A stretch of DNA of 39,476 bases, taken from Flavobacteriaceae bacterium. GTDB taxonomy: Bacteria > Bacteroidota > Bacteroidia > Flavobacteriales > Flavobacteriaceae. The notes beneath the pieces were generated by a model. It worked only from the letters and a program-made list of their open reading frames with translations, ran no database searches and had not been told where the DNA came from. How positions within the stretch are numbered: position 1 is the stretch's first letter; every line of letters starts with the position of its first letter. The stretch spans positions 1-39,476 of the forward strand of contig JAKITD010000023.1 in the NCBI GenBank assembly GCA_021648265.1. Reading direction: 5' to 3'. Shown here one piece after another: positions 1 to 39,476 of this stretch. The position numbers were made by a program, and so were the translations under genes.

Positions 1-2222
1 TCTTTTTTTATTTTATTTTCTGAAGGTAATAATGTATTTACATTGATTTGTCTTTGAATACTTTTTATATAAGAGATGATTTTATTTGGTTTAGTGTAAT
101 CTCCTGTCTTAGTTGCATCATATAAAGACAATAAATATTCTTTCATTATACTATTATAATTAAAAGTATCTAATTTTAAATCTGCATTTAATAGTTTTAG
201 AGCTCCCGTTATAGGCTGTTTGGCTATTGAATCGTTCCAACTTATCCAAAGGTGGTTTGGGGAGTCTTGTACTGGAAAAACCTTAAGTAAATCTCCTTGA
301 TAAATCATTAGAAAAACTTCAGCTCTTTCGTTTAATTTTATAATTTCTCTATCAAAAATATTCTGTTCAGATTGTTTTTTTCTGAAAGCAGTTTCAGCTA
401 CCTGAGCTAATTTGTAGGATCCATCTTCATTAAACAGATCGTTAAATGAAACGTATTTTCCTTGCTGTCCTAAAATATTAACCACAGATTCTTCTTTCAC
501 GTATATTATTTTCTGTTTTTTCCAATATTCTGCATTAATATTCATATCCAAAAAAGCCTGTACAGCATTCATTTTTTCTCTATCAGGGAAATTAAATTTG
601 TCTTTTTTTGAAATTTTATGCATTACATCGTAAGCTAAGGTGCTTACTGGAGCAAATCTACCTTCATAAGTCTGCACCAATAACTTTTCAAACTCTTTTA
701 TATGCTCTTTACTTATTGAACCTGTATAAGTTTCATGAGAATGGTTATTTACATCTTGGTTATTTTGTGAAAAAGCGACTCCTAGATTTATAAAAAATAT
801 AATTATTAATGTGCTTATTGTTTTTCGTTTCGCTCTAGTATTATTAATTTTTTCGAATAATTTACTATATCTAGACTGTTTATTAAACAACGTTAAAACA
901 AAGCCTAATCCTAATAAAAAATACCCAAAATAGGATACCCAAGTTCCATAAAAATCATGATTTACTGAAAGAATAGTACCTCTTTCATCTTTATCGTAGG
1001 ATGACTGAAAAAAACGATATCCTCCATAATCTAAAACATTATTCATAAATATTCTATGATTTTTATTTACCGCTTTTTCTTGGTCTATTAATGTAACCTC
1101 ACTTGCATAAGAAGATGGGCTATTTGACCCTGCATATCGCTCTAGTATAAATTTGTTTAATTTAATTGCAAATGGAAGGTGCATTTTTTTTAATCCATAT
1201 GAAATTTCAATTTCTTTATCATTAAATTTCTCCTTTTGATAATTATCTAAATACCCTCTACCACCAACTAGGGGAACTTCTTTTGTTATTCCGTTATAAG
1301 TAATTGTTGTTACCAAAACATCAGGTCCTGAAGTAGTTTCGTCCCCTTCGGCATATTGTATATGTGCATTGTTATATGTTTTAATGAGGGCAAACGCAAC
1401 ATGAGTTGCTCCAGGTTTATAAACGTGTTTTGGTTTTAATTGGGTTAAAGTGTTTTTTGGAATAATTTCGGAAATCATTTCTGGCATTTTTATTACTTCA
1501 ACAGAAGCAGGATACACAAAAAACACTTTATTATTGTGCAAGGTAAGTACCATTGCATTGGGCTTTTCGGTAGTATTAAAAGCTAGTGAAAATCCGTGTT
1601 TAACATTAACTGCACCTTCTTTTAAAATTATTTTATCTTGGTGGTTGTCTGAACTAAGATTAATTTCTATAATTTTTTTTCCATTTGTTCCTTTTCCTTC
1701 ATGGTATGTTTCTATTGCATTATTTATATGCTTTTTAAAATCAATTTTTACAGGATTTTTATCTGTGTAAATAGTGTATGAAAATGAATTATCGCTTTTA
1801 GCTCCTATAAGTATTGGTTTATTAGATGAAAAAGTGTTAGTAGCTGTTCTCACGCTTATATATGGATCTGAACTAAACATATAATTTGTTGATTCTCCTT
1901 CCCGAATATGCATAGTCCCTTCGTAACCTATATACCTAGTTATGCCCGCTCCCATTATTATAATAATAAAAGCAATATGAAACGTTAATGATGCCCATCT
2001 TTCTCTTCTTAAAAGTTGATATCTTTTAATACTTCCAATAAAATTAACAATTAATAATAATAGTAATACTTCAAACCACTTGGCGTTATAAACAAGTATT
2101 TTAGAAGTTATTGTATCATACTTATCTTCAATAAAAGTTGCTGTAGCTATAGCAATTGTAAAGACAATAAGAAGTATTAAAGTAGTTTTTGACGAAATTA
2201 AAATACTAAGTAGTTTTTTCAT
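1..2222 (-). CDS. ccsBA: Cytochrome c biogenesis protein CcsBA (ResB/CcsA fusion), N-terminal ~740 residues; 3' end beyond window
   Basis: This gene is open from an ATG at 2222 to the left edge with no stop. The start reads MKKLLSILISSKTTLILL. Hydrophobic segments lie at about residues 14-30, 50-63 and 79-97, followed by a long extracytoplasmic domain and another membrane segment near residue 425, just after GGYRFFQSSYDKDERG. This is the layout of the ResB-like half of the Bacteroidota CcsBA fusion, which exports heme and attaches it to CXXCH motifs outside the cytoplasmic membrane. His82, in the third segment (LTFHIAF), sits where the family has its first membrane heme-ligand histidine. The WWD-containing CcsA half must lie off the window. 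It diverges from an NrfJ-like gene and shares an FNR-like operator with it. It probably matures the neighbouring multiheme cytochromes, although a left-flank cytochrome operon is also possible. Confidence 0.9.
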   Translation of the reverse strand, partial: MKKLLSILISSKTTLILLIVFTIAIATATFIEDKYDTITSKILVYNAKWFEVLLLLLIVNFIGSIKRYQLLRRERWASLTFHIAFIIIIMGAGITRYIGYEGTMHIREGESTNYMFSSDPYISVRTATNTFSSNKPILIGAKSDNSFSYTIYTDKNPVKIDFKKHINNAIETYHEGKGTNGKKIIEINLSSDNHQDKIILKEGAVNVKHGFSLAFNTTEKPNAMVLTLHNNKVFFVYPASVEVIKMPEMISEIIPKNTLTQLKPKHVYKPGATHVAFALIKTYNNAHIQYAEGDETTSGPDVLVTTITYNGITKEVPLVGGRGYLDNYQKEKFNDKEIEISYGLKKMHLPFAIKLNKFILERYAGSNSPSSYASEVTLIDQEKAVNKNHRIFMNNVLDYGGYRFFQSSYDKDERGTILSVNHDFYGTWVSYFGYFLLGLGFVLTLFNKQSRYSKLFEKINNTRAKRKTISTLIIIFFINLGVAFSQNNQDVNNHSHETYTGSISKEHIKEFEKLLVQTYEGRFAPVSTLAYDVMHKISKKDKFNFPDREKMNAVQAFLDMNINAEYWKKQKIIYVKEESVVNILGQQGKYVSFNDLFNEDGSYKLAQVAETAFRKKQSEQNIFDREIIKLNERAEVFLMIYQGDLLKVFPVQDSPNHLWISWNDSIAKQPITGALKLLNADLKLDTFNYNSIMKEYLLSLYDATKTGDYTKPNKIISYIKSIQRQINVNTLLPSENKIKK

Positions 2223-2242
2223 AAGACGAAAATTTTAACATC

Positions 2243-2250
2243 CAAATTTA
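2243..2250 (-). promoter_or_regulatory. -7 promoter element of ccsBA
   Basis: On the minus strand this reads TAAATTTG, a perfect match to the Bacteroidota -7 consensus TAnnTTTG. The last G (2243) is 36.5 bp from the centre of the FNR-like palindrome at 2274-2285 and about 20 nt before the ccsBA ATG. No TTG is seen at the -33 position, as expected of an activator-dependent promoter. Confidence 0.65.
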
Positions 2251-2272
2251 ACAATTTTACAAACTAACATTA

Positions 2273-2286
2273 CTGATATATATCAG
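2273..2286. promoter_or_regulatory. FNR/CRP-type palindromic operator between ccsBA and the NrfJ-like gene
   Basis: CTGATATATATCAG is a perfect 14-base palindrome whose core TGAT-N4-ATCA matches the FNR-family half-site pattern. It lies midway between two TAAATTTG elements on opposite strands, each exactly 36.5 bp from its centre. If transcription starts about 5 nt after the -7 element, the site is centred near -41.5 for both promoters, the usual class II activator position. That a Crp/Fnr-family protein binds here is inferred. Confidence 0.65.
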
Positions 2287-2308
2287 CCTTTAATATAAAC
2301 ATCTTCCG

Positions 2309-2316
2309 TAAATTTG
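2309..2316 (+). promoter_or_regulatory. -7 promoter element of the NrfJ-like operon
   Basis: TAAATTTG is a perfect TAnnTTTG match, with its last base 36.5 bp from the centre of the palindrome at 2274-2285 and 31 nt before the ATG at 2348. The -33 region is occupied by the edge of the palindrome and has no TTG. Confidence 0.65.
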
Positions 2317-2347
2317 GCATTATACTACAACTTAAACACTTATTATT

Positions 2348-3055
2348 ATGAGACTTATATTAATGAATTTATTTTTTATTTCTTTATTTTTTTCTTGTAA
2401 ATCCGATATAAAAAAGGACAGCGAGAATAGTTTGTCTGCACGAAAAATTGTGGTTCAGGAAGTAATAAATATAAAAGATTACACTTATTTACGTGTTTTT
2501 GAAAATGATGTTGAGAAATGGGTTGCAACTTCACCAATTTCTGCTGAGAAAGGAACGGTTTTTTATTTTAAAAACGCAATGGAAATGGCTGATTTTGAAA
2601 GCAAAGAGCTAAACAAAATATTTAACAACATACTTTTTGTAGATCGTCTTAGTACAACCCCAGATTTGACACTTGTTGAAGATAAAATCACTATGAAAAA
2701 TTTATCTGAAAAAGCAACTAAACCCATTATTGAACAAAAAGAAATAACAATTACTCCAACAAACGGAACAATAAGTATTTCTGAAATTTATAAAAACAAA
2801 GAAAACTATAATAACAAAGTCGTAACTGTAAAGGGAGAAGTGACTAAAGTTAATCCTGCAATATTAAACAAAAATTGGGTTCATTTACAAGATGGCAGTT
2901 CATTTAATAATGATTTTGATTTAACAATTACAACCCAAAGTGAACTTATAGTAGGTGATGTAGTTACTCTAAAAGGAACACTAGTAACTAATAAAGATTT
3001 TGGTGCAGGATACACCTATAGTGTTATTATTGAAGATGCAATATTAATAGAATAG
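2348..3055 (+). CDS. NrfJ-like lipoprotein with C-terminal OB-fold domain
   Basis: A 235-residue predicted lipoprotein: the start MRLILMNLFFISLFFSC has a lipobox with Cys17. Residues ~33-103 form a domain marked by DYTYLRVF, a W in EKWVAT and SKELNKIFNNILFV. This resembles small exported proteins found beside multiheme cytochrome and nrf loci (NrfJ-like); the family assignment is from memory of the motif pattern. Residues ~148-235 (VVTVKGEVTKV, WVHLQDG, GDVVTLKGTL) look like an OB-fold of the exported type. It is first of two tandem paralogues; the second starts 46 bp downstream. Its biochemical role is unknown. Binding of a small ligand or help in cytochrome assembly would fit its position. 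It is probably controlled by the FNR-like site upstream. Confidence 0.7.
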   Translation: MRLILMNLFFISLFFSCKSDIKKDSENSLSARKIVVQEVINIKDYTYLRVFENDVEKWVATSPISAEKGTVFYFKNAMEMADFESKELNKIFNNILFVDRLSTTPDLTLVEDKITMKNLSEKATKPIIEQKEITITPTNGTISISEIYKNKENYNNKVVTVKGEVTKVNPAILNKNWVHLQDGSSFNNDFDLTITTQSELIVGDVVTLKGTLVTNKDFGAGYTYSVIIEDAILIE

Positions 3056-3101
3056 AATCACTTAAACTTCTCTATTAAAAAGCATACTAATTAAGAAACA
3101 A

Positions 3102-3818
3102 ATGAATATCGGTTTTATGAAACAAACAGCAATTTTACTTACTGCTATGGTATTCTTTTTTAATATTGAAAACGGATTTTCTCAAAACAAGACAATTTAT
3201 GAAGTAACCGCTACTGAAGTAATACAAGTAAGTTCTTACACCTATTTACTTGTAAAAGGTAAAAACACAAAAATGTGGTTAGTGGTTCCAAAATTTGAAG
3301 CTAAAGTAGGTGAAAAATATTACTATAAAGGAGGAATGTTAATGTCTAATTTTAATAGTAAAGAATTAAATAGAACTTTCGAAAATGTTTTATTTCTAGA
3401 GAATATAAGCCCTAGTAAAATTGATTTAGAAATTAAAACATACAAACACAATAGTAAAAACAATAACTCAAAAAAAGATACTAATAAAAAACTTAAAAAA
3501 ATATCTGAAAAAATCCCACCTATCTCAAATGGAATTTCAATATCTGAATTATTAAAAAACAAACACCTCTATAAAGGCAAAACCGTAATCATTAAAGGTA
3601 AAGTAACAAAATATACTCCCAAAATAATGTATAAAAACTGGTTTCATTTACAAGACGGAACAGAATATAATGATGTTTTTGAAATTACTGTTACTACAAA
3701 TGCACAATTAAAAGTTGGTGATATAGTAACTGTAAAAGGTACAATAACCTTAAACAAAGACTTTGGCTACGGTTACCTTTACAAAATAATTTTAGAAAAT
3801 GCTGTTATTATTGAATAG
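3102..3818 (+). CDS. Exported NrfJ-like/OB-fold protein, paralogue of the preceding gene
   Basis: A 238-residue protein with the same two-domain plan as its upstream neighbour. The first domain has SSYTYLLVKG, MWLVVP and SKELNRTFENVLFL (residues ~40-105). After a lysine/asparagine-rich linker (~115-145) comes an OB-fold-like domain (VIIKGKVTKYTP, WFHLQDG, GDIVTVKGTITLNKDFG). Unlike the neighbour it has a cleavable signal peptide (ending near GFSQ) and no lipobox cysteine, so one copy is membrane-anchored and the other probably soluble in the periplasm. Translation could start at 3102 or at the in-frame ATG at 3117 (MKQTAILL), which gives a more ordinary signal peptide. It is likely co-transcribed with the 2348 gene and ends tail-to-tail with the 11-heme cytochrome gene. 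Confidence 0.7.
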   Translation: MNIGFMKQTAILLTAMVFFFNIENGFSQNKTIYEVTATEVIQVSSYTYLLVKGKNTKMWLVVPKFEAKVGEKYYYKGGMLMSNFNSKELNRTFENVLFLENISPSKIDLEIKTYKHNSKNNNSKKDTNKKLKKISEKIPPISNGISISELLKNKHLYKGKTVIIKGKVTKYTPKIMYKNWFHLQDGTEYNDVFEITVTTNAQLKVGDIVTVKGTITLNKDFGYGYLYKIILENAVIIE

Positions 3819-3836
3819 CTACCTCTAGTTTAATTG

Positions 3837-4904
3837 CTACAATTCTCTACTATAACTTTGTTCTTTATGGCAACCACTTAAACAAGTACCTCCTTGCTCT
3901 GTGGCAATATACTTTAAAGGCATATCCCAACTTCCAAACTTAACGGTTTCGGGAACTAAATGATCTCTACTAGAGCCATGAATACTGTGGCAGTTTACAC
4001 AAGTTCTTCCTTTTTTCTTATTAATATGAATATAATGAAGATTCTGTTCTCCATTTCTAAACTCTGTAGCATACTTAGTTTTTTCTAATAATAATAAATC
4101 TGCATCATGACACCCAAAACAAAGGTCATAGTTTTCTTCGGTTCCTTCTGCATAATTTTTTGTAGGATAAGGAACATTTAGTAAGTACAAATTCTCTGAA
4201 GCGTGTGGGTTGTGACAAACGGTACAGCCATCATCAAGTGCTTCATGTTTAAATTCACTTTCCCTTATTAACTTTTCTATATTACTTATTTCTCTTTTAT
4301 CTACTTTAATAGTTTCATTATGACATTCTAAACATAGTGCTTTTTCATTTTTTAAAAGTATCTTTTTTATTGAAGAAGAGTGAGGAGAATGACAATTAAC
4401 ACAACCCCCTTCCTTTGTGGCAGGAGTATGTACAATTTTAGACTTTTTAATAAAACTTTCCAACTCATCATGGCAGAAATAACATAAATCGGGTGATTTT
4501 GCGAAAATTAAATTTGAATCGTTAGAACTATGAACTTCATGACATTCCATACAATCACCCTTTTTAACAGGGTCATGAATATATTTAACTTCTAGATACA
4601 CATCCCGAGCCTCCTCATGGCAAGAATAACAAAGTGCTGCACCTTCATATAAAAGTGTAAAGCCTTCTTCATCTTCAACTGGATGCTTTTTACCGTTAGG
4701 TATATGGCAAATTAAACAGTCTGTTGCCGTTGGACCATGAACTATTTTATTTTTTACGGTTCTACTATGGCAATCAACACAGGTTTTTTCTGTGGTTATT
4801 TCTTGAGCATGAAGTTGTAAATTAATTATAAATAAAATAAACAATACCTTAGTTATAAAATTACGTAAGCCCATTATTTCTATACTTTTTATTGATGTTT
4901 TCAT
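3837..4904 (-). CDS. Exported 11-heme c-type cytochrome (doubled CXXCH type)
   Basis: A 355-residue protein with an N-terminal signal peptide (hydrophobic to about LHAQ, residue 34). It has ten CXXCH heme-attachment motifs (CVDCH, CLICH, CYSCH, CMECH, CYFCH, CVNCH, CLECH, CTVCH, CFGCH, CVNCH) plus a terminal C-X3-CH motif, CLSGCH, at residues 341-346. Many motifs occur in pairs with SPH/NPH/VHS following, the pattern of doubled CXXCH domains. It is the last gene of the 8636->3837 unit, 61 bp after the beta-barrel gene. There is no lipobox and no type IX sorting domain, so it is periplasmic or passes through the barrel to the surface. The likely role is electron transfer as one half of a porin-cytochrome conduit; the redox partner is unknown. 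Confidence 0.85.
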   Translation of the reverse strand: MKTSIKSIEIMGLRNFITKVLFILFIINLQLHAQEITTEKTCVDCHSRTVKNKIVHGPTATDCLICHIPNGKKHPVEDEEGFTLLYEGAALCYSCHEEARDVYLEVKYIHDPVKKGDCMECHEVHSSNDSNLIFAKSPDLCYFCHDELESFIKKSKIVHTPATKEGGCVNCHSPHSSSIKKILLKNEKALCLECHNETIKVDKREISNIEKLIRESEFKHEALDDGCTVCHNPHASENLYLLNVPYPTKNYAEGTEENYDLCFGCHDADLLLLEKTKYATEFRNGEQNLHYIHINKKKGRTCVNCHSIHGSSRDHLVPETVKFGSWDMPLKYIATEQGGTCLSGCHKEQSYSREL

Positions 4905-4965
4905 CTTACTTAAAATTTGTATGTTCTAAAATAATACTTTTTAGTATTTTAATCAAGAAATCTAG

Positions 4966-6951
4966 TTAAAACCTTCTTGTTATACTTAAATTAACTCTAT
5001 TAAAATCTGTTGTTTCATTAAATAATTCATTTCTATAAATTGCTAGTCCAGCATTTATATATAAAGCTCTATATTGAGTACTTATTTCTAATTTGGATGT
5101 TAGTAATTTTAAATTAATCCCTTCAACTGTACCTTCTTGATTTCTGTATCCTCCTTCAATTCTTATTCTTGTTTTGTTACTTATTTTATAAGACATATTT
5201 CCAGTTATATTGAAAAATTTTTGCTTATTCCCCTCTTCAAGTATCATATAATAATCTTGAATTATTCCATTTAAGGCATAAGTAAATTTATTTTTAATAT
5301 TTCCATTTAAAGAAATATAATATTTCATTAATCTATATGGTACAATTGTACTATTATAATCATCGTATTCTACACCTACATTTATAAATTTATACCTAAA
5401 CCTTGTTCCATAAACATTTTTGGTAAAATAATTAAGCGTTAGATAATTTATATTAACAGGGTTTACATAGTCTTGCTTCGAGGTAGTATAATACACTTCA
5501 AATTTATTTTTAAATAATGATATATTAATTCCAAAAAGATTTGTTATCGAAGTAAATTTGAAAGATTGAGGTTGAACATACATGTAATCAACATATATAA
5601 ATGAATTATTACTTATAATACCTCCTGGAATTCGTTGTATTTCTATAAACTCATTGTATTCAATAATAACATAATCAATGTTAAGTTGATAAATTATTGT
5701 TCCTGTATTGTCTCTAACCGTTATTGACGAAGCATCAATATTTTGGTTATTTAGAAGAACCATTTCGCCATCAGATAACAAATGACTTTCGTTTTGCACA
5801 TTAACTATATTATCCTCACTTCTTCTGTTTTGATTAAATAAATTTAACTTATAAGAAAGAGATAATACCCCATCTAACGGTATTTTTTTTGTATACCTAA
5901 CATCCAGTCCTAGTCTGTTTGTATTCTCATTATATTGATTATCACTAACTATATTGTTATAATTATATGAGATGTTTGTTCGTAAACTTTCGTATAACTT
6001 ATGAAGCAGTATTCCTTTTACATTATGTTGTTTGGTATGTTGAGAGCTTCCTTCAATGTTAAAATAGTTATAATTGCCTGAAAAAGTAAAATTTTTAGGT
6101 AATTTTAAAAAAGCATTTTCCATTATCTGAAATCTTTTAAAAAAATAATCTCCCGTTTGGTTTTCATTAGAAATTCTTGAGGTTAAACTGTACTTTCTAT
6201 CTGAGTCTAAAAAAAGCCTATTAGTCAGCTGCCAGATTCCAATATTATTTTTAATATTATTAATAATTAATGTGCTATTGGGTAATTCGAAAGTGTTGTC
6301 ATACTCATATTTATTATAAGAATATACAAATTCATTCCAGTCTTGATCTCCAAAAGATTTGTGAGTTCTAATTTCAAATAAATCTTGTTTTGTAACAAAC
6401 CTTACATTTGTTTCTAGTTCTTTTTGATCGCCAATACTATTATTATAAGAAACTGTAAATGGAAGTGTTTTATTTGAATAATTTAATGTCCCTCCAAAAT
6501 TCTTATAATTAGATTTAAAATTAGTTAAGTTCTCTCTATTATTATATGTTTCGTTAATATTTGTAAAAAAATTAAAACTAAGGTTATTATGCTTAAAAAA
6601 TGTTGCTTTAGCATACAGTTTTTTTAATGTATTAATTTCATTTCTGTCTGGAGCCAATAAGGAAAGTCTTTGTCCAGTTTCTGGGCTATACCCAACATTC
6701 AAATCTAAAGTGACAAAATTGGGATGCCAAAAAAAACTTCGGGTATTAACAAATAAACCTACAGAACCATAGGCGTTTTCAATTTCTTCTAAAGTATTTA
6801 GTCTTTCAATATCTTGATTCCAATAAGCTCCATTTAAAATAACCTCTCCATTAATTGATGTTAATTTCCAAAATGCAGTAGTCGTTTCGGGTTTTTGGGT
6901 GTACCCAAGGCTTGAATAACATAGTAAATATAATAAGAGTATTCTTCTCAT
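4966..6951 (-). CDS. Outer-membrane beta-barrel protein of a porin-cytochrome cluster
   Basis: A 661-residue protein with a signal peptide (cleavage near GYTQ). The rest is made almost entirely of alternating polar/hydrophobic strands rich in Tyr, Phe and Asn (for example NFFTNINETY, YSYNKYEY, YNYFNIEG), ending in the aromatic residue typical of outer-membrane barrels (NLSITRRF). No TonB box or plug domain was recognised, so it is more likely a porin than a TonB-dependent receptor. Residues ~385-460 (LSDGEMVLLNNQNID, NIDYVIIEYNEFIEIQRIPG) interrupt the strand pattern and look like a small separate domain. It lies between a 5-heme lipoprotein gene (6 bp upstream) and an 11-heme gene, as in porin-cytochrome conduits. 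That it sheathes a heme wire is inference from this context. Confidence 0.7.
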   Translation of the reverse strand: MRRILLLYLLCYSSLGYTQKPETTTAFWKLTSINGEVILNGAYWNQDIERLNTLEEIENAYGSVGLFVNTRSFFWHPNFVTLDLNVGYSPETGQRLSLLAPDRNEINTLKKLYAKATFFKHNNLSFNFFTNINETYNNRENLTNFKSNYKNFGGTLNYSNKTLPFTVSYNNSIGDQKELETNVRFVTKQDLFEIRTHKSFGDQDWNEFVYSYNKYEYDNTFELPNSTLIINNIKNNIGIWQLTNRLFLDSDRKYSLTSRISNENQTGDYFFKRFQIMENAFLKLPKNFTFSGNYNYFNIEGSSQHTKQHNVKGILLHKLYESLRTNISYNYNNIVSDNQYNENTNRLGLDVRYTKKIPLDGVLSLSYKLNLFNQNRRSEDNIVNVQNESHLLSDGEMVLLNNQNIDASSITVRDNTGTIIYQLNIDYVIIEYNEFIEIQRIPGGIISNNSFIYVDYMYVQPQSFKFTSITNLFGINISLFKNKFEVYYTTSKQDYVNPVNINYLTLNYFTKNVYGTRFRYKFINVGVEYDDYNSTIVPYRLMKYYISLNGNIKNKFTYALNGIIQDYYMILEEGNKQKFFNITGNMSYKISNKTRIRIEGGYRNQEGTVEGINLKLLTSKLEISTQYRALYINAGLAIYRNELFNETTDFNRVNLSITRRF

Positions 6952-6957
6952 TTTAAA

Positions 6958-7557
6958 CTATTTGTTTTTAATTAAAAACATATTAGAATCCCCTCCATGA
7001 GGGTTATGGCACTTCAAGCACGTCGTTTTACTTATATCTTTATGTTCATTATTATCTCCCAAAACATCCAAATCATGACAATTCAAACAAAGATTTTGAA
7101 CACTTCTTACTAATAGATTTTTATATTTTGCTCTGTGCGGACTATGGCAAACTAAACAATCTCCTGAAGCAACAGGACCATGTAATATTAAATATGAAGT
7201 ATTAAAATTATCGTGGCATTTATAGCATAATTTATCTGAGGACTTTAGGGGATTTTTTGTGTTTTGCATATTATGACACTCAGAACACTTTCGTTCTCTA
7301 TAAGGCTCATGGATACTAACACTTATTTTTTCATTAGTTCTCCTGTTATTTACAAATACTTTATTATTCTTTTCAGATAATAAACTGTCAACATTGCTTA
7401 ATGAATCTTGATAAATTGGGGAGTAAACCTCATACTTTGGAACTCCATCGAAAATAAAAGATTTAATTTGGTATGAAGACTTTGAAGAGCATGCACAAAA
7501 CAACGTTGTGATAAGTGTAAATAATATAAGCCGAATGTGCCCTTTAGCTATAAACAT
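6958..7557 (-). CDS. Pentaheme c-type cytochrome lipoprotein
   Basis: A 199-residue protein starting with a lipoprotein signal (LITTLFCAC, modified Cys probably residue 23). It carries five CXXCH motifs in its second half: CSECH, CYKCH, CLVCH, CLNCH and CLKCH, with HGP, SPH and NPHGG histidines nearby for distal ligation. The first ~85 residues have no heme motif and look like a tether or docking segment. The gene sits 6 bp from the beta-barrel gene and 8 bp after an NHL lipoprotein gene, so the three are surely one operon. A lipidated small cytochrome next to a barrel suggests the periplasmic electron donor to, or acceptor from, the conduit. Confidence 0.85.
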   Translation of the reverse strand: MFIAKGHIRLILFTLITTLFCACSSKSSYQIKSFIFDGVPKYEVYSPIYQDSLSNVDSLLSEKNNKVFVNNRRTNEKISVSIHEPYRERKCSECHNMQNTKNPLKSSDKLCYKCHDNFNTSYLILHGPVASGDCLVCHSPHRAKYKNLLVRSVQNLCLNCHDLDVLGDNNEHKDISKTTCLKCHNPHGGDSNMFLIKNK

Positions 7558-7565
7558 TATAAAAC

Positions 7566-8636
7566 TTATTTAGGTTCAACTCGTCCGTAAACACTAATTT
7601 TTTCTGGACCGTATTGATTGGCTACAATAATTAAATACTTTAAATTATATTTTGGATCTACATACTTTTCAAAATATTTTAAATTATCATAATCAATACT
7701 AACTTTAGTGGGTAGCCACATGTCGCCTTTGCTAACGTAATGTCCACCAAAAAACAAAAGTAATTGTCCTTTTTCATTAAATATTTGTACATTTTCAAAG
7801 CTAGCATCTACTACATAGAGGTTGTCTTCTCTATCTACAGCAACTCCTTTTGGGCGTACAAAACTACCTATAGTATTACCATATTGCCCTATTGTTTTAA
7901 TATAACTACCGTTAAGAGAATAAACTTTTACATTCCCGTGACCCATATCACTAACATATATTTTATCTTTTGTTACAAATATATTAGTGGGTTTATATAA
8001 AAAACCTTCTTCTCCATTTTCTAGTTTTGGAAAATAGTCTTCGTATTCAAAAGTTTTTTTGTTATATATATTAACGCGGTTGTTACCAAAATCAACAACC
8101 CAAATTTTATTATTTGCAATAAAAACATCTGTTGGTTTTACGCTTTCCTTTTTCCCAAAAGTAGTTATGTAGTTTCCATCTTGATTATAAACTATAACTT
8201 TTTGTAAAGCAATGTCAACTACAAAAAGATTGTTTTCAGTATCAACATAACAGTTTAAAGGAAGTTTTAATTTATGTTCTCCTTGTGGAAAAAAATAGGA
8301 AAGCTTTTCATTTTTTAAATCTATAATTTCAAGACCACCTCCAAGAGCAACATCACACACATATATCTTTCCGTTTCGTAAAAACAAACCATAAGGTTTA
8401 ATTATAGAAATTTCTTTTTCTTCACCTATAACAGATTTAACAAAAGCAGATTTTTTTGGTGTAATATCTGCTGAAGTACTATAGCTTTTAAGATGTTGTA
8501 TCCTTGCAGTATCGGGAGGTGAAGGGTATATTATATATTTATTTGTTAAAGATTCATTAATTTTTGGTGAACAAGAGGTAAGTAAAATTGTACTAGCAAT
8601 TACTATTATACCTAATATGAAACTCAATCTGTTCAT
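7566..8636 (-). CDS. NHL-repeat beta-propeller lipoprotein
   Basis: A 356-residue lipoprotein (lipobox ending STILLTSC, Cys22) followed by a 6-bladed propeller of NHL-type repeats. Typical blades read GLFLRNGKIYVCD, NNLFVVDIALQKVIVYN and GVAVDREDNLYVVDAS. It heads the 8636->3837 operon. It has no heme motif and no recognisable catalytic residues. NHL propellers are common neighbours of multiheme cytochrome operons and are usually taken to be scaffolds or assembly factors, so the role here is inferred. A second NHL gene (11315-12325) heads the other cytochrome unit, which suggests each cytochrome set has its own propeller. Confidence 0.8.
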   Translation of the reverse strand: MNRLSFILGIIVIASTILLTSCSPKINESLTNKYIIYPSPPDTARIQHLKSYSTSADITPKKSAFVKSVIGEEKEISIIKPYGLFLRNGKIYVCDVALGGGLEIIDLKNEKLSYFFPQGEHKLKLPLNCYVDTENNLFVVDIALQKVIVYNQDGNYITTFGKKESVKPTDVFIANNKIWVVDFGNNRVNIYNKKTFEYEDYFPKLENGEEGFLYKPTNIFVTKDKIYVSDMGHGNVKVYSLNGSYIKTIGQYGNTIGSFVRPKGVAVDREDNLYVVDASFENVQIFNEKGQLLLFFGGHYVSKGDMWLPTKVSIDYDNLKYFEKYVDPKYNLKYLIIVANQYGPEKISVYGRVEPK

Positions 8637-8702
8637 AACGATCTGTCTTTTTCAGTTTAAATTAAAAAAATAAGTTATTCCGATGTAAATTACTCATATT
8701 GT

Positions 8703-8727
8703 TGATTTTAATCTATGATTAAAATCA
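8703..8727. promoter_or_regulatory. Long palindrome containing an FNR/CRP-type site upstream of the NHL-cytochrome operon
   Basis: Two 11-base arms, TGATTTTAATC and GATTAAAATCA, are separated by three bases. The right side contains TGAT-TAAA-ATCA (8716-8727), the same TGAT-N4-ATCA pattern found at the other promoters. At the same 36.5 bp distance lies TAATTTAC (minus strand, 8692-8685), a weak version of the TAnnTTTG element, 48 nt before the start codon. The left arm gives a second, imperfect half-site pair, so two dimers might bind. Confidence 0.5.
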
Positions 8728-8785
8728 GTTTATCAAGAATAAAAAATGAATGATTTCAATAATTTACGTGCTAATTAAAAACACC

Positions 8786-8807
8786 AAAAGGGCATAAATG
8801 CCCTTTT
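8786..8807 (-). terminator. Intrinsic terminator of the tetraheme cytochrome gene
   Basis: The arms AAAAGGGCAT and ATGCCCTTTT form a hairpin, followed on the minus strand by a T-rich tract. It lies just after the stop codon at 8831 and separates this gene from the next cytochrome operon. Confidence 0.75.
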
Positions 8808-8830
8808 GAATAAAAGTATTATAATTTAAT

Positions 8831-9457
8831 TTACATATTATGGCAAGTTAAGCACAAAGCACTTCCTGCGTTACTTTTAATTAGTAAATTACCAACACCT
8901 GAACCATTGTGAACATCATGACATGAAGAACATTGTAATTTTTGAGCCAATAACATGTCCCCATCTATAGTTCCTCCTAGCCCTGAGGTTTGTGTAGTAG
9001 GATCAAATAAACCTCCATCTGTGGTAGCTAATGCAGCATCGTAAATAAATGAAATTGGATGCTCTGTTGTTAAATTTGTTCCTATTAGTTCATTTCCAGT
9101 TATAAACTCTGAACCACCTGTAGCTCCGCCAAAATTATCTAAAGGTACAGTTCCGTCATGACAACTTAAGCACAGCTTTGAAGAACCGTCTGGCTGGGTT
9201 GTAATACCATCAAAAGAAGGTGATATTAAGTTTGTGTATAGCTGATAAGTTGCCGTAGAAACTTCGTGATTCCAAAGTGGAGCTACTAAACCAATTACAG
9301 CTCCGTGAGGAGTATGACATACTTGGCAAATCTCCCCGTTAGGATTCCATGTTTCTTGTGAAAAATCATGTGCAGATCCAGCAATAGTTTGTCCAAAACC
9401 ATAACTGAACATTAAAACTGACATTGTTAACGTGATAATAATTTTTTTTGCCTTCAT
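8831..9457 (-). CDS. Exported tetraheme c-type cytochrome, possible filament subunit
   Basis: A 208-residue secreted protein with a signal peptide ending at about FGQ (residue 23). It has four CXXCH motifs at residues 44-48, 96-100, 176-180 and 202-206. Five further histidines (30, 51, 64, 133, 183) exceed the four needed as distal ligands. Motifs such as AHDFS, CHTPHG, PLWNHEV, CLSCHDGTV and EHPISFIYD belong to the doubled-CXXCH family that includes small secreted cytochromes of metal-reducing bacteria. Size and heme number match tetraheme cytochromes that polymerise into extracellular wires, but that function is inferred. It is transcribed alone, between an FNR-like promoter and a terminator. 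The N-terminal module of the 9631 protein is clearly related. Confidence 0.85.
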   Translation of the reverse strand: MKAKKIIITLTMSVLMFSYGFGQTIAGSAHDFSQETWNPNGEICQVCHTPHGAVIGLVAPLWNHEVSTATYQLYTNLISPSFDGITTQPDGSSKLCLSCHDGTVPLDNFGGATGGSEFITGNELIGTNLTTEHPISFIYDAALATTDGGLFDPTTQTSGLGGTIDGDMLLAQKLQCSSCHDVHNGSGVGNLLIKSNAGSALCLTCHNM

Positions 9458-9503
9458 AACTTGAAATTTAAGAATTAATTCATGTACACTCAGTACACGA
9501 CAT

Positions 9504-9511
9504 CTAAAGTA
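9504..9511 (-). promoter_or_regulatory. -7-like promoter element of the tetraheme cytochrome gene
   Basis: The minus strand reads TACTTTAG, one mismatch from TAnnTTTG, with its last base exactly 36.5 bp from the centre of the palindrome at 9535-9546. It lies 46 nt before the ATG. Confidence 0.5.
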
Positions 9512-9534
9512 AAGAATTCAATACTCTCAATTTA

Positions 9535-9546
9535 TGATATTTATCA
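9535..9546. promoter_or_regulatory. FNR/CRP-type site upstream of the tetraheme cytochrome gene
   Basis: TGATATTTATCA fits the TGAT-N4-ATCA pattern shared by all cytochrome promoters here, and lies at the same 36.5 bp distance from the -7 element. The surrounding 173-bp intergenic region (9458-9630) holds no other gene. Confidence 0.55.
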
Positions 9547-9630
9547 CCTTTTGTAACATTTGTTCCAAACGTTTTTGCGTTGTTTTTTTATGTAATTTTA
9601 TTGAAATATTTTTAGAAAATAAAAATAAAG

Positions 9631-11307
9631 CTAATACGATTCGGGATTATGATCTTCCCCATGACAAGTTAGATAACAACGTCCACTTCTTACCCCTGTA
9701 TCTTCGAATTTTAACAATCCGCTTGAAGAAGGAAATACAATATCTGTTCTAAAATTAATTAAATTAGAATTATTAAAAGACGATCCCTGCATACTACTAA
9801 TACCATGTGGATCATGGCACGCACTACAAGGAGAATCTTCTTTTACAATATGTTTTTTATGTTCTGGAAATGTATTATTATCATTTATAATATTGTTCCG
9901 GTTATGGCAACTATAACATAATTGATAGGCTGTTGGGGATTCTACTGTATAATCATCTGTTAAATATTGATTTTTTAATATGTATGGATAAATTGAGCCA
10001 TGGGGACCAGAAACATTTGAGTTATTACTTGCGTGACAGTCTGAACAATATAAAATTGTACTAATAGTATTTGGGTAAATTAAATTTGCTGAAACTTCAG
10101 AATTATTCCTTGCTCCAACTACTGGGTGAAAAGAGGGGTTAGATATATCAAACTCTAATCGTGTATTATTTTCATTAATAAGCCTTGGAAAAGCTGAAAC
10201 TGGTGTCCAGAAACTATCAGAATGACATTTATAACACATTTCGTATTCAAACATAGCAGGATTAACAATATTTCCAGATTGATTTATACCATTTACACCT
10301 TTATTATATCCTTTTAAATAAGGTGCAGAATTTGTTGTTTTATTTGAAGCATGCGGATTATGGCAATCTTGGCATTCTACGTGTTTTGTGTTAGATAAAA
10401 CATCCTCGGTAGGATCGTGTATGTTTGTATAACCATATACATCATGTCTGTATGTTTTGGTAATATCTGCTTGTACATTTTTTAAAGCTACATTTCCATT
10501 ATGACAATCAAGGCAATTATCTTCTTCTGTTAAAGCCTTCAACAAACGTTTATTCCCTTTTGCATTATGAGTATCATGACAATTTTCACATCCGTTTTGG
10601 GAAACATTAAGGTAAGCTGATTCAAGATGCGACCATGGGTTATCACCAGTTCCGTTCCAAGTATTTAATGAAGTTTTATGAGTACTATTATCCCAATAAG
10701 TTCTGTCATGACAAACAAAACACAAATTAGAAAATTCATTAGTAGTTACTAAAAAATTTGAATATATATCCTTATGAGGATCATGACAAGAGGTGCATTG
10801 TAATTTTGAGTTTTTATCTAACTCCATATTTGGTAATGGAGGAGTTTTTAATTGCCCATCTGTTGTAGCTAATAAAGCATCATAAACAAAAGAAACAGGA
10901 TGGTCATTAGATAAATCTGTAGTAAGGCTACTTTTGCCAGCAAGCTGACCTGTCATTTCTATTGGGAATGGCCTACTAGCAATTTCTCCCAAAGCTATAG
11001 TGCCATCATGACAAGAAAGACATAGCATAGAACTCCCATCTGGTTGACCTTGGACTGCATCAAAAGTAGAACTCTTGTAAAGTATATAGTTTGTTCCTGG
11101 AATATTCTTATTCCATAAGGGAGATCTAGGACTACTTTTATGAGGAGAGTGACAAAAAATACAAATTTCAGATTCCGATGTTGCTTTTATAGTACCTGAA
11201 GAACTTATTGATAAATTATGCTTTGTTGTAATTATAGTTTGAGAAAATATTCTCATTGGAGAAATTATCAATAAAAAAAATAAAAAAATAATTTTTAAAT
11301 TTTTCAT
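9631..11307 (-). CDS. Exported 12-heme c-type cytochrome with an N-terminal tetraheme-like module
   Basis: A 558-residue protein with a signal peptide (to about RIFSQ, residue 23). It has eleven CXXCH motifs (CIFCH, CLSCH, CTSCH, CFVCH, CENCH, CLDCH, CQDCH, CYKCH, CSDCH, CYSCH, CSACH) and a terminal C-X3-CH motif, CYLTCH, at residues 544-549. Residues ~30-200 align with the separate tetraheme protein: its first heme is at 49-53, the second at exactly 96-100, and DHPVSFVYDALLATTDG recurs. The remaining eight hemes are in paired CXXCH repeats with NPHAS, DTHNA and DPHGI. It follows the NHL gene by 7 bp and ends its transcription unit. It is probably exported to the periplasm or cell surface. 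A role linking the conduit to a tetraheme filament or an external acceptor is inferred. Confidence 0.85.
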   Translation of the reverse strand: MKNLKIIFLFFLLIISPMRIFSQTIITTKHNLSISSSGTIKATSESEICIFCHSPHKSSPRSPLWNKNIPGTNYILYKSSTFDAVQGQPDGSSMLCLSCHDGTIALGEIASRPFPIEMTGQLAGKSSLTTDLSNDHPVSFVYDALLATTDGQLKTPPLPNMELDKNSKLQCTSCHDPHKDIYSNFLVTTNEFSNLCFVCHDRTYWDNSTHKTSLNTWNGTGDNPWSHLESAYLNVSQNGCENCHDTHNAKGNKRLLKALTEEDNCLDCHNGNVALKNVQADITKTYRHDVYGYTNIHDPTEDVLSNTKHVECQDCHNPHASNKTTNSAPYLKGYNKGVNGINQSGNIVNPAMFEYEMCYKCHSDSFWTPVSAFPRLINENNTRLEFDISNPSFHPVVGARNNSEVSANLIYPNTISTILYCSDCHASNNSNVSGPHGSIYPYILKNQYLTDDYTVESPTAYQLCYSCHNRNNIINDNNTFPEHKKHIVKEDSPCSACHDPHGISSMQGSSFNNSNLINFRTDIVFPSSSGLLKFEDTGVRSGRCYLTCHGEDHNPESY

Positions 11308-11314
11308 ATTATCA

Positions 11315-12325
11315 TTATTTTTTTACTAGTTGAAATATTTGCACCCTCGAATTATAACTATCTGCAACGTAAATATAATCATTCTCGTCTATATAAATTC
11401 CAGCTGGCATCCAAAACTCTCCTTCATTTCTACCTTGTTTACCGAAATTATATAAAAAATTCCCCTTAATATCAAAAATTTGAATAGTATGAAAAAGAGC
11501 ATCCGAAATGTAAATATGTCCCTTAGAATCTGTCGCTATTCCTTTAGGACGCGAAAAATAACCACTAGCATTGCCTTGTTCTCCAAAAACACTAATTACT
11601 TCACCATTTTTATTAAATACTTGAATTCTAAAATTCATAGAATCTATTACATAAACCCTTCCTTGCTTGTCTATCCATATAGCTGTGGGATAATTAAATT
11701 CACCTTTTCCTGTTCCTCTTTTTCCTATGGTTTTAATAATTTCTCCATCTTGGCTTAAAATTGTAATTCTATGTTGAGAGGTTTCTACTACCCAAATAGT
11801 ATTAGATATTTGTGAATAAGCGATTCCTGTGGGCTGTTTAAGCTTTAGTTTATCATTAAATGGATAAATAGTGTTTTTAGATATATTGAATTTAAAAATT
11901 TCACCTAGTCTAGAGTCTGTAAATAAATACTCATTATTTGATAAACTACAAATATTAACCATAGATGAGAAAAAGCGTTCTGTTTTTGTAAATATTTTAG
12001 GAATATGACTATTATTATTATTAATTTCAAAAACTATCCCATTGGCTTGATCTAAAACATAAAAAGATTTAGTATTAACAGCAATCACATCTATTGGCTT
12101 AGTAACCTTATAATTGTTTTTTTTACCGAAAATTAAATCCGAAAACCACAAAGCTGCGGTTTTTTTACTTTTATTTTTTTCTGAAGGAAATTGTTTTACC
12201 CAAATAACTTTAAAACTATCACCTGTTTTTATTATTCCCTTTTCTTGAGAAAACATTTGAACAGTAAATAAAATTGGTAAAATGATTTTTATAATTACAT
12301 TCTTATAATTGTTTAAAAAAAACAT
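11315..12325 (-). CDS. Exported NHL-repeat beta-propeller protein
   Basis: A 336-residue protein with a cleavable signal peptide (hydrophobic, ending near QMFSQ) and no lipobox. At least four NHL blades are clear in its second half: EFNYPTAIWIDKQGRVYVID, YFSRPKGIATDSKGHIYISD, EFWMPAGIYIDENDYIYVAD and an earlier GIAYSQISNTIWVVE. It has no heme motif. It is the first gene of the 12325->9631 unit, 7 bp before the 12-heme cytochrome gene, and is driven by a consensus -7 element with an FNR-like site. It is paralogous to the lipidated propeller at 7566-8636. It is probably a periplasmic or surface scaffold for cytochrome assembly; no enzymatic site is visible. Confidence 0.8.
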   Translation of the reverse strand: MFFLNNYKNVIIKIILPILFTVQMFSQEKGIIKTGDSFKVIWVKQFPSEKNKSKKTAALWFSDLIFGKKNNYKVTKPIDVIAVNTKSFYVLDQANGIVFEINNNNSHIPKIFTKTERFFSSMVNICSLSNNEYLFTDSRLGEIFKFNISKNTIYPFNDKLKLKQPTGIAYSQISNTIWVVETSQHRITILSQDGEIIKTIGKRGTGKGEFNYPTAIWIDKQGRVYVIDSMNFRIQVFNKNGEVISVFGEQGNASGYFSRPKGIATDSKGHIYISDALFHTIQIFDIKGNFLYNFGKQGRNEGEFWMPAGIYIDENDYIYVADSYNSRVQIFQLVKK

Positions 12326-12349
12326 CTTTTAAATATCAAAACTATCAAA

Positions 12350-12357
12350 CAAATTTA
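12350..12357 (-). promoter_or_regulatory. -7 promoter element of the NHL/12-heme operon
   Basis: The minus strand reads TAAATTTG, identical to both elements at the ccsBA/NrfJ-like divergent promoter. Its last base is 36.5 bp from the centre of the palindrome at 12381-12392 and 24 nt before the ATG. No TTG is found at -33. Confidence 0.65.
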
Positions 12358-12380
12358 TAATTGATATTTGTATTTCACTA

Positions 12381-12392
12381 TGATATATATCA
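12381..12392. promoter_or_regulatory. FNR/CRP-type site upstream of the NHL/12-heme operon
   Basis: TGATATATATCA has the same core as the palindrome at 2274-2285. It is flanked by further inverted bases (TTTCAC on the left, GTGAAA on the right, offset by two bases). Its spacing to the -7 element is identical to the other sites in the region. Confidence 0.65.
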
Positions 12393-12435
12393 GTGAAAAA
12401 ATCTTTTTTATATAAAGGAATTTTAATTTTTAGAA

Positions 12436-12663
12436 TTAATTTTCACTAGCCTTTTTACGGCTTCGGTAAATTGCATAACCAACACCAGCAATTAACAAAT
12501 ATGGAAAAATCATTAAATACATAATCCCATTGTTGATTCCTTTGGCTGCTTGGACATTTTCGTCACTTTCTAAAACGGCACGACACATCGCACATTGAGC
12601 ATCTGCAGGAATAACAGCAAGAAATATTAGTATTAGTAGTATGTAGATTTTATGTTTGTACAT
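12436..12663 (-). CDS. Small membrane protein with a CXXC motif, in an oxidase-assembly operon
   Basis: A 75-residue protein with a signal-like hydrophobic start, then QCAMCRAVLES (Cys-X2-Cys at about residues 24-27), a short loop, one membrane helix (GIMYLMIFPYLLIAGVGYAIY) and a basic tail. It is the last gene of the SCO-DUF420 cluster. Small proteins of this kind accompany DUF420 genes in Bacteroidota. The CXXC faces the outside and could bind copper or exchange disulfides for the oxidase CuA site, but that is inference; no experimentally named family is recognised. Confidence 0.7.
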   Translation of the reverse strand: MYKHKIYILLILIFLAVIPADAQCAMCRAVLESDENVQAAKGINNGIMYLMIFPYLLIAGVGYAIYRSRKKASEN

Positions 12664-12682
12664 TTCGGTTTATTTAAAAACA

Positions 12683-12710
12683 TCTCCCTTAATCTCCCTT
12701 CAAAGGGGGA
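12683..12710. repeat. Small direct/inverted repeat between the DUF420 and CXXC-protein genes
   Basis: TCTCCCTTAA and TCTCCCTTCAA form an imperfect tandem pair, and the second copy plus AAGGGGGA makes a short hairpin (12693-12710, one G-U pair). It falls in the 48-bp gap inside the operon. It may be a fragment of a dispersed intergenic repeat or a weak attenuator. Confidence 0.4.
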
Positions 12711-12711
12711 A

Positions 12712-13233
12712 TTAGTAATACGGTGAAATCATTAGGTAAACGATTACACCGCTTATTGCCACATATAACCATAAAGGAAATGTGATTTTTGCTATTTTTT
12801 TATGTTGAACAAATCGCCCTGAAATTCCCCGCACAAATGTGATTAGCACAAACGGAATCACCACAATAGATAATACTATATGAGTAATTAACACAAAATA
12901 ATACATATATTTTATTATCCCTTCACCACCGTATTTAGTGGAATCTGAAGTCATATGATACGTAATATAAAGCAATAAGAATAATATCGATAGTATCATT
13001 GCCATTTTCATTAATCGTTCGTGGTATTTTCGGTTTCCTTTTTTAATCTGAACCACAGCTAGTATCAAAACCAACGCTGTAATTCCATTAATAGTTGCGT
13101 AAATTGGAGGAAGAAATCCCATACGTTCCACCCCTGGAATGCGAATCCCAAATAAAGCGGCTACCGCCACAGGAATTACAATAGATAAGATCCAAATAAG
13201 ACGATTGTATTTTTTTCCTTCAAGATTATTCAT
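12712..13233 (-). CDS. DUF420 membrane protein, oxidase assembly (CtaM/YozB-like)
   Basis: A 173-residue protein with five predicted membrane helices: WILSIVIPVAVAALFGIR, NGITALVLILAVVQI, MILSILFLLLYITYHM, YYFVLITHIVLSIVVIPFVL and the C-terminal LWLYVAISGVIVYLMI. Helix-embedded histidines (the KYHERLMK region, TYHMTS and LITHIVLS) are typical of DUF420 proteins. The Gram-positive member CtaM (YozB) is needed for aa3-type oxidase maturation. The gene begins 3 bp after the SCO chaperone gene, which supports a role in inserting metal or heme into the terminal oxidase. Confidence 0.8.
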   Translation of the reverse strand: MNNLEGKKYNRLIWILSIVIPVAVAALFGIRIPGVERMGFLPPIYATINGITALVLILAVVQIKKGNRKYHERLMKMAMILSILFLLLYITYHMTSDSTKYGGEGIIKYMYYFVLITHIVLSIVVIPFVLITFVRGISGRFVQHKKIAKITFPLWLYVAISGVIVYLMISPYY

Positions 13234-13236
13234 TTC

Positions 13237-13863
13237 TTATAACAATTTTTTAATGTCTTCTTTTAGCATTTGTATTCCTGAATCTTCTAAGCCATTATAA
13301 TAGATAATTGGATTTCCGTTTTCATCTTTTCTAGAGCGTATATTTCCTTCTTGGTCTATTAAAGCGAAGAATCCTGAATGTTCAAAACCTCCTTCTACTT
13401 CAGTGTTTTCGCCAACATAAAGATTGAAACCTTTATTGGCAAGTTCGTAAATGGCTTCTTTATCACCTGTTAGTAAGTTCCAATTTGGATTGGTAATTTT
13501 ATAATGTTCGGCGTATTTTTTTAAAACTTCAGGTGTGTCTGTTATTGGGTCAATACTAAAAGAGGCAATAGCAAGTCTTGGATTTCCGAAGAACTCGTCT
13601 TGTATTTTAACCATATTTTCACTCATAATTGGGCAAATGGAAGGGCAGGTTGTAAAGAAGAATTCTACGATATAAACTTTTTCTTTATAGTTTTGGTTGG
13701 AAATTGTTTTTTCATTCTGATTGGTAAAACTGAAAGCAGGAACTTTTCCAATAACTACCAAATCTGGTTCAGAAAATTTGTTGACAATTTTTGGAATTGC
13801 CCAAATCCCGAATAATAAGATGACAAACGAAATACCTATGTATGAATAATTTGCTTTCTTCAT
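13237..13863 (-). CDS. SCO1/SenC/PrrC family copper chaperone
   Basis: A 208-residue protein anchored by an N-terminal helix (YIGISFVILLFGIWAIP), with an external thioredoxin-like domain. The copper ligands are visible: the CXXXC pair Cys73/Cys77 in TTCPSICP and His162 in GGFEHSGF. The sequence also has the family's SFSIDPITDTPEVLKKYAEHY signature. SCO proteins deliver copper to, or reduce, the CuA site of cytochrome oxidase subunit II. It lies between a cysteine-less SCO-like gene (11 bp) and the DUF420 gene (3 bp) in an oxidase-assembly unit. Confidence 0.92.
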   Translation of the reverse strand: MKKANYSYIGISFVILLFGIWAIPKIVNKFSEPDLVVIGKVPAFSFTNQNEKTISNQNYKEKVYIVEFFFTTCPSICPIMSENMVKIQDEFFGNPRLAIASFSIDPITDTPEVLKKYAEHYKITNPNWNLLTGDKEAIYELANKGFNLYVGENTEVEGGFEHSGFFALIDQEGNIRSRKDENGNPIIYYNGLEDSGIQMLKEDIKKLL

Positions 13864-13874
13864 TGCGTATTATT

Positions 13875-14537
13875 TTAAATCTCTCTTTTCGAATTATACT
13901 TTTTTAAAGCCAAACGGTATTCTGCTAAAATTACTCGAATATCGTCGCTCATTTTATTGTTAATTTCTGAATACACCCGAGCATCAAATCCATATAAAAT
14001 TCCAAAATCTTTATCATCATCTCTGCCTCTTAAACTTCTGTCTTTATCTATAATAAACACAAAAGGGGATGCGCTATTATCGTCTAAAGTGTAATTTGTT
14101 TTTAAAGACTGAAATACTTTTTCGATAGCTTCCGGTTTTCCAAAGACAAAGTTCCAGTTTTCTGGATTTTCTATTTCTGCTAATTTAGTTTTCAGTATTT
14201 TTACTTCATCTTCAACACCTTCAGGAGTAAGGATTACAAACTGAAAATCTTTAAACTGATAGTTTTTCTTGTAAATTTCGTGAGCCAAATTAAAGGCATT
14301 GGCATAGCTAGACTCCACATCTTTTCCGAAGAAACACAAGACAGTAATATGGTCTTTTAGTTGTTTTGTTTTTCCATCTTCGGTTTTAAAATCATTTAAT
14401 TCTAAAACGTTTTCTGTTAATACAGGAAGTTTCGCAAAATGATTCACGCCCGAAGCAAAAAACAAATAGGCAGTTATTGGGAGTAAAAACAAGACTCCAA
14501 GTACGGTAAATTTTTTAATTTTCTCTTTAGTATTCAC
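13875..14537 (-). CDS. Membrane-anchored thioredoxin-fold protein resembling SCO but lacking its cysteines
   Basis: A 220-residue protein with one N-terminal membrane helix (FTVLGVLFLLPITAYLFFA). Its external domain has thioredoxin/SCO-like strands: ITVLCFFGKDVESSY where SCO has the CXXXC loop, FQFVILTPEGVEDEVKILK, NWNFVFGKPEAIEKV and SPFVFIIDKDRSLRGRDDDKD. The only cysteine near the active-site loop is in VLCFFG, before the place where CXXXC would be, so copper transfer in the SCO manner seems impossible. It starts the SCO-DUF420-CXXC cluster, 11 bp from the true SCO gene. It is perhaps a partner or scaffold of the SCO protein. Confidence 0.65.
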   Translation of the reverse strand: MNTKEKIKKFTVLGVLFLLPITAYLFFASGVNHFAKLPVLTENVLELNDFKTEDGKTKQLKDHITVLCFFGKDVESSYANAFNLAHEIYKKNYQFKDFQFVILTPEGVEDEVKILKTKLAEIENPENWNFVFGKPEAIEKVFQSLKTNYTLDDNSASPFVFIIDKDRSLRGRDDDKDFGILYGFDARVYSEINNKMSDDIRVILAEYRLALKKYNSKREI

Positions 14538-14541
14538 TTTG

Positions 14542-14549
14542 CAAAAATA
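14542..14549 (-). promoter_or_regulatory. -7-like element upstream of the SCO cluster
   Basis: The minus strand reads TATTTTTG, matching TAnnTTTG, only 5 nt upstream of the ATG at 14537, so the transcript would be nearly leaderless. No clear TTG is seen at -33, hence the low confidence. Confidence 0.35.
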
Positions 14550-14591
14550 ACGGTTAAATAGTTTTGAACCATACTTTAATTACATAAAAAA

Positions 14592-14619
14592 AACTCCATC
14601 CGAAAACACGAATGGAGTT
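14592..14619 (-). terminator. Intrinsic terminator of the ctaB-coxC-coxC-subunit IV operon
   Basis: The 8-bp arms AACTCCAT and ATGGAGTT enclose a 12-nt loop and are followed on the minus strand by a run of T. It separates the oxidase subunit genes from the SCO cluster. Confidence 0.85.
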
Positions 14620-14644
14620 ATAATAATTTTTAGAAAATATTCTT

Positions 14645-15028
14645 TTAGAAATCAAATTTCACATACCCGTTTTTATATACTTCAAAAACATAATCGCCTT
14701 CTACTAATAAAATAAATAATAAGTAGATAATTAAGAAGCCTGCTGTCCAAACTACGGATCTACGCAATCCCATTTTTTCGTCACGCATATGCATAAAATC
14801 CCAAGTAATGTAATAGGCTTTAACAATGGTTAATCCTATGAATATCCAGTTTAAATATTTTAATGCAAATAAATGGTGTTCTGTTAAAAAAGCTGGTTTT
14901 GTAATTCCTAAGAATACCTCAACTATGGTAATAATAGAAAGCAATATAAATACACCCCAAATTTTTGAAACGTTGGATTTAAACTTTAACTTTCCTCTAA
15001 ATATTGCTAAATTATGATCTTGTGCCAT
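14645..15028 (-). CDS. Cytochrome c oxidase subunit IV-type small membrane protein
   Basis: A 127-residue protein with three membrane helices: IWGVFILLSIITIVEVFLGI, LNWIFIGLTIVKAYYITWDF and TAGFLIIYLLFILLVEG. KAYYITWDFMHMRDEK is the conserved stretch of prokaryotic subunit IV (CoxD/CyoD-like). It lies 17 bp after the large subunit III gene and is the last gene before the terminator at 14592-14619. It probably stabilises the aa3/caa3-type oxidase whose catalytic subunits are encoded at 36452-39345. Confidence 0.85.
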   Translation of the reverse strand: MAQDHNLAIFRGKLKFKSNVSKIWGVFILLSIITIVEVFLGITKPAFLTEHHLFALKYLNWIFIGLTIVKAYYITWDFMHMRDEKMGLRRSVVWTAGFLIIYLLFILLVEGDYVFEVYKNGYVKFDF

Positions 15029-15045
15029 TTTTTATTTTTATACTA

Positions 15046-16023
15046 TTAAATAAGGTAAAATACAGTAAATACAAATACCCAAACTAAATCTACAAAGTGC
15101 CAGTAAAGTCCAACTTTTTCTACCATTTCGTAACTTCCTCTACGTTCGTAAGTACCTATAATTACATTAAAGAAAACAATGATATTAAAGATAATTCCTG
15201 AGAACACGTGAAAACCGTGAAAACCTGTAATAAAGAAGAAGAAATCTGCAAATAAGGGCGTTCCGTATTCGTTGTGTTTAAGATTTGCTCCTTCAACTAT
15301 TCCAGTTCCATCCGTTTTTAATTTAGCAACCGATTCTGCTCTAGATAAAACTGTTCGATGACCATTTTCATCTAGGTATTGTGTTCTTATTAATATAGAT
15401 TCGTCTGCCAAGAATCCTTTGGTTACTTCGGCTAAAGAAACGCTTGTTCCTGCTCCTTCAGATTGATACCAAATACCGTTGTTACTTTCTTGTTGTATTC
15501 TTTCAGAATGAATAGGGACTGCAAAATCACCTAAAGCTACTCTAGATCCATCAGCTTTTACAAACTGAAGAATTTTTCCGCCCTTAGTTTCAACAGCACC
15601 ATAATTTCCTTTTATAAATGTTCCCCATTCCCAAGCTTGTGATCCAACAAAAATGGCACCACCTATAATAGTTAGAAATAAGTAAACAATTACCTTGTTT
15701 TTCTTCATGTGATGTCCAGCATCTACAGCTAATACCATAGTTACTGAAGAAAAGATAAGTACGAAGGTCATAAACGCCACATAATACATCGGGAAATTTC
15801 CGTGTATAAAAGGGATGTGTGTAAATACCTCATCGGCGATTGGCCAAGAGTCTATAAATTTATATCTTGAAAAGCCATAAGCTCCTAAAAATCCTGAAAA
15901 TGTTAATGCATCAGAAACGATAAAAAACCACATCATCATTTTACCATAACTGGCATTTAATGGTTTGTTGTTTCCGTCCCAGGTTTTATTATCAGTGCTT
16001 GGTTTTGCAACTGTATCGTCCAT
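15046..16023 (-). CDS. coxC: Cytochrome c oxidase subunit III (long form)
   Basis: A 325-residue integral membrane protein. Helices at MMMWFFIVSDALTFSGFLG, MYYVAFMTFVLIFSSVTMVL, KVIVYLFLTIIGGAIFVG, FFFFITGFHGFHVFSGIIFN and the C-terminal WHFVDLVWVFVFTVFYLI match the heme-copper oxidase subunit III fold. The GFHGFHV and YWHFVDLVW motifs are diagnostic. Between helices, residues ~130-245 form an unusually long soluble insert (VKADGSRVALGDFAVPIHSE and following) seen in Bacteroidota versions. The gene follows the short subunit III gene by 44 bp. Two subunit III genes in tandem are usual for this phylum. Confidence 0.9.
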   Translation of the reverse strand: MDDTVAKPSTDNKTWDGNNKPLNASYGKMMMWFFIVSDALTFSGFLGAYGFSRYKFIDSWPIADEVFTHIPFIHGNFPMYYVAFMTFVLIFSSVTMVLAVDAGHHMKKNKVIVYLFLTIIGGAIFVGSQAWEWGTFIKGNYGAVETKGGKILQFVKADGSRVALGDFAVPIHSERIQQESNNGIWYQSEGAGTSVSLAEVTKGFLADESILIRTQYLDENGHRTVLSRAESVAKLKTDGTGIVEGANLKHNEYGTPLFADFFFFITGFHGFHVFSGIIFNIIVFFNVIIGTYERRGSYEMVEKVGLYWHFVDLVWVFVFTVFYLI

Positions 16024-16067
16024 ATTTAGTTATTGATTTTAATAGGTTTCAAAAATACATATATTTT

Positions 16068-16679
16068 TTATCTAACAAAATAGAAAAATAAAAAGAGGTA
16101 AATCCATAAAACATCCACAAAATGCCAAAAAGTCGCTGCTATTTCTATGCCCACAGTATTTCCAGATGTATATTTTTGTTTATAATGATTATAAATTACG
16201 ACCAAAACCGAAATTAGCGCTGCAATAATATGCGTTAAATGAAGTAGTACGACCAAATAAATAAAAGATGTGGTTATGCTACTTTCACTTCCTGTAAAAA
16301 AATATCCGTTTGCAATTATCTCAGAAAAACCCTTAAATTGAAATATAATAAAAGTGACTCCTAGTAAAAAAGTTGCTATTAAAAATATCATTCCTTTTTT
16401 GCTTTCTTGAGCAATTACATTTCTCTTTGCAAAATAAAAAGTAACACTACTTAAAACAATTACTGCCAAACTAATATAAAATGCTTGTGGAATCTGAAAA
16501 TCTGATAACCAATCTTCACGCTCACTACTTACTACATATGCACTTGTAAGTCCAGCAAAACTCATGGTTAAGCTAATTAGACCAAACCATAGCATCATCT
16601 TTTTTGCTCGATCTATCCTTGGCTTGTCGTTTTCTAAATTTTGTTCCATTTGAAAATCTTTTTTTAAAGTTGCTTCCAT
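16068..16679 (-). CDS. coxC: Cytochrome c oxidase subunit III (short form)
   Basis: A 203-residue membrane protein with five helices (KMMLWFGLISLTMSFAGLTS, FYISLAVIVLSSVTFYFA, MIFLIATFLLGVTFIIFQF, IYLVVLLHLTHIIAALISVL and the C-terminal FWHFVDVLWIYLFLFFYFVR). The HLTHI histidines and the terminal WHFVDVLW box identify it as subunit III. Its ATG overlaps the ctaB stop by one base, so translation is coupled. It lacks the soluble insert of the next gene's product. Confidence 0.9.
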   Translation of the reverse strand: MEATLKKDFQMEQNLENDKPRIDRAKKMMLWFGLISLTMSFAGLTSAYVVSSEREDWLSDFQIPQAFYISLAVIVLSSVTFYFAKRNVIAQESKKGMIFLIATFLLGVTFIIFQFKGFSEIIANGYFFTGSESSITTSFIYLVVLLHLTHIIAALISVLVVIYNHYKQKYTSGNTVGIEIAATFWHFVDVLWIYLFLFFYFVR

Positions 16680-17572
16680 TATCTAATAAATTTATCGGCT
16701 ACATACACTATTTGTAATAAAGTAATATAGCTTACACTTGCCAACATAAACTGTTTGGCTACTTTATCTGTTTTAATTCTATAAAATCGAATTGCGAAAT
16801 ATAAAAATCCTAATCCTATTAAGCCCATTATCACTCCTGAAACGGGTGTCAAATACAATCTTCCAGTTACTCCAAATACAGGAATAAGAGAAGCTAGCAC
16901 CGTCCAAATAGTATATAAAACTGCTTGTAAGGTAGTTGATTTATCTTTCTTTCCGTTAGGTAACATAAAGAAACCTGCACGTTTGTAATCATCGTATAAA
17001 AACCAGCCAATTGCCCAGAAGTGTGGAAATTGCCAAAAAAACTGAATCATAAATAAGGTTCCTGGTTCAATTCCGAAGTCATTCGTAGCTGCAACCCAAC
17101 CCAACATAAAAGGAATCGCTCCTGGAAATGCACCAACAAATACCGAAAGTGGTGTTTTTGTTTTTAAAGGTGTATATAAACTTACATACATAAAAATGCA
17201 TATAGCACCGAACATTGCCGTAATTGGATTGATAGCATAAAGTGCCACAATACCAATAATGGTAAGTGTAACAGCAATTATAAAAGCTGTTTTAACACTC
17301 ATTCTTCCTGATGGAATTGGGCGATTTTCAGTACGTTTCATCAAAGCATCTAAATCTCTTTCGATGATCTGATTATATACATTAGAAGCCCCAACCATAC
17401 TGTAACCACCAATACATAGTAGTATTAATTCTGTATAATTAACCGTTTCAACACCAAGAAAATATCCTGCAATTGAAGAAAACAACACACTTATCGAAAG
17501 TCTAACTTTCGTTATTTCGAGGAAGTTTTTAAAAAATGAAATCTTTTCAGGGTTTGTTTGAGTAACAGTCAA
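16679..17572 (-). CDS. ctaB: Heme O synthase (protoheme IX farnesyltransferase)
   Basis: A 297-residue UbiA-family membrane prenyltransferase. The first aspartate-rich box is present as NVYNQIIERDLDALMKRTEN at residues 64-83, with RPIPSGR after it, and the second as YDDYKRAGFFMLP. About eight to nine hydrophobic helices follow the family plan. It converts heme B to heme O for the a-type oxidase encoded further on. It is first in the operon with two subunit III genes and subunit IV, and a good TTG-N20-TATATTTG promoter lies just upstream. Confidence 0.95.
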   Translation of the reverse strand: MTVTQTNPEKISFFKNFLEITKVRLSISVLFSSIAGYFLGVETVNYTELILLCIGGYSMVGASNVYNQIIERDLDALMKRTENRPIPSGRMSVKTAFIIAVTLTIIGIVALYAINPITAMFGAICIFMYVSLYTPLKTKTPLSVFVGAFPGAIPFMLGWVAATNDFGIEPGTLFMIQFFWQFPHFWAIGWFLYDDYKRAGFFMLPNGKKDKSTTLQAVLYTIWTVLASLIPVFGVTGRLYLTPVSGVIMGLIGLGFLYFAIRFYRIKTDKVAKQFMLASVSYITLLQIVYVADKFIR

Positions 17573-17592
17573 TTTCTTGATTTTAAGCGCTG

Positions 17593-17623
17593 CAAATATA
17601 GAGCACCTCTCTTACCTTTACAA
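17593..17623 (-). promoter_or_regulatory. Promoter of the ctaB-coxC operon
   Basis: On the minus strand TTG (17623-17621) is followed after 20 bases by TATATTTG (17600-17593), a full match to the Bacteroidota housekeeping consensus. The leader to the ATG at 17572 would be about 15 nt. There is no FNR-like palindrome, unlike the cytochrome promoters. Confidence 0.65.
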
Positions 17624-17699
17624 TAGAAATATTAGTTTCTTACTTATTATTTTATTCTTTTTTCGTTATTTTGATAATTCAAACTAAAAAACCAATCAA

Positions 17700-18671
17700 A
17701 TGCAAAAAATTATAGTAGCAGTTTTCGTCTTTTTTTCTTTCAATTTTATTTCGACAGCCCAAACAGATACTGGAGAAGCTTATAATATTACCATTTCCAA
17801 AGTTAGCAGAAATGTTTACATGCTTCAAGGAAAAGGCGGAAATATGGGTTTAAGTTTAGGTCACGATGGTGTTTTTATGATAGACAATCAATTTAAAGAA
17901 GGAGTTCCTGATATCTTAAAAAAAATTAGAAAACTAAATAAAAAACCAATTAAATATATAGTGAATACTCATCATCATCCTGATCATATTGGAGGGAATA
18001 TACTAATGGCGAATGAAGGAGCTACTATTTTTTCACATGAAAATACCCGTAAAAGAATTGAAGATTTAAGAAAAAATAGTTCTGAAAAATTAGAAACTAA
18101 AATACTTCCTATTATTACTATTACTGAAGATCTAACCTTTTATTTTAACGGAGAAAAAATAATGGTTTTTCATGTGCACAACGCTCATACAGATGGTGAT
18201 ATTATGGTGTACTTTACTAATAGTAATGTTATACACACGGGCGATGCTTTTGTTAATGGGTTATACCCATTTATAGATCACGAATCTGGAGGATCTTTAG
18301 AAGGATATTATAATGCGTTAGAAAAAATATTAATGGTAGGTGACGAGCACACAAAAATAATACCTGGACACGGAGAACTTGCTACCATTCAAGATGTAAA
18401 AAACTCATTAGATATGATTACAATTATTTGGAAACGTGTAAGTCATTACTATACAAATAAAAAAACTATTGAAGAGGTTTTAGCATTAAATGATTTTACT
18501 CAAATTTTTGATGAGCAAGGTTATGGTAATGGTTTTACTACCACTGAACAATTTATACGTGCTATTTATAAGGATATTGAAATTGAAAATGGTCCAGTTG
18601 ACAACAGAACTATGGAACAACGCTTACAGGATAAATTAGAAGAACAGCAAAAAGCTAAAAAGAAAGGATAG
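17700..18671 (+). CDS. Exported metallo-beta-lactamase-fold hydrolase
   Basis: A 323-residue protein with a signal peptide (ending near FISTAQ). It has a complete metal site of the metallo-beta-lactamase superfamily: the HXHXDH motif at residues 91-96 (THHHPDHIGGN), then His163 (NAHTDGD), Asp182 (HTGDAF) and His224 (IPGHGE). Related exported proteins include quinoprotein-relay hydrolases and B3-like enzymes, and the substrate cannot be told from sequence. It is a single-gene unit, divergent from ctaB and convergent with remB, with a terminator directly downstream. The C-terminus is a lysine/glutamine-rich tail. Confidence 0.85.
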   Translation: MQKIIVAVFVFFSFNFISTAQTDTGEAYNITISKVSRNVYMLQGKGGNMGLSLGHDGVFMIDNQFKEGVPDILKKIRKLNKKPIKYIVNTHHHPDHIGGNILMANEGATIFSHENTRKRIEDLRKNSSEKLETKILPIITITEDLTFYFNGEKIMVFHVHNAHTDGDIMVYFTNSNVIHTGDAFVNGLYPFIDHESGGSLEGYYNALEKILMVGDEHTKIIPGHGELATIQDVKNSLDMITIIWKRVSHYYTNKKTIEEVLALNDFTQIFDEQGYGNGFTTTEQFIRAIYKDIEIENGPVDNRTMEQRLQDKLEEQQKAKKKG

Positions 18672-18697
18672 TAGCAACTATTGGCAATCACATTAAT

Positions 18698-18730
18698 AAC
18701 ACTCATTTACATAAATTGTAAATGAGTGTT
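18698..18730. terminator. Terminator between the MBL-fold gene and remB
   Basis: The 13-bp perfect arms AACACTCATTTAC and GTAAATGAGTGTT enclose a 7-nt loop, followed on the plus strand by TTGTTTT. It lies between two convergent stop codons. It is best for the plus-strand gene and may also serve remB. Confidence 0.8.
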
Positions 18731-18735
18731 TTGTT

Positions 18736-20814
18736 TTAAAAATCATTTTGCCAATTAAACAAATCTGTTCGGATTCCTAAATTAACCCAAGTGGTTGTGT
18801 TTTCAAATACAGTTTCTGTATTTACTAAGGGTTTAAAACTTCTGAATATTACACTTCCATAAATCTTTAAACTGGTTGCTGGATTTATTAAATAACCTGC
18901 TTGCAATTCGGCAAAGAAAAAATTGGTAGTATTACCTTGAGCTACTTCATTTCCATTTTCATAGGGTCTATCTTCTTCATCTCTATAAATATCTGCTCCA
19001 TAAAATGAATTGTCCTCTTCGGTATTAAAATCAAATCCTCGTTTGGCGACTATAAATTTAACATCTCCAAATATTCTATTAATGTTATAATGCCCTATTA
19101 CTAAAAATTCTGAGAAACTAGCACCATAAGGGTGTGCTAAAGGTTGATTGTTTTGTCCATAATTTAACACTACGGTATTGTGTGAATAGGTATAAGGTCT
19201 TACTCTATTGTACTCTGTTTGTAGGTATAAATTTTTAAGTCCGAAAGCATCGTAATATTTTACACCTATTTGGTAACCCGTTTTGTTTTTCCAACTTCCG
19301 TCACCTCCAAACACATCGCCTGAAGAAAACTCATCTATAATAAACTGCCCATAAGCATTTATTCGATCTGAGAATTTATATTTTGCACTAAATCCTATTA
19401 GAGCATTTCCAGCCCTTGACCCTACTGCAAATTGAACGGCTTGGTAAAATATTATTGGGTTTAAGTACGAAAAATTTACACCGTCTCCGGCATTTTCCCA
19501 AATAACAGATTCAAATAAACCAATATTTAACCGTTTGGAAACATTATAGCTTAAATAATGGCTAGCAATATATTTGTTTCTGTAGGAGCGATTGTCGTTT
19601 ACAACTTCAGAACGAACATCTTTTAAAGACATCCAAATATTGGTATATTTAATTTTCCAAATAGTAGTATTTATTTTAAAATATGGATGTGGGCTTGCAT
19701 TATCACTTAAGAATAAGGATCGGTATCCTTCACCAATAAAATTTTTCCCTTGTCCTAACTGAAAATTAAAAGTTTTAGATGGAGAATAAGATACATATCC
19801 TGTTGCTACAGGATAATCGTAAGCATCGCTATTAAATTCTTTTGCAATGCCACGACCCGGTATTATTGCAGGGTTTCCTCCGTCAGGTTTTATAGATTCT
19901 GCATACCGATTAAAATAATCTGCAAACCTTCCTTGGCTTTCATAAAAAACGGTAAAGAAACTTATTTTTTTTCCTATTCCTCCTTGAACATACAAAAGGC
20001 GTGTATTGTTGTACGTATCGATGTCTGCATCAATATCTTTACCAATTTGTAAATCTACTCCTGGATCTATGGTGAACCAAAAATCTTCTCCTTTATAGGC
20101 AAACATATGTTCGTTCCACCACTTTCTTCCCAACCAAGAGGTTTTAGGTTTTAATATTTTTTGATTTACATCTTCAAAGTTATAATATTTATTCACCTCT
20201 TTATAAAGAAAAGGTTTTTGGGAAGTATGCGTATTGGTTCCTACTTTATTTAATGCTGCATCAAATCTACTATAGTTTTGTGTTGAAAGCGGAATGTTTA
20301 ATGTACTTTGATATTCTTCATTAGCATAAGGGTACTTTTTAATATCATCATACTCATTACTTAAATTGTTGAGTGTTTTTACTTCTTCTGATTCACTTTC
20401 CAATAAAGGAGCTTCTAAAGGTATTTTAAAAGGCAACTTAAACTGCATATAGCTCGGTTCGCCATTATAGGTTGCTGGTGTAATTTTCGGGAGTGTTGCA
20501 AACATACGTTTTACTTCATCTTTTATCTCTGTATAAATTGCATCTACATATAATACTTTAAATTTTCCTTCTTTGGTTATTTCTAAAAATATTTCAGCTT
20601 GTCCTTTGTAATTTTCTTCTGAAACTATTGAAGGAGTTTTAAAATTATCGTAAAAAAATTGTTTTAACGTAAAGTTGAAACAATTTTCTAGGGAATCTAT
20701 AGAAACGTTAGCACATTCTTTAAAAACCGGATATTTTTCAAAACTTACTTTAGGTGTTTGAGAAAATGAAGCTACCGAAATTAATAAAATAAGAAATGAG
20801 GCAAATCTCTTCAT
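18736..20814 (-). CDS. remB: RemB-like gliding motility outer-membrane protein
   Basis: A 692-residue protein with a signal peptide (ending SVASFSQ). Residues ~25-135 form a domain like the TonB C-terminal domain: YPVFKECANVSIDSLENCF has the same paired cysteines as the two TonB-like proteins next door, and later ATLPKITPATYNGEP. From ~240 on it is a Wzi/capsule-assembly-like beta-barrel (SYSPSKTFNFQLGQGKNFIG, INAYGQFIIDEF, TTWVNLGIRTDLF). This matches RemB of gliding flavobacteria, a surface-adhesion/motility component whose gene lies near sprA in Flavobacterium. It is transcribed alone from a -7 element at 20857-20864. Confidence 0.75.
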   Translation of the reverse strand: MKRFASFLILLISVASFSQTPKVSFEKYPVFKECANVSIDSLENCFNFTLKQFFYDNFKTPSIVSEENYKGQAEIFLEITKEGKFKVLYVDAIYTEIKDEVKRMFATLPKITPATYNGEPSYMQFKLPFKIPLEAPLLESESEEVKTLNNLSNEYDDIKKYPYANEEYQSTLNIPLSTQNYSRFDAALNKVGTNTHTSQKPFLYKEVNKYYNFEDVNQKILKPKTSWLGRKWWNEHMFAYKGEDFWFTIDPGVDLQIGKDIDADIDTYNNTRLLYVQGGIGKKISFFTVFYESQGRFADYFNRYAESIKPDGGNPAIIPGRGIAKEFNSDAYDYPVATGYVSYSPSKTFNFQLGQGKNFIGEGYRSLFLSDNASPHPYFKINTTIWKIKYTNIWMSLKDVRSEVVNDNRSYRNKYIASHYLSYNVSKRLNIGLFESVIWENAGDGVNFSYLNPIIFYQAVQFAVGSRAGNALIGFSAKYKFSDRINAYGQFIIDEFSSGDVFGGDGSWKNKTGYQIGVKYYDAFGLKNLYLQTEYNRVRPYTYSHNTVVLNYGQNNQPLAHPYGASFSEFLVIGHYNINRIFGDVKFIVAKRGFDFNTEEDNSFYGADIYRDEEDRPYENGNEVAQGNTTNFFFAELQAGYLINPATSLKIYGSVIFRSFKPLVNTETVFENTTTWVNLGIRTDLFNWQNDF

Positions 20815-20856
20815 TGTAAATTGACGTTTTTATTTTCGGAAAGATACGGAAAAATA

Positions 20857-20864
20857 CAAAGTTA
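20857..20864 (-). promoter_or_regulatory. -7 element of remB
   Basis: The minus strand reads TAACTTTG, a full TAnnTTTG match about 40 nt upstream of the remB ATG. No properly spaced TTG was found. Confidence 0.45.
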
Positions 20865-20874
20865 CCCTTAAAAA

Positions 20875-20908
20875 CAAACCTCATCTTAAAATAGAAAGAT
20901 GAGGTTTG
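20875..20908 (-). terminator. Terminator of the second TonB-like gene
   Basis: CAAACCTCATCTT and AAGATGAGGTTTG form a 13-bp perfect stem with an 8-nt loop, followed by TTTTTAAG on the minus strand. It lies 11 bp after the stop at 20919. Confidence 0.85.
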
Positions 20909-20918
20909 AAGTTTTTTA

Positions 20919-21710
20919 TTAATCGACTTTAAAGGTTATTGGTATAGTGTATTGCACTGCAACATTTTTATTACCCTGTCTTCCAGGTTGCATTTTTGGT
21001 AATTTTGAAACCACTCTTACGGCTTCATTTTCTAGTGTTTTATTTGATGCTTTTGCAATTACATTAACAATATTTCCATTTGAATTTATAGTGAATTGAA
21101 CTGTGATTTTTTGAGAATTTATCATCTCGGAATCATCCAATTTATTGGTATTAAATTTTCTTACTATATATTTTCTAATTTTTTTAGACATACAGTTTCT
21201 TTTGTCTTCGTTTGTAATAGACGATTCACATCCTGGAAAAACCGGAACAAATTCTACTCCCATTAAACTTCTTAGTTTTATAGGTAGATCTTCCTTTTTA
21301 GGAGAAGTGGTAGTGTTTTTATTTGATTCTACAGAAACTTCTGTTTTAGTAATTTTCTTTTCTGAGGTATCATCAGGAACTACCTCAATTACTTTTTCAA
21401 TTACTTTTTCAATTACTTTTGGCGGAATTGCTTTTACAATCGGCTTCTTTTTAGGGATTAAAATAGGTTCTTCTACAGTAAAGGTAATTAATGGAATCTC
21501 GTCTAAATAATCAAGGTCTGTTTTTGCAAAATGCTTTTCTGCAACTTCAAACTTAGTTTGCATTATCAAATAAACTGCAGAAAGACTAATTAGCAATCCA
21601 ATTTGAAAAAATAATTTTGAATTCCATTTAATGTTCACACTTTTTTTGTCAAATCGTTTTGATAATGATTTTGGTTGGTCATTGTTCAAATTGCTGTGAA
21701 AAAATTTCAT
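20919..21710 (-). CDS. TonB-like energy transducer protein
   Basis: A 263-residue protein from the ATG at 21710 (MKFFHSNLNNDQPKSL). A longer reading from a TTG at 21779 would begin inside the terminator of the upstream gene and is rejected. It has one membrane helix (LFFQIGLLISLSAVYLIM), a linker with valine/lysine/proline repeats (PKKKPIVKAIPPKVIEKVIE), then a TonB C-terminal domain: VPVFPGCESSITNEDKRNC, VQFTINSNGNIVNVIAKA and KLPKMQPGRQGNKNVAV. Such proteins pass proton-motive force to outer-membrane receptors. It follows another tonB-like gene and may be specialised for the gliding/secretion machinery nearby. Confidence 0.8.
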   Translation of the reverse strand: MKFFHSNLNNDQPKSLSKRFDKKSVNIKWNSKLFFQIGLLISLSAVYLIMQTKFEVAEKHFAKTDLDYLDEIPLITFTVEEPILIPKKKPIVKAIPPKVIEKVIEKVIEVVPDDTSEKKITKTEVSVESNKNTTTSPKKEDLPIKLRSLMGVEFVPVFPGCESSITNEDKRNCMSKKIRKYIVRKFNTNKLDDSEMINSQKITVQFTINSNGNIVNVIAKASNKTLENEAVRVVSKLPKMQPGRQGNKNVAVQYTIPITFKVD

Positions 21711-21766
21711 AGTGTATAAATTAAAGATTAATATATACACAATAATACAAGGGTTGTGCCAAAAAA

Positions 21767-21797
21767 AATCCCGTTTCAAAAAAATTGAAACGGGATT
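21767..21797 (-). terminator. Terminator of the first TonB-like gene
   Basis: AATCCCGTTTCAA and TTGAAACGGGATT form a 13-bp perfect stem with a 5-nt loop, followed by TTTTTTGG on the minus strand. It lies just after the stop at 21820. Confidence 0.85.
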
Positions 21798-21819
21798 GAA
21801 TTTATTAGTAATAAATTTC

Positions 21820-22542
21820 TTAGTTCTCTACTTGGAATAAAATTGGTAATGAATATAACACCCCAACTGCTTTTCCACGTTGTTTACCAGGAATCATTTT
21901 AGGTAACGCTTTTACAACTTTTACAGCTTCCTGTTCTAATTTTGGGTGTGGTGCACGTGCTCTTACTCCCACTACGTTTCCATTCTTGTCTATTTTAAAC
22001 TGAACATTAATACGTTGTCTTCCTTCCAAACCTAAATCTCCTGCAAGTTCGGTATTAAATTTCTTCTGTACGAATTTCATAATTTTCTCAGACATACATT
22101 TTTTCTTTTCAGCATTGCCTTTTTTCTTTTCACAACCTGGATAAACTGGTACATTTTCAATAACCGCAAAAGGCACATCTGCAATTTCTTCTTCTACTGC
22201 GTCCTCAATCTCTTCAATATCAGCGATTTCTTCTTCTTGATCTACCTCGGCAGATTCAATGATTGTTTCTTCAATATCCGCTTCATCTTCAATTACCTCA
22301 ATTATTTCAGGTGCTGGTGGCGGTGGTGGTGGCGGTGGCGGTGGTGTGTTTATTTCAGTAATTGGAATATCTTCATCAAGGTCGTCACTTACGTTCAGTT
22401 TATCTATCGAAATATCTGATTGCTCATAGGTTTTGTTTTCTATTGCACGCCATGTGATAAAAAGCATTAATACCATTCCTAATTGGAAAAATATCATACT
22501 TCTACGATTTAAGTCAAATTTCGGATTTTTTTTCAGTTCCAT
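21820..22542 (-). CDS. TonB family energy transducer
   Basis: A 240-residue protein with an N-terminal membrane helix (SMIFFQLGMVLMLFITW), a run of ten prolines (NTPPPPPPPPPPAPE), an acidic stretch of Glu/Ile/Ala repeats, and a TonB C-terminal domain (VPVYPGCEKKKGNAEKKKC, VQFKIDKNGNVVGVRARAP, LPKMIPGKQRGKAVGVLYSL). It matches TonB of Bacteroidota in length and order. It would energise transport through TonB-dependent receptors. The strongly acidic linker differs from the basic Pro/Lys linker of its neighbour, so the two probably serve different partners. Confidence 0.88.
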   Translation of the reverse strand: MELKKNPKFDLNRRSMIFFQLGMVLMLFITWRAIENKTYEQSDISIDKLNVSDDLDEDIPITEINTPPPPPPPPPPAPEIIEVIEDEADIEETIIESAEVDQEEEIADIEEIEDAVEEEIADVPFAVIENVPVYPGCEKKKGNAEKKKCMSEKIMKFVQKKFNTELAGDLGLEGRQRINVQFKIDKNGNVVGVRARAPHPKLEQEAVKVVKALPKMIPGKQRGKAVGVLYSLPILFQVEN

Positions 22543-22598
22543 AATCGTTTATTTATATTGTTGCTAAAATATATAAAATCTTTAGGATATAAAAGATT

Positions 22599-23000
22599 TC
22601 ATGATTTAATTCTGTTTTTAACATTCAAGAATATTATTGTGCCTACCATTGCACCTATCATATTTGCTAAAACATCAAAAATATCTGCTCCTCTAAATTG
22701 AACAAATTGTTCTTGGATTATTTCAATTATTATGCCATAAGCTAAACATAACCCTAAAATTGCAAAAACACTTTTTTTTATATTGTCTTTATTTTTAGTT
22801 AAATAAAAATAAATGTTCCATAAAAAAGCAAGTATTAGATAGATTGAACTATGAACAATTTTATCTAGCGGAATTATAAAATTAACTTTAACAGACCCCC
22901 TTGCTGGAAATAAAAAAGCAATTGTTATTAGTAAAACATATAATAAACAAATTACAAGAAGCGTATTAGGCTCCAATAATTTTTTTATAAGTTTCGGCAT
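22599..23000 (-). CDS. VanZ-like membrane protein
   Basis: A 133-residue protein with four membrane helices (LLVICLLYVLLITIAFLF, IVHSSIYLILAFLWNIYFYL, SVFAILGLCLAYGIIIEIIQ, VLANMIGAMVGTIIFL). The VanZ-family marks DKIVHS and GIIIEIIQEQFVQFRGADIFD are present. Its start overlaps the end of gcvH by 35 bp in another frame, so the two are co-translated. The gcvH-vanZ pair downstream of sprA is a conserved flavobacterial arrangement. Its biochemical role is unknown. Confidence 0.8.
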   Translation of the reverse strand: MPKLIKKLLEPNTLLVICLLYVLLITIAFLFPARGSVKVNFIIPLDKIVHSSIYLILAFLWNIYFYLTKNKDNIKKSVFAILGLCLAYGIIIEIIQEQFVQFRGADIFDVLANMIGAMVGTIIFLNVKNRIKS

Positions 23001-23346
23001 CTAATAAATCATTTACTTCTTCTAGATTAGTCATTTTAATTTTAATCATCCATCCTTCTCCAAAAGCATCTGAGTTTACTTTTTCGGGTTCGGTTTCTAG
23101 ACTGTCGTTAAATTCTATAATTTCACCTGTAAGTGGTAGGATTAAATCGGAAACTGTTTTTACGGCTTCAACCGTGCCAAATATTTCGTCTTTATCTAGT
23201 GTTTCATCTAGTGTTTCAACTTCAACATAAACAATATCACCCAACTCTCCTTGGGCAAAATCTGTAATTCCAACTGTTGCAATATCATCGTCTATAAGAA
23301 TCCATTCGTGATCTTTTGTGTATTTTAAATTTGAGGGTACATTCAT
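22966..23346 (-). CDS. gcvH: Glycine cleavage system H protein
   Basis: A 126-residue lipoyl carrier of the glycine cleavage complex. It starts MNVPSNLKYTKDHEW, contains GITDFAQGELGDIVYVE, and carries the lipoylated Lys63 in the motif VEAVKTVSDL. Length and all conserved blocks are standard. It lies 18 bp after sprA. Its link to the secretion gene is positional only, with no functional tie evident. Confidence 0.95.
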   Translation of the reverse strand: MNVPSNLKYTKDHEWILIDDDIATVGITDFAQGELGDIVYVEVETLDETLDKDEIFGTVEAVKTVSDLILPLTGEIIEFNDSLETEPEKVNSDAFGEGWMIKIKMTNLEEVNDLLDAETYKKIIGA

Positions 23347-23364
23347 AATACTATTTTTTATTTA

Positions 23365-26300
23365 TTAATTTCCAAAATTATAACGTAAAGTAAATCCTGT
23401 TCTAATTGTTGTCTGAGGGAAGGCGGTAGAAATAGCATATTCAGAGAATGTATGATCATAATAGAACAGTGCGGTTAAGTTTTTACTCAATGCGTAATCT
23501 ATAGATATTTGTGCTCCGTATATGGTCTGCCCTGCAGTAATTTGACTGTTTTCAATATCCAAATAACGTATAATTGTTTTATTATCTCTTTTAGACAAGT
23601 CTAATTTAAAATTTAAATCACTTTTTAGAATTCTCTTTTTCCCACCAAAGTTAGTTCCAATTCTTAAATCTTTAATACGATAACCAGCTCCAATTATTAT
23701 TTCATCTCCTTTTAATTCTGTTAATAAATTATTTGCAAAACTTAGAGAAAGTGCTCTATCTTTTCTTAATTCAAAAAGGATTTTAATAGAGTTTTTCATT
23801 TCGAAATCTACCTTAATTAAAGGTGAAAACTGCTCTGTTAAATTCACATTTGAAAGTATTGTTTGACTTTTAAAATTACCAGATTGATCTAAATCTTCAG
23901 GATTATTTGGATCGTAATCTAAGTTTGATTGAAATTGATTTACGGTATATCCAGATCTATATCCATGTTGTAATGAGAATCGTTTAAAGTTCTTTTTAAA
24001 CCATTTAATTTTCATTAATCCAGTATATTTTAAATCCCAGTTTGGTAACGGTATATCTCTAAAGATTCCGGTATCTTCTTTTTCAGGGTTTGATCCTTTA
24101 TAGGCCGATAAAAATGACGGTAATAACACATCTTGACTTGTTCTTCCAAATCCAACTGGATATCCTGTTTCAGGGTCTACTGGATAGTTGGTGGTTCCAT
24201 AAAAATCTTCTGCTAATCTTCTTGCGATAATTATTCTATTATTTCTAAAATCATCAAAAGTTTTAGAGGTAAATTCATCGCTAGTACTAAAAGCTGTTTT
24301 TATTAGTAAGGTGCTAATATTAAAATTTCCGAATGTATTTGGAGTTAGCGATCTATACAAATCGTCTTGGATTATATAATTTTCTGAATAATTTTCTGAA
24401 TAAATTCTATTTCCTGTAACGTCAATTTTTAATCCTGGAATTAATTCAATATTTGCTTGAACATCTAATTGTTTAGATTCTACCTCTGTATATTGCTCAT
24501 TAAATTCAGGGTACAATGTTAACCATCCTTTACGTGCTGCTAATTCTCTAACATCAGCTTGGCTTCCAAATGTAAATCCTGAAGTTGGTTTTAAGGTTCC
24601 CGCAAAACCAACAGATCTTGTGTAACCAGGGAGATAAGTACCATTATTTTCTTGGTAATTAAACTGAATTTTCTTTACCATAGTTACGATATCAATCAAT
24701 ATATTCATTGATTTTTCACCACCACTTAATGAACTTGTATTTCCTGTTCCGCTGCCGCCTTTCTTTGCATTTTTAGCTGCTGCAAGTAAAGATTTTCCTT
24801 CTTCTAGGTCAATTTCCTTACTTCCAGATTTTCCGCCTTTATTCCCTCGTCCTTTACTTTCTTCTTCACCAGCACCACTATTAGGACCTCCTTTTGAAGA
24901 GCGTTTTGTTTTTTTCCTTTTGGTTAGACCTATATATCTGTAAAAAGATTTCATGTCTAAACTTGAGTTTATTCTGTGAGTACTTGCATTTTGTACTGAA
25001 TTACCCAAATTATAAGTCTGAGTTGTGCCGTCTTCAAGGTCAATTTCTAAATCTATAAAAAAGTCACTACTTTTTTGCCATTGGAAATCTCCAGTATAAG
25101 AATAGGTTGCTCTAATAAATTTTAAAAATGGCACTTTATTAAATGGTAAATCATAATTTAACTGAAGTGATTGAAAATGTTGGTTAGGATCACCAACATC
25201 AAAAAATCCATCCCAAACACCAATAGAATTATTTGTGTTTCCTAGAGGGTCTATATAGTTTTTTACCACCCTGTTATTTGTTGATGTAAAGTTTAAACGC
25301 AATGATTTAGAAAAATTATAATTTATAGTGTATTGCCAATCAAACAAGAAATTTCTTTGGTATAATGTAGGTACTCCAATGCTGTTTTCTGGTAAGTTAA
25401 GTTCACGGAATTTCTGTTCATTATATTGTCGAATATAATTAGACCCAACAGAAACATTGGTTGGTAAAGCATTGAAATTAAAGTCTTTTAATAATTGCCA
25501 GTATTTACTTCTAAAAATTGAATCATTCTTTTTAAAAGGTTCAATAGGTTTAGAATTAAAATTGTAATTATAGGTTGCACCTACTCGAACATTTTGATCT
25601 TTTGATTCTTCAATCTCAAAGCTTCTATGATCTATTTGATTATAAGAATAAGACATAGTAAAATTTTCTATATCATAAACACGGGGTTTCGCATCTCCTG
25701 TTCTATCTTTCCTAACACCAATAAAGTTTATACTTTGTCTTCGGGTATAATTCTCAGATTGTCTTAGTATTTCGGCTTTTCTGTTTGAATCTTGCTGACT
25801 ATCGAGTCTTGTTTGCAGTTCAATATCTTGAAATTCCGCATCGTATTTTGGAGTAATTAACTCTTCTGATCGCCCATAATTAAAAGGAAGTTGTATTCCC
25901 CAATTTAAAGGTAATAATTGACCTAAATTAAAATTAGTTACTAATCCATATTCTTTACTATCTTCTAGACTTCTTTGTGCTGGACCTTGTTCTAATGTAC
26001 CAAAACCAACGGTACTCATAGCACCTGTTGCACTTATATTTGCAAAATCTGCAAAGTTCATATCCATACTAGCTACTGCTGCCCAACCACCACTATTGTC
26101 TAATTCTGTCATTCTAAGTTCATTGAACCAGGTTTCTCCACAAACTTCGTTGGTAGTATTATTTCGAACTCCTAACATTATGATACGAACATTTCCGAAA
26201 CTTGGATTTCCTTTTATTCCAATTTTTAATGGATTTTCGGGGCCGCTAAAATCTGGATCTAAATCTATTTGATTATAAAAGGTAATTTCACCTGGGTTGT

Positions 26301-29300
26301 TATTTGGATCGCCTAGTGTAAGTGCTTTTACTTGTTGTAATAAACTTAAAGGTAAAAGAAGTCTATTTTCTATTGGCCAAATTTCTTCTGATGATGTACT
26401 CGCAAAAGGAGTAGGATTTAAAGGAATCTGAATTTCATAATAGTTTTGGGTAAGGTCATTTCCTAACCTTACAAATGCAACTATATCTCCGTCTGATAGT
26501 AGTGTTTCATTTACAAAAGATTCATTGTGAATATACATTTCTAAATTTTTATATTGACGCATATCAACATTGAAATTTTTATAAACAGATCGGCCATCTT
26601 CAGGTTCAAGTCCACATACTCTTAACGATAAGGATTGTTCGTTTTGTCGTATTATATTATTATTATTATTTAATTGTTCTCTCACAACTCCTGGAGGTAA
26701 TACATAAGGAATTGGCAATCTATTCTCATTTTCTTCAATACTAACTGCTAAATTCTCAAATAAAGTATTTCCAACTGTTGGGTCTTGAGCGTTTTCATCT
26801 AATGCCAATTGAAATCTTCTATAATCACCTCGAACAAGATCCAAAGTACCAAAACGTAAAATCATTTGCTCTTCAAAATCAGACATAAACATACGCATAA
26901 AACGTATCGATCTAAAATCTGCCGCCCCATTAACCGCTTGATCCGGTTTGCTAATTGGTACTTTAAACTGAATCCATCTTACGGGTATTACTTCATTGTT
27001 TTGTAGCGTAACATTAATATCTTTAGTGTCGGTTATATATTCACTATTTGAGATATTCATTCCTGGAAAAATATCTACGTTATATTCAAAATAACTATCA
27101 ATCGAATTCATGGTATTATCTCGATTAATATCTTCTACATCTGGTATTGTAGTTGAACCTCTATCTGTGTTTGTAACTTCAACTGGTGAGTTTCCTTGGG
27201 TACCGTTATATTGTTTATAACGCTCTATAATATTACCTTCTGCTTGTAAAAAATATTTATAATTATCTCCTGCTGGATCTTCTAAATCTGCAAAATTTGG
27301 AAATTGCGAAGCTTCTTCTGTATCATTTAATCCATCATAACCAATATCCTGATTGGTTCGTTCTTCTCCTTCAGTATCAAAAACATATATTAATGACTGG
27401 CTAGTTGGAACTTTTCCGTAAACAGTAGGGATTGTATTATCTAAACTACCGTCTTCTGGTAGTCCATTTTCATATTGCTTTCTCCCATCTTTTAAAACAT
27501 CTTCAGATATGTTACCAAGATTAAATGTTAAGGTTCCTCCATTATTTCCAGATGTTTCATCATAAATAAACGGATCCATTAACCAAAATTCTATATACTC
27601 TACATTTGATCGTTCAAAATCTGTAGTGGTTAATTGTCTTGTTACACCTCCATAGTTTGAAGCAGGATTTAACAATGGGCTTCCGCCTATTGCATCTGGA
27701 GAGTAATTATATTGCCCTCTAGCTTCAGGATTGTAATTTAAATCTAAGGTAAACAATGCTTGAGTTTGTCCTTGAATAATATCTTGATTTGGAAATATTT
27801 CGTCCCTAAAAACACGTCTTGTAAATGGAGAGGATATATCTTCTACTGAAATACCATCTGGTCGTTGAGAACTATAAAAAATAGGATCAATGGTGTACCA
27901 AGATAATTTTGCTCTTTTATAGTTTGTTGCCAAATTACCATTTCCCAATTCTCCTCCATAACCTATTGGCGAACTAGATAAAAACCAAGTCTGAGGTGAT
28001 CTTATATCTGTTCTTGTTTGTGCTGCTTCAAAGTCATCTATATAAGATGTTGTTTTTCCGTTAAGATCAGAGACTTTAGGAGCTCCTGGTAATAAATATG
28101 CAAATTCACCTCTTACAGATATATTTGATTCTACATCGGTATCTATATTTGGAAGTTTATTTACCAGTCGTGTTAAAAAAGGAACTTCTGTAGAGTAGTT
28201 AGCATTAATTCCGAACATTGTATTGTTTACAGGTTCAGAACTAAATGAAGATTTTTGAGTAAGTGGGCGTTCATTCATATTCAAATAAGTGGCTCCCATT
28301 TGAAATTTTTCACTGAATAAATGCTCTACATTTATTCCTGTAAATCGTTTTGTTTGTTGACCAAACAAAGTATTATTTTCTGTAGTTACAGATATCGGTG
28401 TATTTGAATTTAATAATGATGGATCTAATATTTGAACCCGTCCTAATTGATAATTAACGGTATAATCTACTCCTTCAACTAAAACTCTACCTCCCGCTGT
28501 TACAGTAACAGAACCTTGAGGTATATTGAACGCCCCAATTGGAATTCCGTCTGCTCCAGTAGATTTGTAGGTTCCCTTTAATTGAAATTTGTTTTTATCA
28601 CTATCCTGTTGTTCTGCCTGTGTTTTAGTAGAAGAATAAAGGGTTTTAAATACATATTTGTTTTGATTGGCATTATATGTTGCCGGAATATCATAATCTT
28701 CGGATGGATTAGATGTATCTTCTAATTTATTAAATAGGTAGTCACCAAAAGGCTCTACTTTAGTAAAAATTATACGTCCGTTTTGAGTATCAACTGTAAT
28801 TCCTGGTAAAAAATCGAAAAAACCATCACCTTCTTGTTGAGGATCTCCGTTAAAGTTTAATTGATCTAAACTAAAAACTCTCAATAAAGGGGTATTGTCA
28901 ACACCTTCTGGTAAACTTGTTGCAGGAAATTCTGGACTGCTAGGAGCTGCTGTAATAAAATTTTGTGGGGTTGGGTCTGTATATAAAATATTAAGATTAA
29001 ACCCTTCTCTTTCTAATTGAAATGCTCCTAAAGGATATATGTTTTTCATCATAATATCCCATATTGGCTCTTCAACATTGGTAATATTACTTTTTAATAG
29101 TTTTACTATTAAATTTTGTGAAATCCCAACAATTGGTTCTTCTGTACCTTGACCAGGTATGGTACCTCCAGATGCCTCAACACCATCTGTTGAAAATTCT
29201 CCAACTTGATATACTCTTCCATTTACTGTAAATTGAAATGCAACTGCTAATACTTCGTCATTATTTAATCGTTGATTTAAAGAAATATACCCCAATTGTG

Positions 29301-30612
29301 TATCCAATTGATATTCGTTAAACTGTAATTTTCGTGCGTTTTCAAGGGTTACATAATCAAGACCATCCCGAACTGAAACACCAAAGCCAGATTGTACTGT
29401 AGCGATATCTCTAATGGCTGGATTTAAAATAGAAGACTCAGCTCCATCAATTCCAAATGGATTAAAATCGTTATTTCCATTGTCTGGATAGGCCCTAGAA
29501 GAAGTATTAACAAATCCTCCAGGAGGAAAAGGCAAACCTATATTATTTGGGTTTGGTTCACCAATATCCTGAACTGCAACTATATTCCGAACGTCTTGTG
29601 TGTTTGCTGTTCGGTTAGTAATCCAAACTTCTGTTCTTGTAATTTGAACATTTGTATTTATAAAAGGATATTGAGAAAGTACTTTATCATAGTTTTCTTT
29701 AAAATAATGCGATAAGAAAAAGTGCCTGTTTTCATCATAATCTAAAGCAAATATTTCAAAATTTGTAACTGTTGCTCCACCTTCTGCCACAACAGTTCTT
29801 GTTTCAGATTGTTGTTCAGAAAACACACCTGTTATCGTTGTTTTTCCGAATTGCAATTCTGTTTTAACACCAAATAAACTTTGTGCTCCTTGCAATAACG
29901 AGCTATTTAAAGGCATACTTACGTTACCTACTTCTATTTTACGAATAATATCGTCTTCGGTAGGTGTGTATTCTAATTTTATTTGGTTTTGAAAATCGAA
30001 GGTAGATTGTGTGTCATAATTAGCCGTAATTTGAAGGCGTTCTCCAATTTTCCCTAACAAACTTAAACTTATTCTTTGGTCAAAATCAAAAGACAAGTTA
30101 CTTCTATTTCGTGGTGAAAAAGCTGGATTGTCTTGTTTGGTGTATAATAAACCTAAATCAATTTCAACACTACCTTGTGGGATAATATCAATTGTATTTC
30201 CTCCAAAAATAGATTCAAAGAAACCTGATTTTACATAAAGAGTTGGTAGCAAGTTTTTTTGCAACTCTTCAGACCCTTCTTTTCTTCCATCGGCAGCATC
30301 AATTTTTTCTTTGAAATAAGCTTTCATTTGCTCATTCAAAATTAAATCCTGGTATTCTTCTGGAGTTAAAATTAAAGGATGTGTAATCGTAAAACTTCCA
30401 ATAATTTTGCTGTAAATATACATTTCAATAATAGGATCGTAGGTATATAAATCCTGAATACTTGATGGATTTGGCAGATCCATTCTCCCCATAGAAGAAC
30501 CTGTACTTGTAGAATCTTGCGAATATACAGTTGAAAAACCACCTATAATAATACTAATAACTAATAATAGCTTGAAAAAGCTAACCTTTAAAGCGTAATT
30601 TTTTGATCCCAA
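23365..30612 (-). CDS. sprA: Cell-surface/type IX secretion translocon protein SprA (Sov family)
   Basis: A 2415-residue outer-membrane protein with a signal peptide (VSFFKLLLVISIIIGGFSTV, then YSQ). It forms the giant barrel of the type IX secretion translocon and is needed for gliding in flavobacteria. Family features seen include its great length, the early PNPSSIQDLYTYDP region, repeated barrel motifs with NLFGVKTELQFGKT-type strands, and the C-terminal TIRTGFTLRYNFGN. The only start codon before the signal peptide is TTG at 30612: the ruvA stop lies in the same frame 6 bp upstream, and the first ATG comes after the signal peptide. A low-complexity Gly/Ser/Lys stretch (GGSGTGNTSSLSGGEKS and upstream) is inserted in the C-terminal third. 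It is followed by gcvH. Confidence 0.93.
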   Translation of the reverse strand: MGSKNYALKVSFFKLLLVISIIIGGFSTVYSQDSTSTGSSMGRMDLPNPSSIQDLYTYDPIIEMYIYSKIIGSFTITHPLILTPEEYQDLILNEQMKAYFKEKIDAADGRKEGSEELQKNLLPTLYVKSGFFESIFGGNTIDIIPQGSVEIDLGLLYTKQDNPAFSPRNRSNLSFDFDQRISLSLLGKIGERLQITANYDTQSTFDFQNQIKLEYTPTEDDIIRKIEVGNVSMPLNSSLLQGAQSLFGVKTELQFGKTTITGVFSEQQSETRTVVAEGGATVTNFEIFALDYDENRHFFLSHYFKENYDKVLSQYPFINTNVQITRTEVWITNRTANTQDVRNIVAVQDIGEPNPNNIGLPFPPGGFVNTSSRAYPDNGNNDFNPFGIDGAESSILNPAIRDIATVQSGFGVSVRDGLDYVTLENARKLQFNEYQLDTQLGYISLNQRLNNDEVLAVAFQFTVNGRVYQVGEFSTDGVEASGGTIPGQGTEEPIVGISQNLIVKLLKSNITNVEEPIWDIMMKNIYPLGAFQLEREGFNLNILYTDPTPQNFITAAPSSPEFPATSLPEGVDNTPLLRVFSLDQLNFNGDPQQEGDGFFDFLPGITVDTQNGRIIFTKVEPFGDYLFNKLEDTSNPSEDYDIPATYNANQNKYVFKTLYSSTKTQAEQQDSDKNKFQLKGTYKSTGADGIPIGAFNIPQGSVTVTAGGRVLVEGVDYTVNYQLGRVQILDPSLLNSNTPISVTTENNTLFGQQTKRFTGINVEHLFSEKFQMGATYLNMNERPLTQKSSFSSEPVNNTMFGINANYSTEVPFLTRLVNKLPNIDTDVESNISVRGEFAYLLPGAPKVSDLNGKTTSYIDDFEAAQTRTDIRSPQTWFLSSSPIGYGGELGNGNLATNYKRAKLSWYTIDPIFYSSQRPDGISVEDISSPFTRRVFRDEIFPNQDIIQGQTQALFTLDLNYNPEARGQYNYSPDAIGGSPLLNPASNYGGVTRQLTTTDFERSNVEYIEFWLMDPFIYDETSGNNGGTLTFNLGNISEDVLKDGRKQYENGLPEDGSLDNTIPTVYGKVPTSQSLIYVFDTEGEERTNQDIGYDGLNDTEEASQFPNFADLEDPAGDNYKYFLQAEGNIIERYKQYNGTQGNSPVEVTNTDRGSTTIPDVEDINRDNTMNSIDSYFEYNVDIFPGMNISNSEYITDTKDINVTLQNNEVIPVRWIQFKVPISKPDQAVNGAADFRSIRFMRMFMSDFEEQMILRFGTLDLVRGDYRRFQLALDENAQDPTVGNTLFENLAVSIEENENRLPIPYVLPPGVVREQLNNNNNIIRQNEQSLSLRVCGLEPEDGRSVYKNFNVDMRQYKNLEMYIHNESFVNETLLSDGDIVAFVRLGNDLTQNYYEIQIPLNPTPFASTSSEEIWPIENRLLLPLSLLQQVKALTLGDPNNNPGEITFYNQIDLDPDFSGPENPLKIGIKGNPSFGNVRIIMLGVRNNTTNEVCGETWFNELRMTELDNSGGWAAVASMDMNFADFANISATGAMSTVGFGTLEQGPAQRSLEDSKEYGLVTNFNLGQLLPLNWGIQLPFNYGRSEELITPKYDAEFQDIELQTRLDSQQDSNRKAEILRQSENYTRRQSINFIGVRKDRTGDAKPRVYDIENFTMSYSYNQIDHRSFEIEESKDQNVRVGATYNYNFNSKPIEPFKKNDSIFRSKYWQLLKDFNFNALPTNVSVGSNYIRQYNEQKFRELNLPENSIGVPTLYQRNFLFDWQYTINYNFSKSLRLNFTSTNNRVVKNYIDPLGNTNNSIGVWDGFFDVGDPNQHFQSLQLNYDLPFNKVPFLKFIRATYSYTGDFQWQKSSDFFIDLEIDLEDGTTQTYNLGNSVQNASTHRINSSLDMKSFYRYIGLTKRKKTKRSSKGGPNSGAGEEESKGRGNKGGKSGSKEIDLEEGKSLLAAAKNAKKGGSGTGNTSSLSGGEKSMNILIDIVTMVKKIQFNYQENNGTYLPGYTRSVGFAGTLKPTSGFTFGSQADVRELAARKGWLTLYPEFNEQYTEVESKQLDVQANIELIPGLKIDVTGNRIYSENYSENYIIQDDLYRSLTPNTFGNFNISTLLIKTAFSTSDEFTSKTFDDFRNNRIIIARRLAEDFYGTTNYPVDPETGYPVGFGRTSQDVLLPSFLSAYKGSNPEKEDTGIFRDIPLPNWDLKYTGLMKIKWFKKNFKRFSLQHGYRSGYTVNQFQSNLDYDPNNPEDLDQSGNFKSQTILSNVNLTEQFSPLIKVDFEMKNSIKILFELRKDRALSLSFANNLLTELKGDEIIIGAGYRIKDLRIGTNFGGKKRILKSDLNFKLDLSKRDNKTIIRYLDIENSQITAGQTIYGAQISIDYALSKNLTALFYYDHTFSEYAISTAFPQTTIRTGFTLRYNFGN

Positions 30613-30615
30613 TTG

Positions 30616-31197
30616 TTACAAATTTTTTAAAGCTTGTTTAATAATGGTTTCTACAGAAGCATTGGGGTTCTCTTTCACTACTATATCACATACCCTTTCT
30701 GCTTGTTTTCTAGTAAATCCTAATGTTTCTAAAGCAGATAACGCTTCATTTTTATTAGTATTGCTTGAAGTAGTTGAAACATCATCTAAGCCGTAAACTT
30801 TTAATATTTTATCCTTTAAGTCTAAAACTACCCGTTGTGCTGTTTTAGACCCAATTCCTTTAACCGATTGTATGGTTGCAATATCGTTTTGCGCGATTGC
30901 ATCCATTACTTGATTTGGTGATAAAGAAGACAGCATCGTTCTAGCAATACTAGCCCCAATCCCAGAAACTGATATTAACAACCTAAATATTTCACGCTCT
31001 AACTTACTAGAAAATCCAAATAGTGTATGCGAATCTTCTCGTACTTGTAAATGCGTAAAAAGTTTCACGTTTTCCTTTTCAGGAATTTGTGAAAAAGTAT
31101 GTAATGAAATGTTTATTGAATATCCGACACCGTTACAGTCTATGACTATACTTGTTGGGGTTTTTTCAATTAGTTTTCCCTGTATATGGGTAATCAT
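30616..31197 (-). CDS. ruvA: Holliday junction DNA helicase subunit RuvA
   Basis: A 193-residue protein starting MITHIQGKLIEKTPTSIVID (OB domain), with two helix-hairpin-helix motifs (LLISVSGIGASIARTML and IQSVKGIGSKTAQRVVLDL) and a C-terminal helical domain that contacts RuvB. It is a standard full-length RuvA, binding four-way DNA junctions and directing the RuvB motor encoded at 34640. It starts the ruvA-sprA-gcvH-vanZ run behind a full-consensus promoter. Confidence 0.95.
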   Translation of the reverse strand: MITHIQGKLIEKTPTSIVIDCNGVGYSINISLHTFSQIPEKENVKLFTHLQVREDSHTLFGFSSKLEREIFRLLISVSGIGASIARTMLSSLSPNQVMDAIAQNDIATIQSVKGIGSKTAQRVVLDLKDKILKVYGLDDVSTTSSNTNKNEALSALETLGFTRKQAERVCDIVVKENPNASVETIIKQALKNL

Positions 31198-31221
31198 AAG
31201 TTAGTTAAAGTTATAATTTGC

Positions 31222-31251
31222 CAAATATAGAATAATTATTTGCATCTGCAA
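31222..31251 (-). promoter_or_regulatory. Promoter of ruvA-sprA-gcvH
   Basis: The minus strand reads TTG (31251-31249), a 19-base spacer, then TATATTTG (31229-31222), a full match to the Bacteroidota consensus. The leader to the ruvA ATG is about 20 nt. Confidence 0.7.
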
Positions 31252-31282
31252 TTTCTGAAATTACTAAATTATCAGGTTTAAA

Positions 31283-33577
31283 TTAGCATTTTTTCATCTC
31301 AAATTCTCGCTTTTCTTTTTGTTGCGCATCTACTACAGCCACTGCAGCTATATTTACCATTTCTTCAACACTTGCACCTAATTGCAATATATGAGCTGCT
31401 TTTCTCATCCCTAACACAATAGGCCCAACAGATTCTACTCCATTTAATTCCTTTAATAATTTGTAATTACTATTGGCCGAATCTAAATTCGGAAAGATTA
31501 AAGCATTTACTTTTTTGCCTGCTAATTTTGAAAAAGGAAAGGTTTTTTTAAGCATTTCTGCATTTAATGCAAAGTCTGTCTGAAGCTCACCATCAACCAC
31601 CGTGTCTGGACAAACTCTATGTAAAAGCTCAACAGCTTCTTTTACTTTTCTTGCTTGTGGATGTTTTGAAGAACCAAAATTCGCATAGGAAACCATTGCT
31701 ATAACTGGTTTAATACCAAACATTTTCATGGTATAATTAGTCATCTGCGCAATGTTTGCTAATTCTTTTGCTGTTGGGTCTATGTTTATGGAAGTATCTG
31801 AAATAAATAGCGGTCCTCTTTTGGTCAACATTAAGTTGGTAGTCGCAATTTTATTAACGCCTTCAAACTTCCCAATAGTTTCTAATACAGGTCTTATTAC
31901 CACTGGATACGCTCTTGAATACCCCGAAATCATAGCATCTGCATCGCCTTCGTTTACCATCATAGAAGCAAAATAATTTCGTTCACGCATTAGTTTTTCA
32001 GCGGCATACAACGTAACTCCTTTTCGTTTTCTATGCGACCAATAAATTCTGGCGTATTTAGTTAATATTTCATTTTGATCGTCACTTTTTGGATCTAAAA
32101 TTTCTACATCTTCATCAAAATCAATCTCTTTCATTAATTCTAGTATAATGTCTTTTCTTCCCAATAAAATCGGAACTCCAATTCCTTCTTCATGAACAAT
32201 TTGAGCAGCTTTTAGCACGTCTAAATGATCTGCCTCAGCAAAAACAATCCGTTTCGGATTTGTTTTTGCACGGTTAAACAACATTCTTAATATCTTGTTG
32301 TCATTACCCATTCTCGCATATAACTCCTCTTCATATTTTTTCCAATCGTCAATAGGTTCTTTTGCAACTCCACTTTCTACAGCTGCTTTTGCAACTGCAA
32401 CAGGAATGGTTGCTATTAGTCTAGGGTCGAATGGTTTTGGTATTATATAATCTTTTCCGAAGAGTAATTTAGTTTCGCCATACGCTATATTTACTTGCTC
32501 TGGCACAGGCTCTTTCGCTAATTTTGCCAGTGCATATACTGAAGCCATTTTCATCGCTTCATTAATTTTTGTAGCTCTAACATCTAAAGCTCCTCTAAAA
32601 ATAAACGGAAATCCTAATACATTATTTACTTGATTAGGATGATCGCTTCTACCCGTTGCCATAATAATATCCTTTCGTGTTTTAATGGCAACATCGTATT
32701 TAATTTCTGGGTCAGGATTGGCAAGTGCAAATACAATAGGATTATCTGCCATAGTTAATAACATTTCTGGTGATAAAATATTGGCTACTGAAAGACCTAC
32801 AAAAACATCTGCATCAATTAATGCTTCTTCAATTGTTCTAATATCTCTTGAAGTGGCAAATTCAGATTTTTCTTTAGTAAGATTATCTCTATCTTTTCTA
32901 ATAATACCTTTACTATCAAGCATTACAATATTTTTAGATTGCATACCAATAGCTTTGTATAATCTTGTACAAGATGTTGCCGCGGCTCCTGCACCACTGA
33001 TAACTATTTTTACATCTTCCATTTTCTTTCCAGCAATTTCAACAGCATTTAAGAGTGCTGCGGAAGAAATTATTGCCGTACCATGTTGATCGTCATGCAT
33101 TACAGGAATGTCTAGTTCATCTTTTAGGCGGCATTCAATTTCAAAAGCTTCGGGAGCTTTAATATCTTCTAAATTAATCCCTCCAAAAGTGGGTGCTATG
33201 TTTTTTACTGTAGCAATAAACTCATCGATATCGTGAGTGCCAACTTCGATATCAAAAACATCGATATCTGCAAATATTTTAAAGAGCAACCCCTTTCCTT
33301 CCATTACTGGTTTTGAGGCTTCTGCTCCAATATCTCCCAAACCTAAAACTGCGGTTCCGTTAGAAATTACTGCAACTAAATTTCCTTTATTAGTATATTT
33401 ATAAACTGTATCTGGATTTTTTTCAATCTCTAAACATGGCACAGCAACTCCAGGAGAATAAGCTAATGACAAGTCTCTTTGAGTTGCATATTTTGTAGTT
33501 GGGACTACTTCAACTTTTCCTGGTTTTGGAAATTCATGATAGTCTAAGGCTTGTTTGCGTTTGCTCTGCTTTTTCAT
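31283..33577 (-). CDS. maeB: NADP-dependent malic enzyme fused to a phosphotransacetylase-like domain
   Basis: A 764-residue MaeB-type enzyme from the ATG at 33577 ([16 protein letters not shown]). An upstream in-frame TTG at 33616 falls within the -7 promoter element and is rejected. Residues ~1-400 are malic enzyme: [45 protein letters not shown], and the nucleotide-binding motif [12 protein letters not shown]. Residues ~420-755 are the phosphotransacetylase-like domain ([38 protein letters not shown]), generally regulatory rather than catalytic. It makes pyruvate and NADPH from malate in the cytoplasm. Confidence 0.95.
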
Positions 33578-33613
33578 AATTCTGAAGTAATTATTACTTA
33601 ATAAAGTGATTTG

Positions 33614-33621
33614 CAAAGTTA
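33614..33621 (-). promoter_or_regulatory. -7 element of maeB
   Basis: The minus strand reads TAACTTTG, a full TAnnTTTG match 36 nt before the ATG at 33577. A TTG occurs at 33638-33636 but at a short 14-bp spacing. Confidence 0.45.
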
Positions 33622-33659
33622 CGGAAGAAGGAAGACAATTTTGTCTTGAAATACTATTA

Positions 33660-34586
33660 TTACTCTTTTTTCAAAAAGTCAATGTTTCTAATTAAACCTG
33701 AGTATTTAGTACGTTTTATTGGGTTTTTTCTGAATATTTCCTGAAATACTTCCACCGTAATTTCTTCCCAATCTTTTTTAGACATTGATAGTAATTCCGG
33801 GTTGGGATTAAATAAAGGCTCGTTATGTGGTTTACTAAAACGATTCCACGGACATACATCTTGGCATATATCACAACCAAACATCCAATCGTTGAATTTT
33901 CCACTCATTTCTGAAGGAATTTCGTTTTTTAATTCAATCGTGAAATACGAAATACATTTACTTCCATCCACGACATAAGGTTCTACTATTGCCTGTGTTG
34001 GGCAAGCATCTATACAGGCAGTGCATTGTCCACAGTGGTCGGTGGTTTTATAATCGTAATCCAACTCCAAATCAATAATCAGTTCTGCGATAAAATAGAA
34101 GGAACCGTTTTGTTTGGTTATTAAATTACTGTGTTTTCCTATCCAACCCAATCCGCTTTTCGCTGCCCAAGCTTTGTCTAAAACAGGGGCGGAATCTGTA
34201 AATGCTCTACCGTAAACTTCGCCAATTTCTTCCCTAATAAAATGAAGTAATTGTTTTAACTTGTCCTTAATCACAAAATGATAATCTTGTCCGTAAGCGT
34301 ATTTTGAAATTTTATAAGTGTCTCCTTTTTGAAGTTTTTCTGGAAAATAATTTAATAATAACGAAACCACACTTTTTGAATCTGGAACTAATAAAGTTGG
34401 GTCTAACCGTTTATCAAAATGATTTTCTAAATAGCTCATTTCGCCTTGCATATTCTTTTTTAAAAAATTATCAACCCGTGGTGCTTCTTCTTCTAAAAAA
34501 TCTGCTTTACTTATACCACAAGATAAAAATCCGAGTCGTTTTGCCTCGGATTTAATTAGATTGGTATGTTTTGTTTTTGAAAGCAA
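33660..34586 (-). CDS. queG: Epoxyqueuosine reductase
   Basis: A 308-residue cytoplasmic iron-sulfur/cobalamin enzyme for the last step of queuosine synthesis in tRNA. Two [4Fe-4S] motifs are complete: [16 protein letters not shown] and [13 protein letters not shown]. The N-terminal domain ([38 protein letters not shown]) is family-standard. The start must be TTG at 34586: an in-frame TAA lies two codons upstream, and the next ATG (in [10 protein letters not shown]) would remove conserved residues. The gene lies 53 bp after ruvB, beyond a hairpin. Confidence 0.93.
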
Positions 34587-34602
34587 ATTTTATATACAAT
34601 TA

Positions 34603-34635
34603 AGACCTAACAGGTTTTTAAAACCTGTTAGGTCT
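34603..34635. terminator. Palindrome/terminator between ruvB and queG
   Basis: AGACCTAACAGGTTT and AAACCTGTTAGGTCT form a 15-bp perfect stem with a 3-nt loop right after the ruvB stop. The T-tract after it is poor on the minus strand, so it may be an RNA-stabilising or dispersed palindromic element rather than a strong terminator. Confidence 0.6.
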
Positions 34636-34639
34636 ATTC

Positions 34640-35662
34640 TTAGAATAACCCTCCCTGAGAAGGATCTTTTACTTTACCTAAATGTTTATAGGCTGCTTCG
34701 GTTACTTCCCGACCACGAGGAGTCCTCATAATAAATCCTTGTTGGATTAAAAATGGCTCATAGACTTCTTCAATTGTTTCAATACTTTCGCTAACGGCAG
34801 TAGCTATTGTAGAAATTCCAACTGGACCTCCTTTAAATTTATCGATGATGGTTGACAGTATTTTATTATCCATTTCATCCAAACCATGAGCATCTACATT
34901 TAATGCTTCTAAAGCATATTTTGCAATCTTAATGTCAATTTTTCCATTGCCTTTTATTTGCGCAAAATCTCGAACTCTACGTAAAAGCGCATTGGCAATT
35001 CTTGGTGTTCCTCTACTTCTTCCTGCTATTTCGATAGCAGCTTCCATAGAAATTGGAACATCTAATATCATCGAACTACGTTGTACGATGGTGGTTAATA
35101 ATTCGGTGGTATAATATTGTAATCTGGAAGCAATCCCAAAACGAGCTCGCATTGGTGCTGTTAATAATCCCGAACGCGTGGTTGCTCCAACTAAAGTAAA
35201 GGGATTCAAATTAATCTGAACCGAACGTGCATTGGGTCCCGACTCGATCATAATATCAATTTTATAATCCTCCATTGCCGAATATAAATACTCTTCTACA
35301 ATAGGGCTTAGTCGATGAATTTCATCTATAAAAAGCACATCCCGCTCGTCCAAATTGGTAAGTAAGCCTGCTAAATCTCCAGGTTTATCTAACACAGGTC
35401 CCGAAGTAACTTTTATTCCAACTTCCAACTCGTTTGCTAAAATATATGCTAATGTTGTTTTTCCTAATCCTGGAGGGCCGTGAAATAGGGTATGATCTAA
35501 AGCTTCTTCCCGTTGGTTTGCAGCTTGAACAAATATTTGAAGATTATCTAATACCTGATCTTGTCCAGCAAAATCCTCAAAAGAAAGTGGACGCAATTTT
35601 TTTTCTACGTCTAATTCCTCTGGAGTGAAATTCTCGTCTGTGGGATCTAGGTTTTCATTCAT
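34640..35662 (-). CDS. ruvB: Holliday junction branch migration ATPase RuvB
   Basis: A 340-residue AAA+ motor. Walker A is [11 protein letters not shown] (residues 62-72), Walker B is [12 protein letters not shown], sensor 1 is [10 protein letters not shown] with the arginine-finger region TAPMRARFG, and the C-terminal winged-helix has [20 protein letters not shown]. It is a standard length and works with RuvA to move Holliday junctions. It lies 22 bp after a small lipoprotein gene. Confidence 0.96.
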
Positions 35663-35684
35663 AAAATAAATATTTGAAGTGTAG

Positions 35685-36257
35685 TTAATTATGAATAAAA
35701 ACTTTTTTTATTTCAATTATTTCTCGGTTATAAGTATTTGTATCTTCATTGTAAGAGATTGGATAGTTTGAAGAAATTGTTTGAGTTAATTTATTATTAT
35801 TAAAATGATATTCTAAAACAAATCCAGGAAAAGTTGAAAATTCTTCAATAATTATCTCAATATTATTTTCATCAATCATTCTAAAAGTTCCCCATCTTAA
35901 AAAAAGATCTACTGGCTCTTCCGAGCATTCATATCTTTCGGTAATTGTTCCGCCTCCATATGTTTTAATTAATAATAAATTTGAGCCTGAATACCATACA
36001 TCTCCATTACTATTGAAATAAAAATTTTCATCCTTAATACAATCAAATTCATCAGTCATATCTAAAGATGCTGTCCCGTCTAAATTTAAATCTATAGCTA
36101 TTGGAACAATAAGGCTCTCTAATCTCCAAGAATAATCTGTAATAAACGACGAATCAATTTCTTTTTCTTCTGAAGAGCAAGAAACGATGATAACGGCAAT
36201 TAATAAGGTGATTAAAAAATTTATTTTATATATATAAGTTGACACGTTTAATTTCAT
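35685..36257 (-). CDS. Hypothetical lipoprotein
   Basis: A 190-residue predicted lipoprotein from the ATG at 36257 ([15 protein letters not shown]). A longer reading from TTG at 36293 would put extra charged residues before the signal and is rejected. The lipobox is AVIIVSC. The mature part is rich in beta-strand patterns ([54 protein letters not shown]) that resemble a lipocalin-like fold, and it has two conserved-looking cysteines (DCIKDE, YECSEE). No family is recognised with certainty. It lies between the coxA terminator and ruvB, 22 bp before the latter. Confidence 0.6.
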
Positions 36258-36332
36258 TTCAAACAATAAAAAGTTTTGAGGTTCAATTATCAAATATACA
36301 AATCGTATGAATACTATAACTAATAAAACAAA

Positions 36333-36363
36333 AAAAGGCTTTTCAAATTTTGAAAAGCCTTTT
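36333..36363 (-). terminator. Terminator of the act-cox operon
   Basis: AAAAGGCTTTTCAAA pairs with TTTGAAAAGCCTTTT around a single central base. On the minus strand the stem runs straight into TTTTTTTG. It lies about 90 bp after the coxA stop. Confidence 0.85.
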
Positions 36364-36451
36364 AAAATACTTTGTGAACTTTATATATATTTCATGAGAT
36401 ACCTACCTTGTTCTTCCGCTATAGCTTCGGCGGCACGTGGAGGTAAGAATT

Positions 36452-38263
36452 TTAATGCGTCAACTCCTCTTCGTTATCTTGAATTGGATGATCTTGAGGT
36501 ACAAAATCTTGTCCTGCAATTACGTAATCTGAATCATCTTTATTCATTTTACTGTAATCATACGGCCATCTGTGAACTTCAGGAATTGGACCATCCCAGT
36601 TTCCGTGGATGTGTTTTACTTCTGCAGTCCATTCTAATGTTGTAGCATTCCAAGGATTTTTTGGTCCTACTTTTCCGAAGAACATAGAGTGTATAAAGTT
36701 ATATAAGAATACTAACTGTCCTGCTGCAGCAAAAAATGCAAACCATGTAATTACTACATTGATATCCATTAAATCATCAAAGTAGGGGAAATTAGAGTTC
36801 GTATAATATCTTCTTGGTAATCCTGCCATACCAATAAAGTGCATTGGGAAGAAAACTCCGTATGCTCCAATAGCGGTAATCCAAAAGTGAATATATCCTA
36901 ATTTTTTATTTAACATTCTACCTTCAAACATTTTTGGGAACCAATGATAAACACCAGCAAATAATCCATATAATGCTGAAATACCCATTACTAAGTGGAA
37001 GTGAGCTACCACAAACATGGTATCGTGAACGTTAATATCTAAAGCACTATCTCCTAATACCAATCCTGTAAGTCCACCACTAATAAAGGTAGATACAAAA
37101 CCGATGGAAAATAGCATTCCCGTATTCATTTTAAGGTTTCCTTTCCATAAAGTAGTAATCCAGTTAAAAGCTTTTACCGCTGAAGGAATTGCAATTAACA
37201 AAGTTGTAAATGTAAATACGGATCCTAAGAAAGGATTCATACCTGTTACAAACATATGGTGACCCCAAACAATTGTTGAAAGGAATGCAATAGAAATTAT
37301 AGAAGCTATCATCGCTCGATATCCAAAAATAGGCTTACGAGCATTGGTCGCCATAATTTCTGATACTAATCCCATCGCCGGAAGTATAACAATATATACT
37401 TCAGGATGTCCTAAAAACCAGAAAAGGTGTTCGAATAATACGGGTGATCCACCTTGATTGTGTAACACTTCGCCAGCAATATAAATATCTGACAAGAAGA
37501 ATGAAGTTCCGAAACTTCTATCCATAATTAACATTAATGCTGCTGAAAGTAATACTGGAAATGAAACCACACCAATAATAGCTGTTACAAAGAAAGACCA
37601 AATTGTTAGTGGAAGTCTTGTCATGGACATTCCTTTGGTTCTTAAATTAAGAACGGTAACTATATAATTTAATGACCCTAATAAAGAGGAAGCAATAAAG
37701 ATTGCCATGGATACTAACCATAGTGTCATTCCTGTTCCAGAACCAGGAATTGCTTGCGGTAATGCACTTAATGGAGGATAAATAGTCCAACCTGCATTTG
37801 CTGGTCCTGCTTCTACAAATAATGACAATAACATAATCACACTTGAAAGAAAGAACAACCAATAAGAAACCATATTCAGGAATCCTGAAGCCATATCACG
37901 TGCACCAATTTGTAAAGGAATTAGTAAATTACTAAATGTACCACTTAATCCAGCTGTAAGCACAAAGAATACCATTATGGTACCGTGAATAGTTACTAAT
38001 GCCAAATATATATTTGGATCCATTACGCCACCTTCAGCCCATTTTCCTAAAAATATTTCGTAAACGGTAAACTGATGATCTGGCCATGCTAGTTGCATTC
38101 TAAAAAGCAATGACATTGCGATACCGATAATTCCCATAAACAAACCTGTGATAAGGTATTGCTTAGAAATCATTTTATGATCTTGACTAAAGATGTATTT
38201 GGTTACAAATGTCTCTTTATGGTGATGTCCGTGATCATCGTGATTGTTAGCGTGTTCTGACAT
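36452..38263 (-). CDS. coxA: Cytochrome c oxidase subunit I
   Basis: A 603-residue, roughly 12-helix catalytic subunit of a heme-copper oxidase. Metal ligands are all visible: His93 (TIHGTIM) and His423 for the low-spin heme, His421 (VAHFHLVMG) for the high-spin heme, and His286 (GHPEVY), His335 and His336 (VWGHHMF) for CuB. Tyr290 in HPEVY marks the A-type with the cross-linked Tyr. The N-terminus is histidine-rich (HANNHDDHGHHH). The gene follows coxB by 20 bp. Reduction of oxygen to water here is coupled to proton pumping. Confidence 0.97.
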   Translation of the reverse strand: MSEHANNHDDHGHHHKETFVTKYIFSQDHKMISKQYLITGLFMGIIGIAMSLLFRMQLAWPDHQFTVYEIFLGKWAEGGVMDPNIYLALVTIHGTIMVFFVLTAGLSGTFSNLLIPLQIGARDMASGFLNMVSYWLFFLSSVIMLLSLFVEAGPANAGWTIYPPLSALPQAIPGSGTGMTLWLVSMAIFIASSLLGSLNYIVTVLNLRTKGMSMTRLPLTIWSFFVTAIIGVVSFPVLLSAALMLIMDRSFGTSFFLSDIYIAGEVLHNQGGSPVLFEHLFWFLGHPEVYIVILPAMGLVSEIMATNARKPIFGYRAMIASIISIAFLSTIVWGHHMFVTGMNPFLGSVFTFTTLLIAIPSAVKAFNWITTLWKGNLKMNTGMLFSIGFVSTFISGGLTGLVLGDSALDINVHDTMFVVAHFHLVMGISALYGLFAGVYHWFPKMFEGRMLNKKLGYIHFWITAIGAYGVFFPMHFIGMAGLPRRYYTNSNFPYFDDLMDINVVITWFAFFAAAGQLVFLYNFIHSMFFGKVGPKNPWNATTLEWTAEVKHIHGNWDGPIPEVHRWPYDYSKMNKDDSDYVIAGQDFVPQDHPIQDNEEELTH

Positions 38264-38283
38264 ATCTTCTTAAGCTGTTTTAT

Positions 38284-39345
38284 TTATTTTTTTAAAGTTT
38301 CTACTAAGGTAGCTTGTTGTGCTAACCAAGCATTGTACTCTTCTTCCGATTCTACAACAATTTTCATTTGCATATTGAAATGATTAGACCCACAAATTTT
38401 ATTACAAAGAAGTAAGTAATCAAATTCATACATTTCTAAAGCTTCGTCTCCATTTGCAATTAAGTCAATATTTTTCTTTGTTCTTAATTCATTAATATGC
38501 TCCACTTTTGCAACAATGACTTCATTTAGTCTCATTTCTTCAGTGGTTTTATTTGGAGTCATAGCAAATTGTGTAATCATTCCTGGAACACAATTCATTT
38601 GCAATCTAAAATGTGGCATAAATGCTGAGTGTAACACATCTTGGGAGCGCATTTTGAATAATACTTTTTTTCCAATTGGTAAATGTAATTCATTTACAAC
38701 TTTATCATCTTGAGCATTTGGATCTGACATATCCACCCCTAATTGGTTTACTCCTTCAATTAGACGAACATTTGCTTCTCCTAAAGTATTATCTGCACCA
38801 GCGTAACGTGCTCTCCAAGCAAATTGGTAAGCGTATAATTCGACAATAATTGGATCGTCATCTTCATCAACAGTCATAATATCAGACCAAGTAAATAATC
38901 CGTATATGATTAATGCCGCTAAAACTACTACTGGAATAATAGTCCAAATAAATTCTAATTTATGATTTTCAGCATAAAACAAAGCTTTTTTATCCTTATC
39001 GCCACGATATACAAAAGCAAAATAATGCAACAACCATTGTGTGAATATCCCTGTAAAAAATATTAATGCCATGGTAATTAACATTAATTGGTCGATTTCT
39101 AACCCATGCTCTGAAGCTGCTTCAGGTAATAGAACATTGCCCCATTTCCAAAAACAATATGCAAGTAATCCGTATATAAAAAATACAAACCCTAGCATTA
39201 AATACCCTTGTGTGTTGTTATCGTCGTTTGTTGCTAACTCTGAGTCTTCAGATTGGTTGGGTTTTGACAATTGAAAAACCTTGTTCATTTGCCAAACAGC
39301 AACGCCAAAAAGAATGATTACTAAAACTACTAAAAATGCGGTCAT
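38284..39345 (-). CDS. coxB: Cytochrome c oxidase subunit II
   Basis: A 353-residue protein with an N-terminal helix (FLVVLVIILFGVAVW) and further helices (GYLMLGFVFFIYGLLAYCF, LMLITMALIFFTGIF, LEFIWTIIPVVVLAALIIYG). The cupredoxin domain has the full CuA site: His239 (VLHSAF), Cys314, Cys318, His322 and Met325 in CNKICGSNHFNM. No heme c motif follows, so it is not the caa3-type with a fused cytochrome. It lies 21 bp after actF, so electrons probably reach it from alternative complex III through a small cytochrome c. Confidence 0.96.
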   Translation of the reverse strand: MTAFLVVLVIILFGVAVWQMNKVFQLSKPNQSEDSELATNDDNNTQGYLMLGFVFFIYGLLAYCFWKWGNVLLPEAASEHGLEIDQLMLITMALIFFTGIFTQWLLHYFAFVYRGDKDKKALFYAENHKLEFIWTIIPVVVLAALIIYGLFTWSDIMTVDEDDDPIIVELYAYQFAWRARYAGADNTLGEANVRLIEGVNQLGVDMSDPNAQDDKVVNELHLPIGKKVLFKMRSQDVLHSAFMPHFRLQMNCVPGMITQFAMTPNKTTEEMRLNEVIVAKVEHINELRTKKNIDLIANGDEALEMYEFDYLLLCNKICGSNHFNMQMKIVVESEEEYNAWLAQQATLVETLKK

Positions 39346-39366
39346 CGTTATTTACCTAATTTTTTA

Positions 39367-39476
39367 TTAATAATGAAATTTCTTACTCTCTTTAATAAAA
39401 GGGTTTCCTTTTGCTAATAGTGGTGCTTTTGTTAATGCTGTAAAAACAACAAATATAAATAGTCCTAAGAAAAATA
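39367..39476 (-). CDS. actF: Alternative complex III subunit ActF, C-terminal end only
   Basis: The last 35 codons of a gene entering from the right edge. It ends FVVFTALTKAPLLAKGNPF, then IKESKKFHY and a stop at 39367. A final membrane helix followed by a PLL-K-NPF-KES tail is typical of the quinone-binding subunit 2 (ActF, NrfD/PsrC-like) of the Bacteroidota quinol:cytochrome c oxidoreductase. Its position directly before coxB and coxA fits the usual actABCDEF-coxBA order. Identification rests on a short tail plus context. Confidence 0.7.
   Translation of the reverse strand, partial: FFLGLFIFVVFTALTKAPLLAKGNPFIKESKKFHY

Follow-up and report, generated by a model that had tools for sequence, protein, structure and literature searches.

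A Predicted Trans-Outer-Membrane Electron Conduit With OmcE-Like Cytochromes in a Member of the Flavobacteriaceae

Introduction

The Flavobacteriaceae are a largely oxygen-breathing family, and a cluster of multiheme cytochrome genes beside an outer-membrane barrel gene in one of its members raises the question of whether such a bacterium could pass electrons across its outer membrane. The cluster lies in a Flavobacteriaceae bacterium (GenBank assembly GCA_021648265.1, contig JAKITD010000023.1), within the stretch of 39,476 nucleotides that was analyzed as a whole and is here called the window. An initial annotation had described it as a candidate porin-cytochrome conduit. We estimate a probability of roughly 60% that the locus encodes an electron conduit across the outer membrane, connected to an extracellular cytochrome filament of the OmcE type.

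Results

Gene Content of the Locus

An ORF check of the window located the seven genes of the conduit cluster at 3837–12325, all on the minus strand, and their spacing fits the three units originally proposed (3837–8636, 8831–9457, and 9631–12325). Four genes encode exported cytochromes: c11 (3837–4904; 355 aa) with ten CxxCH motifs and one CX3CH, a lipoprotein (6958–7557; 199 aa) with five CxxCH, c4 (8831–9457; 208 aa) with four CxxCH, and c12 (9631–11307; 558 aa) with 11 CxxCH and one CX3CH. The count of 30 CxxCH and two CX3CH reproduces the 32 heme motifs first reported. Across six frames, all 30 CxxCH motifs in the window fall within these four genes, and because shuffled versions of the four cytochromes average only 0.014–0.086 CxxCH each, this abundance is not due to chance. 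A Pfam scan of the nine ORFs of 2348–12325 matched Paired_CXXCH_1 to all four cytochromes and NHL or six-bladed propeller families to both annotated propellers, the lipoprotein NHL1 (7566–8636; lipobox LTSC) and the exported NHL2 (11315–12325; NHL E = 6e-27). The same scan of nine ORFs returned no Pfam family for the remaining gene, the barrel (4966–6951), and no reductase domain, as the initial annotation had also observed.

The locus extends to the left beyond position 3837. A pair of OB-fold-like accessory genes occupies 2348–3818 on the plus strand, encoding a possible lipoprotein (2348–3055; loose lipobox FFSC, sub-cut-off DUF1980_C match) and an exported protein (3102–3818; sub-cut-off OB-fold match); the pair is conserved beside the cluster in relatives too. 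A gene for a ResB-family (CcsBA-type) cytochrome c maturation protein lies at 3–2222 on the minus strand, with an open frame of 740 aa that is cut by the contig end and a ResB Pfam match of E = 1.4e-24. At the related locus L017 the full-length neighbor has 1070 aa with ResB and Cytochrom_C_asm, and the same-genus genome G787 has ResB at the same place.

Kinship of c4 and c12 With OmcE

Sequence comparison identifies c4 and the first ~200 residues of c12 as homologs of OmcE, the four-heme filament cytochrome of Geobacter sulfurreducens (PDB 7TFS). c4 matches OmcE at E = 8.1e-20 (phmmer) and the second solved filament, 9yuq, at E = 1.4e-20; a profile search gives E = 5.4e-44 and 2.8e-41, respectively. 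WD40 repeat designs top the phmmer list (to 4.6e-35), but these scores are sums over repeats of 7–12 bits and a relation between c4 and WD40 proteins was rejected. In a Foldseek search with the heme-free c4 model, OmcE is the sole significant PDB match (E = 2.2e-7, TM 0.55/0.57; next E = 7.1), a moderate fold match with a TM of 0.55 and an rmsd of 6.0. Residues 8–201 of c12 match 7tfs at E = 1.4e-28, giving c12 an architecture of an OmcE-like domain (about residues 1–202; c12N) followed by eight heme motifs.

The proximal histidines and the four distal histidine positions of OmcE are the same in c4. The four non-motif histidines common to OmcE, 9yuq, c4, and c12N are kept in 53–54 of 54 c4 rows and 80–81 of 81 c12N rows, and the c4 C-terminus directly follows the last heme, as in OmcE. 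Unlike OmcE, to which it is 33.5% identical, c4 has a fifth conserved histidine, H64 (52 of 54 rows), at a position that is Arg in OmcE; heme ligation may therefore differ. In an unrooted tree c4 and c12N fall into two distinct groups (support 100/93 and 100/92), with 7tfs and 9yuq grouping together outside both. As each group spans Bacteroidota, Calditrichota, Nitrospirota, and Pseudomonadota rows, we infer an ancient pair whose members have remained together. Throughout c12, 16 non-motif histidines are kept in at least 79 of 82 rows, enough for its 12 hemes, so an open catalytic heme is not required; a reductase role for the cluster was rejected on this count and on the lack of an enzyme domain in the nine scanned ORFs.

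These observations make c4 a candidate OmcE-type filament subunit, a prediction in which homology does not itself imply polymerization. In the OmcE filament, a heme is ligated by the neighbor subunit, according to the available accounts (PMC12307469, PMC12954529), and the role of cytochrome filaments is described as contested even in Geobacter (PMC11077965). The earlier view of the cytochromes as generic wires gives way, for c4 and the N-terminal domain of c12, to predicted OmcE-like filament cytochromes; the conduit itself draws support from homology, modeling, and synteny, but as first drawn it overlooked this kinship.

MtrA-Like Cytochromes and the Barrel

On sequence evidence, the MtrA-like pieces of the cluster are c11 and the 5-heme lipoprotein. 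The best PDB match of both is chain A of the Mtr complex (6r2q), at E = 5.8e-25 for the c11 profile (19 rows) and E = 5.4e-21 for the lipoprotein. The latter has nine hemes in several relatives vs. five here, and its Cys 23 is invariant in 16 aligned rows. Matches to MtrC/MtrF were found in the Pfam scan only at the domain level, on c11 and c12.

The annotated outer-membrane barrel is borne out by an AlphaFold2 model that is an all-beta barrel (mean pLDDT 89.1, pTM 0.71) with about 28–30 strands by our reading of the DSSP listing and a conserved insert near residues 393–450. This strand number exceeds the 26 of MtrB. Foldseek searches with the model find barrels, with MtrB (6r2q_B) at rank 4 and with the highest TM (0.41/0.42) among the 50 matches listed, and for this predicted structure a TM of 0.41 is a generic barrel match only. 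No PDB sequence match was better than E = 0.15 and none was to 6r2q_B, so the barrel is not placed in the MtrB family; it may nonetheless work like a Pcc porin.

Distribution and Inheritance

A search for the same gene order in related genomes found c4, NHL1, the barrel, NHL2, and c12 together in 33 of the 35 loci whose flanks reach 9 kb or more on either side of c12. The exceptions are L080, seemingly contig C44 of genome G003, whose missing genes are on contig C45 of that genome, and L037. c11 is missing from six and the lipoprotein cytochrome from eight of the 35, and neither is therefore indispensable. NHL2 is the recognized gene immediately before c12 in 78 instances over 80 loci, and in eight loci examined gene by gene no ORF of at least 110 aa besides recognized cluster genes occurs between c4 and c12.

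The barrel and c4 mark the same five of 397 Flavobacteriaceae genomes, in surveys that scored no more than three (barrel) or seven (c4) first-look candidates for each genome, such that misses are not proof of absence. The full set is present in the isolate Aestuariivivens sediminicola MTV5-3 (locus L090). Related loci occur in Thiobacillaceae records, and many in Bacteroidales, Ignavibacteria, and Calditrichota records. The set is rare within Flavobacteriaceae and widespread across many other bacteria; the initial annotation was right that it is unusual for the family, but it is not unique.

Within the genus the locus is found in three of 19 genomes, in one of which the match is limited to positions 1–218 of 565. 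c4, c12, the barrel, and NHL1 are 55–73% identical to their counterparts in genus g232 vs. 28–50% to those in the same-genus genome G787, whereas a core gene runs the opposite way (78 vs. 82%); for c11 and NHL2 the two values lie close to each other (53 vs. 58% and 54 vs. 55%). The GC content of the cluster is 29.3 vs. 32.2%. A plasmid location was rejected, since a search of 72,556 plasmid records at E = 1e-30 yielded no match to c12.

Respiratory Context

The window encodes an aerobic oxidase (COX1, COX2, and COX3 by Pfam), in line with the aerobic chain noted previously, but the genome also carries a nitrate-reductase-like operon, in which a molybdopterin oxidoreductase adjoins a NapB-family cytochrome, and an NrfD/Fe-S module, so that anaerobic respiration is possible. 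A quinol dehydrogenase of the NapC/NirT type was not found in this 92%-complete genome. The NrfD/Fe-S module matches 40 of 397 family genomes at E = 1e-80, with 32 rows at 60% identity or more by our own count, and is present in four of the five conduit genomes, G003 being without it. The module was not upheld as a strict conduit partner, being enriched but not specific in counts that ignore kinship. The genome has a secretin with a T2SSE-family ATPase beside it, so export through the barrel cannot be argued from the lack of a secretin, and because both are present the barrel cannot be claimed as the exporter of c4.

Comparison With Known Systems

By gene list, the closest described system we found appears to be the undecaheme electron transfer (Uet) pathway of Tenderiales, described from Ca. 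Tenderia electrophaga and some Gallionella (PMC10734462). The cluster partly shares its described gene list: a tetraheme extracellular cytochrome (UetA), a beta-barrel (UetC), NHL proteins (UetHI), and a doubled-CXXCH cytochrome with 11–12 motifs (UetJ) (PMC10734462). The peptidylprolyl isomerase (UetB) and three triheme cytochromes (UetD/E/G) also belong to that description (PMC10734462). All 30 CxxCH motifs of the window reside in proteins with 4, 5, 10, or 11 of them, leaving no triheme cytochrome there, and no isomerase family was found among the nine ORFs of 2348–12325 or the two ORFs next upstream. Conversely, the MtrA-like 11-heme and 5-heme proteins, the OB-fold-like pair, and the ResB gene distinguish the present cluster. 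As the triheme cytochromes and isomerase were not found at the locus and the likeness is by description, we call the cluster Uet-like rather than Uet; the set is not unique and resembles a published pathway.

Other likenesses are partial. As in MtrCAB of Shewanella (PDB 6R2Q), a large barrel accompanies an MtrA-like multiheme protein, but here the barrel has no sequence match to MtrB, the MtrC/MtrF resemblance of c11 and c12 is at the domain level, and there are two MtrA-like proteins, one a lipoprotein. The OmcE-like protein of the present locus has as neighbors a barrel and a protein in which another OmcE-like domain is fused to eight hemes. PCC3 and the Geobacter Pcc/Ext conduits likewise combine a barrel with periplasmic and extracellular multiheme proteins; in the descriptions consulted the PCC3 heme numbers differ (21–27 periplasmic, 10–35 extracellular), and, unlike this cluster, neither NHL proteins nor an OmcE-like pair are named. 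Ca. Dechloromonas occultata, cited beside Tenderiales, is likewise described as having an undecaheme cytochrome (PMC13264449). In the operon of SEEP-SRB1 and relatives a six-bladed propeller protein also adjoins large multiheme cytochromes, but by its description these have 16 and 26 hemes, a peptidylprolyl isomerase is present, and the passages concerned report no porin homolog (Skennerton 2017; PMC5539420).

Discussion

We hypothesize that one or both MtrA-like cytochromes inside the barrel would pass electrons across the outer membrane, that c12 would dock on the cell exterior, and that its OmcE-like domain would cap or seed a c4 polymer. The propellers could assist in folding, secretion, or docking, and heme attachment could be the task of the ResB protein together with the OB-fold-like pair. 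A link from the conduit to the quinone pool may be provided by the NrfD/Fe-S module, which lies elsewhere in the genome. Electrons could move either way, out to a mineral or partner, or in and onto O2 or nitrate. A more tentative extension, with the odds leaning against it, is that c12 is a nanowire anchor, its OmcE-like domain seeding or capping the filament of the 4-heme protein and its remaining eight hemes connecting this filament with the porin conduit. On that reading a single cluster would hold the complete circuit from membrane to nanowire, shared among Bacteroidota and several further phyla and transferred from lineage to lineage.

Use of the same hardware for electron uptake, with reduced minerals or partner cells as the source and O2 or nitrate as the end point, is a serious possibility only a little short of even odds, which overlap those of the outer-membrane conduit and are not additive with them. 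The occurrence of the closest described system in cathode-oxidizing Tenderiales, the Thiobacillaceae records among the relatives, and the oxidase and nitrate-reductase-like genes are consistent with uptake, but many relatives are records of Bacteroidales, Ignavibacteria, and Calditrichota, which are largely anaerobic, and direction is unreadable from sequence. Mto/Mtr electron flow is described as possibly reversible (PMC10734462).

It is rather unlikely that the conduit lacks a filament, with the barrel and MtrA-like cytochromes crossing the membrane and c4 and c12 acting as single surface cytochromes like UetA and UetJ. For Uet, the passages concerned describe a porin complex with an extracellular tetraheme protein and an undecaheme one and name no filament of these (PMC10734462), and both solved filaments fall outside the c4 group in the tree. 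Against this, c4 and c12N keep every OmcE-shared histidine position, and therefore also whichever one serves the neighbor subunit in the filament, and c4 shares the OmcE terminus straight after the last heme.

We consider it quite improbable that the cytochromes are a periplasmic electron store or buffer, or partners of another enzyme, beside an unrelated porin. N-terminal export signals and lipoboxes are the only targeting features visible in the cluster proteins, and the Pfam hits of the nine ORFs include no T9SS C-terminal domain family, as such a role would allow; however, the barrel and c4 share the same five family genomes and stand together in nearly all well-flanked loci, and the eight loci examined gene by gene have, apart from recognized cluster genes, no ORF of at least 110 aa between c4 and c12. 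A decayed or foreign passenger, transferred and without function here, is very improbable, for although its patchy occurrence in the genus, the closer match of four genes to g232 against the trend of the core gene, and the GC content favor it, the open frames, conserved heme motifs, and full gene set with a maturation gene are retained, and the discordance, from which c11 and NHL2 are nearly free, argues for transfer or replacement rather than loss of function.

Returning to the conduit joined to an OmcE-type filament, the locus unites an OmcE-like subunit, a second OmcE-like domain fused to a stretch of eight hemes, MtrA-like cytochromes, and a barrel in one co-inherited neighborhood, which makes the anchoring question directly testable. 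If the anchor reading were true, a whole membrane-to-nanowire circuit would reside within one gene cluster. A few Flavobacteriaceae, including the isolate Aestuariivivens sediminicola MTV5-3, become candidates for extracellular electron transfer. The kinship of two of the proteins with the filament-forming Geobacter cytochrome suggests that certain bacteria of this family may wire themselves to the outside.

Gene content and structural relatives

The cluster had been read in the initial annotation as a candidate trans-outer-membrane electron conduit, and by sequence and synteny the conduit is real; what had been missed is a putative filament module. Judged from sequence, the conduit likely works as first proposed, with this module added. 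All seven open reading frames were recovered on re-analysis with the same strand, order, and heme numbers. On the minus strand, they encode an exported 11-heme cytochrome (c11, 3837-4904), an outer-membrane barrel (4966-6951), a 5-heme cytochrome lipoprotein (6958-7557), a first NHL propeller (NHL1, 7566-8636), exported 4-heme (c4, 8831-9457) and 12-heme (c12, 9631-11307) cytochromes, and a second NHL propeller (NHL2, 11315-12325). The 32 heme motifs claimed earlier comprise, by motif count, 30 CxxCH and two CX3CH, the latter at the ends of c11 and c12, and shuffled cytochrome sequences hold fewer than 0.1 CxxCH each. In a Pfam scan, each of the four cytochromes carries doubled-CXXCH domains, NHL1 and NHL2 match NHL/six-bladed propeller families, and the barrel falls into no family. 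The NCBIfam DmsE-type decaheme model stayed below cut-off on the cytochromes, scoring highest on c11. GC content is 29.3% in 3837-12325 versus 32.2% in 12326-39476.

The best solved relative of both c11 (19-row profile, E 5.8e-25) and the lipoprotein (16-row profile, E 5.4e-21) is chain A of 6R2Q, which we take to be MtrA (the molecule name on the record reads 'Cystathionine beta-synthase'). The 6R2Q entry is described, in the part of the source available, as the Mtr complex of Shewanella baltica. A PDB sequence search returned no relative of the barrel. Its predicted model (46 rows, pLDDT 89.1, pTM 0.71) contains 30 strands of at least 10 residues by manual count, corresponding to about 28-30 barrel strands, plus a conserved insert. 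The model matched 217 PDB chains at E ≤0.001, the best 50 of which are varied outer-membrane barrels, all with TM below 0.5; among these 50, MtrB ranks fourth and has the highest TM (0.41/0.42). Five residues are invariant across the 46 rows, and four of them (E388, D426, R440, and Y456), within residues ~386-460, lie in or adjoin the insert, which is a candidate docking site.

Two OmcE-like cytochromes

The putative filament module consists of c4 and the N-terminal domain of c12 (c12N), both of which resemble OmcE, the Geobacter filament cytochrome (PDB 7tfs). By sequence search, c4 matched OmcE at E 8.1e-20 and, at 1.4e-20, a multiheme cytochrome deposited as '9yuq'; a 54-row c4 profile brought these values to 5.4e-44 and 2.8e-41, and c12 residues 8-201 matched 7tfs at 1.4e-28. 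Compared with the PDB, an AlphaFold2 model of c4 (54 rows, mean pLDDT 80.8, pTM 0.73) matched OmcE alone at a significant level (E 2.2e-7, TM 0.55/0.57, rmsd 6.0). The four proximal histidines of c4 are kept in 54/54 rows, and the four distal histidines common with OmcE in 53-54 of 54. A fifth non-motif histidine, His64, is kept in 52/54 rows, is arginine in OmcE and 9yuq, and is histidine at the equivalent position in 1/81 c12N rows; it is possibly an extra ligand special to c4. In c12, 16 non-motif histidines are kept in at least 79/82 rows, which by count alone would be enough for second-side ligation of 12 hemes.

A tree of OmcE-like domains was determined from 137 rows; it is unrooted, its bootstrap is not fully settled, and four branches, including 9yuq, are long. 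Because c4 (54 rows), c12N (81 rows), and the two PDB rows are each set off by a well-supported branch, c4 and c12N appear to be a pair of ancient paralogous lineages still kept together. In the proposed arrangement, c4 would polymerize and c12 would be the putative anchor of the polymer.

Distribution and history of the cluster

A scan of genome contigs with the c12 alignment found at least 555 relatives among at least 589 stretches, and the best 80 were retained. By record title, which may be incorrect, these 80 of at least 555 loci include Bacteroidota, Chlorobiota, Ignavibacteriota, Calditrichota, KSB1, Nitrospirota, Nitrospinota, Pseudomonadota, Verrucomicrobiota, and a 'Deltaproteobacteria' bin. 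Most are MAGs, and the 80 include near-identical copies and loci from one and the same contig; named isolates among the 80 are Aestuariivivens sediminicola MTV5-3, Aromatoleum toluvorans, A. tolulyticum, and Azoarcus sp. Aa7.

The search of related genomes for the same gene order, suggested in the initial annotation, found the core genes mostly together and in an order that varies. With genes called by bit thresholds, c4, NHL1, the barrel, NHL2, and c12 (the core five) occur together in 33 of the 35 loci with at least 9 kb on each side of c12, a rate that is silent on c4 genes without c12, as all 80 loci were chosen by c12 likeness. Individually, NHL2 is present in 35 of these loci, c4 in 34, the barrel and NHL1 in 33 each, c11 in 29, the lipoprotein in 27, and an OB-fold gene in 11. 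The 45 short-flanked loci, which fall outside this rate, have c4 in 25 cases and the barrel in 28. Of the two loci without the full core five, L080 is apparently contig C44 of genome G003, whose contig C45 holds c4, NHL1, the lipoprotein, the barrel, and c11. The other, L037, is in a chromosome-length MAG; it is without the barrel and NHL1, and its NHL2 (159 aa) and c4 (2 motifs) look shortened. Gene order differs by two blocks, NHL2-c12 and c4-NHL1-lipoprotein-barrel-c11, with extra reshuffling in Nitrospirota and Pseudomonadota loci.

Within Flavobacteriaceae the set is rare: the barrel and c4 each occur in 5/397 genomes, the identical five counting our own (G000, G003, G025, G219, and G232). 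With our genome fixed, the odds of the other four agreeing by chance are about 1e-9, ignoring kinship. Of 395 genomes drawn from the phylum, 5 have c12 at E 1e-60, and in two of these the match exceeds 600 bits. Within the genus, c12 is in 3/19 genomes, one matching the first 218 positions only.

Against the same-genus genome G787, the conduit proteins share 28-54% identity, and against genus g232, 47-73%; for a core gene (33660-34586) the values are 82% (G787) and 78% (g232). The contrast is carried by c4, c12, the barrel, and NHL1, and the difference is small for c11 (53 vs 58%) and NHL2 (54 vs 55%). A c12 tree built by a quick method places Flavobacteriaceae rows at two distant positions. 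Transfer or replacement of cluster genes is likely, although a single core gene is a slim yardstick.

Heme attachment and respiratory context

To the left of the cluster are a ResB-family heme-attachment gene (3-2222, minus strand), cut by the contig end, and two OB-fold-like exported proteins (2348-3818, plus strand). Loci from Bacteroidota and Nitrospirota retain the OB pair next to the cluster, and in one relative (L017) the intact ResB neighbor carries ResB and Cytochrom_C_asm domains. G787 has the same layout, with the ResB gene and the OB pair followed by c11, barrel, lipoprotein, NHL1, c4, c12, and NHL2. We infer that the ResB gene and OB pair serve heme attachment to the neighboring cytochromes. 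The same genome has another ResB match, on contig C41.

No NapC/NirT family member was found in our genome (92% complete). In G232 and G025, NrfD, 4Fe-4S, DUF5777, and monoheme genes form a module close to the cluster, and in our genome such a module is on a separate contig (C65, 839-5841); its companion is an EB_dh gene in G232 and our genome, and a 6-heme gene in G025. The module occurs in 40/397 family genomes (E 1e-80), including 4/5 conduit genomes, and because many module genomes are without the conduit, a tie between the two is suggestive only. On contig C93 (1425-7522), a molybdopterin oxidoreductase, a NapB-family cytochrome, a second 4-heme protein, and another NrfD form a probable periplasmic nitrate reductase operon. 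Pfam confirmed COX1, COX2, and COX3 genes in the window, where the initial annotation had read an aerobic chain. Elsewhere in the genome, contig C76 (5013-7193) encodes a 726-aa protein with 8 CxxCH motifs and TPR repeats, and contig C107 (6616-11138) encodes a secretin, a T2SSE-family ATPase alongside, and a pseudopilin-looking ORF that no Pfam family matches; for a flavobacterium, this is a secretion system of type II/IV-like kind.

Relationship to known systems

The published Tenderiales Uet pathway, as its available description lists it, contains a tetraheme extracellular cytochrome, a barrel, NHL proteins, an undecaheme doubled-CXXCH cytochrome, triheme proteins, and a peptidylprolyl isomerase (PMC10734462). 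Compared by description only, the tetraheme, barrel, NHL, and 11/12-heme doubled-CXXCH components appear in both gene lists, whereas the triheme proteins and the isomerase are absent from the window's cluster, which we name Uet-like on this description of gene content. In its available portions, the 2017 Tenderia paper lists locus tags for the undecaheme and triheme genes and reports that they are expressed at the cathode, with the undecaheme gene not differentially expressed between two potentials.

The open-licence literature examined, as far as its accessible text extends, draws no connection between Uet and OmcE, and searches pairing these themes with Flavobacteriaceae or Bacteroidota yielded no report of such a gene set in Flavobacteriaceae. 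Finding an OmcE homologue is in itself no novelty, because OmcS, OmcE, and OmcZ homologues are stated, in the text available, to be widespread in bacteria and archaea (PMC12307469). The class of system is already known; the conduit together with paired OmcE-like proteins, here in Flavobacteriaceae, is a new arrangement within it.
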